From Nitrospinota bacterium (GTDB taxonomy: Bacteria; Nitrospinota; Nitrospinia; Nitrospinales; VA-1): a DNA stretch of 64,000 nt. Made by a program: the position numbers and the translations under genes. Positions 1-64,000 of this stretch are shown here, in pieces. The stretch covers positions 62,001 to 126,000 of the forward strand of contig WAIB01000003.1 of NCBI GenBank assembly GCA_009873655.1, given 5' to 3'. Under the pieces are notes generated by a model that was given only the letters and a program-made list of their open reading frames with translations, ran no database searches and was not told where the DNA came from. Numbering within the stretch: the first letter of the stretch is position 1; every line of letters starts with the position of its first letter.

Positions 1-1
1 G

Positions 2-301
2 GTTGCTATTGCCGGTTCTTCAAACTTTTCCTATCTGAATTTCATCAATTTCTGGAAAAATAAAGTTGGCGCTGAGGGGGCAAAGGCGATCGCTTCATCA
101 ACTCATCTGGTAAACCTGAAGAACCTCGATCTTGCGCAAAATAATATCGGCGATGAAGGTGCCAGGGCCTTGGCCGAAAGCAGCACGCTGGGAGGACTGG
201 AATACCTTGAGGTATTTGGCAGTGGTCTTACCGAGGAAGGTAAGAAGCAATTGAAGGAATCTAACTCCTTCCCCAAGCTGCAGCACCTGGTCCTCGAATA
301 G
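2..301 (+). CDS. Leucine-rich-repeat protein, C-terminal part (5' truncated by window edge)
   Basis: An open frame runs from base 2 to a TAG at 299-301 and is absent from the ORF track because it has no start codon here. About 99 residues show ribonuclease-inhibitor-type LRR units, with 'NLDLAQNNIGDEGARALAES' fitting the LxLxxNxIGxEGAxALA pattern. Such repeats usually form protein-binding solenoids; partner and function cannot be told. It resembles the two LRR proteins near 16-17 kb, so the genome probably carries a paralogous family. The N-terminus, including any signal peptide, lies outside the window. Confidence 0.75.
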   Translation, partial: VAIAGSSNFSYLNFINFWKNKVGAEGAKAIASSTHLVNLKNLDLAQNNIGDEGARALAESSTLGGLEYLEVFGSGLTEEGKKQLKESNSFPKLQHLVLE

Positions 302-407
302 CGACGATTCGACGCAGGAAAAATTTCAAAACCCGCCATGTGATTTCCCGTTATTTAGTCTTTCGGGCCGAAAGCTTTTTCGTTTTACTCCCCTCGTTAG
401 GAAAACT

Positions 408-2561
408 TTAGATAATATCCATGAGGGGCAGGTGCTTGCCAAGCAAACGTTGGACGGCGTTTTTTAAAGGCTGGTTTTGGGGATTTTTCAGATGGGGGTC
501 ATGGTCTACCAGACTGAAGGCTTCTTTTCGGGCTAAATCAAGGATTTTAATGTCGCGGATCAGGTTGGCGATTTTTAATACCGGCAAGCCCGATTGCCGG
601 GTTCCCATGAAATCTCCGGGGCCTCTTATTTTTAAATCTTCTTCGGCAATTTCGAACCCATCGCGGGAGTTTTGCATTGCCTTCATTCTTGCTTTTCCTT
701 CATCGGAGACAGGGAAATAAGCGGCTAAAAGGCAATGCGAAGCATGCTTTCCCCGGCCCACCCTTCCTCTAAGCTGGTGGAGTTGAGCCAGACCAAACCT
801 TTCAGCATGTTCGATGATCATCACCGTGGCGTTGGGGATATCGATTCCCACTTCAATTACGGTGGTTGAGACCAGAATCTGTATTTCTTTGTTCAGAAAT
901 CTTGACATGATTTCCTGTCGCTCTTCCTTTTTGAGCTTTCCATGAATGAGGCAGGCCCTGAATTCCGGGAACCTCTCCTGGATGGATTCGAAAACAGTGA
1001 CCGCGGCTTTCAAGTCCATCACTTCGGATTCTTCAATTAGAGGGCAGACAACAAAAGCCTGTCTTCCTTTTTTCAATTCAGACTCCATTATTTCGTAGGC
1101 TTTGTTTTGTTGTTTTTCATAAAACACTTGTGTCTTGATAGCTTGCCTTCCGGGAGGAAATTCGTCCAGGAAAGAAACATCCATGTCTCCGTACAGGGTC
1201 AAGGCAAGTGAGCGCGGTATCGGGGTCGCGGTCATAATGAGAAGGTGAGGGTTCGCGCCTTTTTTCCCCAATGCTTCTCTTTGCAATACGCCAAACCGGT
1301 GTTGTTCATCGATCACGGCGAGCCCCAGTTTATTAAACTGGATTTCTTTTTGAACCAGAGAATGGGTTCCTATGATGACCTGCGCTTTTCCGGATTCAAT
1401 ATCCTGGTAAACGATTTGTCTTTCTTTTCCTTTTAATGTTCCTGTGACGAGCGCAAGTTTAACCCCCAGTTTTTCACAAAAGGGACGGATGTTCAGGTAA
1501 TGCTGTTCAGCGAGAATTTCCGTGGGCACCATTAATGCGGCCTGGGTGTTATTATCCACTGCGGTTAGCAGAGCGGTCAGGGCCACTATGGTTTTTCCGC
1601 TTCCAACGTCGCCTTGAATGAGACGGTTCATGGATTGCTCTTTTTCCAGGTCTTCCATGATCTCCGCCAGAACCCTTTTTTGCGCCTGTGTCAACTGGAA
1701 GGGCAGGAGTTTTATGAATCGCTTGATGAGGTTTCCCCGTGTTTTGAATTTCACACCTGCTTTTATATCTTCCGCATGTTTTTTCTTGAAGGCCAGACCC
1801 GTTTGAATGAGAAATAATTCCTCAAAGATCAGCCTTTTTTGTGCGGGAGTTTTAAAATTGTCCAGATCTTTTGCCGTGGGTCCCTCTGAAGGAGGGAAAT
1901 GTGCCTGGTGAAAAGCCTCCGACCGGGAAAGGAATTTGTGCCGGCGTAAAATATTTTCAGGAATAACCTCTTCGACCAGAGGTAAATATTTTTCCAGTAC
2001 GTTATTGAGTATGCTTCGCATGGATTTCTGGTGCAACCCTTCCGTGGTGTGGTAGACCGGAACAATTTGCCCCATTTCCATAGGGTTTGCGGTTTCACCT
2101 GTTATTCTTTCGGTATCGGGGTGTACGATCTCCAATCCGCTTCTTTTGTTGACCGTGGGTTTCCCGGAAACAATGAGTTTTTCTCCGGTTTTGAATTTTT
2201 CCAGCATATAGGTTTCGTTAAAACGGAAAAATTTTGCCCGGGTAGTTCCAGTTTCATCCTGAAAAATGACTTCGAAAACTCTTTTTCGCCGGCCCATATA
2301 GATGATGCCCGAATTAAGCACTTCAGCGACAAAGGTTGCAAACGGACCGGGCATCAGGCTCGAAATCGTCTTAAGTTCTCTCCTGTCTTCGTATCTGAAG
2401 GGGAGGAAATAAAGGAAGTCTTCTATGGAGGTGAGTTGCAGCTTTTGCAAAAGGAGCGCTTTTTTGGGTCCGACCCCTTTTATAAACTGGATGGGGTCAT
2501 CCAATGATGGTTTTTTCCATCCCGTCGAATTCATGGCCCAATAGTAGCCTTCCTCGAACAT
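408..2561 (-). CDS. recG: ATP-dependent DNA helicase RecG
   Basis: RecG reverses stalled replication forks and migrates branched DNA in the cytoplasm. The N-terminal wedge region (about residues 60-170, OB-like) precedes a superfamily 2 helicase core with Walker A 'GDVGSGKT' at about 317-324, 'DEQH' at about 418-421, 'TATPIPRSL', and a helicase-C part ending in 'QLRGRVGRGKHASHC'. The length of 717 aa is slightly above the usual ~690. The track start has a nine-residue lead, and an internal ATG at 2534 (MNSTGWKKP) is an equally likely start. It is transcribed away from rel, and the two share a short 136-bp intergenic region. Confidence 0.97.
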   Translation of the reverse strand: MFEEGYYWAMNSTGWKKPSLDDPIQFIKGVGPKKALLLQKLQLTSIEDFLYFLPFRYEDRRELKTISSLMPGPFATFVAEVLNSGIIYMGRRKRVFEVIFQDETGTTRAKFFRFNETYMLEKFKTGEKLIVSGKPTVNKRSGLEIVHPDTERITGETANPMEMGQIVPVYHTTEGLHQKSMRSILNNVLEKYLPLVEEVIPENILRRHKFLSRSEAFHQAHFPPSEGPTAKDLDNFKTPAQKRLIFEELFLIQTGLAFKKKHAEDIKAGVKFKTRGNLIKRFIKLLPFQLTQAQKRVLAEIMEDLEKEQSMNRLIQGDVGSGKTIVALTALLTAVDNNTQAALMVPTEILAEQHYLNIRPFCEKLGVKLALVTGTLKGKERQIVYQDIESGKAQVIIGTHSLVQKEIQFNKLGLAVIDEQHRFGVLQREALGKKGANPHLLIMTATPIPRSLALTLYGDMDVSFLDEFPPGRQAIKTQVFYEKQQNKAYEIMESELKKGRQAFVVCPLIEESEVMDLKAAVTVFESIQERFPEFRACLIHGKLKKEERQEIMSRFLNKEIQILVSTTVIEVGIDIPNATVMIIEHAERFGLAQLHQLRGRVGRGKHASHCLLAAYFPVSDEGKARMKAMQNSRDGFEIAEEDLKIRGPGDFMGTRQSGLPVLKIANLIRDIKILDLARKEAFSLVDHDPHLKNPQNQPLKNAVQRLLGKHLPLMDII

Positions 2562-2584
2562 AGGGGCAAGCGCTTGATTGTGGA

Positions 2585-2613
2585 TTGACAGAAAAAAATT
2601 GTGGAAGTATGCT
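2585..2613 (+). promoter_or_regulatory. Sigma-70-type promoter of rel
   Basis: TTGACA at 2585-2590, a 17-bp spacer, then TATGCT at 2608-2613. This is a near-consensus housekeeping promoter about 85 bp upstream of the rel ATG, in the short divergent region between recG and rel. Confidence 0.65.
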
Positions 2614-2697
2614 TAAATTAAGGATTATTGCCTCTGAAAGCCTATTTTATAGTTTATAGAAGGGGGCGCCCCGTCGTCTTAAAAGGGTTTATCCATT

Positions 2698-4929
2698 ATG
2701 AAGATAGAAGATCTTATAGAATCGCTTTCAAAATACCTGCCCGAAGCCGATATCGGCCTTGTTCAAAGAGCATACGAATATTCCGCCAAAGCCCATCAGG
2801 GACAAAGCCGAAGATCCGGCGAAGCTTATATATCTCATCCTCTTGAAGTTGCAAACAATCTCGTCAAATTAAAAATGGACGAAACCACCCTGGCCGCAGG
2901 TTTGTTGCACGACACGATTGAAGATACCCTGTCCACCCCTGAGGAAATCCAGGAATTATTTGGGGAGGAAATTTTTCAACTGGTGGATGGGGTCACGAAA
3001 ATCAGTAAGATGAATTTTTCCAGCCATGAAGAAAATCAGGCGGAAAATTATCGCAAGATGATTTTTGCTATGGCCAAAGACATTCGGGTTGTTCTCATCA
3101 AGCTTGCCGACCGGGCTCATAATGTACAGACCCTGGATTCTCTTTCGGAAGAAAGGCAAAGGAGAATTGCCCGGGAAACCATCGATATCTATGCTCCCAT
3201 TGCCAACCGTCTTGGAATCGGCTGGCTGAAAACAGAATTGGAAAACGGTTCTTTCCGTTATCTTTTTCCTGAAGAGTACAGTGTCATTAAAGAAAAGGTG
3301 GCCCGGGGCCAGGAATACCGTGACAAGTATGTGGAAAAATCCATCCAGCGTTTGGAAAAGGAACTGAAAGCAGTCCAGATTAAGGGAAAGGTTACGGGTC
3401 GACCCAAAAACTACTACAGCATATACAAAAAAATGATGGACCAGAATATTAGTTTTGAGGATGTTTATGATCTTGTGGGGTTGAGGGTCTTGACCGATTC
3501 ACTGCAAAATTGTTATTCCGTTCTCGGTCTTGTGCATTCGCTGTGGAAACCCATTCCGGGTAAATTTAAAGATTATATAGCGATGCCAAAACCCAACCGG
3601 TACCAGTCTCTGCATACAACCGTCATCGGCCCCAGGGGCGAAAGGGTTGAAGTCCAGATTCGTTCTGATGAAATGCATAAGGTTTGTGAAGAGGGAATTG
3701 CCGCCCATTGGCGATATAAAGAAAGTGAGGGTCAGGACGAAAAAATTATAAATAATCAACTCCTGTGGGTCCGGCACCTGCTGGAGAACCAGAAGGATTT
3801 GATGAACCCGAAAGAATTTTTAAATGCATTCAAGGTTAACCTTTTTCCGCATGAGGTTTTTGTTTTTACTCCTGAAGGCGAGGTGATTGCGCTGCCCTAC
3901 AACGCGACCCCTGTTGATTTTGCGTTCCAGGTTCATACCGATGTGGGTTGCCATTGCCAGTCGGCAAAAGTAAATGGGAAGACGGTTCCGCTTCGCTATA
4001 AATTAAGAAATGGGGACCAGGTGGAGATTACGACTGCCGAGGATGCTGCCCCCAGCAGGGACTGGCTGGCTTTCGTGAAAACCTCGAAAGCGCGAAACCG
4101 GATCTCAAGTTTTGTTAATAATGAGGAAAGGTCGCGCAGTCTCGAGTTTGGCAAGGAATTACTGGAAAAGGAAATTCGCGAGTATGGTTTCGATCCTTTT
4201 GAAACTTTAAATGCGGAAGGGCTGGAAGAAGCCGCCCATGCCTGTGGGTTTAAATCTACGGAGAGTATGTTTGCAGGAATAGGGATTGGAAAGCTTTCGA
4301 CCTACCATGTACTGGAAAAGCTCCTGCCGAAAGAAAAACTGGAGGGGAAGAAACCCAAGGAAGAGACCCTGGTAAAACTCAAGGAAAACAAATCTGAAAA
4401 CGCAATTAAGGTTCAATGCCTCAATGACAATATAATGATCCGAATTGGTAAATGTTGTCATCCGCTACCAGGGGAACCCATTGTAGGTTATATGACAAGG
4501 GGAAGGGGGGTGACCGTTCACCATATCGACTGTCCCAGCGTAAACAGGGTGATTGATGATTCGGAAAGGCTGGTAGGGGTGGAATGGGATACGGGAAATA
4601 AAACAATCTACCAGGCCCATATCGCAATCGTTGCGGCAGACAACCCGGGGATATTTGCAAGCATCGGCAACGCTTTTGCTGAGGGAGGAATCAATCTCAC
4701 CCGCGCCAACGTTCAACAAGGAGCTCATAAAAGAGCTTACTTTGACCTTTCCATTGAAATCCACGATGTCGAACACCTGAATCAGACCCTGGAAAAAATC
4801 AGGCAGGTGGAAGGGGTTATTTATCTGGAACGAATGAAGGAATTTAACAAAAATTCGCCTTTAAAAAACCGATTGGAAGCAATGGGCGGAAATCTTGACT
4901 TGAAAGGTAAGAAAAAACTGACGGTGTGA
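2698..4929 (+). CDS. Bifunctional (p)ppGpp synthetase/hydrolase, Rel/SpoT family
   Basis: Makes and degrades the alarmone (p)ppGpp in the stringent response. The 743-aa protein has the full long-RSH layout: an HD hydrolase domain with 'LLHDTIEDT' (HD about residues 71-72), a synthetase domain with 'GRPKNYYSIYKKM' and 'PKPNRYQSLHTTVIGP', a TGS domain around 385-445 ('VFVFTPEGEVIALP'), and a C-terminal ACT domain around 660-730. The intact HD motif supports hydrolase activity, so I call it bifunctional. A good promoter lies upstream. It converges with rpmB with a single base between the stop codons, so any terminator must lie inside one of the genes. Confidence 0.96.
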   Translation: MKIEDLIESLSKYLPEADIGLVQRAYEYSAKAHQGQSRRSGEAYISHPLEVANNLVKLKMDETTLAAGLLHDTIEDTLSTPEEIQELFGEEIFQLVDGVTKISKMNFSSHEENQAENYRKMIFAMAKDIRVVLIKLADRAHNVQTLDSLSEERQRRIARETIDIYAPIANRLGIGWLKTELENGSFRYLFPEEYSVIKEKVARGQEYRDKYVEKSIQRLEKELKAVQIKGKVTGRPKNYYSIYKKMMDQNISFEDVYDLVGLRVLTDSLQNCYSVLGLVHSLWKPIPGKFKDYIAMPKPNRYQSLHTTVIGPRGERVEVQIRSDEMHKVCEEGIAAHWRYKESEGQDEKIINNQLLWVRHLLENQKDLMNPKEFLNAFKVNLFPHEVFVFTPEGEVIALPYNATPVDFAFQVHTDVGCHCQSAKVNGKTVPLRYKLRNGDQVEITTAEDAAPSRDWLAFVKTSKARNRISSFVNNEERSRSLEFGKELLEKEIREYGFDPFETLNAEGLEEAAHACGFKSTESMFAGIGIGKLSTYHVLEKLLPKEKLEGKKPKEETLVKLKENKSENAIKVQCLNDNIMIRIGKCCHPLPGEPIVGYMTRGRGVTVHHIDCPSVNRVIDDSERLVGVEWDTGNKTIYQAHIAIVAADNPGIFASIGNAFAEGGINLTRANVQQGAHKRAYFDLSIEIHDVEHLNQTLEKIRQVEGVIYLERMKEFNKNSPLKNRLEAMGGNLDLKGKKKLTV

Positions 4930-4930
4930 A

Positions 4931-5122
4931 TCAGACCGCTTTTGTTACTTTTCCCGACTTCAGGCAACGGGTGCAAACCTTCATGTTTTTAATAGACCCC
5001 TTCATAACCACTCGCAGTTTTTTCAGGTTGGGTTTCCAGACCCTGCGGGTTTTGTTGTTGGCATGACTGACATTATTCCCAAATTGGGGCTTTTTATCAC
5101 AAACTTCACAGCGCTGGGACAT
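4931..5122 (-). CDS. rpmB: 50S ribosomal protein L28
   Basis: Small basic protein of the large ribosomal subunit. It begins [12 protein letters not shown] and contains the L28 signature '[20 protein letters not shown]'. Two CxxC pairs (near the N-terminus and 'CTRCLKSG' near the C-terminus) make this the zinc-binding form. The track begins at a TTG one codon earlier; the ATG at 5122 has GGAG seven bases upstream and is preferred. It stands alone and is convergent with rel. Confidence 0.95.
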
Positions 5123-5210
5123 CAAAGTACTCCGAAAAATATTGTCTTAAAGAAAGGTAGATGCTAGCATAACACTGTTGAGTGAGCAAGACTATTTGAA
5201 TGCTAAAGCC

Positions 5211-5441
5211 ATGAAAATCAACAAAAACTCCACAATAAATGAAATTCTGAGCGCTTATCCTGAGGCGAAGAGATTTTTCAACGAGAGGGAAATGGCATGC
5301 AGCAGTTGTTTTGCGGTTAACTTCGATACTCTGGAAAAAGGCGCCCTAATGCATGGTCTTGAGGTAAACGTACTGATAGATCAGCTCAACAGTTTCCTGA
5401 AAACGCTCCCCACACCGATCGCTTCTGTACAACAAAAATAA
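5211..5441 (+). CDS. DUF1858 domain protein
   Basis: A small protein (about 76 aa) that is nearly all one DUF1858 domain: 'INKNSTINEILSAYPEAKRFF', then 'MACSSCFAVNFDTLEKGA' and a C-terminal 'LIDQLNSFLK'. The paired Cys (CSSC) is typical of the family, often called the hybrid-cluster-protein-associated disulphide domain. The role is not established, but a redox or metal-related function is likely. The track uses a TTG at 5178; the ATG at 5211 gives a protein that starts at the domain, although neither start has a strong ribosome-binding site. Confidence 0.75.
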   Translation: MKINKNSTINEILSAYPEAKRFFNEREMACSSCFAVNFDTLEKGALMHGLEVNVLIDQLNSFLKTLPTPIASVQQK

Positions 5442-5557
5442 CCTGATTTATTCTGTTTTCTGGTTTGGATTGCTTCTGGAGGAGGTATCCCTGTTTAGAG
5501 CGCAATGGGCGCTGTGGGGAATGGAGGAAAGGAAAAAGACTCGTACAGATCTGGAAC

Positions 5558-5857
5558 TTAAGAATCTTGCAGCAAGTTTCTCAGGATCCCTTCAGCAATA
5601 TCCCTGCTATCAACATTGTACCCCTTTTCAATGGCAGCTTTGACACGTGCCACTTCGCTTGCGCGGACATTGGGGGTTGTGTTGATGACTTCATTTGCCA
5701 ACTGAACATCTCTGGCGCGTGAAGAAATTTTGATTTGCTCGCTGCCAGCAGCCGGTGTTGTACCTTCGCTTTTTGCTACGGGAGTTTTTTCACCGACCTT
5801 TACACGGTCCTGAATGGTTTTGTTTTTGATTCGAAAATCGTTGCCTGGGATTTCCAT
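5558..5857 (-). CDS. flgM: Anti-sigma-28 factor FlgM
   Basis: FlgM binds and blocks the flagellar sigma factor FliA until it is exported through the finished hook-basal body. The 99-aa protein has a disordered, charged N-terminal half and a typical FlgM C-terminus: 'QIKISSRARDVQLANEVI', then 'VRASEVARVKAAIEKGYNVD' and 'IAEGILRNLL'. A near-perfect sigma-28 promoter lies 94 bp upstream, as expected for autoregulated flgM. No structural flagellar genes are adjacent, so the regulon is scattered. Confidence 0.88.
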   Translation of the reverse strand: MEIPGNDFRIKNKTIQDRVKVGEKTPVAKSEGTTPAAGSEQIKISSRARDVQLANEVINTTPNVRASEVARVKAAIEKGYNVDSRDIAEGILRNLLQDS

Positions 5858-5950
5858 GTTACCGGCCTTTTCTCTTTGTATTGAAAAATTGATTGTTACA
5901 CAAGGCCTGTTCTTTTACTCCTCCAAGAGTGAACGAGGCCTTCAAAAATT

Positions 5951-5977
5951 TTATCGGTATTGGGCTGAGATACTTTA
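5951..5977 (-). promoter_or_regulatory. Sigma-28 (FliA-type) promoter of flgM
   Basis: On the minus strand the sequence reads TAAAGTAT-N11-ACCGATAA. Counted as TAAA-N15-NCCGATAA, it differs from the enterobacterial consensus TAAA-N15-GCCGATAA at one base. It faces flgM, about 94 bp from the start codon. Confidence 0.8.
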
Positions 5978-6151
5978 GTTGAAAATCGAAAATAAATAAG
6001 CCTTTTTTCAACCGTAACTCCTTTAAAATACCGGGTTATCTCCGAGGTGTCAAGTCGGGCCTGAGACTTTACAAAGGGTTGAATGGAGGGTTTTACAAGA
6101 CAATTTGTGGTAGTTTAGTTTAATAAACCAATAATTTAGCATTACATCCTT

Positions 6152-6589
6152 GTGCCGATAAAAATTATGCCGTTCAAAAACCCTTTTCCTACTGTGGACA
6201 TCATTATAGAAATTGACAATGGGATTGTTTTGATTGAAAGGGCGAATCCGCCTTTGGGCTGGGCGATTCCGGGTGGATTTGTGGATTATGGCGAATCTCT
6301 GGAAGATGCGGCCCGCCGGGAAGCCCTCGAGGAAACCGGGTTAAAAGTAGAGCTGTTGCGCCAGTTCCACACCTATTCGGACCCATCCAGAGATTCCCGC
6401 CAACACAATATTTCCACCGTATTTATTGCCCGGGCGGTTGGAACTCCTAAAGCGGGTTCCGATGCAAAACAAGCCCGGGTTTTTACCACCCCACCTCAGC
6501 CTCTGGTGTTTGACCATGCAAAAATACTGGAAGACTATTACCAATGGCTGGAAAAGGGCAGATCTGACATAATCCAGATCAAACCCTGA
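6152..6589 (+). CDS. NUDIX hydrolase
   Basis: Hydrolyses a nucleoside diphosphate linked to another group; the substrate cannot be fixed from sequence. The 145-aa protein carries a complete Nudix box, '[20 protein letters not shown]' followed by TGL, matching Gx5Ex7REUxEExGU, so the metal-binding catalytic helix is intact. The '[13 protein letters not shown]' lead-in is common in the ADP-ribose pyrophosphatase-like branch. The start is a GTG at 6152; an ATG five codons on (6167) is possible. It lies 14 bp upstream of the M28 peptidase gene and may be cotranscribed. Confidence 0.88.
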
Positions 6590-6603
6590 CTCTGTAAGGA
6601 TTG

Positions 6604-7530
6604 ATGAAAAAAACGTTCATTAAAGTTATATCCATCGTAATACTGGGCGCTTGCCTGGCTTCCGTAAAGACGGGAACCAGTGAGGCGGTTAATGCGGAAA
6701 AATATTCCCGGATCATATGGAACTACCTGGAGTCCCTTTGCGAGTTTGGGCCTAGAAATCCCGGCAGTGAAGGCTATTTTGCAACCATCGAGCTCATCCG
6801 TCGGGTTGGAAAAAAATTTGCTGACCGTGTTGTAGAAAAACCTTTTTGGGTTCAGACATCGGAAGGAAAAAATATTCGGATGCTCAACCTCGAATTGCAA
6901 TTTGCAGGAACAAAAGGCGGAGCCCCGATTTTAATAGGATCCCATTTTGACACGCGACCCTTTGCGGATCAGGAAAAAGATCCTCAAAAAAAACTCAAGC
7001 CGATACTGGGTGCCAACGACGGAGGATCTTCGACTGCTGTTTTACTGGGTCTGGCCCATTACCTTTTTCAACATCCGGCTCCCAGGCCCGTTCATCTGGT
7101 TTTTTTTGACGGGGAAGATTTTGGCGCCACCGGGTCCGGTCTCAATTTATTGGGATCGTCCCATTACGCCCAAAGCCTTCTTCAGGTCGACCGGTCGTCC
7201 TGGCCCCATTGGGTGCTGGTAATCGATATGATTGGAGACAGGGACCTGCAGATTTTTAAAGAGTCCCACTCTTTAAAAGGGAGCGGCCGGTTTCTTGACC
7301 GGATTTATTCCATTGCCGAGAAGCAAAAAATGGCCTCCTTTAAGCCCCAATCCAAATTTACTATTTTTGATGACCATTACCCCTTCCACAAGATAGGAAT
7401 TCCCGCCACCGTTTTGATCGATTTCGATTACCCCTATTGGCATACCCTCGAAGATACGCTGGATAAATGTTCGCCGGAGAGCATGTATTCTGTTTTCAGC
7501 GTAGTGACTGAAACGATTCGTGGTTTGTAG
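6604..7530 (+). CDS. Secreted M28-family zinc peptidase / glutaminyl cyclase-like
   Basis: About 308 aa with an N-terminal signal peptide ('VISIVILGACLASV'). The M28 metal ligands are visible: 'GSHFDTRP', 'GANDGGSS', 'FFDGEDFG', an Asp in 'VIDMIGDRD' and a late His in 'FDDHYPF'. The order and 'LCEFGPRNPGSEG' near the N-terminus fit bacterial homologues of glutaminyl-peptide cyclotransferase as well as aminopeptidases, so the reaction is either N-terminal pyroglutamate formation or peptide hydrolysis in the periplasm. The second codon (ATG at 6604) follows AAGGA and is a better start than the track's TTG. It converges with the trypsin-TPR gene. Confidence 0.85.
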   Translation: MKKTFIKVISIVILGACLASVKTGTSEAVNAEKYSRIIWNYLESLCEFGPRNPGSEGYFATIELIRRVGKKFADRVVEKPFWVQTSEGKNIRMLNLELQFAGTKGGAPILIGSHFDTRPFADQEKDPQKKLKPILGANDGGSSTAVLLGLAHYLFQHPAPRPVHLVFFDGEDFGATGSGLNLLGSSHYAQSLLQVDRSSWPHWVLVIDMIGDRDLQIFKESHSLKGSGRFLDRIYSIAEKQKMASFKPQSKFTIFDDHYPFHKIGIPATVLIDFDYPYWHTLEDTLDKCSPESMYSVFSVVTETIRGL

Positions 7531-7536
7531 GTCTGA

Positions 7537-8892
7537 TCAGTGAATCGAGGGAAGGTCGGATAACTTTTTCTGGGCTTCTTCGTTTAAAGGGTCAATCTCT
7601 AAAATGGTTTTCAATTCTTTTTCTGCTTTTTTGGGGGCTTTGTTTTTTAAATGAATTTCATAGAGTTTCCAGTGCATGGAAAGAAAATCAAGGCCCATTT
7701 CTATAGACCGTTCATAAGATTTTTGAGCTTCCTCGAGACGGTTCAGGGCAAACTGGGAATTTCCCAGGTTGAAATGGGCAATGGCAAATTCCGGATTCAA
7801 AGCCAATGTCTTTTTCAGGTGAGGGATGGCTTCTTCGGGTTGACCGAGTTTGTTCAACACGGCCCCCAGGTTTGAAAGGGCCTGTATAAAGTTGGGATAG
7901 GCTTTGACGGCTCTTTTAAACAGGTTTTTGGCTTGTTCAATTTTTCCTGAACGAAAATAGTACCCTCCAAGATTGGACAGGGCTTCGGGGAAGTTCGGTT
8001 GTAATTCAATTGTTTTTTCATATTCTTTGATGGCTTTTTCCTCCATCCCCAGGTCGCGGTAGGCAGCAGCGAGGTCATAATGGGCGAGGGTGAAATTTTC
8101 GTCTTGAGCTAAAATTTTTTCGAATTCCCCAATCGCCTTATTGGGGTCTCCCAATCCGTAAAGGTAAAAATTGCCGCGGTAATACATGGCTTCTTTAGAG
8201 GTTTTGTCTTGTTGTAAAAGTTCCTTGAAGCTGAATGTCCCGGTTTCATTTAGAAAAGGTTTGATAGACTGAATCGGAATGGCAAGATTGATGGAACGGC
8301 CTTCAATGGTTGAAATTCCCACCACTTTATTATCCTTGTCAAGCAAGGGACCCCCACTGAAACCCGGGCCAAATTCCGTTGTTGTGTATATAAAGGGAAT
8401 ATCTTCGAATGCTTGAGGGTGTAATCCCAGCACAAAGCCGTATGTTTGGGCAATGATGCCTTCTACCGTGCCGTTGCTTTCTTTTACGTTCTCGGACAAA
8501 TATCCCAGGGCACTGGTGTAATCATAAGCTTTGAGACTTGAAGAACCGCCTAACTCCAGTGTGGAATAGAACCCGTCTGACAGTTTTAAAATTGCAAAAT
8601 CCCGGTTCCTGTCTATTTTATAAATCCCTTTTACATCAACCTGGTTGCCATTCGGGAAATAGGCTTTAACAGAGTGTGCATCAACGAGAACATGATAGTT
8701 TGTTACCAAAGTGCCTTCGGGTTGAATGACAAAGCCAGACCCTGTTCCGACTGTTTTGCCGGCTTCATTTTTTGCAATTAGCAGTGCAATAGCACTTTTA
8801 TTGACTTCATAGGCTTTTGCTGTCCCCAGCCATCCAAGCAAAATAAAAAGGATGGAGCCCCATAAAACTTTTTTCTTAATAAAAAACTTCAT
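7537..8892 (-). CDS. Exported trypsin-like serine protease with C-terminal TPR repeats
   Basis: The 451-aa protein has a signal peptide (about residues 1-27), a chymotrypsin-fold domain with His in 'TNYHVL', Asp in 'NRDFAILKL' and Ser in 'GPGFSGGPLL', then about five TPR units from residue ~235 onward ('AHYDLAAAYRDLGMEEKAIKEY', 'ALSNLGAVLNKLGQPEEAI'). There is no PDZ domain, unlike HtrA. The nucleophile motif is GFSGG instead of the usual GNSGG, but the triad looks complete. The TPR part probably selects partners or substrates in the periplasm. Confidence 0.85.
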   Translation of the reverse strand: MKFFIKKKVLWGSILFILLGWLGTAKAYEVNKSAIALLIAKNEAGKTVGTGSGFVIQPEGTLVTNYHVLVDAHSVKAYFPNGNQVDVKGIYKIDRNRDFAILKLSDGFYSTLELGGSSSLKAYDYTSALGYLSENVKESNGTVEGIIAQTYGFVLGLHPQAFEDIPFIYTTTEFGPGFSGGPLLDKDNKVVGISTIEGRSINLAIPIQSIKPFLNETGTFSFKELLQQDKTSKEAMYYRGNFYLYGLGDPNKAIGEFEKILAQDENFTLAHYDLAAAYRDLGMEEKAIKEYEKTIELQPNFPEALSNLGGYYFRSGKIEQAKNLFKRAVKAYPNFIQALSNLGAVLNKLGQPEEAIPHLKKTLALNPEFAIAHFNLGNSQFALNRLEEAQKSYERSIEMGLDFLSMHWKLYEIHLKNKAPKKAEKELKTILEIDPLNEEAQKKLSDLPSIH

Positions 8893-9028
8893 AGTTGAAG
8901 GTGTATGTGAATTGCGGGAACTCCAATTGTTTTCAGCTAAATAGGATCCGCAGGATTTTTAACCCGACAAGCAGATTATAACAGATTTTTTTATAAAAAT
9001 TTAATGGGATGGAACTGTGGAGGCAGGC

Positions 9029-9064
9029 AAAAAGCACACGGTTCAGAATTGCTGAACCGTGTGC
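9029..9064 (-). terminator. Rho-independent terminator after the DUF4399 gene
   Basis: A perfect 13-bp inverted repeat, GCACACGGTTCAG (9034-9046) and CTGAACCGTGTGC (9052-9064), with a 5-nt loop. On the minus strand it is followed by five T residues, just past the DUF4399 stop codon. Confidence 0.9.
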
Positions 9065-9071
9065 CAGAAAG

Positions 9072-9818
9072 TTATTTAACGTTAAAAGTCACTTCCGTTG
9101 TTATAGGAGGATCATATGGAACATGATTTCCTTTTGCAAATAATGCACGGACAGTATGTTTGCCTGAAGACAGTTTGAGTTCTTTGCAGGTAGAACCATC
9201 CCCCATATGTACGTGGTTTGCGTCCTTGCCAATGGGTTTGCTCAGGTCACGGGGCAGGTCCACATCAATAAGAAGATGGTGATGGCCTTTTCCCTCATTT
9301 ACCCCTTTTTTGGCAGGTTCAACCGTTACCCCTGATGTTTCGAGACAAACTTTGACCGGGCCGGTAACCATTCCTCCTTTCGGGGGGCTTGTAATCGTAA
9401 CATTGGAAAGAACTTCCACGGTCACTTTATCCGTCAAAGCCGGATCGTAGGGCACATGGTTTCCTTTTGCGAATAACGCACGAATGGTGTGTTTTCCAGC
9501 CGCTAAATTCAATTTTTTACACTTCGAACCGTCGCCCATATGCACATGATTGGCATCCTTCCCGATGGGTTTGCTCAAATCGCCGGGAATGTCCACGTCA
9601 ACCAAGAGGTGATGATGTCCTGAGCCTTCATGGACTCCCTTTTTGGCAGGTTCAACCGTTACCCCTGATGTGGCAAGGCAGACTTTTACCGGACCCGAGA
9701 TTTTGGCGCCATCTGCGGGTTCAGTGATGGATACGGAATTGCTGGCAAAAGCCGCAGTGCTTGCAAGGGAATATAACAATACAATAAGAATAATTAGTTT
9801 TGAACGAAGGTTAATCAT
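9072..9818 (-). CDS. Secreted protein with two tandem DUF4399 domains
   Basis: 248 aa with a signal peptide (cleavage near 'STAAFASNS'). The mature part is two near-identical ~105-residue copies, each with 'GVTVEPAKKGV', a 'GHHHLLVDVD/GHHHLLIDVD' segment, 'PIGKDANHVHMGDGS' and 'ALFAKGNHVPYDP'. The His-rich motifs suggest metal binding, but the DUF4399 function is unknown. Each copy also has a Cys pair (KVCL and the KCK/TCK position). GGAG precedes the ATG and a strong terminator follows, so this is probably a single-gene unit. Confidence 0.87.
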   Translation of the reverse strand: MINLRSKLIILIVLLYSLASTAAFASNSVSITEPADGAKISGPVKVCLATSGVTVEPAKKGVHEGSGHHHLLVDVDIPGDLSKPIGKDANHVHMGDGSKCKKLNLAAGKHTIRALFAKGNHVPYDPALTDKVTVEVLSNVTITSPPKGGMVTGPVKVCLETSGVTVEPAKKGVNEGKGHHHLLIDVDLPRDLSKPIGKDANHVHMGDGSTCKELKLSSGKHTVRALFAKGNHVPYDPPITTEVTFNVK

Positions 9819-9988
9819 GTAACTGGGCTCCTAAGGTTTTGTTGTTAGATTAAAAAGGTTTGATGAAAAACAATGAAATTTGTAGATTTACTGCGTATCT
9901 CCTTCACCGGTCTTAGATAAATATTTCCTTTGAAAGTTTCAAAAAAGTAAATCTTTGCCGCCGAAATCCTGAAATGGCCCTATTTCCC

Positions 9989-10017
9989 TTGACATCGAAT
10001 TCAGAGTTACATAACCT
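9989..10017 (+). promoter_or_regulatory. Probable promoter for the Mrp-family gene
   Basis: TTGACA at 9989-9994, a 17-bp spacer, and TAACCT at 10012-10017. The -35 box is consensus and the -10 box is weak. It sits 90 bp upstream of the start codon in the 288-bp gap, which holds no other recognisable feature. Confidence 0.45.
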
Positions 10018-10106
10018 CAGGGTTTAGACCCACTTTATTCCAGGGCGTTCTCCCCCATTTTTTATCTGTTTGTGGGAACCCCTATGATTTTTTTCAGGAG
10101 GATTAG

Positions 10107-11009
10107 ATGGTTGTCACTGGAGAATGTCGGTTACTTCACACATGCGAAATGTGTGAGTTCAATAATGAGACCGATTGTAAAGCCGACAAAAATGAACATA
10201 ACCGCTGGCTTGTCAATAAGAGGATGAATGAAATCAAGCATAAACTTATTATTGGCAGCAATAAAGGTGGCGTTGGTAAAAGTACGGTTACTACCAATTT
10301 AGCAATCGCTCTTCAGGAAAGCGGTTATTCGGTGGGTCTGGCAGATGCTGATTTGCACGGTCCCAATATTCCAAAACTTTTGCAGGCAGAAAATGTCCGT
10401 TTGAAATCGACCGATGAGGGTATCGACCCTTATGAAACCAGTAACGGGCTGAAAGTGGCATCGCTTGGTTTCCTGATTGAAGACCCGAATATGCACATTG
10501 CATGGCGTGATGCGGTAAAATATGATTTCATCATTGAACTTCTGGGAAATATTAACTGGGGCCCGCTGGATTATATTCTTTTTGATTTGCCACCGGGGAC
10601 AGGTAACGAGCAGATAACCATTATCGACTTTATTGGTGAAGTAGATGGTGCGGTCGTGGTAACCACGCCGCAAGACCTGGCTATTCTGGATGCCCGTAAA
10701 ATGATCTCGTTTTCCAGGGACAGTAATGTCCCCATAGTGGGTGTGATTGAAAATATGAGCACAATGACTTGCCCGCATTGTGAAAAAGAAATTGACGTGT
10801 TTAAAAAAGGGGGAGGAAAGAATCTGGCCGAAGAGCTTGTCCTTCCTTACCTGGGAAGTATCCCGCTTGATGGTGATATCGTTGCGAACTCTGACAGTGG
10901 GCAGCCGGTTGTGCTTTCCCGTCCAGATTCTTCTGCGGCAAAGGCATTTATGAAACTTGCGGAAAATTGCCATAAATTTCTAAATCCGGAAGAAACCTTT
11001 AAAAAATAA
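10107..11009 (+). CDS. Mrp/NBP35-family P-loop ATPase (Fe-S carrier)
   Basis: A deviant-Walker-A ATPase of the ApbC/Mrp/NBP35 group, which assembles or carries Fe-S clusters in the cytoplasm. It shows 'GSNKGGVGKSTVTTNLA' around residues 51-67, 'LADADLHGPNIP' and 'FDLPPGTGNEQ'. The C-terminal metal motif 'CPHCEKEI' is present. The first ~20 residues carry four Cys ('CRLLHTCEMCEFNNETDC'), an NBP35-like extension that could bind a second cluster. The ATG has a strong 'CAGGAGG' upstream. This fits a genome with many Fe-S respiratory proteins. Confidence 0.9.
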   Translation: MVVTGECRLLHTCEMCEFNNETDCKADKNEHNRWLVNKRMNEIKHKLIIGSNKGGVGKSTVTTNLAIALQESGYSVGLADADLHGPNIPKLLQAENVRLKSTDEGIDPYETSNGLKVASLGFLIEDPNMHIAWRDAVKYDFIIELLGNINWGPLDYILFDLPPGTGNEQITIIDFIGEVDGAVVVTTPQDLAILDARKMISFSRDSNVPIVGVIENMSTMTCPHCEKEIDVFKKGGGKNLAEELVLPYLGSIPLDGDIVANSDSGQPVVLSRPDSSAAKAFMKLAENCHKFLNPEETFKK

Positions 11010-11242
11010 ATTTTTGAGTTTGGCTCTTCAGATTTAAATCTGGGTCGTTGTCAGGCCTCAATCATAGATTTGCCTGCTCGTCTTAAATCGTCGGGGTTTT
11101 TCAGGATTGAAAGTAGGGATTGCGTTTGGAGTGTTGATTGGGGATAATAATGGTTATAGGTAGAAAATGATTTACAACTCAGGCTGTTTTCAAAAGGCTT
11201 TTCCTCGAAATTGAGCTTCTCTTCTTTTTTATAAGGTCGGAC

Positions 11243-12313
11243 GTGTCAAAAAATTCCAAAATCAACAAAACAGGTCTGGCAGTTCTTTTTTATTTTCTTT
11301 TTTCATTTCCAGGGTGGGTATCCGCCGATCCCCCACCCATCTCTTATTATTCAAATAACCCCATCGTCGCAGAAGTTGATGGTGAGCCTATTTATCTGGA
11401 CGATTTAAAACACATTCGAATACAAGAAGCATTGGTTCAACTTCATCAAATGCAAACCCGCGCATTGAAAGAAAGGCTGCTGGAAGAACTTGCGAAAAAA
11501 CATCCGGAGCTTTCAGTGAAAAAGAAGCTGAAAATTTCGGATGTTGAAATAAAAAAGTTTTATGACGGCACTCCGGGAATTAAAGAGCTTGGTAATTTAA
11601 ACCAGATGCGAGGCGAAATTAAAGACTACCTGCAAAACAGTTACCGGAATACTTCTATTGAGCAAAATTACCAATACGCGGTGGAACAGGGCTGGGCAAA
11701 GGTTTATCTCACCCCGCCGAATGATTTTCATCTGGTAGCGGGAATTGGAACGGCAATGCTATGGTCTGCTGAAAATAAAACCGCCCGTGTATTTGTTCTG
11801 GAATACTCAGACTTTCAATGCCCTTTTTGTAAAAGAGTCCAAAAGACGTTACAAAAGATCAGAAAAATATATCCCCACGCGGTTCAATTCGGTTATCGCC
11901 ATTTCCCTTTGCCCTTTCATGAAGAGGCTAAAAGTTTGTCTCAAGCCGTTGAATGTGCCAGAGACCAGAATAAATTCTGGGAACTTCAGAGTTGGTTTTA
12001 TGAAAATTTGAGTCAGGCCTCAACCAAAGATAAAGTTCTGGAAGCAGCACGTATCTCAGGTATAAAAGATATGGATGAATTTAAATCCTGCTGGCAAAAC
12101 GGTAAATATGAAAAAAGAGTGGAGAAGGATATCCGCGATGGTGTGAAAATTGGTATCCAGGGCACTCCTACTTTCCTGGTGGGTTCCTATGACCATGAAT
12201 CGGGAATGGTTTCAGGAGAAATGTTTTCCGGGGCCGTTTCCGAAGAAAAGTTTGTCAAGACGATTGAAAAATACCTCGCATTAACAGGAACCGAAGCCAA
12301 ACTTAATCCATAG
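11243..12313 (+). CDS. Exported DsbA-like thioredoxin-fold protein with SurA-like N-terminus
   Basis: 356 aa with a signal peptide ending near 'GWVSA'. Residues ~40-170 are helical and begin 'PIVAEVDGEPIYLDDL', a pattern found at the start of SurA/parvulin chaperones, but no PPIase domain follows. The C-terminal part is a DsbA-like thioredoxin fold with the redox motif 'CPFC' ('YSDFQCPFCKRV') and cis-Pro segment 'QGTPTFLVG'. It probably acts in periplasmic disulphide or folding chemistry. The start is GTG, 10 bases after AAGG. A DsbD-N-like gene follows after 22 bp. Confidence 0.85.
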   Translation: MSKNSKINKTGLAVLFYFLFSFPGWVSADPPPISYYSNNPIVAEVDGEPIYLDDLKHIRIQEALVQLHQMQTRALKERLLEELAKKHPELSVKKKLKISDVEIKKFYDGTPGIKELGNLNQMRGEIKDYLQNSYRNTSIEQNYQYAVEQGWAKVYLTPPNDFHLVAGIGTAMLWSAENKTARVFVLEYSDFQCPFCKRVQKTLQKIRKIYPHAVQFGYRHFPLPFHEEAKSLSQAVECARDQNKFWELQSWFYENLSQASTKDKVLEAARISGIKDMDEFKSCWQNGKYEKRVEKDIRDGVKIGIQGTPTFLVGSYDHESGMVSGEMFSGAVSEEKFVKTIEKYLALTGTEAKLNP

Positions 12314-12335
12314 TATTCCTGCCATTTCTTTTGAT

Positions 12336-12851
12336 ATGAAGAGGGTTTTAATAATTCTGTTCGTTTTTATTCTGCTCCCCTCTTCTTTATTTGCAAAATC
12401 CCCTTTTGACAGCAGGCAAGATCCATTTCCCCCCTCGATAAAAGTTTCCGTTCTGCCGAGTAAGCCGGTGGTTTTTCCGGGCCAGGAATTCAAATTTTAT
12501 GTTTCTGTGATAGTTGAAGAAGGGTGGCATATTTATTCACTTTCTCCTTTTCCTGGAAATGAACTTCTGCAAACAAAAATTGTCCTGGATGAACATGTTT
12601 TCAAAGAGCAGGATGTTTGGAAAGAACCCAACCCTGTCCTGATCCGGGATGGGGCCATTGGAAAAATGGTCAAAGGGCACAGGGGCAATGTAGAGTTTTC
12701 ACGGACCTATCTGGTGCCTTTTGGATTGGCCGGCAACAAGTATCCCCTTATCGGGAAATTAGTGGTCCGTGCATGCGATAACCAGGTTTGCAGCCTCCCT
12801 CAAAAATTTCCTTTTCACTCAGTCATTCAGGTGGAAAAAAGTAAGCGGTAA
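12336..12851 (+). CDS. Stand-alone DsbD N-terminal-like domain protein
   Basis: 171 aa with a signal peptide ('ILFVFILLPSSLFAKS'). The mature part matches the immunoglobulin-like N-terminal domain of DsbD: 'GQEFKFYVSVIVEEGWHIYS' and the Cys pair in 'ACDNQVCSLPQKFPF', the position of the DsbD-alpha redox cysteines. The membrane and thioredoxin parts of DsbD are missing, so an electron donor must be encoded elsewhere. It lies 22 bp after the DsbA-like gene, which suggests a redox pair. Confidence 0.78.
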   Translation: MKRVLIILFVFILLPSSLFAKSPFDSRQDPFPPSIKVSVLPSKPVVFPGQEFKFYVSVIVEEGWHIYSLSPFPGNELLQTKIVLDEHVFKEQDVWKEPNPVLIRDGAIGKMVKGHRGNVEFSRTYLVPFGLAGNKYPLIGKLVVRACDNQVCSLPQKFPFHSVIQVEKSKR

Positions 12852-13142
12852 AACCCTCCTTTGAAAATTTTCATGGTTTAGAAAGAAGTTTGCAGTATAG
12901 TTGTATTTCCCTTTAAACATATATTTTAGCAGCAAGGAATCGCAATCCGCTTGAAGGTATTATTTCAGGGTATTTCCAGGTAGCGACAGAGGGAATGCCA
13001 GGGAAAAACCAGCGGATATATTGAGGCTGGCGTGGTTATTAAATATGATGTTTTGGGGGAGGTGATCCTGGAAAAGGTCTTTTGAATGGCAAAGATATTT
13101 TTTAGGAAAGTGAATTGGATAGGGAGATAGATTAAGGTGCGA

Positions 13143-13256
13143 ATGGCAAAGGGATATCTAGAAGATAATATGGGAGCGGTAAAAAAAGCGGAGAGGGAAT
13201 ATTATAAGTTGAGCGATCAGCGAGAAAAGATTTTTAAGAATTTGAGAGGGGAATAA
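13143..13256 (+). CDS. Possible 37-aa charged small protein in an otherwise empty 613-bp gap
   Basis: ATG at 13143 with AAGG about five bases upstream, reading MAKGYLEDNMGAVKKAEREY and ending NLRGE before TAA at 13254. It is highly charged and predicted to be helical. It is too short for the ORF track and has no recognised family. The rest of 12852-13464 shows no gene; upstream of this ORF are only short interrupted frames that could be decayed coding sequence. Uncertain. Confidence 0.3.
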   Translation: MAKGYLEDNMGAVKKAEREYYKLSDQREKIFKNLRGE

Positions 13257-13464
13257 GCCCATTTAACAGAAAAAGGTCTTCCTGTCTGGTTTGTTTTAAA
13301 TTCCTGCCTGCCTGTTTTCTTATATTATAATGCTGTTTTAAGGGGGCAAAAATCTATGGAACTCTTTATTTTGCCCCGATGGTTTTCTGTATATCTGTTT
13401 TTTTGTTTTTTGGGAACGGATTTGGAAATCTAAATGTAAACTTTTATTTATTATTGGTGCTGCC

Positions 13465-16083
13465 TTGCAGGTCATTACAACACATTTGAATGCGGATTTT
13501 GATTGTGTAGCCTCAATGATGGCGGCTAAAAAATTATATCCGGATGCTTTTTTGGTCCTTCCAGGGAGCTCTGAAAAGCAGGTGGAAAAATTTTTAAAGG
13601 AGGAAAATTTTCCTCTGGAATTTCATCGTTTAAAAGACATCTCCCTGGAGGAAATAACGTTACTGGTTATGGTGGACACCCATGATCCCAAGCGGATCGG
13701 AATTTTGTCATCATTGGTCGGAAACCCAAATGTGGAAGTGCATGTTTATGACCACCATGAAAACCCTGTATTGGAATGTGGTGTTAAAAAAATGGTCGTA
13801 GAAAACAGAGGTGCGTGTACCACTATCTTGTCAGAAATACTCAGCGAAAGAAATATTCCTCTGGCTCCCGAGGAATGTACATTAATGGAGTTGGGAATCT
13901 ACCAGGATACTCATTCCCTCACTTCTTCTTCTACCACCCCCGAAGACTTTTTGGCAGCAGGAAGTTTGTTGAGAAAGGGTGCCGATCTGGACCTGGTGTC
14001 CCGGTACATGTCCCAGGACCTGAATGAAGAACAGTTAAATGTTTTCAACGAGCTTGTGGCAAACCTTGATAATAAAATGGTAAACGAAGTTGAGTTTGCC
14101 GTAGCAACGGCATCGGTGGAAAACTATGTCAACGACCTGGCCTATGTTGTAAGTCGAATATTGGAATTGGAAAACCTGAATGCTTTATTTGTAGTGGTGC
14201 GAATGGATAAAAGAATTTACATGATAGCCCGAAGCCGTGGCAGGGAGGTAAATGTTTCCCAGGTAGCCCGGATGTTTGGTGGGGGAGGTCATGGCAATGC
14301 CGCTTCAGCTACCATCAAAGATATGACGTTGGCGCAGGCTGTAGAAAAGCTGCTTGATATTCTTACGAAAACGATACAGCCGGCAAACAAGATAAAAGAT
14401 GTAATGCATTTTCCAGTGGTTTCAGTTTCGATAGAAGATTCCATCCGGGCAGCAGAGTCCGTTCTTACTCTCTATAACCTGAATACGTTGCCTGTTTTAT
14501 CAAATGAAGAACCGGTGGGATTGATTACGCGGCAGATTGTTGAAAAAGCAATCCATCATAAAATGGAAAGGGATTGTGTTGAGGAATTCATGATTCGCAG
14601 ATTTTCTGTCACAGAACCCGATGAAAATTTTAATACGATAGTTCCGATTGTAATCGAAGAGAAACAGAAGCTGATTCCCGTGGTTAATTCTGAAAATAAA
14701 CTGGTAGGAGTGGTAAGTCGTGGAGATATTTTGCGGGAAATGCAATCCATTAAAAGTAAAATCGCAAGCCAAGAGCTCGGGGGAAGCGGTGTTCAAAAAA
14801 ATGTTAAAAGTTTGCTCAAGGAAAGGTTGGAAAAAGACCTGTTGCTCACCCTCGAAAGAATTTCGCAGGTCGCGAACCAGGCAGAAGTCGCAGTCTTTGC
14901 TGTGGGCGGATTTATTCGGGATTTGTTATTAAATATCCCGAATAAAGATATAGATATCGTCGTTGAGGGCGATGGAATTTTATTTGCTAATCGTCTGGCA
15001 GAGGAATTTAATGCAAGAGTGCAATCTCATGAAAAATTTGGAACCTCAGTGGTTATTTTCCCGGATGGAAACAGAATCGATGTGGCCACAGCACGACTCG
15101 AATATTATGAGCACCCTGCCGCTTTACCTACTGTAGAAAAAAGTTCGATAAAGTCAGATTTGTATAGAAGGGATTTCACAATAAACAGCATTGCCGTGAA
15201 ACTCAACGGGGAAGGCGCGTTTTGTCTGATTGATTTTTTTAACGGTGAAAGAGATTTAAAAAATAAAGAAATTCATGTTTTGCATAATTTGAGCTTTATT
15301 GAAGATCCCTGCAGATTGTTCAGGTCCATCAGGTTTGAGCAGCGGTTCGGATTCAGGATTGGCAAGCAGACTGAAGATTTCATGAAGGTGGCCATCAGGA
15401 AAAGACTGGTCGACTCGTTGAGTGGAACGCGTCTTTTAAATGAAATAGTACTTATTCTTAAGGAGAAAAATCCCTTAAGCTGTGTATTAAGGATGAAAGA
15501 GCTTGGACTGCTTCAATCCATATCTGCGAAATTGGTTTTGGATTCAATAGATTTCCAGGCTCTGGAAAAAATTGAGACCGTATTGTCGTGGGCGGAAATG
15601 GTAACTCTTCCTGAAAAACCGGATAAATGGTATGTGTATCTTCTCGCGATTTTCTATTCTCTGGAAGAAGAACCATTTGTGGAAACAATTGAAAGGCTCC
15701 AAATGCAGGCCCGATTAAAAAAATCCATGGTGCGGGATAGATTTGCCTGCAAGGAAGGGCTGGAATTGCTTAAAATGGATAAAGACTGGAAGCCGGAAAC
15801 CATATATAATCTGTTTTCCAAATTTTCTGTTGAAGCCATCATGTATTTTCTTGCGGTTGCGTCAACGGACCGGGCGAACCGGTATGCCAACATGTATTTC
15901 ACACAATATCATGGTCAGGCAGAACTATCGCTGACGGGAGACGATCTGGTGGAAATGGGAATGAAACCCGGACCTGTATTTCAATCTGTATTCAAGGGAC
16001 TTAGGGAAGCTCATGTGAGAGGGGCGATTCAAACACGGGAGGAAGAAGAAGCCTGGGTACGAAAAGAGTTTCTTGAGCAGTAG
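13465..16083 (+). CDS. DHH-CBS-tRNA nucleotidyltransferase (CCA/A-adding enzyme) fusion
   Basis: 872 aa, about twice a normal CCA enzyme. The N-terminal part is a DHH/DHHA1 phosphoesterase ('HLNADFDC', 'MVDTHDPKR', 'YDHHENP', 'GGGGHGNAASAT'). Two CBS repeats follow at about residues 310-430. The C-terminal part is a class II nucleotidyltransferase with 'VGGFIRDLLLNIPNKDIDIV', 'RRDFTINSIAV' and 'EDPCRLFRSIRF'. It probably repairs or matures tRNA 3' ends; fused enzymes of this layout are known in Aquificales and deltaproteobacteria, where CC- and A-adding can be split. The start is a TTG at 13465 with no ATG alternative near the DHH domain. Confidence 0.9.
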   Translation: MQVITTHLNADFDCVASMMAAKKLYPDAFLVLPGSSEKQVEKFLKEENFPLEFHRLKDISLEEITLLVMVDTHDPKRIGILSSLVGNPNVEVHVYDHHENPVLECGVKKMVVENRGACTTILSEILSERNIPLAPEECTLMELGIYQDTHSLTSSSTTPEDFLAAGSLLRKGADLDLVSRYMSQDLNEEQLNVFNELVANLDNKMVNEVEFAVATASVENYVNDLAYVVSRILELENLNALFVVVRMDKRIYMIARSRGREVNVSQVARMFGGGGHGNAASATIKDMTLAQAVEKLLDILTKTIQPANKIKDVMHFPVVSVSIEDSIRAAESVLTLYNLNTLPVLSNEEPVGLITRQIVEKAIHHKMERDCVEEFMIRRFSVTEPDENFNTIVPIVIEEKQKLIPVVNSENKLVGVVSRGDILREMQSIKSKIASQELGGSGVQKNVKSLLKERLEKDLLLTLERISQVANQAEVAVFAVGGFIRDLLLNIPNKDIDIVVEGDGILFANRLAEEFNARVQSHEKFGTSVVIFPDGNRIDVATARLEYYEHPAALPTVEKSSIKSDLYRRDFTINSIAVKLNGEGAFCLIDFFNGERDLKNKEIHVLHNLSFIEDPCRLFRSIRFEQRFGFRIGKQTEDFMKVAIRKRLVDSLSGTRLLNEIVLILKEKNPLSCVLRMKELGLLQSISAKLVLDSIDFQALEKIETVLSWAEMVTLPEKPDKWYVYLLAIFYSLEEEPFVETIERLQMQARLKKSMVRDRFACKEGLELLKMDKDWKPETIYNLFSKFSVEAIMYFLAVASTDRANRYANMYFTQYHGQAELSLTGDDLVEMGMKPGPVFQSVFKGLREAHVRGAIQTREEEEAWVRKEFLEQ

Positions 16084-16140
16084 AAAAGATTTGTGTTATA
16101 CCATTTGTTCTAACCTTTAAATTTGAAACGGTAAACTGTT

Positions 16141-16725
16141 GTGGCAAGTGTTGAATACCTGATAAAGCAATTTTTGACCCCTGATAAAAAAAATCTGGAT
16201 TTAAGCAATCAAAATATCGGGGATAAGGGTGCGATAACCCTCTCAAAGTCAAAAAACATAAAACGTTTAAGAAAACTCATGCTTCCTAATAATAATATTA
16301 GCGATGAGGGGATTATTGCCATAGCAAATTCAGAAAACTTCAAGAATCTAACGGATCTGGATATATACGGAAACGTTATCAGTGATGATGGTGTAAAAGC
16401 GATAGCGGAATCTCCCCATATGTCCAACTTGAAGAAGCTGAGCCTTTATGGAAACCTGGTTGAAGATGAGGGTGCCATTGCGATTGCGGAATCCAGGGTT
16501 CTTTCAAAACTGAAACATCTTTTCATTACTTCCAACCGTATTCGCCGGGATGGAATTGAAGCATTGAAAAATGCAAAAAGCAGAACCCGCCTGTGCCATC
16601 TCCATGTTGACGATTTAAAAGATTTTTACTACGAAGAAGAGCAGGATTACGAAGATGCAGACTTGATAAACAGCTGGGAAGAGTTGAAAGCACGAAGTGC
16701 AAAAAATGATAATTCCGAGGAATGA
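16141..16725 (+). CDS. Leucine-rich-repeat protein, no signal peptide
   Basis: 194 aa made of about five RI-type LRR units ('LDLSNQNIGDKGAITLSKS', 'LMLPNNNISDEGIIAIANS', 'LSLYGNLVEDEGAIAIAES'), then an acidic tail ('YYEEEQDYEDADLINSWEEL'). With a GTG start and no signal peptide it is probably cytoplasmic. Its stop region overlaps the start of the next LRR gene, which has a signal peptide, so the two are translated together but sent to different compartments. Binding partner unknown. Confidence 0.82.
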   Translation: MASVEYLIKQFLTPDKKNLDLSNQNIGDKGAITLSKSKNIKRLRKLMLPNNNISDEGIIAIANSENFKNLTDLDIYGNVISDDGVKAIAESPHMSNLKKLSLYGNLVEDEGAIAIAESRVLSKLKHLFITSNRIRRDGIEALKNAKSRTRLCHLHVDDLKDFYYEEEQDYEDADLINSWEELKARSAKNDNSEE

Positions 16726-17291
16726 TTTGGATGAAAACAGGATCCCGATGGTTTATCGCTTTCGCATTTCTTGCAGGCTTTTTCTTTGGTTCAATTGCCT
16801 CGGCACAGATTGATTCTGCAAAGCCTGACTATGAAACCCTGTTCAAAGATAACCTTCGAAGGGGTACCCTGAATCTTTCAGGAAAAAAAATCGGCGATAA
16901 AGGCCTTCAAGTTTTACTTAAGCAGGAATTTGTGGGTGGCCTGAAAAAAATTGATTTGCGTTACAACGAAATAAGTCCTGCCGGAGCCAGGTTATTAGCA
17001 AATGCAGAACCTTTTAAAAAGCTTAAAACCCTGATTTTGAAACATAATTTTCTTTCTGACGAGGGTGCCGTTGCACTTGCGGGTTCCAGAAGTTTTACCC
17101 AGTTGAAAGATTTGCAATTAGGGTGGAATGAGATCAGGGATGCCGGGGCACTGGCTTTTGCGGAATCTAAAAATTTCCCCAATCTTAAAAAACTTGATTT
17201 AAGAGGGAACTTTTTGGCGGGTAAAACAAAAGACGTTCTCAGGACTTCCTTGGCCCATTTAAAGTCTCTTCGAATATTTCAATCCGAGTGA
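16722..17291 (+). CDS. Exported leucine-rich-repeat protein
   Basis: 189 aa. The N-terminus is a signal peptide ('FIAFAFLAGFFFGSIASAQ'), followed by LRR units 'LNLSGKKIGDKGLQVLLKQ', 'LILKHNFLSDEGAVALAGS' and 'LQLGWNEIRDAGALAFAES'. The ATG at 16722 overlaps the previous gene (ATGA), but GAGGA directly abuts it; the ATG at 16731 has better spacing and may be the true start. It is related to the truncated LRR protein at the left edge. Confidence 0.82.
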   Translation: MIWMKTGSRWFIAFAFLAGFFFGSIASAQIDSAKPDYETLFKDNLRRGTLNLSGKKIGDKGLQVLLKQEFVGGLKKIDLRYNEISPAGARLLANAEPFKKLKTLILKHNFLSDEGAVALAGSRSFTQLKDLQLGWNEIRDAGALAFAESKNFPNLKKLDLRGNFLAGKTKDVLRTSLAHLKSLRIFQSE

Positions 17292-17308
17292 TTTCAGTGA
17301 AACTGGTT

Positions 17309-17551
17309 TTATACTTTTATAATTCCTGAATCTTCGTCATAAAAAAACGTGTCCCCATCCGGGCCCCGGTAAGAAATTTCTTTTACTTCCCAAATTTGTT
17401 TCGCCTTTACATCAGCTTCGGCAGCGTGAAATCTTCCGTTTTCCTCGCGCTGTAAAAGTAAAAATTTATTATTATTATTGGATACGATCTCCCAAAGAAA
17501 GAAATCACTTTGGACGGTTCCTTTTTCGTAGTCAATGTTAATGATGTTCAT
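17309..17551 (-). CDS. Small hypothetical protein, 80 aa
   Basis: Begins MNIINIDYEKGTVQSDFFLW and ends 'DTFFYDEDSGIIKV'. It is acidic and soluble, with no signal peptide, Cys or recognised motif. A good AGGAAAGA sequence directly precedes the ATG, and the gene sits 25 bp upstream of the S41 protease in the same direction, which supports it being real. Function unknown. Confidence 0.65.
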   Translation of the reverse strand: MNIINIDYEKGTVQSDFFLWEIVSNNNNKFLLLQREENGRFHAAEADVKAKQIWEVKEISYRGPDGDTFFYDEDSGIIKV

Positions 17552-17576
17552 TCTTTCCTGCCTGTTTGTTTTTTAG

Positions 17577-19133
17577 TTAATAATCCAAGTTTGCTGCGAT
17601 TTCACGAGCCTTTTCCAAAGACCTTTTTTTGCTTGCGATATGTGAGTTTTTAAGAATTCGCCGGGCAAACTCGACGGTCGCGTCCCGGGTTTCGTCGAGT
17701 TTTATTCCCTCGTTTTCAAAAAAGTTTTTTAATTCAGAAACTTTCAGGTTAAGCTTGTTTTCGGAATTATTATTTTTCTCCTCCTTTTCAATGGAGTCGT
17801 CTTTTATATCATTAATAATGTTGATCTCCGGGACGATTCCATGTTTTGTTATATCCGCTCCCGCGGGAGTGTAGTATTTTGAGGTGGTCAGCCGCACCCC
17901 GGTTCCATTACTGATCCGAAAAATGGTTTGCACGGAACCCTTTCCATACGAATTTTCTCCAATAAGTAACGCATTTCCCGAATCCCTTAAGGCTCCTGCA
18001 ACTATTTCCGCGGCGCTGGCACTGTATTGATTGATTAAAACGACGACCGGCATATCGTACAGACTTCTTTTGTACAGACTTCTATATTCCTGGTAATCTT
18101 CCTTTGAACGTCCCTTCGTATAAACCACCATCCTCCCTTTGAAAAGAAAATGGCTGGCCACTTTAACGGATTGATGGAGTAATCCGCCAGGGTTTCCCCG
18201 CAAATCCAGTATGAACCCTTTAATTCCTTCCTGTTTGGCCTCTTCCAGATGTTTCTTTAATTGCTTTTCAGTCAACTTTGAAAAACTGCTTATTTTAAAA
18301 TATCCAATATGGTTATCCAGGGGTTCGTATTTGACTGTGTTGACAAGAATAATCCTGCGCGTTAATGTGCGTGTGTACTCTTTTTCTTCGCTCGGCCGAA
18401 ACATGGTGAGGGTGACCTGGGTTTCAGGATATCCCCTTAAAAGGTCTGCCAGTTCCTGTATCTGCATTTTTTTTATTTCTTTTCCATTCACCTTTAAAAA
18501 AGTGTCATCCGCCAGTATTCCCGCTTCCTGGGCGGGTGAATCTTCCATGGTTTCGACCACGAAAAGACGATTGTCTCTCATGGTAATTACCATTCCCAGG
18601 CCGCCATATTTCCCCTCGGTATCACGCATTGATTTTTCAAAGGCAGATTTGTCGAGATATTGGGAATAAGTATCCAAAGAGCCGATTAAGCCTCGAATGG
18701 CGGCCACCTCGAGTTCATTTTTAATCAATGCATTTTTAGATTCATCGTGCAGAAAATAATAAACTTTCCGCAGCTCATCCATATCATGGCTTATATCGTA
18801 GTTTAAAAAATATTGAGCGGTTTTATTGTTAAAGACAATTTCACTTCCAGAAGGATTACTGGTTAAGGTTGCGTTCGCGGAATCTGCGGTTCTTACCATT
18901 TTTTCAATGGCAGCAGAAAAAAGTTTCTTGGGGTCTGGTGAATAAACATATTTATCAGTTACCAATTCAAAGATTTCTTCAAACGTTTCAAGATCCTTGT
19001 TAAAGAAATCAGCTCCAGCCGAGGAACCAAGAGGGTTTAGATTAAAACTGGATACGGGCAATGCCCAAAATAATATAATTAGAGCAGGCAGTATTAACCA
19101 CGCCCGCCATTTATTTTTGGAATTCAGTTTCAT
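17577..19133 (-). CDS. S41-family carboxyl-terminal processing protease
   Basis: A periplasmic protease that trims C-termini of exported proteins. The 518-aa protein has an N-terminal signal or anchor ('WLILPALIILFWALPVSSF'), a PDZ domain around residues 190-270 ('YGGLGMVITMRDNRLFV'), and an S41 core with 'GFILDLRGNPGGLL', the nucleophile Ser in 'NQYSASAAEIVAGAL' and the general-base Lys in 'GENSYGKGSVQT'. An unusual Ser/Asn-rich segment precedes the PDZ and a charged tail follows the core. It is next to dsbA on the same strand, consistent with envelope maintenance. Confidence 0.93.
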   Translation of the reverse strand: MKLNSKNKWRAWLILPALIILFWALPVSSFNLNPLGSSAGADFFNKDLETFEEIFELVTDKYVYSPDPKKLFSAAIEKMVRTADSANATLTSNPSGSEIVFNNKTAQYFLNYDISHDMDELRKVYYFLHDESKNALIKNELEVAAIRGLIGSLDTYSQYLDKSAFEKSMRDTEGKYGGLGMVITMRDNRLFVVETMEDSPAQEAGILADDTFLKVNGKEIKKMQIQELADLLRGYPETQVTLTMFRPSEEKEYTRTLTRRIILVNTVKYEPLDNHIGYFKISSFSKLTEKQLKKHLEEAKQEGIKGFILDLRGNPGGLLHQSVKVASHFLFKGRMVVYTKGRSKEDYQEYRSLYKRSLYDMPVVVLINQYSASAAEIVAGALRDSGNALLIGENSYGKGSVQTIFRISNGTGVRLTTSKYYTPAGADITKHGIVPEINIINDIKDDSIEKEEKNNNSENKLNLKVSELKNFFENEGIKLDETRDATVEFARRILKNSHIASKKRSLEKAREIAANLDY

Positions 19134-19180
19134 TGATTATTTCAGTGGTGAGATATTGAAAATAATATTCAGGAAATTCA

Positions 19181-19804
19181 TCATTGCATCTTTAAGATAT
19201 CTTCAAAGATGGTTTCCAGGTTAGCCGTCATATCATCCACATTGCCCTTGGTGAGGCTGGGCGCTACTTTTAACACATCATTAATGATTATTGTAGGTGT
19301 TTCATTGGCTTTATATTTTTTAGCCAATGCCAGGGATTCATTGGTTTTTTCCGAAATGGCAGAAGATTGCATTCCTTCCGTTATTTCTTTTTCAATCTTG
19401 AACTCTCTTGCGAGGAATTTAATGACTTTAGGCTGGAAAATATTGATGCTCAATTTGAAATTGGTATCGAACAATTCCTGGGTGAATTCCTCTTCTAGTC
19501 CCAGTTCGTCTGCAATATAAAATGCCTTGGCGGGGTAGGGTGTCTGGTTGCCCCAGTAAATTGGATATTTTTTATGATGCAGTTTGTCCTTGAATTTGGT
19601 CCGAAGCTTTTTTGAAGTTTCCAGAAACCTGTAGCAATGGCCACAGGAGTAATTGAAGAACTCCAGCATTTTAATTGTTTTTACTCCCTTGAGTTTATTG
19701 ATGTCACCAATAACCTCATACTTGCCGCGGATTTTTTCATCCGCAAAGACCGGGCCGGGAAGTAAAAAAATTAAAACCATTAAAACGGCCGCTACCTGTT
19801 TCAT
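19181..19804 (-). CDS. Thiol:disulfide interchange protein DsbA-like
   Basis: 207 aa with a signal peptide ('VLMVLIFLLPGPVFAD'), the redox motif CGHC in 'EFFNYSCGHCYRF' and cis-Pro 'NETPTIIINDV'. CGHC is the motif of proteobacterial DsbA and PDI, indicating an oxidase role in the periplasm, useful for the many exported cytochromes and proteases here. 'TAAGGAGAGG' precedes the ATG. It lies 33 bp downstream of the tetraheme fusion gene and may be cotranscribed with it. Confidence 0.9.
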   Translation of the reverse strand: MKQVAAVLMVLIFLLPGPVFADEKIRGKYEVIGDINKLKGVKTIKMLEFFNYSCGHCYRFLETSKKLRTKFKDKLHHKKYPIYWGNQTPYPAKAFYIADELGLEEEFTQELFDTNFKLSINIFQPKVIKFLAREFKIEKEITEGMQSSAISEKTNESLALAKKYKANETPTIIINDVLKVAPSLTKGNVDDMTANLETIFEDILKMQ

Positions 19805-19837
19805 AAACCTCTCCTTAATGTTTTAAATCTTCCGATA

Positions 19838-21154
19838 TCAATGTTTGATTTTAGGCCAGTATTTAGTGAAATTGAACCTGGGGCTGTGATTTTTTACATG
19901 GCATTTTTTACATGCATTTCCAGCTTCCATTCCAAATCCGGGTTTCGGGGACGAAATATGTTCTTTCCCCGGACCGTGGCAAACCTCGCACTGGACATTT
20001 TTTAAACCCGGGGTGTCTAATTCACTGATAAAACCCCCCGGTGTATTGTAGCCAACCACATGGCAAACCAGACACTCTGGATCAAACGCTTTGTTGATTT
20101 TTCTCAATGTTTCGTAAGCCCTGCCATGTCTGGATGCGGACCATTTTTCATGGGCCGCTGAATGGCAGGTTTTGCAGGCCGCTTCTCCTGCGAAAACAGA
20201 AGCCTTATCCTTATTTCGCTTGGCCGCAAGGCTTTCAAAAAAAATCGCCTCAATTTTCTCATTGTAAATTTCGTATAATTTTACCATTTCAGGATCATTT
20301 TTTATACTCGAATCCAGCCGAACCATGCGGTGTTCAAATGATATTTTCTGTTTTTCATCGAGGCTTATTTTTATTTCTCCCATTTTCTGGCCTCTAGGCG
20401 AGGACTGCACAAATATTTTGTCATCTTTATAAAAAGGTTTCATGTCCACCGTACCGGTTTCGCTATTTATATGTCCATTTATGACAATGTCCACCCCCTT
20501 TTTATCCAGAAATTTCAGGGCCTTTTTTCTATCCATGTGGGTGAGCAATACAATTAAGTCGGGGTTGGATTCCTGAATCCGGGAAACTTCCCGCGAAACA
20601 AATTGATCCGGGTCTGGAATTTTAAGCCCGGAATGGTTATTTAAATAAAAAAGATCCGGGTCCACGACAGACAGGGTGGCGACTTTCAAACCATTCTTAA
20701 AATTTTTGATTCGTGATTTATTCAAGGGAAAATTTTCGAGTTCGATATTTCCCGCAACAAATGGAATGGACTGACTCTTTAAAAACCGGGAGCCATAAAC
20801 CAGGTCTCGTTCTCCCAGCGCAACGGAATCATATTTCATCATTTTTGTCGCTTTCATTAAAGTCTCTGCTTTTAGTTTTCCCTGTCTTGTGGGCTCTTTA
20901 AAATGGTCGCCGGTGTCTACGAGTAGTAGATTGGGTTTGTTTTTCCGTAGATCTTTGAGGTATTGCATACGTCGTTCAATACCACCTTGATCCTCTTCCT
21001 TGGCGCAACCGCAGGGTTTTAGTTCGGCGAGCAGATTTCCGGTATAAACGATCAAAATTGATTTGGATTCTGCCGCATTCAAGGGGGGGGAGGGGGTAGA
21101 AAGCGAAATACAGCCAAAAAGCAATCCTAGAAAAACTGGGATGAATCGGTTCAT
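19838..21154 (-). CDS. Metallophosphatase-fold protein fused to a tetraheme cytochrome c domain
   Basis: 438 aa with an N-terminal export signal with lipobox-like 'LLFGC'. Residues ~30-290 resemble the 5'-nucleotidase/UshA phosphoesterase fold ('DTGDHF' at ~80-85, 'LLTHM' at ~203-207). Residues ~325-420 carry four CxxCH hemes (CKTCH, CLVCH, CEVCH, CKKCH) with the cytochrome c554-type 'EKWSASRHGRAYETL'. The usual metal-binding motifs look altered: GNLL where D-x-H is expected, GERD for GNH(D/E), and GHIN for GHxH. It may therefore be a redox or binding protein and not an active nucleotidase. Substrate unknown. Confidence 0.83.
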   Translation of the reverse strand: MNRFIPVFLGLLFGCISLSTPSPPLNAAESKSILIVYTGNLLAELKPCGCAKEEDQGGIERRMQYLKDLRKNKPNLLLVDTGDHFKEPTRQGKLKAETLMKATKMMKYDSVALGERDLVYGSRFLKSQSIPFVAGNIELENFPLNKSRIKNFKNGLKVATLSVVDPDLFYLNNHSGLKIPDPDQFVSREVSRIQESNPDLIVLLTHMDRKKALKFLDKKGVDIVINGHINSETGTVDMKPFYKDDKIFVQSSPRGQKMGEIKISLDEKQKISFEHRMVRLDSSIKNDPEMVKLYEIYNEKIEAIFFESLAAKRNKDKASVFAGEAACKTCHSAAHEKWSASRHGRAYETLRKINKAFDPECLVCHVVGYNTPGGFISELDTPGLKNVQCEVCHGPGKEHISSPKPGFGMEAGNACKKCHVKNHSPRFNFTKYWPKIKH

Positions 21155-21310
21155 GTTTTCTAAGGTATCGAAATTAGAAGTCTAAATCAACCAGGGAGCC
21201 TTTGTTCTGCTCCAGGTTCTGTTTTTCCATTCCAGAAGGGTTTCTGGTAATTGTTGGTTGCCACCGGGCTCTGGGCCGGTTAAGATTGGGTTTTCATTCT
21301 GAGGTAACTC

Positions 21311-22195
21311 ATGCCCAAGCGCAAATCAGAAATTCATATGCATTCCACCTTCTCTGACGGAGAATTCTCTCCTGTCCAATTAGTGAATATTGCCAGGGAA
21401 AATGATGTGACCCTCTTATCACTTACCGACCACGATACCTTTGACGGTGTTCCGGAATTTATACAGTCGGCAGAAACAGCAGGAATCGAAGCGTTTCCGG
21501 GTATCGAAATCACCGTAAAGTTTCACGACTTTAATATTCATGTGCTCGCTTATTTTAAAAATTATGAATCGATCGATGAGGAGTTGTTGCAAAAAGTAAA
21601 GGAAATGACTGAAACCAGGGAAAGAAGGATGGTTGAGCTTATCAAGCGGATCGACGGAGTTATTCCTGAAAAATTCAGGGGGCTCATCGAGTTTGATAAT
21701 GTGAAGAGGGCAGCCGAAGGGGTGCTTGCAAGACCTCACCTGGCTCGCGAGATGGTTCGTTTGGGTATTGTTTCAAATACCAGCCAGGCGTTTGAGAGGT
21801 ACCTGGTGAAATACAATGTACAGCGGGAAAACCTTGATGCCGCTACCGCCATATCGTTGATTCGGAAAAGCAATGGCGTTCCTGTTATGGCCCATCCCGG
21901 GGAGCGGTCTTATTCCCTGATCTGCCCTGAAAAGGGCCGGAAAAAAGAAAATGCCCCCAAACTTCTAGAAGAATTAACAGAGATGGGGTTGCTCGGTTTG
22001 GAATGTCATTACCCCTACCAGGAACGCATGGGTACGGTGCCATTCTTCGTTGAACTGGCAAACAGATTCGGCCTGATCATAACCGGCAGTCGTGACTTTC
22101 ATGGGTATTATAATAATCAGCAGACCAATATGTTTGGGACGACAAATATAGAACCCGTTTTCCTCGAACAATTTCAGGCTGTCTGGAATAATTGA
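21311..22195 (+). CDS. PHP-domain phosphoesterase (RNase AM/YciV-like)
   Basis: 294 aa. The PHP metal motifs are present: 'IHMHSTFSDGEFSP', 'LTDHDTFDG', 'GIEITVKFHDFNIHVLAY', 'VMAHPGE' and 'TGSRDFHG'. The order matches the YciV/RNase AM family, which removes phosphates from 3',5'-nucleoside bisphosphates or trims RNA 5' ends in the cytoplasm. 'TGAGGTAACTC' before the ATG gives a good ribosome-binding site. It is a single gene between oppositely oriented neighbours. Confidence 0.88.
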   Translation: MPKRKSEIHMHSTFSDGEFSPVQLVNIARENDVTLLSLTDHDTFDGVPEFIQSAETAGIEAFPGIEITVKFHDFNIHVLAYFKNYESIDEELLQKVKEMTETRERRMVELIKRIDGVIPEKFRGLIEFDNVKRAAEGVLARPHLAREMVRLGIVSNTSQAFERYLVKYNVQRENLDAATAISLIRKSNGVPVMAHPGERSYSLICPEKGRKKENAPKLLEELTEMGLLGLECHYPYQERMGTVPFFVELANRFGLIITGSRDFHGYYNNQQTNMFGTTNIEPVFLEQFQAVWNN

Positions 22196-22346
22196 CTGCT
22201 CTTTTTGAAGGTTCGGTGCAGTTGGGCAATCGATTGCTGTTTGTGCGATATGATTGAAATAGCTTGCGAATAGATTTTTCGCAACCTTTCCGATGATCTC
22301 TATAATATCCCTTTGAAAAAATTACAAAAAAACCCTGGAGCAATAT

Positions 22347-23372
22347 CTAAAACAGATTTTCCTGTTTGCCTTGTTTGGGGGGTATTTTATTGAAATGTTC
22401 ATAAGCCATGGGGGTTGCGACACGTCCCCGCGGGGTCCGCTGGATGAATCCCGTCTGGATTAAATAAGGCTCCAATACATCCTCAATCGTGTCTTTCTCT
22501 TCACTGATTGAAGCCGCTAGGCTTTCTATTCCCACAGGCCCGCCTGAATATTTTTCGATCATCGCCAGTAACAGCTTATGGTCCATTTTATCCAATCCCT
22601 TGCCATCGACTTCCATCATTTCCAAAGCCCTGCTTGCAACCTCGCGGTTGATAACTCCATCCGCTTTGACCTGTGCGTAGTCGCGGACTCGTCGTAATAA
22701 TCGATTGGCGATTCTGGGAGTGCCCCGGGAACGCCGGGCGATTTCATTGGCTCCTTCCGGAACAATAGAAATTTCCAGAATAAACGCCGAACGTGTGAGG
22801 ATGGTTTCCAGTTCCTTTTCACTGTAGTAATCGAGGCGGTGCACCACTCCAAACCGGTCCCGCAGGGGAGAGGTGAGAAGGCCCGCTCTTGTCGTTGCTC
22901 CCACCAATGTGAAGGGGGGAAGCTCAAGTTTGATGGAACGCGCGCTGGGACCCTGGCCGATCATGATATCCAGCTTATAGTCCTCCATTGCCGAATACAG
23001 AATTTCTTCAATGACATTGGAGAGTCGGTGTATCTCATCGATAAACAGAACATCGCCCTGTTTCAAGTTGGTCAGCAAGGCTGCCAGATCTCCTGACTTT
23101 TCGATGACCGGACCTGAAGTGCTTTTTATGTTGGCTCCCATTTCCTCGGCAATGATATTTGCAAGGGTGGTTTTGCCCAAACCGGGAGGACCATAGAACA
23201 GAACATGGTCTAAAGCTTCATTTCGCATTTTTGCTGCGGAGATGAAAACTTCGAGGTTCTCTTTAACTTTTTCCTGGCCTACGTATTCAGTGAGCTGGTG
23301 GGGCCGTAGCTTGTTGTCATACTGGATTTCCTCCCCATCCATTTCCGAATCGATCAGCCTGTCTTCTTCCAT
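22347..23372 (-). CDS. ruvB: Holliday junction branch migration DNA helicase RuvB
   Basis: Hexameric AAA+ motor that drives Holliday-junction branch migration with RuvA. At 341 aa it is of normal length, with Walker A '[15 protein letters not shown]', Walker B 'LFIDEIHRL', '[18 protein letters not shown]' and the winged-helix '[20 protein letters not shown]' to '[15 protein letters not shown]'. It is last in the yebC-ruvC-ruvA-ruvB run; a REP-like repeat separates it from ruvA. Confidence 0.98.
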
Positions 23373-23385
23373 AGGATTTTTTCTT

Positions 23386-23470
23386 CCCCCTCAACCTATC
23401 CTTCTCCCTCCAGAGGAGAAGGGATTAATCAGTCCCTCTCCCTTGAGGGGAGAGGGTTGGGGTGAGGGTG
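23386..23470. repeat. REP-like inverted repeat pair between ruvA and ruvB
   Basis: Two imperfect copies of a CCCTCACCCCAACCCTCTCC-type unit face each other: the left half reads CCTCAACCTATCCTTCTCCC... and the right half ends GAGAGGGTTGGGGTGAGGG. Each half can fold on itself (TCTCCCTCCAGAGGAGA; CCCTCTCCCTTGAGGGGAGAGGG). This sequence type is a widespread bacterial dispersed palindromic repeat. It sits inside the ruv operon and could affect mRNA processing. Confidence 0.75.
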
Positions 23471-23520
23471 GTAAATAAAACAGTTGTAAAATAAATTTGG
23501 TGATATCCGGGTTTTCATTT

Positions 23521-24114
23521 TTACAAATTATTTAAACTTTCTTTTATCAGATCTTCCAGGGAACTGTCTTTTCCATTTGCATTATATGCGGTTTTCAATG
23601 CTTTTTCCGCCTGTGGTTTTTTATAACCCAGGTTGATAAGGGCAGACAATGCGTCTTCGAAAAAGCCTCCCGGTGATTCGGTATCCGTTTGATGTTCCAT
23701 TTCCAAGGCGAGATCCGAAAGCTTGTCTTTCATTTCCAATGCCAGCCGCTCTGCGGTCTTTTTGCCCACACCGGGGATACCGCTCAATCGTGCGGCATCA
23801 TTGTTCATTACCGCGGAAAGAAGATCCGTTGGAGACATGCCTGACAGTATGCCGAGGGCCAGTTTGGGTCCTACTTTGTTTATTGTGATGAGTTTTTCAA
23901 AAATGGTCTGCTCTTCTTCCGTCAAAAAACCGAAAAGTTTCAGCTCATCTTCCCGGACCCGGGTATGAATGCGAAGTGAAATGGACTCACCTGGTTTTGG
24001 CAAAGCGTAATAAGTTGAAAGTGGGGTGAAGACTTTGTAGCCGACGCCGTTCACATCCACAATGGAATGGTCAGGAGATTTATAAGCCAGTATTCCCTTA
24101 AGATGTGCGATCAT
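23521..24114 (-). CDS. ruvA: Holliday junction branch migration protein RuvA
   Basis: Binds the four-way junction and loads RuvB. 197 aa, with the N-terminal OB domain 'MIAHLKGILAYKSPDHSIVD', two helix-hairpin-helix motifs ('INKVGPKLALGILSG' and 'IPGVGKKTAERLALEMKDKL') and a C-terminal RuvB-binding domain after a flexible linker ('DALSALINLGYKKPQAEKAL'). Its start overlaps the ruvC stop by four bases, indicating coupled translation. Confidence 0.97.
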   Translation of the reverse strand: MIAHLKGILAYKSPDHSIVDVNGVGYKVFTPLSTYYALPKPGESISLRIHTRVREDELKLFGFLTEEEQTIFEKLITINKVGPKLALGILSGMSPTDLLSAVMNNDAARLSGIPGVGKKTAERLALEMKDKLSDLALEMEHQTDTESPGGFFEDALSALINLGYKKPQAEKALKTAYNANGKDSSLEDLIKESLNNL

Positions 24115-24605
24115 CCCTGTTTTATTCTTTGCTGCAGTCCGTCGTGATGGATATGGCAGATAGCCGCTGCTAAAGCATCGGAAGCATCGAACGGATCCGG
24201 TTTTTCTTTGAGTCGTAAAAGGGTGGTCACCATGTCCTGAACCTGGTTTTTATCCGCACGTCCATAGCCCACTACCGACTGTTTGATTTGCAGCGGACTG
24301 TATTCCGCCACCTGCAGGCCACTGTTCACAGCAGCAAGGATCGCTACGCCTCGGGTTTGACCCAGTTTTATCACTGTTTTCACATTCGTTGCGTAGAACA
24401 AATCCTCAACGGCAACGACATCCGGGGAGAATTTTTCCATGGCAATGACCAGCTCTTCATAAATTCGCTTGAGGCGTTTTGGAAAGGTGTCTTTTGTTGA
24501 GCTGCGCACGCTGCTCCAATGCACTGCATGTAAATTTCCTTTTAACTCTTCGACGATGCCGAATCCGGTACAGTTGCTTCCTGGGTCGATTCCCATCACA
24601 CGCAT
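24111..24605 (-). CDS. ruvC: Crossover junction endodeoxyribonuclease RuvC
   Basis: Holliday-junction resolvase. 164 aa with the acidic active-site residues in 'MGIDPGSNCTGFG', 'AVEDLFYATN' and 'DASDALAAAICH'. RuvC of this size is typical. It is followed by ruvA with a 4-bp overlap and preceded by yebC at about 50 bp, the common yebC-ruvC-ruvA-ruvB arrangement. Confidence 0.97.
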   Translation of the reverse strand: MRVMGIDPGSNCTGFGIVEELKGNLHAVHWSSVRSSTKDTFPKRLKRIYEELVIAMEKFSPDVVAVEDLFYATNVKTVIKLGQTRGVAILAAVNSGLQVAEYSPLQIKQSVVGYGRADKNQVQDMVTTLLRLKEKPDPFDASDALAAAICHIHHDGLQQRIKQG

Positions 24606-24656
24606 TTATTGCAGCCTTGAGGTTGGACCGATTTGCAGTGCAAACCGGTTAGGGTT

Positions 24657-25412
24657 TCACTTGCCTTCGAGGATGGCGTTCATGACATCATCCGGGATGT
24701 CGAAGTTTGAGTAAGCTTTCTGGATATCATCGTGGTCTTCGAGAATATCCATCAGTTTAAGAAGTGCTTTGCCTTTCTTTTCATCAACCGCAACCGTGTT
24801 AGCAGGAATGCGTGTGACTTCGGCGGTTTCCATGGGGATGCCTGCATCTTCCAGGGCCTTTCGCACATCTTCAAAACTTTCAACCGCTGTGGTGATTTCG
24901 TAATGGTCGTCTACCGTTTGCATGTCATCGGCACCTGCGTCGATTGCCAGTTCCATGAGTTCGTCTTCATCTTTGGATTCTGTTTTTACGGTGATCAACC
25001 CTTTCTGTTCGAACATCCATGCGACACATCCGTTTTCACCCAGGTTTCCACCTGCCTTACCCAAAGCAGCACGGATTTCGCTCACCGTACGGTTTTTATT
25101 GTCAGTCATTGCTTCAAGGAAGATGGCCGCGCCACCGGGACCATAGCCTTCGTAGGTGACCTCTTCGTAATGAACGCCTTCCAACTCACCGGTGCCTTTT
25201 TTTATGGCTCGGGTGATATTGTCACCCGGCATGTTTTGTCCTTTAGCCGTCAGGATGGCGGTGCGCAAACGTGGGTTCCCATCGGGATCGCCGCCCCCCA
25301 GCCTTGCTGCGACCGTAATTTCCTTAATGATTTTGGTAAAAATTTTTCCCCGTTTAGCGTCCAATGCGCCTTTTTTATGTTTTATACTTGCCCACTTGGA
25401 ATGACCTGACAT
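24657..25412 (-). CDS. YebC/PmpR-family protein (TACO1-like translation factor)
   Basis: 251 aa, beginning [20 protein letters not shown], the YebC signature, with '[20 protein letters not shown]' and '[16 protein letters not shown]'. The family was long called a transcriptional regulator; more recent work links it to ribosome rescue at proline stretches. It is first of the ruv operon and has only about 60 bp to the divergent fumarate reductase operon, so both promoters must be compact. Confidence 0.96.
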
Positions 25413-25476
25413 GCCTTTTAAAATCCTTTTATGCGTTTAAGTTGCTAACCACGGCTTAATTTACCATACTAATACG

Positions 25477-26127
25477 ATGAAAAAAATTGAAATTAAAATT
25501 TCAGGAAAACCCATCACTGCCCGGGCGGGTGAAACCATCGTGCAGGCCCTTTGGTCTGCGGAAATGGCAGAGTCAGTTCAGACAGGTTGCGCGGGTGGGG
25601 TATGCGGAGCATGCACCGTCACCGTTCGTTATGCCGACGGGAAACCCGGCGGAACCGAGTTGGCCTGTATGAAGCCCGTTGAAGAAGGCATGGAAGTATT
25701 TCCTTGTCCGGTGGAGTCGGACAAGGCGGTAGAACCGGTTGCCAATGCCGATGCTTTGACTTTGCAATCGGTTTTTCCCACGGTCAACCGTTGTACGAAA
25801 TGCGGCAGTTGCACCACAGCCTGTCCGATGTCTATCCCTGTAATGGATTCGGTCATGCGCATGCAGCAGGGGAACTTTAATGAGGTTGCGGAAGATTTCA
25901 CCACCTGTATTCATTGTGGACTCTGCCGCTTTGTCTGTGAGGACAAGGTCAAACCCCATAATATGGGTCTTTGGATCCGTCGTTCTTTAGGGAAGAACCA
26001 GGACGAGCTGAAAATAACCATTGAAGATTCAAATCAGGTCGAGAAAGAATGGCAGTATTTATTGATCGACGAAAAACAGGAAAGATTTCAAAGAGCAAAA
26101 AAGTTTCGTGAAAGCGGGAGTCTATGA
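25477..26127 (+). CDS. Fumarate reductase/succinate dehydrogenase-type iron-sulfur subunit
   Basis: 216 aa. The N-terminal [2Fe-2S] fold has 'GCAGGVCGACTV' plus a later Cys ('ELACMKP'); the C-terminal half has two cluster motifs, 'CTKCGSCTTACP' and 'CIHCGLCRFVCED', as in SdhB/FrdB. It carries electrons to the flavoprotein encoded next, with a 4-bp overlap. No cytochrome b anchor follows, so the pair is probably soluble or docks to an unknown partner. Likely role: fumarate reduction in a reductive TCA cycle or anaplerosis (inferred). Confidence 0.86.
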   Translation: MKKIEIKISGKPITARAGETIVQALWSAEMAESVQTGCAGGVCGACTVTVRYADGKPGGTELACMKPVEEGMEVFPCPVESDKAVEPVANADALTLQSVFPTVNRCTKCGSCTTACPMSIPVMDSVMRMQQGNFNEVAEDFTTCIHCGLCRFVCEDKVKPHNMGLWIRRSLGKNQDELKITIEDSNQVEKEWQYLLIDEKQERFQRAKKFRESGSL

Positions 26128-27785
26128 TGGAGTGGGCTAAAGAATCCCTGGAAAAAGTGGAACGCTCCCGTGAAACCCGTCTGCACCAACCCGCTCCCCT
26201 GCCAAATGAAAAAGAATCAGAAAACATTCTGAAAAATTTTCATCCCGATTATTTGGGAAAAGAAAGAACGGTTGGCGTCGGCCCCAATGCGGGGGATCAA
26301 AAATTCCCCTTGGAACTTGCGGATTTATTGGAGGCGGACAGCCCGCTTCCTGCTTCACATTCTACCGAACCGGATATTGAAACCGATGTGCTGATCATTG
26401 GCGGAGGCGGAGCGGGTGCGGCAGCAGCCCTGTCATTGGAGGGATTGGGACTAAAAACGCATCTCGCCACAAAACTGCGACTGGGTGATTCCAATACCGT
26501 AATGGCAGAGGGGGGAATTCAGGCGGCGTTGGCTGAAAACGATACCCCGAGAAAGCATTTTGCCGATGCTCTTGTGGGAGGGCATGGGGAAAACAAAACA
26601 GACCTTTTACGAATTCTCTGCGAAAGCGGACCCGAGGTCATTCAGTGGCTCAGTAAACTTGGCTGTTTGTTTGACCGAAATTCAGATGGGACTTTTCGTT
26701 TAAGAGGGGGAGGGGGAACTTCAGTGCCGCGTGTGCTGGCCTGTCGTGATTATACGGGCCTGGAAATCATGCGTGTGTTGAAAGACGCGGTGAGGTTGAG
26801 CTCGACAAATATTTTAGAAGAACATGCCGCGGTGGAGCTTTTCGATGATGGAAACTCGACCGTGACGGGGGCGGTTTTGTATGACCGGAAAAAGGGAAGC
26901 CTGGTCAATGTTTCCGCGCGAGCCGTGATCCTTGCGACGGGAGGCAGTGGACAACTGCGGTTGCAGGATTTCCCAACGAGCAATCATGTCGGTGCGACCG
27001 GCGACGGGTTAGTCCTTGCTTACAGGCAGGGCTGCCGCCTTAAATTTCTGGACAGTTATCAGTATCACCCCTCGGGGGCCTGCTACCCGGAGGCGCTGGC
27101 AGGGCAATTGGTCACCGAAGCCATTCGGTCTGTGGGGGCGCAGGTGGTCAATGCCGAGGGAGTTCATTTCATAAACGAAATGGCTTATCGCGATGTTTTA
27201 GCCGGGGCGATTATTAAAGAAACCCGGGAAGGTCGGGGGGTCACGACTCCCAATGGAAAAATGGGAGTCTGGTTGGATACGCCCATGATCGATATGCAAA
27301 AGGGTGAAGGAACTTTGGCGAAACAGTTTCCCGGCCTGATTCATCGCTTTGAGCGATACCGGATAGACCCGGTCAAAACCCCGATTTTGATTTACCCAAC
27401 CTTGCATTACCAGAATGGTGGGGTTTCGGTGGATGCCCAGTGTAGAACAGAAGTCAATGGGTTATGGGCCTGCGGGGAAGTGACGGGAGGGTTGCATGGC
27501 AAAAACCGTCTTATGGGAAATTCGCTGCTGGATATTCTCGTTTTCGGTCGCCGTGCTGCCCAATCGGCAAAAGACCATTTGCCTGAACGAGGCCCATTGA
27601 CATTAACCAATTTGAATCAATTTAGAAAAAATCAGTTGAAACCAAAGTATTCACCGGTATTCTTTCCCGAAGCATCTAAAATGAAACTGGAGTTGGGGGC
27701 GCTTGAATCAGAAGTGAAAATAACCGAATCCCCCTCCTCGGAGCAGACAGGAAGCTTCGAGCCTCCGGATCCCTTCGCCCGATAA
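26124..27785 (+). CDS. Fumarate reductase-type flavoprotein lacking the FAD-linking histidine
   Basis: 553 aa with an unusual ~85-residue N-terminal extension ('HPDYLGKERTVGVGPNAGDQ') before the Rossmann motif 'IIGGGGAGAAAAL'. Substrate-site motifs of the SdhA/FrdA family remain ('YRDVLAG', 'LHYQNGGVSVD', 'GKNRLMGNSLLD'). At the flavinylation site, SdhA has SHTVAAQGG; this protein reads 'SNTVMAEGG' (Asn at about residue 124), so FAD should be non-covalent. In E. coli FrdA, loss of that His abolishes succinate oxidation but keeps fumarate reduction, so this is best read as a one-way fumarate reductase. L-aspartate oxidase is less likely because of the Fe-S partner. Confidence 0.83.
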   Translation: MMEWAKESLEKVERSRETRLHQPAPLPNEKESENILKNFHPDYLGKERTVGVGPNAGDQKFPLELADLLEADSPLPASHSTEPDIETDVLIIGGGGAGAAAALSLEGLGLKTHLATKLRLGDSNTVMAEGGIQAALAENDTPRKHFADALVGGHGENKTDLLRILCESGPEVIQWLSKLGCLFDRNSDGTFRLRGGGGTSVPRVLACRDYTGLEIMRVLKDAVRLSSTNILEEHAAVELFDDGNSTVTGAVLYDRKKGSLVNVSARAVILATGGSGQLRLQDFPTSNHVGATGDGLVLAYRQGCRLKFLDSYQYHPSGACYPEALAGQLVTEAIRSVGAQVVNAEGVHFINEMAYRDVLAGAIIKETREGRGVTTPNGKMGVWLDTPMIDMQKGEGTLAKQFPGLIHRFERYRIDPVKTPILIYPTLHYQNGGVSVDAQCRTEVNGLWACGEVTGGLHGKNRLMGNSLLDILVFGRRAAQSAKDHLPERGPLTLTNLNQFRKNQLKPKYSPVFFPEASKMKLELGALESEVKITESPSSEQTGSFEPPDPFAR

Positions 27786-27799
27786 TTTTTCCTGGAAAA

Positions 27800-28363
27800 A
27801 TGCCTGAAAATTTCCTTTCCGAATATGGAGCAAAAATTATTGCGTCTCTCCTGGCACTGGGGTCATTGGCCGTGTTTTTGATCCGCCAAAGTCGAGACCG
27901 GGCCAATGCGGACCCCAATGCGGTAATAAATGTATTGAACCAGTTGGGACCCGACTATGAGGTGCTAGCCAATGTTGTGGTCCCCGGGGACCGCGGTATG
28001 TTCGATTTGGGAAATGTGGTGGTCTCCCCCTATGGGGTTTTTGTTATCACGGTGAGACAGACGGTCGGAAAAATATCTGGCAGGGAAGGGGATCGAGAAT
28101 GGGAGGTGAAATCAGGAAGAAGCCGGAAATTTATTTCCAATCCCCTTTGGGAAAATCGCAAACATGTAAATGCCCTGGAAAAGGTCATTGGGTCTGTTCC
28201 ATTTATTTCCGTAGTGGTTTTTCCAAGGGGAAAATTAAAAGGCAAATTTGGTAATAACGTTATTCGATTGGGGGAGCTTGGAAAGTTTATCTCTCAAAAT
28301 AAAACATCCCGCCTGTCGGTGGACAAGCGGGATGAGATTTTAAAGGCTTTACGAAAAAGATAG
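27800..28363 (+). CDS. Membrane-anchored NERD-domain protein, probably catalytically altered
   Basis: 187 aa with one N-terminal membrane segment ('IIASLLALGSLAVFLIR') and a nuclease-related domain: 'VLANVVVPGDRGMFDLGNVV', then 'SPYGVFVITVRQTVGKISG' and 'NPLWENRKHVNALEKVI'. In typical NERD domains 'GxDHVVVxxxGxFxIExK' supplies Asp and the E-x-K pair; here the position reads ITVR, so the catalytic E-x-K looks lost. It starts 14 bp after the fumarate reductase flavoprotein, probably in the same transcript. Function unknown. Confidence 0.7.
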   Translation: MPENFLSEYGAKIIASLLALGSLAVFLIRQSRDRANADPNAVINVLNQLGPDYEVLANVVVPGDRGMFDLGNVVVSPYGVFVITVRQTVGKISGREGDREWEVKSGRSRKFISNPLWENRKHVNALEKVIGSVPFISVVVFPRGKLKGKFGNNVIRLGELGKFISQNKTSRLSVDKRDEILKALRKR

Positions 28364-28390
28364 TCCCAGGTCAGGGGCTGATCGGTTTTT

Positions 28391-28570
28391 TTAAGCTGTT
28401 ACATCAATGTTGTTGCCGATGGCCTGTTCGGCGGCCTGCACCGCTTCCTGAATGAGGTTGACCACGGCTTCACCTTCCTGTTTTTGAGTGTCTTGGGCGG
28501 TTTTTAAAGCCGCGATTTGAAACTGCGGGTTTAGCCCCTGTGTTGCGCTGGAACCGCTGACAGGTGACAT
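28391..28570 (-). CDS. YjfB-type putative motility protein, 59 aa (missing from ORF track)
   Basis: Reading the minus strand from ATG at 28570 gives MSPVSGSSATQGLNPQFQIA, then 'ALKTAQDTQKQEGEAVVNLI', ending 'QAIGNNIDVTA'. The 'xxALKxAxDTQKQ...IDV' pattern matches the small YjfB motility family. AAAGGGAA precedes the ATG, and a sigma-28-type promoter with the same TAAAGTAT -35 as flgM lies 38 bp upstream. It falls one residue below the track's apparent 60-aa cut-off. The molecular role is unknown; flagellar control is inferred from the promoter. Confidence 0.75.
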   Translation of the reverse strand: MSPVSGSSATQGLNPQFQIAALKTAQDTQKQEGEAVVNLIQEAVQAAEQAIGNNIDVTA

Positions 28571-28607
28571 AAAAAATTCCCTTTGGTTAAAGTTATCCTC
28601 AGTGTCC

Positions 28608-28635
28608 TTATCGTCAGAAACCTTTGTATACTTTA
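28608..28635 (-). promoter_or_regulatory. Sigma-28-like promoter of the YjfB-type gene
   Basis: On the minus strand: TAAAGTAT-N12-GACGATAA. The -35 box is identical to that of flgM; the -10 has one mismatch to GCCGATAA and the spacer is one base longer than consensus. It lies 38 bp from the start codon. Confidence 0.6.
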
Positions 28636-28719
28636 GTTCTTTTGATGGAAAAATTTAAAATATTGATAAATCGTGCGTTGTCCTTGTGGAGCCCTGTAGG
28701 AGCGGTGAGGAAGAATAAA

Positions 28720-29505
28720 TCAGGGGCTTTTACCGATGCAGAGGGTGCCCAGAAAATTCTTGTTGGCCTCGCTTTGAAAGACCACATCATGAGGTATATC
28801 CCAGACACCGAAAGCATCCAGGGAGTACATAACTTCGCTTGAATCTTTTTTAGAAATGAAATGAGTTTTTATGTCGCGGATGATTAAAGACTTTGCCTCT
28901 CTTTCGGACAATATAGATACCAGGGCTTGCCTGTCTCTTTCGGCTATCAGGTCGTCGATGATTTGGCCCTCCAGATCCTCTGAAGTGTAGCCCAGGTTCT
29001 CAAAAGCAGGGTTGGCAAATGTTATTTTCCGCTCGGGGTCCAATTGAAAGACCAGATCGGTAATCCCTCCCATGAGGGTTTTGAAAGAAAAATTATTTAC
29101 AAGCAGTTTCCTGTGGTCGCTGATCAGTCTGAGCTGGTTGGTAATGCGGATGAAGACCTCTTCTTTACGATAGGGTTTGGTTATGTAATCAACACCCCCC
29201 AGTTGGAATCCCTTTGAAATATCCGAAGATTCAGAGAATGCGGTGAGGAAAATGATGGGAATGTCTTTGTGAGCGGGGTCCTGCTTGAGACGTTGGCAGA
29301 CTTCGTATCCATCAATTCCCGGCAGGCCTATGTCCAGTAAAATGACATCGGGCTGAAACTCAGGTACCTTTTCAAGACCCTCCTCACCACTACTGGAAAT
29401 AGCGATTTTTAACCCGAGTCTTTTTAGAATTTTATGGATAAGCTCTGCATTATCGGGAATATCTTCGATAATGAGAACCTTCATCCCGACCAAATCGTAA
29501 TTCAT
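28720..29505 (-). CDS. Response regulator with receiver and PAS domains
   Basis: About 261 aa from the ATG at 29505, which follows GGGGAGA; the track start 22 codons upstream lacks such a site. The receiver domain has 'VLIIEDIPDNAEL', the phospho-acceptor Asp in 'VILLDIGLPGIDG', 'IFLTAFSE' and Lys in 'YITKPYR'. A PAS domain follows ('GITDLVFQLDPERKITFANP'). There is no DNA-binding or enzymatic output domain, so it probably signals by protein contact or via a partner kinase encoded elsewhere. Confidence 0.88.
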   Translation of the reverse strand: MNYDLVGMKVLIIEDIPDNAELIHKILKRLGLKIAISSSGEEGLEKVPEFQPDVILLDIGLPGIDGYEVCQRLKQDPAHKDIPIIFLTAFSESSDISKGFQLGGVDYITKPYRKEEVFIRITNQLRLISDHRKLLVNNFSFKTLMGGITDLVFQLDPERKITFANPAFENLGYTSEDLEGQIIDDLIAERDRQALVSILSEREAKSLIIRDIKTHFISKKDSSEVMYSLDAFGVWDIPHDVVFQSEANKNFLGTLCIGKSP

Positions 29506-29741
29506 GTTCTCCCCTGATAAATTTGGGTGAGGATATCTATCTAATGGCCTGATTATACCTATTTTCGGCAAAGTGATAAGTCGGATTTGTAAAAAAACAT
29601 TGAATTATCGGAATGTCGGACTATGCTGTATTTAACTGAAATGGGGTAGGGTGGGGCAGCAGGCTTTTCTTCCCTTCCTTGGAATAAATGCATTACAATA
29701 TTGCTCTTTCAGGGAATTGGAATTTTGGAGCGAGTAAAAAT

Positions 29742-30293
29742 ATGAAACGCATTGTTTTGATTTGCACTTTATTAGTCGTTTTTCTTTTTTTTGGAACAGC
29801 TTCAGCGGTTCCGAAAAAGTATTTGTTTCCTGGGCCGGAATATAAGCCGCCATGCGATACTTCTAAAACCACCATTTGCACCATAGAAATCTGGCTCGCA
29901 AATAAGCATAAAAAGCAAAAAAGAGAAATAAAGAAATTTTTGAAATCCAAATCGCTAAAAGTTTTGGGTCACACCGTTCAATATTGGAGGCCGAAAGGGG
30001 GACACCCGCCTACGAATATTGCAATAGGCAGTGCCATCAGTGCGGAAGACGCGAGGTTTGTTATTGATTTCGCCCTAAAATATAATGACCGGATTGACCT
30101 TCTGGTTCTTCGACCGCTCAATCCACCTAATTATGTTGCCATCGCCACATCAGCATGGGATGAGCTATCGCAGATTCCCATTACTCAGGAAGACCTGGCA
30201 CGATTACGGGACCCTAAATTAACAACCGAAGAGTTCCATTCTCTCTATTACGAACTCACCAACGAGGCAAACGTCCAAAATAAATTTTATTAG
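29742..30293 (+). CDS. Exported protein of unknown function
   Basis: 183 aa from the ATG at 29742, preceded by GGAGCG; the track begins 18 codons earlier. A signal peptide is clear ('IVLICTLLVVFLFFGTASAV'). The mature part has two Cys ('PPCDTSKTTICTIEIWL') and a basic segment ('HKKQKREIKKFLKSKSL'), with no recognised family. It probably resides in the periplasm. Confidence 0.7.
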   Translation: MKRIVLICTLLVVFLFFGTASAVPKKYLFPGPEYKPPCDTSKTTICTIEIWLANKHKKQKREIKKFLKSKSLKVLGHTVQYWRPKGGHPPTNIAIGSAISAEDARFVIDFALKYNDRIDLLVLRPLNPPNYVAIATSAWDELSQIPITQEDLARLRDPKLTTEEFHSLYYELTNEANVQNKFY

Positions 30294-30420
30294 CAAATCT
30301 GCGCTTTTTTACCTTTTGTTTTCGTCAAACTATCCTGTTGTTAATCAGTCAGGTAATATAGTTTGGGGAAATAGTGTTGAATCAGCATTCCGGAAAAAAC
30401 CTGTAAAATGTCTCCATCCC

Positions 30421-30436
30421 CCCGCACGGGTGCGGG
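30421..30436 (+). terminator. Weak hairpin, possible terminator
   Basis: CCCGCA-CGGG-TGCGGG followed only by TTTG. It directly abuts the TTGACA of the likely yajC promoter, so it could end upstream transcription. The T-tract is short, hence low confidence. Confidence 0.3.
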
Positions 30437-30437
30437 T

Positions 30438-30466
30438 TTGACAAATGGAGTTGGATTTGATAGAAG
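30438..30466 (+). promoter_or_regulatory. Probable promoter of yajC-secDF
   Basis: TTGACA at 30438-30443, a 17-bp spacer and TAGAAG at 30461-30466, 84 bp upstream of the yajC ATG. The -35 box is consensus; the -10 box is moderate. Confidence 0.45.
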
Positions 30467-30549
30467 CTAAAGCTTTGAATTAAAAAACGCTGGTTTTCCG
30501 TTTCAAAGAAATTATGAAGGGTCTACCATGATAAAAAGAGGTGATCATT

Positions 30550-30861
30550 ATGCTTGAGCTGGCTTTTGCAATGGCTCCTCCCCCTGAAGGAGGCGAACCC
30601 GGAGGTGGAAGTTTGTTGGCGCTATTGCCGCCAATGATCATGATGTTTTTGATCTTCTACTTCATATTGATTCGTCCACAGCAGAAAAAACAGAATGAAG
30701 CCCGGAAAATGCTGGATGAATTGAAAGAGGGCGATCAGGTGGTTACGCTTAGCGGTTTTCACGGAACCATTAAAAAAATTAAAGACGATACCGTGATGTT
30801 GCAAATCGCCGATAACGTCCGGGTGAAGGTCAATCGGTCTTCCATTGGAAACAAAAAATAA
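30550..30861 (+). CDS. yajC: Preprotein translocase accessory subunit YajC
   Basis: About 103 aa. A short N-terminus rich in Pro/Gly ('APPPEGGEPGGGS') leads to one membrane helix ('PMIMMFLIFYFILIRPQQK') and the cytoplasmic YajC core 'KEGDQVVTLSGFHGTIKKI'. The ATG at 30550 follows GAGGTGA with good spacing; the track's GTG three codons earlier is less likely. It associates with SecDF, encoded next. Confidence 0.94.
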   Translation: MLELAFAMAPPPEGGEPGGGSLLALLPPMIMMFLIFYFILIRPQQKKQNEARKMLDELKEGDQVVTLSGFHGTIKKIKDDTVMLQIADNVRVKVNRSSIGNKK

Positions 30862-30876
30862 TAAAAGAAATACCGA

Positions 30877-32430
30877 ATGTATAAGAATCTTAAATGGCGC
30901 ATCATTCTGATCCTCGTTGCTGTTTTGGGGGCTGTGGCTTTGGCATATCCGCTCAAGGAAAAAATTGCCTTGGGGTTGGACCTGCAAGGGGGCATGCATT
31001 TGGTTCTCGAAGTCAAAGTTGAAAAAGCAGTGGAAGCCAGCCTCGAACGCCTGGCGGATGATATTAAACGGGATATTGGTGAAGAGGATTTGGAAATCGA
31101 TCGCATTAAAGCGATTCTTGAAAAGCTCCAGATAAATATTCGCATGGTAGATGCTTTAGATCTGCCTCCCGTTAAAAAGGTGATGGAGAGCTATCCTTTT
31201 TTAAATATGGTCAGCGAAGATTCGGATGGCCTGGGTCTGATTTATGAATTGGAACAGGATCAGGTAAAGCAAATCCAGCAAAATGCCGTAAGCCAGGGGC
31301 TGGAAACCATTCGCAACCGGGTGGACCAGTTTGGTGTTTCGGAGCCCACGATTCAGGTTCAGGGAGAACGGCGTATACTTGTACAACTGCCTGGAGTAAA
31401 GGACCCGGAACGCGCCATCAACCTGATAGGGAAAACAGCGAGGTTGGAGTTCAAACTGGTTGATGAGGAAAACAGCCTGCAAGAGGCTTTGTCCGGAAGA
31501 ATTCCCGAAGAATCTCAGGTTTTATATGAGAGAAAAGAAAATAAGGAAACCGGAGAGGTTACAAAAGAACCGTATTTATTGAAAAAACGCACCGTATTGA
31601 CCGGAGAAACATTGACCGGAGCGGAAGTCAGGTTTGATGGAGACTTCAATGAGCCCTATGTCGCACTTAACTTTAACAGCGTCGGTGCGATGATATTCCA
31701 TGAAGTCACAAGACAAAATATTAGAAAGCGATTGGCCATTGTGCTTGATGACAATGTTTATTCCGCACCGGTAATACAAGACGCAATTCCAGGAGGCCGG
31801 GCTCAGATAACAGGACAGTTCACATCTGAAGATGCGAGGGATCTGGCAATCGTTTTACGCGCTGGCGCCTTGCCCGCACCGGTTGTGATTTTGGAAAATA
31901 GAACTGTGGGTCCCTCCTTAGGGCAGGATTCCATTAATAAAGGAATCAACTCGATCATTTTTGGGGGTGCCCTGGTTATCGTGTTCATTCTTTTTTACTA
32001 CAAGTTGTCAGGGGCCATAGCCGTTACCGCATTGTCTTTGAATATCGTTCTTTTAACCGGCGCGCTTGCCTATTTTGGAGCGGCCTTAACATTGCCGGGA
32101 ATTGCCGGAATTATTCTGACCGTGGGTATGGCGATTGACGCGAATGTTCTGGTCTTTGAAAGAATTCGAGAAGAAATTAAGCTCGGAAAAACCGTGAGGG
32201 CTGCCATTGAAGCAGGGTTTTCCAAGGCGTTTCGTACCATTGTTGACGCAAACATCACGACCTTTATTGCCGCGGTGGTGTTGTTTCAGTTCGGGACAGG
32301 TCCCATCAAGGGTTTTGCGATCACCCTTTGTATTGGAATCGCCGCGAGTATGTTTACGGCTGTATTTGTAAGTCGTACCTTTTTTGACTGTACCATGAGC
32401 CAGAAAAAACTGGATAAACTGAGTATCTGA
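30877..32430 (+). CDS. secD: Protein translocase subunit SecD
   Basis: 517 aa, proton-driven partner of SecYEG. It shows the D1 motif 'GLDLQGGMHLVLEV', the periplasmic P1 motif 'RNRVDQFGVSEPTIQVQG', and a C-terminal six-helix RND-type membrane region ('VGMAIDANVLVFERIREE'). It is separated from secF by two bases, and the yajC-secD-secF order is conserved. Confidence 0.97.
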   Translation: MYKNLKWRIILILVAVLGAVALAYPLKEKIALGLDLQGGMHLVLEVKVEKAVEASLERLADDIKRDIGEEDLEIDRIKAILEKLQINIRMVDALDLPPVKKVMESYPFLNMVSEDSDGLGLIYELEQDQVKQIQQNAVSQGLETIRNRVDQFGVSEPTIQVQGERRILVQLPGVKDPERAINLIGKTARLEFKLVDEENSLQEALSGRIPEESQVLYERKENKETGEVTKEPYLLKKRTVLTGETLTGAEVRFDGDFNEPYVALNFNSVGAMIFHEVTRQNIRKRLAIVLDDNVYSAPVIQDAIPGGRAQITGQFTSEDARDLAIVLRAGALPAPVVILENRTVGPSLGQDSINKGINSIIFGGALVIVFILFYYKLSGAIAVTALSLNIVLLTGALAYFGAALTLPGIAGIILTVGMAIDANVLVFERIREEIKLGKTVRAAIEAGFSKAFRTIVDANITTFIAAVVLFQFGTGPIKGFAITLCIGIAASMFTAVFVSRTFFDCTMSQKKLDKLSI

Positions 32431-32432
32431 TA

Positions 32433-33335
32433 ATGCAATTGTTCCAAGAGGAAACCCATTTTGATTTTATGGGAAAGATCAAGGGAGCCATGATCTTATC
32501 CGGCGTCGTGATATTGATCGGCCTGGGTTCCATTGCTATTTCCGGTGGACTCAAATACGGGATCGATTTTGCAGGAGGAACCCTGGTTCAATTGCAGTTC
32601 AAAAGTCCGCCTGATATAGAGGTGATTCGTGATGGCCTGAAAACAATTGGATTGGGTGAAAGTACTATTCAGGAATTCGGTTCAAAAAAAGATATTCTTA
32701 TCAGGGTAGAGCGATCCGAAGAAAAACTGGAAGCGGTCGGGGCAATGGTTAAACGAAGTCTTTCCGGGAAATTCAATGTCGATGAGATTACCATTGAAAG
32801 GGTAGAGATGGTGGGCCCCAAGGTGGGTCACGACCTGAGGGAAAAAGCGCTGCTATCCATCGTGTATGCCATTATAGGAATCGTGATTTATATATCCTGG
32901 CGATTCGAATTTCAATATGCCATAGCCGCGATTATTGCCCTGATACATGATGTGCTGGTGACCATGGGGGCCTTTTCGATATTGGATAAGGAATTCACAC
33001 TGGTGATTGTTGCGGCTTTTCTAACCATTATCGGTTACTCCCTCAATGACACCATTGTTGTTTTTGATCGAATAAGGGAAAACCTTCGACGCAGGGGAAA
33101 ATCTTCGCTTAAAGAAATTATAAATTCCAGCATCAACCAGACCTTGAGCAGAACTTTACTGACTTCAGGAACCACCTTGCTTGTGGTATTGGCCCTGTTC
33201 TTTTTTGGCGGGGAAATCATTCATGATTTTTCTTTTGCTCTGCTGGTAGGGATTTTTGTGGGAACGTATTCTTCTATTTTTATTGCAAGTGTGTTTCTGG
33301 TTTATTGGGCGTCCCGGCAAACCGCCCACCGCTAG
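32433..33335 (+). CDS. secF: Protein translocase subunit SecF
   Basis: 300 aa. Motif 'YGIDFAGGTLVQLQF' near the N-terminus, a short periplasmic domain, and a C-terminal membrane part with 'IIGYSLNDTIVVFDRIREN'. It forms the SecDF complex that pulls proteins across the inner membrane. It is last of the yajC-secD-secF unit. Confidence 0.97.
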   Translation: MQLFQEETHFDFMGKIKGAMILSGVVILIGLGSIAISGGLKYGIDFAGGTLVQLQFKSPPDIEVIRDGLKTIGLGESTIQEFGSKKDILIRVERSEEKLEAVGAMVKRSLSGKFNVDEITIERVEMVGPKVGHDLREKALLSIVYAIIGIVIYISWRFEFQYAIAAIIALIHDVLVTMGAFSILDKEFTLVIVAAFLTIIGYSLNDTIVVFDRIRENLRRRGKSSLKEIINSSINQTLSRTLLTSGTTLLVVLALFFFGGEIIHDFSFALLVGIFVGTYSSIFIASVFLVYWASRQTAHR

Positions 33336-33502
33336 CGGCCTCTTGTATTCCTTACCCCGGTGGGGATGGAGAGATTCTGTTTCAGGCCGCGAAAACCCTC
33401 TCAAAAATTTTTTTCCTGGTTTAATTGTAAAAGTGGAATCATTTGCATTTCAAGGGAAGCCCATGCTACATTTTTTTAAGTCCCTTTCCAAAACGGAGAA
33501 TT

Positions 33503-34237
33503 ATGACCGTATCGCCTAAGTTACAGCTTCAGCAGCTGGTCGATTTGCAGAGAATTGACGACCAGATTTCCGAGTATAAAAAAATCCTCGCGGATATTCC
33601 CCTGCAGCTCGAGTCCGCCCGGGCCGAATTAGAGGAAAAGAAAAATATTTTAAAGGTCGTTACGGATGAAATGGAAACTTTGCAAAAGCAACGTAAAGAT
33701 CTTGAGCTGGAGGTACAGGGCGAAAACGACCATATGGCAAAAGCTAAAACCAAACTTCCTACTGTTAAAACCAATAAAGAGTACACCGCCATCCTTGCAG
33801 AAATCGATGCGATTAAAGAAAAAGTATCCAAAATTGAAGACAAGGAACTCGAGGTGATGGAAATCCTGGAAGCAAAAGCGAAAGAAATTCCCGGGGTTGA
33901 AAAAAAATGTAAAGAGGAAGACGCAAATTTCAATGAATACCGCTTAAAAAAAGAGGGCGAAGAGAAAAGGTTTAAACAGGAATTGGAAGAACTGATGGCG
34001 AAAAGGAAAAACATATCGGACCAGTTGGATACGGCTACATTAAAGCAGTATGAAAAAATTTTCAATTCCCGCGAAGGGAGAGCCGTTGCAGGTCTTAGAG
34101 AAAATATTTGCCAGGGTTGTTTCCAGCAGGTATTACCCCAAACCGTCATAGAAGTAAAAATCGGGGAAAAAATTCACCAATGCAATGGTTGCATGCGGTT
34201 TTTATTCTGGGATGAGGCAACATCAGTGCCGAAGTAA
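33503..34237 (+). CDS. Coiled-coil zinc-ribbon protein (CT398/CdsZ-like, PF02591 family)
   Basis: 244 aa from the ATG at 33503 (ACGGAGA upstream); the track start is 20 codons earlier. A long antiparallel coiled coil (about residues 10-170) is followed by a C4 zinc ribbon, 'ICQGCFQQVLPQTV' and 'HQCNGCMRFLFW'. Family members are adaptors in chlamydial secretion and flagellar systems, but most have no known role. The last codons and the stop form part of the 5' strand of the RNase P RNA P1 stem, so the gene and rnpB are physically fused. Confidence 0.87.
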   Translation: MTVSPKLQLQQLVDLQRIDDQISEYKKILADIPLQLESARAELEEKKNILKVVTDEMETLQKQRKDLELEVQGENDHMAKAKTKLPTVKTNKEYTAILAEIDAIKEKVSKIEDKELEVMEILEAKAKEIPGVEKKCKEEDANFNEYRLKKEGEEKRFKQELEELMAKRKNISDQLDTATLKQYEKIFNSREGRAVAGLRENICQGCFQQVLPQTVIEVKIGEKIHQCNGCMRFLFWDEATSVPK

Positions 34238-34612
34238 ACCGGGTGATCGCTGTTTCGGCCCACGGGTCGAGAGGGAGGAAAGTCCGGGCTCCACAGGGCA
34301 GGATACTCCGTAACGCGGAGTGAGGGCGACCTTAAGGAAAGTGCCACAGAAAATACACAGCCTACCCGGCTTTCATAGTCGGCGGCAATGGTGAAAAGGC
34401 GAGGTAAGAGCTCACCAGTACTGCTGGTGACAGCGGTAGCTTGGTAAACCCTATCCGGAGCAAGATCAAATAGGAAAGTGTTCGAGGGCTGCCCGTCCGA
34501 TGCTTTCGGGTTGATTGCTTGAGCCTGTTGGCAACAGCAGGCCTAGATTGATGATCACCGCTTCATTTTTGATGAAGAACAAAACCCGGCTTATGGTTTA
34601 CTTCGGCCTCTC
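34229..34612 (+). ncRNA. rnpB: RNase P RNA, bacterial type A
   Basis: Recognised from conserved segments: 'GAGAGGGAGGAAAGTCCGGG', 'CTCCACAGGGCAGGATACTC', 'GAGGGCGACCTTAAGGAAAG', 'GGTAAACCCTATCCGGAGCA' and the terminal 'AACCCGGCTTA'. The P1 helix is formed by GCCGAAGTAAACC (34228-34240) pairing perfectly with GGTTTACTTCGGC (34595-34607). It catalyses tRNA 5'-end maturation. The ends are approximate. The first bases overlap the stop codon of the preceding gene. Confidence 0.95.
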
Positions 34613-34672
34613 CATCTGAAACCGACCTTGATATTCCCATCCATTTTCCAGGTTTCCCTTAAAAAGGTTGTA

Positions 34673-34852
34673 TTATTTTCTGTGGTACTTGGCGTTTTCT
34701 TCGATATGTTTTTGAATGGAAGTTCCCAAAGGGTCTGGAATAGCCATGCTGCTCACCACGCTTATAAGCAAAATCGTTATTATCAGCATGGCAGCAGGAA
34801 GAATATACTGGTTTTTGGTTTTAGGTGCTTTCCGAATGGGATAAGTTTGCAC
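34673..34852 (-). CDS. Small single-pass membrane protein, 59 aa (missing from ORF track)
   Basis: GTG start at 34852 with a full AAGGAGG five bases upstream, one of the best ribosome-binding sites in the window. The product begins MQTYPIRKAPKTKNQYILPA, has one hydrophobic segment ('AAMLIITILLISVVSSMA') and a short polar tail ending 'ENAKYHRK'. A CCCGATAA box, resembling a sigma-28 -10, lies 39 bp upstream, but the -35 match is poor. No family recognised. The plus-strand 91-aa track ORF over it looks like a shadow. Confidence 0.6.
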   Translation of the reverse strand: MQTYPIRKAPKTKNQYILPAAMLIITILLISVVSSMAIPDPLGTSIQKHIEENAKYHRK

Positions 34853-35100
34853 GTTATCCTCCTTGATATGTGCATTAATCGGTCAATTACTTATCGGGAA
34901 TAAACCGGGAAAGCATAATGTTTGTATGCATTTAGTCGATTAATGACGGGTTTTCAAGGTTTTTCAATTTTCAGGAATTTCCTGAGGAATTTCCCCAAAT
35001 ACCGCGGTCGGATCTTTTGTTTTCCCCCCGCAACCCTGTTACGATCAAAAAATTCCAGAAATGTCTAAATATCAATGGTTAAGAAGCCGTTAATCTTGAC

Positions 35101-36165
35101 ATGCCATTTATTACCAAAATTCCGGGAAATCTTTTTGCCCTTACTGCAATTCCTTTTTTCCTGTCATTTTTTTTAACGATTGGAGGAGTCCATGCGGAGG
35201 AGCTTACCGAAGCTGATTTTTTTGAGGAAAGTTTTGAGACAGAGGACAGCTTTGAGTTAGAAGACAGCGGGGATAGCTTTGAAAGTGATTTCGGCTTGGG
35301 TGAGGAGGGCAATTTTGTTGAGAAGGAACGTTTTTTCAAGTCAAGCGAGTTTGAATTTACCGACAATCGATCCTATATATCATCCCCAAGAAAACGGGAA
35401 AGGCTGAGAGATTTTCAAGACCGACCCGAGTTCACCGAAACCTATTTCAAATCCTATTTTAAGGGAATGTTTTCCGACCTGGAATATATCACAACCTCCC
35501 CTTACAGATGGGATCGCACGGATTGGATGACAGCCGGCCTGGTCGCGGGTGGAACCGGTTTTTTTATTGGATTGGATGAAGATATAAAAAACTTCTTTGA
35601 TGATATTCGAAGTTCTACTACCGATGATTTAGCAAATATTTTTGAGCCATTTGGAAATGGCATCGTAACTATTCCAGCCTTAGCCGGGTTTTATCTTTTT
35701 GGCCACTTTGATGAAAATTATAAAGCCAAGCGAACGGCTTTGATTGCAACTGAAAGTTTCCTGATAACCGGACTGTACACCACCATCCTCAAGGTGACCC
35801 TGGGGCGTCACAGGCCTTCAACTGGAAGTTCTTCAACTGCTTTTGACGGTTTTACCACGGACAATAAATCTTTTCCCTCAGGCCACACTTCCACCGCTTT
35901 TGCAATTGCTACCGTGGTTGCGAATGAATATGAAGAAACTCCCTACATAAAACCCGTATCTTATGGAATCGCCACGTTGACGGGCCTCTCAAGAATCAAC
36001 GATGAAAAACATTGGGCTTCGGATGTTTTTTTTGGTGCGGCTCTGGGTTATTTCGTTTCAAAAACGATCCTTCATCTGCACGAAAACAGAAAAGGCAAGC
36101 ACTTCACCATCTATCCACGGGTCGATAACAATGGCGGGGGCCTTGTGCTTTCAAAAAGATTCTAA
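35101..36165 (+). CDS. PAP2-superfamily phosphatase with acidic N-terminal region, probably envelope-located
   Basis: 354 aa with a signal peptide ('LSFFLTIGGVHAEE'), then an acidic, Phe-rich stretch of repeated 'ESFETEDSFELEDSGDSFES' type. The C-terminal half has the three PAP2 motifs: 'KVTLGRHRP', 'FPSGHTS' and 'SRINDEKHWASD'. It probably removes phosphate from a lipid or lipid carrier at the outer face of the membrane. The protein ends in Phe ('GLVLSKRF'), as many outer-membrane proteins do. The ATG has no clear ribosome-binding site. Confidence 0.85.
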   Translation: MPFITKIPGNLFALTAIPFFLSFFLTIGGVHAEELTEADFFEESFETEDSFELEDSGDSFESDFGLGEEGNFVEKERFFKSSEFEFTDNRSYISSPRKRERLRDFQDRPEFTETYFKSYFKGMFSDLEYITTSPYRWDRTDWMTAGLVAGGTGFFIGLDEDIKNFFDDIRSSTTDDLANIFEPFGNGIVTIPALAGFYLFGHFDENYKAKRTALIATESFLITGLYTTILKVTLGRHRPSTGSSSTAFDGFTTDNKSFPSGHTSTAFAIATVVANEYEETPYIKPVSYGIATLTGLSRINDEKHWASDVFFGAALGYFVSKTILHLHENRKGKHFTIYPRVDNNGGGLVLSKRF

Positions 36166-36172
36166 AAACGGA

Positions 36173-37801
36173 TTATTGTTTTTCAGCCCAGATGGAAAGT
36201 TTCTCACGGAAGATTTTTGCGTTATGGCGCACATCCACTGGGAACTCGGGGTGGAAAAGCACTTTTTTTACAGGCTGTGTCACCGGCGAGGCCGCTCCCA
36301 ACTCCAATAATTCTTCTGTCATTTTTTTTCGTTCACTGGGAGACTTGATTATTTCCGGGCTTACAGGTTCGATTATGATTGCCGGCTGCTGTTTGGTCCG
36401 ATTGCCTGTTCCAACCAGGGCGGAACGTTTTACACCAGGATGTTGATTGAAAATGGATTCGCAGGGAATCGTATAGAGGGTTTCAGTACCGGTGATCACT
36501 CTCTGGTTTTTTCGGCCATAAAACCATAACCGGTTTTTTTCATCGAGCCTTCCCAGATCTCCCATGCGGTGCCAGAATGAATTCCCGTCTTCAATTTTGG
36601 CAAGCTGTGTTAAGTCTTCCCGGTTAAAGTAGGTTCGGGTTGCCCAGGGGGCCTTGATGACAATTTCTCCTACTGTATTTGTAGAAAGTGGGCTGGCTTC
36701 TTTCCATTTAAGAATTGGAGAATCTGAAACAGCAATGATTTTTATCTCCACTCCCGGAATCGCTTTCCCGACACAGGTTCCTTCGCCTTTGTTCGATAAA
36801 GGCCAGGTCTGATCCAGGATTTCCCGCCGGTCTATTAAAGATACAGGTAATGCTTCGGTGGCTCCATAGGGAGTTTGAATTTTGCAATCGGCATTGACAA
36901 TGTTTTCGAATCGGTGAAGCAGTTTTCCGGAAACAGGTGCCCCCGCCATGATGATGCGCTTCAAAGTAGGAAGCTTGATTTTATTTTCCAGGCAATATTG
37001 ACTCACCGTATCCCACAAGGCAGGTGAACCGAAACTGCTGGAAACTTTAAACCGGTTAATGGGGCCAATTATGTTTTCCGGATCCACTTTTGCGGGACGG
37101 GTTGAATCCATATCGGGAATGACACTTGTCATTCCCAAGCCGCAACTGAACAAACCGAAAAGCGGAAAGGTGGGGAGGTCGGTTTCGTCTGACTGAATAT
37201 CAAATTGTTCTTGAAGAATATTAACCTGATGATTGAATATGGAATGAGTGTATAAAACCCCTTTTGCCGGTCCGGTGCTGCCACTCGTAAACAGGATTGC
37301 CGCCGGGTCGTTTTCCTCCATGTTTTTTGCTTTAAAGTCTGCCTTGCCTGAATCCAGAATGTGTCCCAGGGTTTTGCAACCCGGAAACCATCCAACGGTT
37401 ACTTTATGTTTTATAGATTTAAAAGGGGTCGGAAAAAATTTTCGAACCGCATGCGCCAGGGGGATACCGATCATTCCCTCCGGTTGTGCTTGTTGGATGC
37501 AGTTCAGGACATTTTTTCTTCCCAGACCAGGATCGATTAAAACCGGAACCAGGCCCGCTTTGAACAAGGCGAAGGTCAACATTACAAAATCAATTCCATA
37601 GGGCACCATGATTAGAGCACGGGTGCCGGATTCCATACCCGATCGAATCAGGCCTGATGCAAGCAGGGTGCTTTCATGTTCGAGTTCTTGAAATGTTTTT
37701 TGCCTGCCGCTGGATATTTCCAGCAGGGCCGGAGTTCCAGGCTTCTCTTCAGCCCACCGTGCCAGGCGGGTGGAAATATTGCAGGTTTCTTTTTTGATCA
37801 C
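36173..37801 (-). CDS. OleC-like AMP-dependent ligase (olefin beta-lactone synthetase family)
   Basis: 542-aa ANL-superfamily enzyme with the adenylation motif 'ILFTSGSTGPAKGVLYTH'. Segments 'FALFKAGLVPVLIDPGLGRK', 'IGIPLAH', 'DLPTFPLFGLFSCGLGMT' and 'PDMDSTRPAKVDPENI' match my recollection of OleC proteins, which convert beta-hydroxy acids to beta-lactones in long-chain olefin synthesis. No oleA, oleB or oleD is in the window, so the pathway cannot be confirmed. The start overlaps the stop of the Hda-like gene by four bases. A general acyl-CoA synthetase is the alternative. Confidence 0.82.
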   Translation of the reverse strand: MIKKETCNISTRLARWAEEKPGTPALLEISSGRQKTFQELEHESTLLASGLIRSGMESGTRALIMVPYGIDFVMLTFALFKAGLVPVLIDPGLGRKNVLNCIQQAQPEGMIGIPLAHAVRKFFPTPFKSIKHKVTVGWFPGCKTLGHILDSGKADFKAKNMEENDPAAILFTSGSTGPAKGVLYTHSIFNHQVNILQEQFDIQSDETDLPTFPLFGLFSCGLGMTSVIPDMDSTRPAKVDPENIIGPINRFKVSSSFGSPALWDTVSQYCLENKIKLPTLKRIIMAGAPVSGKLLHRFENIVNADCKIQTPYGATEALPVSLIDRREILDQTWPLSNKGEGTCVGKAIPGVEIKIIAVSDSPILKWKEASPLSTNTVGEIVIKAPWATRTYFNREDLTQLAKIEDGNSFWHRMGDLGRLDEKNRLWFYGRKNQRVITGTETLYTIPCESIFNQHPGVKRSALVGTGNRTKQQPAIIIEPVSPEIIKSPSERKKMTEELLELGAASPVTQPVKKVLFHPEFPVDVRHNAKIFREKLSIWAEKQ

Positions 37802-38532
37802 GGTATTTTGAGGGCCGTTTTTACAAGAGGCAGCGTGACCTTTTTTTTCTGAACATAAGATTCCTGGTTAATTGTTGAAACTGCCTCTTTCATAGAAATG
37901 AAATCTCGGGGAATTCGCTGCATTAAAAAATTCACAATGTTTTCAGGCAAGGTCAGGCTGATATCTTTAGCGAGTTTCTGGATGATTTTAGAGGTGGTAT
38001 CATCATCAATGGGTTTTATTTCTGCCAGTATGCCCCACTGAAACCTGGATGTCAGATAACTTTCCGCATTCTCAATTTTGTCAGGAGAAAAACAACTGGT
38101 AAAGGCAACCTTGCCGCCCCTTTCTATAACGGTGTTGTAAATGTGGTAAAGCTTTTCCTGAGCTGCAAGGGAGGAAGCCATTTCTTCAACATCATCCAAT
38201 AGAAAATAATCCACATCCATCAGTTGTATATGCTGGTTCTGGGTGGAAGTTCCTTCATCTATTTTTTCAGAAAAATCGGAGCCTTTTATATAGATGGCCC
38301 GGGCCCCTCTTTCTGCCACAAGGTTCCCAATCGAAATCAGTAAATGGGTTTTACCGAGGTTTTCCTGGCCGAATATAAAAAGAGAATGGTAGAGGGCCTG
38401 ATCCGGGGCACAAAAATTCCTGGCTGAATCAAAAGCGAAACGGGAACCCTGGGAAATTACAAAATTGGAAAAATTAAATTCTGGGCGTGCAGGAAAATTA
38501 AGTAGTAATTGCTTTGGGGATTGATCGGGCAT
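37798..38532 (-). CDS. Hda-like DnaA paralogue (AAA+ domain only)
   Basis: 244 aa. It aligns with the DnaA/Hda AAA+ module: 'NFSNFVISQGSRFAFDSARN', a Walker A variant 'FGQENLGKTHLL', Walker B 'YFLLDDVEEM' and sensor-like 'LTSRFQWGI'. There is no DNA-binding domain IV. The N-terminal 'QLLLNFP' looks like a beta-clamp-binding peptide of the Hda type (QL[SP]LP[L]). Probable role: limiting DnaA-ATP after replication starts. It is translationally coupled to an OleC-like ligase gene, an odd pairing. Confidence 0.83.
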   Translation of the reverse strand: MPDQSPKQLLLNFPARPEFNFSNFVISQGSRFAFDSARNFCAPDQALYHSLFIFGQENLGKTHLLISIGNLVAERGARAIYIKGSDFSEKIDEGTSTQNQHIQLMDVDYFLLDDVEEMASSLAAQEKLYHIYNTVIERGGKVAFTSCFSPDKIENAESYLTSRFQWGILAEIKPIDDDTTSKIIQKLAKDISLTLPENIVNFLMQRIPRDFISMKEAVSTINQESYVQKKKVTLPLVKTALKIP

Positions 38533-38559
38533 GTTGGTTGTTCGCCAGAGTATTCCCGG

Positions 38560-38979
38560 TTATTTAGGGCCCGCCTGAATTTCAATAAATGTGCTTAAAA
38601 AATTCGAGTGAAGTTTTATGGTGCTTACCCAACCTTCTTTTGTGTAATTTAAGATCTGGTCTTGTTCAGTTTTAACCGAGTTAACCAGGGTCCAGCCATT
38701 GTTTAACATTTCGTTCTGGTAAAAGGTTAAGACATCCTCTTGTTTTTTATGCCCGGAAAAAAACAACCTTGCTACCTTCACCGTTCCTGACCCGGACTCG
38801 TAAATCCATGATTTTGGTTCATTCCTGGAAAAGTCAGGTGGAACGGGAATGTCAATAAAAGGGTAGGCCTTTTCCACGGGTGGCGGGGGAGGAGGCGCTC
38901 CGTCATTTTTTATATCCCAACCGGCACACCCCGTCATTAACAGTAAAAAGAACGAAAACAACGCTGCTGTTTTAACCAT
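38560..38979 (-). CDS. Lipoprotein of unknown function
   Basis: 139 aa with a lipobox ('LLLMTGC|AGW') followed by a Pro-rich linker ('APPPPPPVEKAYP'). The folded part contains 'VARLFFSGHKKQEDVLTFYQ' and 'NEMLNNGWTLVNS', a pattern seen in many small envelope lipoproteins of undefined role. The absence of Asp at +2 suggests the outer membrane. It overlaps the end of the DUF2065 gene by 8 bp and lies 27 bp before the Hda-like gene. Confidence 0.8.
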   Translation of the reverse strand: MVKTAALFSFFLLLMTGCAGWDIKNDGAPPPPPPVEKAYPFIDIPVPPDFSRNEPKSWIYESGSGTVKVARLFFSGHKKQEDVLTFYQNEMLNNGWTLVNSVKTEQDQILNYTKEGWVSTIKLHSNFLSTFIEIQAGPK

Positions 38980-39166
38980 TTTTACCCCCTCCTAGATATA
39001 CAACCAGTAATCCCATCATCATTAGAAAAAAACCAATGGCTCTCATTGTAGCATCAGGTATCTCAGGCAGTTTTTGTGCAAACAACTTAACTTTTTGCGG
39101 AAAACAAAAGTAGGGAATACCTTCGAATACCATCATTAGACCTAGTGCGGAAAGAAAAAGACTCAT
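38972..39166 (-). CDS. DUF2065 (YjeT-like) small membrane protein
   Basis: 64 aa with two membrane helices ('SLFLSALGLMMVFEGIPYF' and 'AIGFFLMMMGLLVVYL') joined by 'FPQKVKLFAQKLPEIPD'. This is the complete DUF2065 pattern; function unknown. It heads a four-gene minus-strand run (DUF2065, lipoprotein, Hda-like, OleC-like). Confidence 0.85.
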   Translation of the reverse strand: MSLFLSALGLMMVFEGIPYFCFPQKVKLFAQKLPEIPDATMRAIGFFLMMMGLLVVYLGGGKNG

Positions 39167-39612
39167 AGCCGGGAAAGAAGTTGTTTTTTACATTTAAATA
39201 AACGTAAAACGCTGACCTGACAAACTTGGTTTTAAAAATGGACTCGCCCTATGGCAGCGGTCATTAGGAGGGCCTTCGTTCTGCTCGATTATCATTTATC
39301 TGTCATTTTGAGTCAATATCTATTTATAAAGAACAGGAAGTTTGGCGGGGGTTTTGAGGTTGTAAATACCAAAAAAAGCATTATATAATCATTAAGAATT
39401 CTCTTTTTCCCTTCAAATGTCCGCTATTTAAGTTGGATTAGAAGTTAGGGTGTTTTTGCCTGGATTAAAATTATTTAATTTCCTTTTAACTGCAATTTAA
39501 TATCAACGGCATAAAGTTGATTCTTACATTTGTGTTTTCAGGGCGATTTTCAAAACATAAATGTTTAACATACAACAATAAATTTCAGCTCATATAATGA
39601 GGGTTAATTAAA
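39167..39612. other. 446-bp AT-rich divergent intergenic region
   Basis: It lies between the DUF2065 gene and degP, which point away from each other, so it should hold both promoters. It is clearly AT-rich, with several T/A runs. I see no coding frame, no perfect hairpin and no promoter good enough to call. Confidence 0.5.
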
Positions 39613-41085
39613 ATGCATAAACCTTTTCATCTTCTGTTTCGTTCAACCAGCGCAATTTTCATTTTTTTATTTTTTGTGTTCTCTACCGCAAATTATTCGT
39701 TTGCATTAAGCAGCGCTACGCAGCAGCTCTCAAGCAATTTATTTGTGGACATCGCCAAGAAACTGAACCCCGCGGTGGTGAATGTCAGCACAAAATCAAA
39801 AACGGAAAAAGCTCATAGAAATTTTCGCTCTCCCGGGAGTCCAAGGCCCGGTCCAGGCCAAAGGCGCTCTCCGGACCCTTTTCGTGATTTTTATGACAAG
39901 TTTTTTGGCGAACGGCCCAACCAAAAACCCAAGCGGGGCATGGGGTCGGGTTTTGTAATTGATAAAGAAGGTCATATCCTGACCAATTATCATGTAATAG
40001 AAGATGCCGATGAGATCGTTGTAACTGTTGAGGATAAGGGAAGAGAGAAGGAATATACAGCTACCTTGATCGGTTCTGATTCAAAAACCGATATCGCATT
40101 AGTAAAAATAAATCGTGATGAAAATACACCTGATGAGTTCCCCTTTTTGAGGCTGGGCAGTTCTGAAAATCTGGAAGTGGGCGAATGGGTCGTTGCTATT
40201 GGAAACCCGTTTGGTCTCAGTCATACCGTAACCGTAGGTGTGGTGAGCGCATTGGGAAGAAGCATTGGCGCAGGTCCTTATGACGAGTTTATTCAGACCG
40301 ATGCGTCTATCAATCCCGGAAACAGCGGTGGGCCTTTAATCAATATTGAGGGGGAAGTAATCGGAATCAACACGGCGATCATTTCCGGGAATACCGGTGG
40401 TAATGTGGGGATCGGGTTTGCCATCCCAATCAATATCGCAAAAGGAATTTTGCAGGATTTGAAGGAAAAAGGGTCCGTTACCCGGGGTTGGCTGGGAGTC
40501 ATGATTCAAAAAATCACTCCTGAACTGGCAAAGTCATTTGGGTTGAACCAGAGCCAGGGGGCTTTGGTAGGCGATGTTATACCAGATGGGCCGGCATTTA
40601 AGGCCGGGGTCAAACGAGGGGACGTGATAGTAAAATTTGACGGCAAAGATGTAAAAGATATGGAAGACCTCCCCAAAATTGTTGCTGCGACCGCGCCAAA
40701 CTCTGTGGTCGACGTGGAGGTAATTCGTGAAGGCTCTTCAAAAAACTTGAGAGTTAAAATTGAAGTATTGAAAGACAGTCAAGAAACGGTAGTGGCAAAA
40801 TCAGATCCTCTGGGTATGCAGGTGCAGGACATTACCCCGGAATTGGCGCAAAGCCTGGAGCTTGAGGATGATCAGGGAGTGTTGGTTTCTGATGTAACCG
40901 CGGGCAATTTTGCCGATGAATCAGGAATTCGCCGGGGGGATGTCATTTCAGAAATGAATCGCACCCCGGTAGGCAATGTCCAGGATTATCAGCGTTTATT
41001 GAAGTCGGCAAAAAAGGGTTCTTCCATTCTGTTCCTGGTGAAGAGAAGGGGAACCACTATTTATATAGCTGTTAAAGTTGGATAG
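39613..41085 (+). CDS. Periplasmic serine protease/chaperone, DegP/HtrA (Do) family
   Basis: 490 aa with a signal peptide ending near 'ANYSFALSS'. Triad: His in 'LTNYHVIED', Asp in 'SKTDIALVKI', Ser in 'INPGNSGGPLI'. The LA-loop segment is Pro/Arg-rich ('SPGSPRPGPGQRRSPDPFRD'). Two PDZ domains follow ('TRGWLGVMIQKITPELAKSF' and 'DPLGMQVQDITPELAQSLEL'). It degrades or refolds damaged envelope proteins. A terminator separates it from a second HtrA gene. Confidence 0.95.
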   Translation: MHKPFHLLFRSTSAIFIFLFFVFSTANYSFALSSATQQLSSNLFVDIAKKLNPAVVNVSTKSKTEKAHRNFRSPGSPRPGPGQRRSPDPFRDFYDKFFGERPNQKPKRGMGSGFVIDKEGHILTNYHVIEDADEIVVTVEDKGREKEYTATLIGSDSKTDIALVKINRDENTPDEFPFLRLGSSENLEVGEWVVAIGNPFGLSHTVTVGVVSALGRSIGAGPYDEFIQTDASINPGNSGGPLINIEGEVIGINTAIISGNTGGNVGIGFAIPINIAKGILQDLKEKGSVTRGWLGVMIQKITPELAKSFGLNQSQGALVGDVIPDGPAFKAGVKRGDVIVKFDGKDVKDMEDLPKIVAATAPNSVVDVEVIREGSSKNLRVKIEVLKDSQETVVAKSDPLGMQVQDITPELAQSLELEDDQGVLVSDVTAGNFADESGIRRGDVISEMNRTPVGNVQDYQRLLKSAKKGSSILFLVKRRGTTIYIAVKVG

Positions 41086-41111
41086 CAGGTTCCCTTGACT
41101 TGAGAAAAAAT

Positions 41112-41141
41112 AGGGGAAGCCGGTAGAAGGCTTCCCCTTTT
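41112..41141 (+). terminator. Rho-independent terminator between the two htrA genes
   Basis: Perfect 10-bp stem AGGGGAAGCC (41112-41121) / GGCTTCCCCT (41129-41138), 7-nt loop, followed by a T run (TTTT including the last stem base). It lies 27 bp after the first htrA stop and directly before the next start, so readthrough would be needed for cotranscription. Confidence 0.85.
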
Positions 41142-41147
41142 AACTAC

Positions 41148-44544
<3,397 letters not shown>

Positions 44545-44549
44545 GTTTT

Positions 44550-45851
44550 CTAGGAGGTGGACCGTTTCCTGGACGGGGGGCGCTTTCGCTGCGGCCTTTT
44601 CCCATTACGAGTCCGGTGGTTGGAACTCGGTTTTGCTTTGGGTGGCTGCGATTGGCGGCGTTTTTTCGCAGGGGGTTTCCCGGGTTTTTCTTTCAGAAAC
44701 AGTTCTTCTTCAGCCCATGATACGGGTATTCTCTTTTTAAGGTAGGTCTCTACCCGTTCAAGATGTTGTGCGAAATCTTCGCAACATAATGTGATTGCGG
44801 TTCCTTTTTTACCTGCCCGGGCGGTTCGACCGATCCGATGGACATAATCCTCCGCGTCCTGGGGCAAATCATAGTTGATGACATGGGTGATATCATCGAC
44901 ATGCAATCCGCGCGAGGCAACATCGGTTGCAATGAGGATATAAATATTGCCCTTCTGGAAATCTTCCAGCACTTTTATGCGCGCTTTTTGGTGAAGGTCG
45001 CCGCTAATTTGTCTCGAATTGTATCCATTATGATTCAGTTTCCACTCCAGTTGTTCTGCTTCAACCTTGGTGTTGCAGAAAATAAGGATCTTTTTTCCTT
45101 CCTCCCTTTTTAACAATCCCAGCAGAAGGTTGAATTTTTCGTGCTGCCCGACGTGAAACAGGGATTGTTTAATCTCGTCGACTACGGCTTTCTCCGGTTC
45201 GATGACAACCTTGACGGGGTTGTTCATATGCTCATAGCAAAGCTCCATGACCCGGTAATTGAGCGTCGCCGAAAACAATAACGTTTGCCGCTTATTGTAG
45301 GGAGAACAACTGCGGAAGAGGTAACGCAAGTCTTGAATGAAACCCATGTCGAACATTCTGTCGGCTTCATCCACAACCAGCACTTCGATTCTCTTCAGGC
45401 TGAAAAAACGTTGTTTGTAAAAATCGATCAACCTTCCGGGAGTGGCTATGAGAATGTCTACTCCTGATTTGATCTGATTGCGTTGTTTTTCGTAATCAAC
45501 ACCGCCAATGATACATGCCGACTTAAAACCACAATATTTACCCAGTATCTTTGAATCATTTTCGATTTGCCGGGCAAGCTCACGGGTGGGAGCAAGAATC
45601 AACGCTCGCGGTCCCTCTTTCCCTTTTGGAGCCGGTCCGGGTTTGTTTTCCAGCAAGCGGGTAAAAAGAGTGATTAAAAAGGCCGCTGTTTTCCCGGTTC
45701 CGGTTTGAGCCTGGCCTGCAAGATCCTTTCGGGCCAGGGAAATAGGAAGCGAATTGCTTTGAATCGGGGTGCAGGTTTTGAATTCAGCCTCTCGAATCCC
45801 TTTTAAAACAGGTTCAGGGAGGGGCAAAGATTCAAAATTAATGAGTTCCAA
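44550..45851 (-). CDS. DEAD-box RNA helicase, RhlE-like
   Basis: 433 aa. Q-motif region 'CTPIQSNSLPISLARKDLAG', motif I 'AQTGTGKTAAF', motif II 'VVDEADRMFD', motif III 'FSATL', motif VI 'HRIGRTARAGKKG'. The C-terminal ~50 residues are Lys/Arg/Pro-rich ('PPAKKRRQSQPPKAKPSSNH'), typical of RhlE-type RNA-binding tails. It remodels RNA or ribosome intermediates. It ends 6 bp from the ligA stop on the other strand. Confidence 0.94.
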   Translation of the reverse strand: MELINFESLPLPEPVLKGIREAEFKTCTPIQSNSLPISLARKDLAGQAQTGTGKTAAFLITLFTRLLENKPGPAPKGKEGPRALILAPTRELARQIENDSKILGKYCGFKSACIIGGVDYEKQRNQIKSGVDILIATPGRLIDFYKQRFFSLKRIEVLVVDEADRMFDMGFIQDLRYLFRSCSPYNKRQTLLFSATLNYRVMELCYEHMNNPVKVVIEPEKAVVDEIKQSLFHVGQHEKFNLLLGLLKREEGKKILIFCNTKVEAEQLEWKLNHNGYNSRQISGDLHQKARIKVLEDFQKGNIYILIATDVASRGLHVDDITHVINYDLPQDAEDYVHRIGRTARAGKKGTAITLCCEDFAQHLERVETYLKKRIPVSWAEEELFLKEKPGKPPAKKRRQSQPPKAKPSSNHRTRNGKRPQRKRPPSRKRSTS

Positions 45852-46269
45852 ATGAATACTCCAGAAATGGCTGGGGTTTTAGGGACCGTTTCCCTATCAA
45901 TGGGAAAATGAATTTAGGTTGATGAGTCAATATTATTTGTATTAATAGGAGGGGGGACTTAAATTTCAATAGTTTGTACATCACCTTCATTGGCTGGAGT
46001 TATTATGCTGGGCTTGAGGTGCTTTTGCAACCTCAATTTCATTTTGCTTGACTTTCAAGGGGGGGAAATGTTTAAATTCTCCCTCGATTTTAGTTCCGGT
46101 CACGGCCCCGATCGACAACCTCTCCAAGCGGATTCCAACTAAGTTTTCTTAGATTTTTCAAAGGTTTTCATGGCTTTTGGGGTGCCGGAAAGAATGATGA
46201 CAGCAACGGCTCGATCAGGGCAATGAGTTGATAACCTGTCATGTCTAATTGTTTGCCCGAGGTGTTTTT
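45852..46269. other. About 400-bp region upstream of the succinate dehydrogenase operon
   Basis: Probably holds divergent promoters for the DEAD-box gene and sdhA. A TTGACT with TTTAAA 17 bp later (near 46050-46078) could serve sdhA. A 45-codon plus-strand ORF (46005-46142) is present but has no convincing features. No RNA gene or repeat seen. Confidence 0.4.
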
Positions 46270-47979
46270 GTGATCGAACATGATGTGGTGATCGTAGGTG
46301 CAGGCCTTGCAGGAATGCGTTGCGCACTGGAGGTTTGCAAAGAACTTGATGTCGCCGTTTTAACCAAAGTTTATCCTTCCCGGTCGCATTCGGGTGCCGC
46401 CCAGGGTGGAATAGCCGCTTCCCTTGGCAATTCTGAGCCGGACAGCTGGGAAGAGCATATGTATGATACCGTTAAAGGCGGTGATTTCCTCAATGATCAG
46501 GATGCGGTTGAGGAATATGTAAAAGCGGCCCCGAGAGTCATCTACGAACTAGAGCACATGGGTTGCGTATTCAGTCGCACCCCGGAAGGAAAAATCGCCC
46601 AACGTAGTTTTGGCGGTCATTCGAAACCCCGCGCCTGTTTCTCCGCCGACCGAACCGGTCACGCCATTCTGCATGCTCTTCACGAGCAGCTGATGAAAAA
46701 TTCCAAATCCGTAAAAATTTATAATGAGTGGTATATGCATTCCCTTGTTGTCGATGGGGATCGCTGCAACGGGGTTATTGTAAGCAATATTCAGACAGGG
46801 GAAGTCGAAGTCATCCGTGCCAAAGCCGTGGTCTTTTGCACCGGGGGTTATGGACGCGTATTTAAAATTACCTCCAACGCTTTTGCCAGCACCGCGGATG
46901 GCGTAATGGCCGCATTTGAAGTGGGGATTCCTCTTGAAGATCCCGAATTCGTGCAGTTTCATCCCTCGGGTCTATACCGGCAGGGTATTTTGTTTTCTGA
47001 AGCCGCCAGGGGTGAGGGAGGATTTTTGTTGAATGGAAAAGGCGAGCGCTTTATGGAAGCGTATGCCCCCTCTCGAATGGAGCTGGCGCCCCGCGATATT
47101 GTGGCGCGCGCGGAACAAAGTGAAATGGATGCGGGACGAGGTGTCAACGGAGAAGACTGCATTCATCTTGATCTGCGACATCTGGGCGAAGCTCGAATCA
47201 TGGAACGCCTGCCGCAAATCAGGCAATTGGGAATTGACTTCATTGGGGTGGATTGTGTTAAAGACCCTCTGCCCATCCAGCCTACCGCGCATTACTCTAT
47301 GGGAGGGATTCCCGTAGATATGAACTGTCACGTCATTCTCGATTCTGAAGGGACAAAGATGAATGGTTTTTTCGCGGCGGGCGAATGCGCATGTGTTTCG
47401 GTCCATGGCGGAAACCGGTTGGGAACAAATTCCCTTCTTGATGCCGTGGTGTTTGGCGAACGTGCCGGTAAATCTGTCCTTGATTATGCCAGGGGAAAAG
47501 ACTTCGGTAACGTTAACGAAGGTCGGGAAAAAGCAAGGGTGTTGGAAAAGTTTGAGGATATTTTCCAAAGAGATGGTAGCGAAAGCTACAACCAGATCCG
47601 TGACGAAATGAAAGAGATTATGATGACAAACTGCGGTGTTTTCCGCGATGAAGAAAGACTGAAAGACTGCATAGAAACTCTTAAAGGACTGCGGGAGCGG
47701 TTCAAAAAAGGTAAAGTAACGGATAAGGGAAAACTGTTCAATACAGAGATTTATGAAATTATGGAACTGGGTAATATGCTGGGCATGGCAGTGATTATAG
47801 CTACCGCTGCATTAAGAAGGCAGGAAAGTCGCGGTGGGCATTTCCGCACTGACTTCCCGAAACGCGATGACGAAAAATTCCTGCACCACTCCATGGTTTA
47901 TGATTCGCCGGATGGGTTGGACATAAAAACCAAGCCAGTGGTAATTACTAAATATCAACCTGCTGAAAGAACTTATTGA
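46270..47979 (+). CDS. sdhA: Succinate dehydrogenase/fumarate reductase flavoprotein subunit
   Basis: About 569 aa from the GTG at 46270, which follows GAGGTG; the track's TTG is seven codons earlier. FAD motif '[17 protein letters not shown]'; covalent FAD site '[11 protein letters not shown]' with the His kept; substrate motifs '[10 protein letters not shown]', '[12 protein letters not shown]' and '[12 protein letters not shown]'. It oxidises succinate or reduces fumarate as part of an SdhA-SdhB-SdhE complex. The retained His contrasts with the flavoprotein at 26 kb, so this is the likely succinate-oxidising (or reversible) enzyme. Confidence 0.94.
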
Positions 47980-48920
47980 TGGCAACATTCAGGATCAAAC
48001 GGTTCAATCCGGAAAAACAGCCCGAACCTTACTTCGAAGAATTCCAACTGGATATTCCTCATGGCGCCACCCTTCTGGATTGCATGAATGAGATCAAGTG
48101 GACTCTCGATGGCAGTCTTTCGTACCGCATGTCCTGTCGAAGCGCTATTTGCGGTTCATGCGCGGTCAAGGCAAACGGCCATGCCTTACTGGCCTGTCAA
48201 CGCCAGGGAGAACACCTTCTGCAAAACGATGACACGATCACACTGGAACCGCTTGGAAATATGAAGCCCATCAAAGACCTTGTTGTGGACTTCACCCCTT
48301 TCTGGGACAAGGTCAATAAAATAAAACCGTATCTGGAACCAAAAGAAGATCCTCCGGAAAAAGAAAGACATCAGTCGCAGGAAGAGTTTCGCCTGATAGA
48401 TGACTCCAGCACCTGCATCATGTGTGGGGCCTGCTATTCCGACTGCAATACTTTGGAGGTGGATGATAATTTCCTCGGACCCGCAGCACTGGCAAAAGCG
48501 CAGCGGTTTGTCGGTGATTCCAGAGATTCCAAAACCCTGCAACGGGTGCGGGACCTGAGTGAGCCGGGGGGCATATGGGACTGCACCCATTGCGCCGAAT
48601 GTGTGGAACGGTGTCCGAAACCGGCACGTCCTTTCGACCGCATTAAGGAAATCATGACGGTTGCCCTGGAACAGGGAGTGCACAACAATAACGGGGCCAG
48701 GCACGCACTTTCTTTCACCAATTCGGTTAAAAGAAGCGGCACGCTTGATGAAAACAGGATCGCACCTGAGTCCGTAGGAATATTTAATATTTCGGGTTTG
48801 ATCGGACTGATTCCCATCGGACTCAGAATGCTGCTCAAAGGAAAAATCCCACCGATCTTTCATAAATCGATTGAAGAGGTAGATGACGTCAAACGCATAT
48901 TCAAGGAGTTGGATCAATGA
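47979..48920 (+). CDS. sdhB: Succinate dehydrogenase iron-sulfur subunit
   Basis: About 313 aa; the ATG at 47979 overlaps the sdhA stop. [2Fe-2S] motif '[21 protein letters not shown]'-type, then '[16 protein letters not shown]' and '[17 protein letters not shown]' for the other clusters. The C-terminal ~90 residues extend beyond E. coli SdhB and include a mildly hydrophobic stretch ('[20 protein letters not shown]'), as in SdhB of HdrB-linked complexes. It passes electrons between the flavin and SdhE. Confidence 0.93.
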
Positions 48921-49810
48921 AGTTCGCCCTTTTTACCGGATGTGTCGCCAAAGGGGCGACTCGAGAGCTGATGCTCTCCACCACCAAAGCCGCAGAAGGT
49001 TTGGGATTTGAATTTGTCGAAATGAAAAGCGCATCCTGCTGTGGCGCGGGAGTGGTTTCAGAAAAAAGTCCCCTGCTGGCAGACGCCTTGAACGCCCGTT
49101 CATTTTCAATTGCCGAAAAACAGGGGCTGGACATCGTAACCATTTGTTCTACCTGTCAGGGAACCCTGAAGAAAACCGAAGCGCATCTAAACGAAAGCAA
49201 AGAGTATAAGGAAAAGGTAAACGACATCCTCGAAGATGGGGGACACCAGTATAACGGCAAGACAAAAATCAAACATTTTGCCAACATCCTCGCCACGGAA
49301 GAGGGAATGGCAAGATTGAAATCGCGAATCAAAAAACCTTTAACGGGATTAAAAGTCGCGGCGTTTTATGGGTGTTACGTTTTGCGTCCCTCTGAAAGGT
49401 CAGACTTTGATAATCCGGACAACCCTACGGGTATGGAAGAAATTTTCGAGGCCCTGGGGGCGACGCCGGTTTATTATCCCAGCCGTGTAAAATGTTGCGG
49501 GTTTCCCATCGTCATGATGAACAAAAACGCATCCCTCGGTATGTCCGGCAACGCGTTGCAGGATGCCATCGAACACGGAGCCGATGTGGTAGCTACCGGG
49601 TGTCCGCTATGCCATTTAAGCCTCGACTCTTATCAGCCCGAAATTGAGTTGCTGCAAAAGAAAAACCAGTCCATCCCCATCCTGCATTTGCCGCAGCTCG
49701 TTGCCCTGGCTCTGGGCTACACGCCAACCCAACTGGGAATGGACACGCACATTGTCTCCACACTCAAAATCAACCAGATCCTATCCGGTTCCCATTCCGC
49801 TGCCCATTAA
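48917..49810 (+). CDS. HdrB-like succinate dehydrogenase subunit (SdhE, CCG domains)
   Basis: 297 aa. Two complete Cys-rich CCG modules: C9 with '[10 protein letters not shown]' and 'CSTCQGTL', and 'YGCYVL' with 'KCCGFPIVM' and 'CPLCHLSL'. These bind the unusual [4Fe-4S] clusters of heterodisulfide reductase HdrB. The subunit replaces the heme-b membrane anchor in type E succinate:quinone reductases of archaea, cyanobacteria and some bacteria. It overlaps the sdhB stop by 4 bp. It has no membrane helices, so membrane contact is monotopic or indirect. Confidence 0.9.
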
Positions 49811-49906
49811 ATACGGTTTTTTCCCAACTCCAAACCGGGTCCCCTCCGCTGAATGAAAATAAGCGGATTGCTTGTTTCGACAGATCTAAAGCGTTAATAT
49901 CTTCCA

Positions 49907-51442
49907 GTGGAAACGCTCTTCAAAAAACAAATCACTGTTCTTATAATTGGATTTGCTGTGTTCTGCGGCATCCTGATCATGCCGGCTCCAGGTGGAATGA
50001 CGGAAAGCGCACAGCGTATGTTGGCCGTGGTTTCATTGATGGCGATCTGGTGGGTGGGAGAGGGGACCTCGCTTGCCGCAACGGCAATGTTACCGCTGGC
50101 CTTGTTTCCCCTTCTTGGCATCATGCCGAGCAAACAGGTTGCTTCCAGTTACGCCAACCACCTTATCTTTCTCTTTCTCGGCGGATTCATGATCGCTCTC
50201 GCCATGGAGAAATGGAATTTCCATAAACGCCTTGCGTTATGGATCATCTCGGCGATGGGTACGCAGCCAAAACGCATCGTTCTTGGATTCATGATCGCCA
50301 CGGCGTTTTTGTCGATGTGGATTTCCAATACCGCGTCAACCATGATGATGCTGCCTGTTGCAATGGCAGTGGTGAGGCAAATCGCTTCCGGATCATCCCT
50401 TGAGGGGGAAAGAAATCAGGAGTCGCAAATAAAAATTGAAAAGGGACTGGGATTGGTCTTAATGCTGGGTCTGGCCTACTCGGCCAGCATCGGCGGAGTA
50501 GGAACACCGATTGGCACACCCCCGAATATAGTCTTTGCTGGATTCTATAAAAAAATGTTTCCGGATAACCCGGACATCAACTTTTTTCAGTGGATGACTT
50601 TGGCTATTCCCATCGTCCTGGTATTTATTCCCCTTACCTGGGTGTATCTTTGCCGGTTTGTTTCACCTTTTCCAATCAGCCAGATCGAAGGCGGGGAAAG
50701 CGGGATCATTAAGCAGGAGCTGGATGCCCTGGGATCCATGAGTCGGGGGGAAAAAATAGTGGCAACCGTTTTTTGCCTTACTGCCTTGCTATGGATTTTC
50801 AGGCGACCCATTGCCCTGGGTGATTTCATAATTCCGGGCTGGTCACAATTGTTTCCACATCAAAAGTTTTTGCATGACTCCACGGTAGCCATGGTGATGG
50901 GACTGTTGCTGATGGTGATGCCGGTTAATGGTGGTCTTGCCCTGGAACGTAAAACGGAATGGTTTGTTTTGGACTGGAAAACCGTTCAAACTAAAACTCC
51001 CTGGGGAATATTGATTTTATTTGGCGGTGGTTTCGCCCTGGCAGCGGGGTTCGGAGTGAGTGGGTTGGATAAATGGATTGGAGCTCAATTGACCGCTGTT
51101 TCAAACTGGCCGTTGTGGATGACTGTCCTTGCAATTTGTATTGGGGTTACTTTTTTAACCGAACTGACTTCCAACACCGCTACGACTACGATGATTCTTC
51201 CCATTCTGGGAATGGCCGCGGTAGCGGCAAAAATCCATCCGTTGTTTCTTATGGTTCCCGCGACATTGGCAGCTTCGTTTGCGTTTATGCTGCCGGTGGC
51301 GACGCCTCCCAATGCGATCGTTTTTGGCAGCGGTTGGGTGAGTATTCCCAGGATGTCGAAAGCGGGTTTGATCCTCAACCTCATCGGTGCGGGAATTGTT
51401 ACTTCCGCGGTATTGGTTTTAGTCAATGGCCTGCTGCTTTAA
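49907..51442 (+). CDS. SLC13/DASS-family di- or tricarboxylate (anion) transporter
   Basis: 511 aa, about 11-13 membrane helices. Family features: 'FLGGFMIALAMEKWNFHKR' with 'MWISNTASTMMMLPVA' in the first half and 'LTSNTATTTMILPILG' in the second, matching the two SNT sodium/substrate loops of VcINDY, and 'GGVGTPIGTPPNIVFAG'. It probably takes up or exports succinate, malate or a related acid with Na+. Position after sdhABE supports a dicarboxylate link. GTG start. The stop overlaps the convergent gcvPB by 4 bp. Confidence 0.9.
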   Translation: METLFKKQITVLIIGFAVFCGILIMPAPGGMTESAQRMLAVVSLMAIWWVGEGTSLAATAMLPLALFPLLGIMPSKQVASSYANHLIFLFLGGFMIALAMEKWNFHKRLALWIISAMGTQPKRIVLGFMIATAFLSMWISNTASTMMMLPVAMAVVRQIASGSSLEGERNQESQIKIEKGLGLVLMLGLAYSASIGGVGTPIGTPPNIVFAGFYKKMFPDNPDINFFQWMTLAIPIVLVFIPLTWVYLCRFVSPFPISQIEGGESGIIKQELDALGSMSRGEKIVATVFCLTALLWIFRRPIALGDFIIPGWSQLFPHQKFLHDSTVAMVMGLLLMVMPVNGGLALERKTEWFVLDWKTVQTKTPWGILILFGGGFALAAGFGVSGLDKWIGAQLTAVSNWPLWMTVLAICIGVTFLTELTSNTATTTMILPILGMAAVAAKIHPLFLMVPATLAASFAFMLPVATPPNAIVFGSGWVSIPRMSKAGLILNLIGAGIVTSAVLVLVNGLLL

Positions 51443-52941
51443 CCCGAAGGGGCACGCCATCTGAGAACGGGTTTTCTTGCCGCGTGCGCTTCGTCGGGGC
51501 GGGAAACTTTTGGAAGGCGCGGTGCACCTTGAGAACTTTCCGGGTTTTCATGTCCCTTTTTAGCAATGGACTTCATCGCCTCGATAAACATATCGAGAGT
51601 TTCTTTCGATTCGGTTTCCGTTGGCTCGATCATCAAAGCCCCTTTTACGATCAAGGGAAAGTAGACGGTCGGGGGATGGAATCCATGATCAATGAGTTCT
51701 TTTGCGAAGTCCATGGTTGTGATGCCCTGGCCTTTATCGTTGAACACACATTCATGCAGGCTGGCTCCCGTGAAGGGAAGGTGGAACGTGTCTTTTAATT
51801 TTGCGCGGATATAATTGGCGTTCAAAACCGCAGACTGCGCGGCTTTTAGAATTCCCTCTGCTCCGAGAGTTCGAATGTAAACGTAGGCTCTCAGCAGCAT
51901 ACCAAAATTTCCGTTGAACACTTTCAGTTTGCCGACACTATCCGGACGGTCGTAATTTAAAAAATATTTATGCCCTTTTTTTTCTATAACCGGTTTGGGT
52001 AAATAGGGTTCGAGAATATTTTTGATACAGACGGGGCCTGCTCCCGGGCCGCCTCCCCCGTGGGGCGTTGAAAACGTTTTGTGCAGATTTATATGCAGCA
52101 CGTCTATTCCCATATCCCCCATCTTGACAATTCCCATGACCGCATTGAGGTTGGCGCCATCACAATAAACAAGGCCCCCTTTGCTGTGTACGATATCGGT
52201 TATTTTTAGAATGTCTTTCTCGAACATTCCCAGCGTGTTGGGATTGGTCAGCATGATTGCAGCAGTTTCCTCGTCCATTGCTGCTTCGAGTTTTTCAATG
52301 TCGATTAACCCTTCCGAATTAGACGGGATCTGTACCGATTTATAACCGCAAAGAGTGGCACTGGCCGGGTTGGTGCCATGGGCTGAGTCGGGAAGCAAAA
52401 CTTTTTTCCGGGGATTCCCCTTGGCCGTATGATAAGCCTGGATCATCAGCATTCCCGCAAACTCTCCCTGCGCCCCTGCGGCAGGCTGCAGGCAGGCATG
52501 GTCCATGCCGCTTATTTCTTTAAGGCACTCTTGCAATTCAAAGATGAGTTGCAGGCTTCCCTGCGAGTCATCATCAGGGGAAACGGGATGGTGTCCTGCA
52601 AAGCCGGGCAAACGTGCCAGGGTTTCGTTTATTTTCGGATTGTATTTCATTGTGCAGGAACCCAGTGGATAAAAATTAGTGTCAATGCTGAAGTTCCATT
52701 GCGACAATCTTGTGAAGTGACGAACGACATCAAGTTCGCTCAATTCAGGCAGTTCCTTAACAGGCTCACGGATTTCATCGGCAGGAAGCAGGGTCTCCAA
52801 TTCGATTTCCGGAACATCGCAGGAGGGGAGAGAATAGGCCTTGCGACCGGGAGATCCCAGTTCAAAAACGACAGGTTCTTCGAAAATCAAACCCGTGGTG
52901 GCTGCTTTTGAGGCGGATGGATTATTTTTTAGGTTGTTCAT
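51439..52941 (-). CDS. gcvPB: Glycine dehydrogenase (decarboxylating) subunit 2
   Basis: 500 aa, the C-terminal half of split P-protein in the glycine cleavage system. The PLP site 'LHKTFSTPHGGGGPGAGP' and 'YPLGSCTMKYNPK' are diagnostic, with 'PDSAHGTNPASATLCG' also present. The partner gcvPA and gcvT/gcvH are not in this window; upstream on the strand is a glycosyltransferase gene whose end overlaps this start by 20 bp. That is an unusual context for gcvPB. No glycine riboswitch was seen. Confidence 0.96.
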   Translation of the reverse strand: MNNLKNNPSASKAATTGLIFEEPVVFELGSPGRKAYSLPSCDVPEIELETLLPADEIREPVKELPELSELDVVRHFTRLSQWNFSIDTNFYPLGSCTMKYNPKINETLARLPGFAGHHPVSPDDDSQGSLQLIFELQECLKEISGMDHACLQPAAGAQGEFAGMLMIQAYHTAKGNPRKKVLLPDSAHGTNPASATLCGYKSVQIPSNSEGLIDIEKLEAAMDEETAAIMLTNPNTLGMFEKDILKITDIVHSKGGLVYCDGANLNAVMGIVKMGDMGIDVLHINLHKTFSTPHGGGGPGAGPVCIKNILEPYLPKPVIEKKGHKYFLNYDRPDSVGKLKVFNGNFGMLLRAYVYIRTLGAEGILKAAQSAVLNANYIRAKLKDTFHLPFTGASLHECVFNDKGQGITTMDFAKELIDHGFHPPTVYFPLIVKGALMIEPTETESKETLDMFIEAMKSIAKKGHENPESSQGAPRLPKVSRPDEAHAARKPVLRWRAPSG

Positions 52942-54007
52942 GGCAAATTTGTTCGGATTTTAAAAAATTTTCGAGGGTGTTGATGACGGTTTCGGGTTCC
53001 AGGTTATCCTGGTGTCGGTCATCGAGTATGATGCTGTTCGGATGCCGGGGTCCCCATCGTTCTATTTCTCCATGCTTGAAAATAACGCATGCGGGTTTTT
53101 CCACTGCCGAGGCCAAATGCATGATGCCCGTATGATTGCAAAAAAGAAGATCGCATTGTTGTATCAAAAGCGCAAGTTCTTTTGTTTTGACCAGGGGTAA
53201 TAGTCGGGGTTGGAACTGCATTTCTGCAATATTCGATCTCAGCCCCTCCTCTTCTCCGGGCCCATTAATCAACCAGATGTCAGCGATCTTGTTTTTCAGG
53301 ATGTGTTCTATTACTTTCTGAAATTTTTTCCATTGCCATCCCCATTCAGGAATTCGTGTGCCCGTTTTTACAAGCAGAAGGGGCCGTTCTCTTTTTCCTG
53401 AGTTCATGATCTCGTTAATTCTGTTTTCATCTCGAGCACTGAAGTAAATCCTCGGTTTGTGGATGATTTCGGGTACTCCCATATGCTCGAGAAGCGCAAG
53501 GTTGTTTTCGATTTCATGACGGGGAGGGGTTTCGATGGGAAGCCTTATATGGTATTTCCAGGGGTTTTGTGGGTGAATGTAACCCGCAATCATTTTTGCA
53601 TTAGAACATAACGTAAAAAATGTGGCGGTAGCGCTGAATTTTTTATTGAGTGTGATGGCCAGATCAAACTTTTCCCTGCGGGAATCACGAATAGCTCGCC
53701 AGAATCTCCGACGCCTCATTAAAATGATCTTATGCAGGTTGGGATTGTCCTGTAGGATTCCCCCCTGAATGGGGTTTACCATGGCAGTGATTTTTAAATG
53801 GGGAAAAGAGCTTTTTAAAGATTCATAAACTGGTGTGGATAATACAACATCTCCCAATCGATCAGAACGAATCACCAGCACTTTGGAAATTTTGGAGAAA
53901 TCCAGAGGCAGGGGAGCCAGGGGCACCTCTTTACTGGCAAACAGTCCAAAAATTTTCCAGAGAGTGTTTTTTATATGGTACTCGGCGGATCGTAAAAACT
54001 TCTTCAT
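52922..54007 (-). CDS. Glycosyltransferase family 9 (heptosyltransferase-like)
   Basis: 361 aa. GT9 marks: 'VLVIRSDRLGDVVLSTPVYE' at the start of the N-terminal Rossmann fold and 'CDLLFCNHTGIMHLASAVEK' in the C-terminal nucleotide-sugar domain. Members transfer ADP-heptose or related sugars to lipopolysaccharide core at the inner face of the membrane. The last 20 bp overlap gcvPB. It clusters with another GT9 enzyme, a Trm112-like protein and a PAP2 phosphatase. Confidence 0.9.
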   Translation of the reverse strand: MKKFLRSAEYHIKNTLWKIFGLFASKEVPLAPLPLDFSKISKVLVIRSDRLGDVVLSTPVYESLKSSFPHLKITAMVNPIQGGILQDNPNLHKIILMRRRRFWRAIRDSRREKFDLAITLNKKFSATATFFTLCSNAKMIAGYIHPQNPWKYHIRLPIETPPRHEIENNLALLEHMGVPEIIHKPRIYFSARDENRINEIMNSGKRERPLLLVKTGTRIPEWGWQWKKFQKVIEHILKNKIADIWLINGPGEEEGLRSNIAEMQFQPRLLPLVKTKELALLIQQCDLLFCNHTGIMHLASAVEKPACVIFKHGEIERWGPRHPNSIILDDRHQDNLEPETVINTLENFLKSEQICHEQPKK

Positions 54008-54085
54008 GCTTGATTTAAACTCTTACGGAGCGGTGTTCGATCCGGAGAAAGTAGTCGCTGGTTTCAAAAAATGTGATGGTTTGCC

Positions 54086-54253
54086 CTAATCCAGAGGAAG
54101 GGCTTCGTCAATTAGCATAACGGGAATATCGTCACGAATGGGGTATTTCAAACTGCAGGTTTTACAGTCGAGGCTTTCTTCGTTAGCTCCCATTTCAAGG
54201 TCGCCTTTGCATTTGGGGCAAACCAGAATATCCAGCAATTCTTTGTCAATTCC
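54086..54253 (-). CDS. Trm112/YcaR-family small zinc protein
   Basis: 55 aa from the ATG at 54253 (GGAG upstream); the track start is 18 codons earlier. Sequence 'LLDILVCPKCKGDLEMG' with 'LDCKTCSLKYPIRDDIPVML' is the bacterial YcaR/UPF0434 pattern with four zinc Cys. Such proteins often sit in lipopolysaccharide gene clusters, as here, but their role there is not known. Confidence 0.9.
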   Translation of the reverse strand, partial: GIDKELLDILVCPKCKGDLEMGANEESLDCKTCSLKYPIRDDIPVMLIDEALPLD

Positions 54254-54269
54254 CATAACTACACTCCGC

Positions 54270-55328
54270 TTAGTTGTTGCTGTTTTGGTTGGATCGAATG
54301 GTTTCAAAAACTTCTTCTGCGGTCACCTGTTTCATGCATTCATTGGTTCCAAGAGGACATTTCCTTTTCCAGCAGAAACTGCAGGACAGCAATTTATAAA
54401 CGGTTCCATGATGGAGCCCGTAAGCACCATTTCGTGCTGGATCCGTAGGGCCAAACAACGACACCGTGGGGATGCCCAACGCTGCGCAAAGATGTAACGG
54501 TCCCGAGTCACAACTTACCAGTAGTGTGAGGTGTTTGTAAAGGGATATGGATTCTTTAATCGTCGTGGGGGGGGCGACCCAGCATTTTTGTTTCATGGAG
54601 GCCGCGATCCGCTCTGTCTTTTGTTCTTCACCTGGTCCCCAGGTCAATAGTATAGAGCAGTTCATTTCAACGGCTATGCGGTCTGCTAATTCTGCAAACC
54701 GTTCCAGATCCCAAAGTTTGCTTTCGAATCCCGCTCCCGGGTTGATACCTACGATGGGTTTGTTTGTGAGTTCGGAATTGCTTTGGAAAAAGTCCTCTAC
54801 CTTGGGGGAAGGAGCTGAAGGGAGAGGAAACTGCTTCACTTCTTTTTGAGTGTTTAAGGCCGATTGCACCAGGGTCAGATACATGTCGACGACATGAATT
54901 CCACTTCCGATAGCAGGGCCTTTTTTATTGGTAAACACCGAACTGATCTTTTCCTTGCAGTTTTTTTTGTGGAATCCAACTTTGATGCGCGCCCCGCTCG
55001 CCATTGCTACCAGACCGCTCTTTATCAGGCCGTGAAAATCAAAAGCCATATCAAATTTATGTTGCCGCAGACTTTTTATTGTTTGCAGGATTTCCTTAAG
55101 GGTTTCCCGGTTCCAGTTTTTGCGCCAGAATTTGGTGCGCAGGGTAATGATTTCGTCAATATCCGGGTTTTCATGTAAGAGTTCCTGATACCGTTCTTCA
55201 ACTACCCAGGCAATAAAAGCATCAGGGTATTCCTGTCTCAGGGTACGAGCGGTGGGCAGGGCATGGACGATATCCCCCAAAGAACTCAGTTTAATGATAA
55301 GAAAATTTTTTTGGCTCTTTGAACTCAT
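54270..55328 (-). CDS. Lipopolysaccharide heptosyltransferase I-like (WaaC-type GT9)
   Basis: 352 aa. N-terminal 'FLIIKLSSLGDIVHALPTAR' is typical of WaaC; 'FDFHGLIKSGLVA' and the C-terminal 'VSCDSGPLHLCAALGIPTVS' with 'LFGPTDPARNGAYG' complete a GT9 enzyme. It adds the first heptose (or similar) to the Kdo-lipid A core. A Cys-rich tail 'CSFCWKRKCPLGTNEC' is common in this family. It lies 14 bp downstream of the PAP2 gene in a minus-strand operon. Confidence 0.92.
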   Translation of the reverse strand: MSSKSQKNFLIIKLSSLGDIVHALPTARTLRQEYPDAFIAWVVEERYQELLHENPDIDEIITLRTKFWRKNWNRETLKEILQTIKSLRQHKFDMAFDFHGLIKSGLVAMASGARIKVGFHKKNCKEKISSVFTNKKGPAIGSGIHVVDMYLTLVQSALNTQKEVKQFPLPSAPSPKVEDFFQSNSELTNKPIVGINPGAGFESKLWDLERFAELADRIAVEMNCSILLTWGPGEEQKTERIAASMKQKCWVAPPTTIKESISLYKHLTLLVSCDSGPLHLCAALGIPTVSLFGPTDPARNGAYGLHHGTVYKLLSCSFCWKRKCPLGTNECMKQVTAEEVFETIRSNQNSNN

Positions 55329-55341
55329 TTGACCAGGAAAG

Positions 55342-55887
55342 TCATGGTTTAATATATTTCAATATCCTGCCATAGATCCGGTAACCCAAATAGCCCATGG
55401 CGCTGCCAAATATCATCCCGCCAAAAACATCGGATGGGTAATGAACTTTTAAATAAACTCTCGCATAGCAAACGATCAATGCCAAAGCAAAGACCAGTAA
55501 TGTTGTATTGCGGAAACACAGGCTTAAAAGAGTTGCCGCGGCAAATGAATTTACCGCGTGGTTGGAGGGAAAAGAAAAACTGTTGGAACAACTGACAGCT
55601 CCTATTATGTCAGGTGGCAGGACATGGCAAGGGCGAATTCGCTGAATGCCTTCCTTTAAAATATTATGTCCTATCGCATCGGCCAGGCCAATTGCGATGG
55701 CTGCGGCGATAAGGAAAGCCAGTCCGCGTTTTTTGTATGTTCCAAGGAGAGCCAAAAAGCAGATCAGGCCGGGTAGATAAAAGTTTTCCTTTACCGTAAC
55801 AAACAGCATGAACTTATCCATCATTCGGGATTGAAAATGCTGGTTGATCCAGTAGAATAGCGAAAGATCGAAATCGTGGATGGTAAT
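55342..55887 (-). CDS. PAP2-family membrane phosphatase, probably with a non-AUG start
   Basis: Motifs 'KEGIQRIRPCH', 'FPSNHAVNSFAA' and 'CYARVYLKVHYPSDV' identify a multi-helix PAP2 enzyme such as an undecaprenyl-diphosphate or lipid A phosphatase. The track begins at an internal ATG (55824). In-frame codons upstream read 'DFDLSLFYWINQHFQSR', a classic PAP2 N-terminus, up to a stop at 55894-55896, with no ATG, GTG or TTG available. AAGGA lies at 55891-55895, so ATT at 55887 or ATC at 55881 is the likely start. It is first in the envelope operon. Confidence 0.85.
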   Translation of the reverse strand: MTIHDFDLSLFYWINQHFQSRMMDKFMLFVTVKENFYLPGLICFLALLGTYKKRGLAFLIAAAIAIGLADAIGHNILKEGIQRIRPCHVLPPDIIGAVSCSNSFSFPSNHAVNSFAAATLLSLCFRNTTLLVFALALIVCYARVYLKVHYPSDVFGGMIFGSAMGYLGYRIYGRILKYIKP

Positions 55888-56056
55888 CGTTCCTTAGAAA
55901 ATAGAGGAAATACAAGTAATAATTGGATTTTATGAAGCTTTGTGCGTTCAGTCAACCCCTTCTCATATAGGATCTGAATACTCAGACCCGCGGCTCGAAG
56001 TTTGTAATGAGTGATATCGGCCTGCCGGTTTCATGGTGATTTAATTAATTTTAGGA

Positions 56057-56734
56057 ATGGAAAGAAATAACGAAAACGCGGTAATTCTTTTTGCGCGCGA
56101 CCCGGTTTTGGGTCAGGTTAAAACCCGGTTGAGTTCTTTTCTCGACGATGAAACCATTCTCAGGCTTTATATCTGCTTTGTTGAGGACAGCCTGGAAAAA
56201 ATAAGAAGAGTGGACAATGCCGATAGTTTCGTGGGAGTCTTTCCGGAAAACCATTCCGGTTTCTTTAACGGAACCGTGCATTCTGGTATGAAGGTTTTCG
56301 CGCAACAGGGCCATGACCTGGGAGAAAAAATGCGATCGGCTTTTGCCGACCGGTTTAAGGAAGGGTATAGCAAGGTGGTTGTCATCGGTTCGGATAGCCC
56401 TTCCTTGCCCCGGACTTATATTGATAAGGCATTTGCTTCGGAAAAGGATTTAGTCCTGGGCCCCAGCACGGATGGAGGCTATTATCTGATCGCTATGACA
56501 GGAAGCGTTTTTGAAGTGTTTGCGGGAGTTCCCTGGGGAACTGAAAAGGTTTTGGAAGAAACATTAAAGAAGGTTAAGGGCGCAAACATCTCTTTAGAAT
56601 TGTTACCCGTCTGGTACGATGTGGATTTGCCTGAAGACTTGAGGTTTCTTAAAACCCACCTGGCTCTTATTGACCATTCCGGTCTTGGTGACGGTGGTAA
56701 TACCAAAAAACTAATTGATGAATTGTCGTTTTAA
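56057..56734 (+). CDS. DUF2064 / TIGR04282-family GT-A glycosyltransferase-like protein
   Basis: 225 aa. Pattern 'AVILFARDPVLGQVKTRLSS', 'GHDLGEKMRSAF', 'VVVIGSDSPSLPRTYI' and 'LVLGPSTDGGYYLIAM' is the TIGR04282 family (nucleotidyltransferase-like fold, often beside radical-SAM genes). The natural substrate is not known. Here it lies 18 bp upstream of hisD and no radical-SAM partner is in view. Confidence 0.86.
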   Translation: MERNNENAVILFARDPVLGQVKTRLSSFLDDETILRLYICFVEDSLEKIRRVDNADSFVGVFPENHSGFFNGTVHSGMKVFAQQGHDLGEKMRSAFADRFKEGYSKVVVIGSDSPSLPRTYIDKAFASEKDLVLGPSTDGGYYLIAMTGSVFEVFAGVPWGTEKVLEETLKKVKGANISLELLPVWYDVDLPEDLRFLKTHLALIDHSGLGDGGNTKKLIDELSF

Positions 56735-56752
56735 CAAGGGTGGTCCTTAAAG

Positions 56753-58054
56753 ATGAAGCTTTGCAAATATTCAGACCCGGATTACAAAGATGTGATCGGC
56801 GCTTTGGTTAACAGGTCGAATAAGGACCTGTTTGTTCAAGATGAAACGGTTCGAAAAATTTTAAATGGTGTCAAAGAAAAGGGCGATGCAGAGGTATTAA
56901 GGCTGACCCATCAGTTCGATCGTCATACCTTGCCGTTGGAAAAAATCCGGGTGACCTCCGAGGAAATAAAAGCGGCTTATAACGGATTGAACCCGGAAGA
57001 GCTCGATGCGTTGAAAGAGGCTGCGAACAGGATCCGGTTGTTTCATGAAAGGCAAAAGCAGGACTCCTGGACTTATGAAGAGAACGGAATCTCCCTCGGC
57101 CAGATGGTCAGGCCTTTGGAAGTGGCGGGAATTTACGTTCCGGGAGGCAAGGCTTCTTATCCATCTTCCGTTTTGATGAATGCGATTCCCGCAAAGGTGG
57201 CCGGTGTTGAGCGGATAATCATGTGCTCTCCGTTTCCAGAGGGCCAGACACGGCCTCATGTTCTCGTTGCGGCCGATCTGGCCGGGGTTACGGAAATTTT
57301 TAAAATAGGGGGAGCCCAGGCGGTAGCAGCCATGGCTTTCGGCACAGATACAATACCCCGGGTGGATAAAATAGTGGGGCCCGGAAACATATTTGTCGCT
57401 TTGGCCAAAAGGCTGGTTTTTGGAATTGTGGATATAGATATGATCGCCGGTCCCAGTGAAATTTTGATCATTGCAGATCATTCCGCCGATCCCGCTTTTG
57501 TCGCCGCCGATTTATTGTCCCAGGCGGAACATGATGAAGACGCGGTTCCCATTCTGGTGACCTCCGATGAAAGTCTTGCAGAGAAGGTAGGGAAAGAACT
57601 GGAAAAGCAGGTCGAAGCCCTGAGCAAGAGGCATATCGCCAAAGTTTCCTTGAAGAATAACGGTTATTCGATAGTTGCGGAATCGCTTTCGGAAGCAGTG
57701 AATATCGCCAATCAAATTGCCCCGGAGCACCTGGAACTTTCCGTGGAAAACCCCATGGAGTGGGCCGAAAAGATCCAAAACGCAGGAGCTGTATTTTTGG
57801 GACATTATACCCCCGAAGCCATGGGAGACTACCTCGCAGGCCCCAATCACGTTTTACCCACCAGCGGTACGGCACGGTTTTCGTCACCCCTGGGAGTCTA
57901 CGATTTCATCAAACGAACCAGCCTGATTTCCTATTCCAAAGAAGCACTGGAAAAATGTTACAAAACTGTTACATTGCTGGCAGAAATGGAGGATCTGGGT
58001 GCCCATGCAAATTCGGTGAAAATGCGGCTGGATGGGCCCGATAAAAAATCCTAA
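56753..58054 (+). CDS. hisD: Histidinol dehydrogenase
   Basis: Last two steps of histidine synthesis, histidinol to histidine with NAD+. 433 aa, full length, with '[20 protein letters not shown]', '[14 protein letters not shown]', '[12 protein letters not shown]', '[14 protein letters not shown]' and catalytic 'APEHLEL' (Glu-His). The rest of the his operon is not in the window. Confidence 0.97.
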
Positions 58055-58093
58055 AAACATTATATTTTAAGGGTTGCGGGGGTCGATTTTGAC

Positions 58094-58122
58094 TTGACAC
58101 ATAGTAAAGGCTATGATTTAAT
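58094..58122 (+). promoter_or_regulatory. Strong sigma-70-type promoter of the respiratory cluster
   Basis: TTGACA (58094-58099), a spacer of exactly 17 bp, and TTTAAT (58117-58122). It is the best-looking housekeeping promoter in the window and sits 300 bp upstream of the bd-like oxidase gene. Confidence 0.7.
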
Positions 58123-58421
58123 CACCATCATTTTGGGCACTTGTGCGCCAAAAAGCAGCCCGGTTGGAGGGTTTTAAAAACCCTTATAAAAGCGTAAGTT
58201 GCAGACTTTATTGGTTTTATTTTAATTCTGCTGCCAGGCTTTTTGAGCGGGCCCTTGTCACATGAGGAGGTTTTTGTTGGCGAGGTTATTGTGTTTGGTT
58301 GTTTTTTTTAGCGGGACTGAGAAAGAGAATCAAGTTTGAGTGAGTTTATATATATAGGTACCTAATCAAGTTATGTATTACTAGCACGGATCCCGATCAG
58401 ATCCAAAAGGAGGTTAAAGCT
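58123..58421 (+). other. Long (~290-nt) untranslated leader of the respiratory cluster
   Basis: No coding frame is evident. It contains a short hairpin (AGGGTT-TTAAA-AACCCT, 58168-58184), an alternating TA stretch (TTATATATATAGG) and ends with a strong AGGAGG before the ATG. Such a leader may carry post-transcriptional control; no known riboswitch was recognised. Confidence 0.45.
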
Positions 58422-60395
58422 ATGTTGGGGAAAAACACACGTAGTATCGGGGCATTATCTCTGGGGTTGGTACTGGCAGTAGCCATTTACCTGGTCCCGG
58501 GAATGACCGGCATTGCGGATGCCAAGGAGGCATTTGCAGAGCAAGTCTTCGCTGAAGAAGCTTTTGCTAAGGAAGTTCAGGCGGAAGAAGCTGTTGAAGG
58601 CGAGGGCGAACCGGAAATTGAGTGGAGCCAGGACGTTTTCTATAAGGACTGGGAAGGCAATCCGCTTAAAGGGCCGGTAAGTGGACATCCGGCGCCGGAA
58701 TTAGGCCCGACGGACTACAACACTTATGAATTTGCGCCCAGCCGTATTATTCTCTGGGTGGCAAACCAGCAGCATCTCTATTTTGGTAGTTTCGTCCTTG
58801 CGGTTCCGATCTTCTGTATGATTATCGAGTTCATCGGAATTCGTGTTAAAGATGAAGATCCGGTAATGGCGGCGAAGTATGACAGGCTGGCACATGACCT
58901 GATGAAGGTCAGTCTGACCGCTTACTCCTGGACCGCTATTCTGGGTGGTGTTCTCCTCTTTACATTTATCACCCTGTTCCCCGGATTCTTCAAGTACATG
59001 GCAGGGATTTTCCGCCCTGTAATGCACGTTTACGCGCTCATGTTCCTGGCGGAATCTGGAGTTCTCTATGTTTATTACTATGGTTGGGACAAGATGAAGG
59101 AAGACAAGTTCCTCAAATGGGTTCATTGTAGTCTTTCGGTTCTCCTCAACCTGATCGGAACGGTTCTGATGTATCTGGCCAATTCCTGGGCGACCTTCAT
59201 GCAGGCTCCCGGCGGAATTGACTCGCAAGGCCGTTTCCTTGGAAATATCTGGCACGTTATTCATTCCACGCTTTGGAACCCGGTTGGGGTTCATCGTATT
59301 CTCGGAAACATCGTTTTCGGTGGTGGAATCGTTGGTGCGTATGCCGCTTATCATTACCTCACAGCCAAAAACGAAGAAGAAAGAGCTCATTACGACTGGG
59401 TTTGTTATGTCGCGATGTTCATCGCTATCTTCGGTTTGATTCCGCTGCCTTTCGCAGGGTACTGGTTGATGAAAGAGGTGTATGCTTTCCGTCAGCAAAT
59501 GGGTATTACCCTGATGGGCGGCATCATGGCCTGGTTGTTTATCATCCAGGCGGTAATGATTGGTCTGCTGTTCTTCGGCGCGAATTCCTATCTGCATAAT
59601 GGTATGTCGAGGGTTAAGGGATCGCATCGATATATGAAGTATTGTAAATACATGGTTCTTCTTCTGATCTGTTGTTTCACCATGTGGATGACTCCTCATA
59701 CGATCGTTATGACCCCTGCTGAATTGAAGGCAATGGGTGGTGCGCAGCATCCGGTCGTTGGGCACTTTGGTGTAATGTCAGCCAAGAACACAGCGGTTAA
59801 CCTGATGATTACCTGTACGGTTCTCTGTTTCCTTCTGTATCAGAGAGCGAATAAGAAGATCACGGTGCCATGGGCAACCGTGGGTAACTGCTGGATCACA
59901 GCCATCTTTATCGGGGCGGCTGCCAATATCATCTTCCTGGGCGTATATGGTTACTTCCTTCCTGCTAACCAGCGGGTAGGGCTTTCCGTGCCTCAGGTGA
60001 CATCTACTCTTACGACTCTGTTTGCGGGAACCGCGATCAATATCTCCATGTTTAAAGATTCCGAATCTTATGGTGATATCCAGTGGGGCACGCAGTCCAA
60101 GGTTGGAACTTACGCCATTTTCCTTCTGGCGATTTCCTTCACCTGGTTGATGGGTCTCATGGGTTATATCCGTTCAGCGGTGCGCCTGTTCTGGCACGTG
60201 ACGGAAGTTGTTCGTGATAACTCTGCGGATGCATACACTCTGACAATTGGTGAGGCGGGTAAAATGCTTACCTTCAATGCCTTGTTTGTTTGGGTGCAGT
60301 TCGTTGTGGTTTTCTGGGTAGGTAGTCTGACTGCCAAGAAAATTCCGGCCAAGGCTCCAGAGGGGGTTCCGGTTCCGGCGCAACAGCAACAATAA
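58422..60395 (+). CDS. Cytochrome bd-like oxidase membrane subunit (CydA-related, divergent)
   Basis: 657 aa, about 14 hydrophobic segments, with a signal-like N-terminus, an Ala/Glu repeat region ('EAFAEQVFAEEAFAKE') and a ~60-residue soluble stretch before the first core helix. The first half follows CydA: 'NQQHLYFGSFVLAVP' (heme-ligand His position), 'FLAESGVLYVYYYGWDKM' (Glu107 position), 'LANSWATFMQAPGG' and 'WNPVGVHRILGNIVF'. The E. coli His186 position is not His, and I see no GRQPW or quinol-loop motif, so cytochrome c or another donor is likely. It resembles the bd-like oxidase reported in Nitrospira. No CydB-like gene follows. Confidence 0.78.
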   Translation: MLGKNTRSIGALSLGLVLAVAIYLVPGMTGIADAKEAFAEQVFAEEAFAKEVQAEEAVEGEGEPEIEWSQDVFYKDWEGNPLKGPVSGHPAPELGPTDYNTYEFAPSRIILWVANQQHLYFGSFVLAVPIFCMIIEFIGIRVKDEDPVMAAKYDRLAHDLMKVSLTAYSWTAILGGVLLFTFITLFPGFFKYMAGIFRPVMHVYALMFLAESGVLYVYYYGWDKMKEDKFLKWVHCSLSVLLNLIGTVLMYLANSWATFMQAPGGIDSQGRFLGNIWHVIHSTLWNPVGVHRILGNIVFGGGIVGAYAAYHYLTAKNEEERAHYDWVCYVAMFIAIFGLIPLPFAGYWLMKEVYAFRQQMGITLMGGIMAWLFIIQAVMIGLLFFGANSYLHNGMSRVKGSHRYMKYCKYMVLLLICCFTMWMTPHTIVMTPAELKAMGGAQHPVVGHFGVMSAKNTAVNLMITCTVLCFLLYQRANKKITVPWATVGNCWITAIFIGAAANIIFLGVYGYFLPANQRVGLSVPQVTSTLTTLFAGTAINISMFKDSESYGDIQWGTQSKVGTYAIFLLAISFTWLMGLMGYIRSAVRLFWHVTEVVRDNSADAYTLTIGEAGKMLTFNALFVWVQFVVVFWVGSLTAKKIPAKAPEGVPVPAQQQQ

Positions 60396-60411
60396 CTATT
60401 ATAATTTTGGA

Positions 60412-60441
60412 TTGGGCTCCACAATACTCTGTGGGGCTCAA
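60412..60441 (+). promoter_or_regulatory. Intercistronic hairpin after the bd-like oxidase gene
   Basis: A 12-bp stem, TTGGGCTCCACA (60412-60423) with TGTGGGGCTCAA (60430-60441), two G-U wobbles and a 6-nt loop. No T-run follows, so it is more likely an mRNA-stabilising or attenuating element than a terminator. Confidence 0.55.
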
Positions 60442-60479
60442 TTCCGATTTAATCTGAGGGTATAGGAGAGAGAGGGAAA

Positions 60480-61856
60480 ATGTTACCAGAGCAGCATGAC
60501 ATATTATTTTCGTTTCTATCGATACTGTTTGCCACTTTTGGTGTTTTTGTATTTGGCAATGTTATCCAAAATTGCAGGGAGAGGGAAGGTCTGAATACCA
60601 CCTTATGGGGTGGTATTTTTGGTATCTTCGCCATCACCTTGTTCTTGATGACTGTTCATATGTTCAGTCTGGTTCAGAGAGACCAGTTGATATTCTTCTT
60701 TTCAACTTACATCTGGACCATTCTCTTGTTGCTTCTCGTTTGGGGGGTTTTCTTCAAGAGTAATAAAATTGAAAGCCAATCGCCTCCGATCATTCGGGGG
60801 TTCTTCTTCTGGACCACGGTATCCGTACTGTTGGCGGGTTACACCAACTGGTTGCCGCAACAGCGTAGTGATCCACCCCCAAAGGAAGCAGCGGTTGTGG
60901 GTGACCTCACTATGGAAGAATTTGCTGAAATGGGGCGTGTAATTATCTTTGGCGCGAAACAGGTTGCCGGTCAGAAGTCAATTGGTAAGGGCCAGTGTCC
61001 CCTGTGTCACACTTTTGAAGCGGGTAACAATATAGGTCGTTGTCCGAACCTGTTTGGTGTTGAGAAAAGAAGTCATGAACGCGTAAAAGAAGAAAGATAT
61101 GCAACCAGCCCAGTAGCCATTGGCGAAACCGAGCCGGCTGCAGGAATTGTTAAAGGTAAATACGATCAAATCCCAGAGGAATACAAGCGCCAGCACGGAC
61201 CGGACGAGTTGACGGGTGAGGACTATATTCGTGAATCTCTGATGTGTCCCACTTGCTACGTGGTTAAGGGATATGGTAAGGCTGGCGATACCAAAAGCCC
61301 GATGCCGGTTATCACTAAGCCGCCTATCAGCTTGAGCCGCACCGAAGTGAACGCGGTTATTGCTTATCTTCAGTCAAAAGACACCCCGGGTGAGTTTGCG
61401 GCGGTGACGGTTCCATTACCGCAGGATGATGCAGGAAACACCGGCGGTGGTGATGCGACTGCTGAAGAGGATAGTGGTGGAGATGAAGAAGGCCCGGTTT
61501 TTGTTACAGGTAAGGAGGATATCCAGACCATGATCAATACCCTGGGCTGTCCTCTCTGTCACACGATTCCGGGTGTTGAGGGTGCTATGGGCCAATTGGG
61601 GCCGGTTCTTCATGAGAAGATAAATGCTCCCAAGAGGATCAAAGATCCTAACTACAAGGGTAAAGCTACCAACACCAAGGAATATGTCAGGGAATCGATA
61701 CTGGAACCTGGTGCGTATGTGGTGTTTAACGAAGAAGCCGGAGAATCTTTTCCGGATGGTTTAATGCCTACAACCTTCTCAGAGCAACTTTCAGTTCAGG
61801 CGCTCGATAAGCTTGTAGACTTTATTAGTCAGACCGAACCCCCGGCTGGCAGTTAA
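60480..61856 (+). CDS. Membrane-anchored diheme cytochrome c with duplicated heme domain
   Basis: 458 aa. Four N-terminal hydrophobic segments (to about residue 125) anchor two related c-type domains, each with 'CPLCHT' (near residues 176 and 358). In domain 1 the distal loop reads 'RESLMCPTCYVV' and ends with 'SPMP'; in domain 2 it reads 'RESILEPGAYVV' with 'GLMP', giving a Met axial ligand. The extra CxxC in domain 1 lacks the heme His, so it may be a disulphide or metal site. An acidic Gly-rich linker joins the domains. Probably feeds electrons to the bd-like oxidase. Confidence 0.82.
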   Translation: MLPEQHDILFSFLSILFATFGVFVFGNVIQNCREREGLNTTLWGGIFGIFAITLFLMTVHMFSLVQRDQLIFFFSTYIWTILLLLLVWGVFFKSNKIESQSPPIIRGFFFWTTVSVLLAGYTNWLPQQRSDPPPKEAAVVGDLTMEEFAEMGRVIIFGAKQVAGQKSIGKGQCPLCHTFEAGNNIGRCPNLFGVEKRSHERVKEERYATSPVAIGETEPAAGIVKGKYDQIPEEYKRQHGPDELTGEDYIRESLMCPTCYVVKGYGKAGDTKSPMPVITKPPISLSRTEVNAVIAYLQSKDTPGEFAAVTVPLPQDDAGNTGGGDATAEEDSGGDEEGPVFVTGKEDIQTMINTLGCPLCHTIPGVEGAMGQLGPVLHEKINAPKRIKDPNYKGKATNTKEYVRESILEPGAYVVFNEEAGESFPDGLMPTTFSEQLSVQALDKLVDFISQTEPPAGS

Positions 61857-61870
61857 TATAGGAGACAACA

Positions 61871-62848
61871 ATGAATAAATCTTTAGTAAGTTTCTTGGTA
61901 TTTGTTGTCGGCCTAGCGGTGTTTCATAACGCTATATTTCCTATCTTTACACCGAAGGAGGTCGGCTGGATTCTTAACAGATACGTTTACTTTCTGTTGT
62001 TCGTGGCGTATTTGATCATTACCAACTTGGCACTCAAACTCAAACCACCGATTGCAATGATGGGGATGTTTGTCTGGTTGATAGGTTTTTATTTTTACAA
62101 ATTTGTTTTGTACCCACCTATTCCCTGGACTCTTTTCATCACTTACATGGTGATGTGGTCTATCGGAACCTTTCTTTTCATCAGTCAGGATCCGGAAACG
62201 TTTCGAGAGTTCAGGAAGCCGATTGTAAAAACAATCGTAGGTGAGTACAAATTAGCAAGGATTATTGTGTTTACGGCATTGCCTATTCTTGTGGGAATGG
62301 CTACATACAATGCAATTTATCCAAGTTATCTGGAGCCAGTTGAGTTGAGGACGGTTCATCCCGCGCCTCCTGCCACCACCAAGGTGCATGGTAAAACTTA
62401 TCCGCTGGAGTCCACTAACAATCCTTTCCGCGTTGATGAGCAGGATAACTATAAGGACAGTTTTCCTTTCCTCGATGCGGACAAGCAAGAGTACATGAAG
62501 TATGTGACGGAAGGCGGTACGATTTTCTTTCAAAACTGCCACTATTGTCATGGTGATCAGCTGAATGGATTGGGGATGTTTTCGCATGTATTCAACCCCA
62601 CTCCTGCTAACTTCATTGATCCGGGTACCATCGCCATGTTGCAGGAAGCATTTCTGTTCTGGCGGGTGTCAAAGGGCGGACCAGGTCTGCCCAACGAGTC
62701 CACCCCCTGGTCCTCAGCAATGCCTCCCTGGGAAGAGCATTTGAAAACCGAAGAAATCTGGAAAGTCATTCTGTTTGAATACTGGTACACAGGCTGGCAT
62801 CCAAGAACTTTCGGTACAGAATCCTCTACCGCAGGTGGTGGGGAATAA
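61871..62848 (+). CDS. Membrane-anchored monoheme cytochrome c
   Basis: 325 aa with about four to five N-terminal hydrophobic segments, then a periplasmic cytochrome c domain from about residue 205 with heme motif 'NCHYCHGDQLNGLGMF' and a probable Met ligand in 'SSAMPPWEE'. It starts 14 bp after the previous stop, with ATAGGAGA upstream, so it is in the same operon. The 'CHG...GLGMF' type resembles cytochromes linked to nitrite oxidoreductase and ethylbenzene-dehydrogenase-like systems. Its role as electron shuttle is inferred. Confidence 0.83.
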   Translation: MNKSLVSFLVFVVGLAVFHNAIFPIFTPKEVGWILNRYVYFLLFVAYLIITNLALKLKPPIAMMGMFVWLIGFYFYKFVLYPPIPWTLFITYMVMWSIGTFLFISQDPETFREFRKPIVKTIVGEYKLARIIVFTALPILVGMATYNAIYPSYLEPVELRTVHPAPPATTKVHGKTYPLESTNNPFRVDEQDNYKDSFPFLDADKQEYMKYVTEGGTIFFQNCHYCHGDQLNGLGMFSHVFNPTPANFIDPGTIAMLQEAFLFWRVSKGGPGLPNESTPWSSAMPPWEEHLKTEEIWKVILFEYWYTGWHPRTFGTESSTAGGGE

Positions 62849-62890
62849 CTTGAACTTAACGGTTACAAACCTAAACATATGGAAATGACC

Positions 62891-64000
62891 ATGACAAAGA
62901 ATAAAAACAACATAAAACGCCTGATTTTTTCATTCTTGGCAGTCGCGCTAATCGCGATCCCGGGAACGGCCATGGCGGCTATGCCCGATCCGATAAAAAA
63001 GGATATGCTGGAGAAGGGAAAAAAGGTTTATTTTAAACGATGTGTCTGGTGTCACGGTGTGGAAGGGGGCGGTGACGGCCCTTCTGCAGAGCGCCTTTAC
63101 ACTCGACCGCGAAACTTTATTCAAGGAACATTCAAAATCCGGTGGACGGATTCAGGCGAATTGCCCTTGGATATTAACTTGATCAACACGGTCAAAAATG
63201 GACTTCAAGGTTCTGCAATGCCCGCTTGGGGTGAATTCCTGGCAGAAGATGAAATCCTTGCGGTTGTTCAATTCGTAAAAAGTCTGGTTCAGGATCGAGA
63301 CTGGAGCGATGAGGACGAAGAGGTTAACAATGTAATAGGAGGGTCAGCTACCTCAAGTTCATCAGTCGGAGCGATTGGTGCTGATGTTGGAAAGGGTCCC
63401 TTGGGAAATCCACCCTGGGCGGAGACAAAAGGACCGTACCATTTGGGAGTACCCCAGGAGCATATTGATGCGGGTAAGGAACTCTTTATGAAAAATAAAT
63501 GTTGGGAATGTCATGGTGGCGAAGGCCGTGGAGATGGCAACCCGACAATGAAGGATGATTGGGGCTTCCCAATTGTTGCGGCGAACTGGCAGCAATGCTG
63601 GAACTTCCGTGGGGCTCGTAGAGATCCCTTCAATCCTTTTGTTATCGCTCGAACTATTTCAACGGGACTGAATGGCACCCCAATGCCTAACTTCCGGGAG
63701 CAATTGACCGGAACTGAAAGGTGGCAATTGGCGGCTTTCGTTAATTCCCTTTGTCCCAGGAAGAAAATCGATCCACTGACGAACAAACCAGTACCAGATT
63801 TTCTAATTCAGTCAGTTTATACGGAAGGGCCAGTTGTACCAAAGATCGACGATCCAAGCTGGCAATCACCTGACACTGACGATCGAATCGTTCCAGCTCC
63901 TGAGGAACAAAAAGAAAACCCAAAAAGGCATCATATTGCCATGGCGGGTCAAATCACACGTGGTAAGCGTAACTTCGATCCTAAAGCGGATAACCTCTGG
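62891..64000 (+). CDS. Exported diheme cytochrome c, NXR gamma-like candidate (3' truncated)
   Basis: Open to the window end and absent from the track. From the ATG at 62891 (ATGs at 62879 and 62885 are in frame) it begins with a signal peptide ('FSFLAVALIAIPGTAMAAM'), then two cytochrome c domains: 'CVWCHGVEGGGDGPSAERLY' near residue 51 and 'CWECHGGEGRGDGNP' near residue 204, each with a later Met ('SAMPAWGE', 'TPMPNF'). After residue ~350 a new domain begins. This layout fits diheme fusions with a heme-b-binding gamma domain proposed as NxrC candidates in nitrite oxidisers; the decisive part lies beyond the window. Confidence 0.75.
   Translation, partial: MTKNKNNIKRLIFSFLAVALIAIPGTAMAAMPDPIKKDMLEKGKKVYFKRCVWCHGVEGGGDGPSAERLYTRPRNFIQGTFKIRWTDSGELPLDINLINTVKNGLQGSAMPAWGEFLAEDEILAVVQFVKSLVQDRDWSDEDEEVNNVIGGSATSSSSVGAIGADVGKGPLGNPPWAETKGPYHLGVPQEHIDAGKELFMKNKCWECHGGEGRGDGNPTMKDDWGFPIVAANWQQCWNFRGARRDPFNPFVIARTISTGLNGTPMPNFREQLTGTERWQLAAFVNSLCPRKKIDPLTNKPVPDFLIQSVYTEGPVVPKIDDPSWQSPDTDDRIVPAPEEQKENPKRHHIAMAGQITRGKRNFDPKADNLW

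Follow-up and report, generated by a model that had tools for sequence, protein, structure and literature searches.

Organization of the gene pair

The window analysed here, a stretch of 64,000 nucleotides from contig C33 of a Nitrospinota genome, carries at 25477-27785 an overlapping pair of genes which, in the ORF list of this marine nitrite oxidizer of the Nitrospinaceae, encode an Fe-S protein and an SdhA/FrdA-like flavoprotein (Table 1). Both open reading frames are real and lie at the coordinates that the earlier note had given for them, and its accompanying claim, that the flavoprotein has an Fe-S partner and lacks a membrane anchor, also held: no known anchor gene adjoins the pair, whether among the ORFs of the window or in the gene neighbourhoods of the family. 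The gene for a NERD-domain protein at 27800-28363 was considered as an anchor because it starts 14 bp past frdA and has an N-terminal hydrophobic stretch. It is kept at that position in most Nitrospinota loci and missing in some; as an anchor it was rejected, being absent beside four Nitrospinota copies (L020, L021, L034 and L035) and in Nitrospirota, and not being a known anchor.

Table 1. Features of the gene pair, with positions in the window
Feature	Position	Strand	Description and basis
Fe-S subunit, FrdB-like	25477..26127	+	216 aa; ORF; Fer2_4 and Fer4_9 matches; N-terminal [2Fe-2S] domain, then 2x[4Fe-4S] dicluster domain
[2Fe-2S] cysteines C38, C43, C46, C64	25588..25668	+	Invariant alignment columns
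First [4Fe-4S] motif CxxCxxCxxxCP (C106-C116)	25792..25824	+	Invariant alignment columns
Second [4Fe-4S] motif CxxCxxCxxxC (C144-C154)	25906..25938	+	Invariant alignment columns
Flavoprotein subunit, FrdA-like	26124..27785	+	553 aa; 4 bp overlap with Fe-S gene; ORF, Pfam and model
N-terminal extension, residues 1-84, ahead of Rossmann fold	26124..26375	+	Family conservation
Asn124 codon AAT at FAD-linking His position	26493..26495	+	Sequence; alignment to E. coli FrdA/SdhA
Active-site H315, T331-E332 (E. coli FrdA H233, T245, E246)	27066..27119	+	Alignment
Arg356 (FrdA R288, proton-delivery arginine)	27189..27191	+	Alignment
His428 to Arg462 (FrdA H356 and R391, substrate carboxylate ligands)	27405..27509	+	Alignment

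Twelve cysteines are invariant in 17 Fe-S subunit sequences from two phyla, and because they form one [2Fe-2S] and two ferredoxin-like [4Fe-4S] motifs, the classical quinone-facing [3Fe-4S] motif is absent from the subunit throughout this alignment. Classical SdhB/FrdB carries its quinone-proximal [3Fe-4S] cluster where the second [4Fe-4S] motif stands here. The structural model of the subunit gave no useful whole-fold match (TM about 0.3). The gene for the Fe-S partner adjoins that of the flavoprotein in every locus long enough to contain both; one deep Nitrospirota genome (locus L151, 6428-9515) has two tandem Fe-S subunit genes before a single flavoprotein gene.

The FAD site, active site and domains of the flavoprotein

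Residues 122-131 of the window flavoprotein read DSNTVMAEGG, and residue-level alignment places Asn124 opposite His45 of E. coli FrdA (counting Met; His44 in the literature), so that the complex-II hallmark for covalent FAD is not present, as the earlier note had read from the sequence. Asn occupies this position in 73 of 73 family rows of one alignment and 40 of 40 of another, across several phyla and including deep Nitrospirota, Ilyobacter and Proteobacteria, and because of this invariance chance was ruled out as the origin of the His-to-Asn change. From the sequence we infer that FAD is held in the flavoprotein without a covalent bond. The proposal that loss of the His link blocks succinate oxidation and not fumarate reduction agrees with the literature, in which succinate oxidation depends on the covalent bond, which also raises the FAD potential, while soluble relatives that bind FAD non-covalently catalyse fumarate reduction alone (PMC9557727). 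The Glu of the AEGG segment, as in FrdA, is found in the window copy and in most members; Nitrospira have Gln, as in SdhA.

The substrate-binding residues of SdhA/FrdA, which had been described as kept, are so, although the site differs from that of FrdA at one position. The dicarboxylate and catalytic residues H233, T245, E246, R288, H356 and R391 of E. coli FrdA are all present in the window protein and are invariant in the family, apart from Ser in place of Thr245 in some members. The Phe of the RFGG segment of FrdA/SdhA (F117 in FrdA, where NadB has its substrate-binding Glu121) is replaced by Gly, so the active site is not identical to that of FrdA. This position is Gly, Cys, Pro or Ala in the 40-row alignment and Gly or Cys in the 73 rows.

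In the Pfam scan the window flavoprotein matched FAD_binding_2 over the whole model (7e-77) and gave no match to the C-terminal domain Succ_DH_flav_C (PF02910), although that domain is found in the genome's own SdhA. The clade as a whole lacks the C-terminal SdhA domain and has a conserved N-terminal extension of about 85 residues (1-84 in the window copy) that is without counterpart in SdhA, FrdA or NadB; R16, R19, H40, P41, D42, G53, N55 and E64 are invariant in it across the family, and AlphaFold2 predicts it, with good confidence, to be largely helical. The AlphaFold2 model of the flavoprotein (pLDDT 80, pTM 0.84) has E. coli FrdA (1kf6_A) as its top fold match, at 31% identity and TM 0.64. 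No NCBIfam equivalog exceeded its cut-off for the flavoprotein; TfrA scored best (330 of 718 bits), followed by NadB and SdhA.

Phylogeny and distribution of the family

In a tree that left out Hydrogenobacter FrdA and TfrA (thiol:fumarate reductase), the flavoprotein family is monophyletic (40 rows, 100/100 support) on a long stem, and is separate both from NadB (L-aspartate oxidase) and from the covalent SdhA/FrdA proteins. Its members come from Nitrospinales, many Nitrospirota, Ilyobacter, Burkholderiales and Pseudoroseomonas. Two flavoproteins on long branches stand nearest to the family, because of which its exact sister is unsure. Placement in a clade with a different substrate had been named beforehand as the outcome that would speak against a fumarate reductase; the tree gave a separate clade, whose members in other phyla have fumarate and TCA-cycle genes as neighbours.

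Within Nitrospinota the family was found in 49 of 77 genomes and is confined to one order. Some Nitrospinaceae of at least 90% completeness gave no match at a strict cut-off, possibly owing to assembly gaps. A contig labelled Kiritimatiellia (L031) carries a copy with 68% identity in the Nitrospinota order frdB-frdA-NERD, and is probably a binning error.

Gene neighbourhoods

In Nitrospinales, ruvBAC-yebC lies divergent to frdB-frdA, which is followed by the NERD gene, yajC and secD. The Nitrospinota pair thus has yebC on one side and a NERD-domain gene on the other and is not near genes of the reductive TCA (rTCA) cycle, which counts against a role in that cycle. In Nitrospira, nearly all loci have the order acn-icd-frdB-frdA-sucC-sucD, with ATP-citrate lyase (ACL) within about 8 kb upstream of frdA (e.g. 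650007 and 657874 in N. moscoviensis). In Leptospirillum-like genomes, genes read by eye run ccs genes-acn-ccl-orf1-frdB-frdA-sucC-sucD, and in one further genome (G275), also read by eye, frdA-frdB is followed by class I fumarase-like genes in two parts. Cupriavidus and Pseudoroseomonas have frdB-frdA-nuoF, next to which Cupriavidus has fumC or dctA, both over cut-off; in Cupriavidus sp. P-10 a class II fumarase and NuoF adjoin frdBA, and on related replicons DctA or DASS dicarboxylate/anion transporters do so. Ilyobacter has a run of aspartase, HdrB, HdrC, HdrA, MvhD-like and Flx-like genes, frdB and frdA, and two other genomes (G107 and G088) hold related copies with similar Hdr/Flx-like neighbours, read by eye. 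On the Ilyobacter polytropus plasmid (L111, 1-10599), aspartase, HdrABC-like and Flx-like genes and frdBA stand in one run, making this a candidate bifurcating fumarate reductase. The gene neighbourhoods in other phyla point to fumarate as the substrate.

Other flavoproteins and rTCA-cycle genes

The window genome has four full-length PF00890 proteins, namely the window flavoprotein, a type E SdhA, NadB and a type B SdhA. The pair had been described as a second fumarate reductase-like enzyme; because type E SdhABE (46249-49810) and a type B SdhCAB operon (contig C58) are both present, both retaining the FAD-linking His, and NadB is separate, it is instead the third complex-II-like enzyme of the genome. 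The mechanical ORF list gives TTG as the start codon of the first two SdhABE genes, and SdhABE is followed by a predicted gene for an anion symporter-like membrane transporter (49907-51442).

A search elsewhere in the genome for ATP-citrate lyase and 2-oxoglutarate:ferredoxin oxidoreductase, which the earlier note had recommended, found ATP-citrate lyase and two genes of the 2-oxoacid:ferredoxin oxidoreductase type (POR_N proteins). The ATP-citrate lyase genes lie on contig C43 (1527-5552 of locus L154), and the small subunit gives a partial Pfam match because a run of N, an assembly gap, interrupts its gene.

Among 246 Nitrospirota genomes, 113 have both the family and ACL, 2 the family only, 7 ACL only and 124 neither, counts that come from related genomes rather than independent events, so that a Fisher value is not a true probability here. 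The gene linkage is support separate from these counts. In Nitrospinota, ACL was found in 64 of 77 genomes and in 40 of the 49 with the family; it is present in 31 of 31 high-quality genomes, some of them without the family, and also in orders that lack the pair, so ACL does not imply the pair. Strict co-occurrence in this phylum was tested and fails to hold in both directions, and because the two distributions do not match, the pair does not strictly mark the rTCA cycle. Nine Leptospirillum-like rTCA genomes were found to hold no SdhA/FrdA-type flavoprotein besides that of the pair, because the remaining PF00890 proteins are NadB or of a distant type (two of five such proteins were tested, both being AprA).

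Proposed function and alternatives

We consider it very likely that the pair makes up a soluble fumarate reductase of two subunits, probably one-way, which serves the rTCA cycle and gives succinate. The suggestion of such an enzyme running beside sdhABE is supported by the clade, by the gene neighbourhoods and by the rTCA-cycle genes of the genome; its activity, its one-way catalysis and its role in Nitrospina are inferred. In the proposed mechanism, electrons from a cytosolic donor would enter the Fe-S subunit through its [2Fe-2S] and two [4Fe-4S] clusters and pass to the non-covalently held FAD of the flavoprotein, from which a hydride would be transferred to fumarate, the proton probably coming from Arg356. 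The succinate would go to SucCD in the reductive cycle. FAD that lacks the His link should have a low potential, for which reason the enzyme is expected to run in one direction only, towards succinate; SdhABE and SdhCAB, which both have the His, could oxidize succinate.

The N. gracilis genome paper describes two SQRs of types B and E and favours the type B enzyme, SQR-1, as the fumarate reductase (PMC3578206). If type B SdhCAB served the rTCA cycle in this way, the soluble pair would be accessory, e.g. for the disposal of excess NADH or of biosynthetic fumarate, which would fit with the intact His of the type B genes in the window genome and with the position of the pair outside the rTCA clusters in Nitrospinota. 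Such an arrangement seems unlikely to us: no type B SdhA is found among the PF00890 matches of N. defluvii and Nitrospira UBC2, which nevertheless carry the pair in an rTCA cluster, and the Leptospirillum-like rTCA genomes have only the pair.

Because the active-site Phe is replaced by a small residue throughout the family, a substrate other than fumarate keeps a small share of the probability, whether another or a bulkier dicarboxylate (a substituted fumarate, for example) or, for an L-aspartate oxidase/dehydrogenase, aspartate. That the scores against the TfrA, NadB and SdhA models all fall below their cut-offs is consistent with this idea, which we nevertheless judge quite improbable, since fumarate and succinate enzymes adjoin the pair in several lineages. 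NadB shares with the flavoprotein its superfamily, solubility and non-covalent FAD but differs in that its Glu121 is lost here, in its separate clade (100/100) and in the Fe-S partner gene that always adjoins ours; on the first two of these grounds, and because the genome has its own NadB, L-aspartate oxidase was rejected. The methanogen enzyme TfrAB is likewise soluble, TfrA gave the highest NCBIfam score, and HdrB-like genes adjoin the relatives in Ilyobacter. An enzyme of the thiol:fumarate reductase type is nonetheless highly improbable, because the 330 bits fall far short of the 718 set as the cut-off for TfrA, the Fe-S subunit scores 24 bits against a TfrB cut-off of 385, and the Pfam scan detected no HdrB-like cysteine-rich domain in that subunit; on these scores and the missing domain, membership was rejected. 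CoM/CoB pathways are also not known from these bacteria.

Possible electron donors of the proposed soluble fumarate reductase

We speculate that the electron donor is NADH or ferredoxin, supplied through NuoF- or Flx/Hdr-type proteins such as those encoded beside relatives. NADH is a candidate, possibly through ferredoxin, given the NADH-binding neighbours seen elsewhere in the family and, in Nitrospira, an orphan nuoF close to malate dehydrogenase. At these Nitrospira loci (L120, L121) a 2Fe-2S ferredoxin gene accompanies the nuoF, an observation that we treat as a lead. The window genome has one NuoF gene in its complex I operon and one of a 610-aa stand-alone form, and an orphan NuoF was set aside as the donor there, with no clear partner among these two genes. 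The fumarate reductase of Hydrogenobacter thermophilus reportedly has five subunits, as against two adjacent genes here. Cited in PMC12743299 (Miura 2008) as soluble and NADH-dependent, that enzyme resembles what we propose for the pair in being a soluble enzyme that reduces fumarate in an rTCA cycle; some relatives of the pair have NADH-linked genes beside them.

More tentatively, the family may be a class of soluble enzymes, fed by NADH or ferredoxin, that has been overlooked and that takes the place of complex II in reducing fumarate for the rTCA cycle of the main nitrite oxidizers (Nitrospina and Nitrospira) and of Leptospirillum. Under this broader proposal, which we put forward as a possibility rather than an expectation, members beside HdrABC/Flx-like genes (Ilyobacter and two Nitrospirota genomes) might couple NADH oxidation to the reduction of fumarate and ferredoxin by flavin-based electron bifurcation, and proteobacterial members would pair with a NuoF-type NADH module.

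Relation to known enzymes

The flavoprotein has its fold and dicarboxylate residues in common with E. coli FrdA/SdhA; those enzymes have a covalent His, a C-terminal domain, an active-site Phe and membrane anchors, whereas the window pair lacks all four and has a new N-terminal extension. The pair is not a new kind of enzyme, because a relative from this family, FrdAB of L. ferriphilum, had already been described in 2008. According to that report, the genes form part of rTCA cluster 1, in the order ccs-acn-ccl-orf1-frd-sucCD-trx, were named frdAB and were co-transcribed by RT-PCR, and no other fumarate reductase genes were found (PMC2607301). This order is that of the Leptospirillum-like genomes of our clade, whose copies are 49-52% identical to the window protein, the match resting on the published gene order as carried by locus L139. 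The authors of the 2008 report assigned the enzyme to type E, wrote of fumarate reductase as an enzyme with covalent FAD and proposed orf1 as a membrane anchor, and in the available part of that report we found no mention of the Asn site or of solubility. The window pair shares with it the flavoprotein clade and the Fe-S partner; unlike the L. ferriphilum genes, the Nitrospinota copies lie outside an rTCA cluster, with no orf1 adjoining.

Measured against the open-licence literature, the non-covalent site and the domain changes appear to be new, and so does the likely role of the family, namely to reduce fumarate in the rTCA cycle of nitrite oxidizers. In Nitrospina and Nitrospira, CO2 fixation by this cycle goes together with oxygen respiration, and the literature assigns fumarate reduction in Nitrospina to quinone-linked complex II; the soluble pair finds no mention in the available part of the N. 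gracilis genome paper (PMC3578206). If the step is carried out by the soluble enzyme, it moves off the quinone pool, the direction of carbon flow is set by enzyme chemistry, and CO2 fixation comes at a different estimated energy cost. N. moscoviensis has three full-length PF00890 proteins, one of which is neither SdhA nor NadB; by its position (about 658 kb) and by elimination, this relative, at 51% identity, would be NITMOv2_0695, a flavoprotein that has been annotated as 'SdhA or NadB', with no function assigned, and that was expressed far above complex II (PMC6606698).
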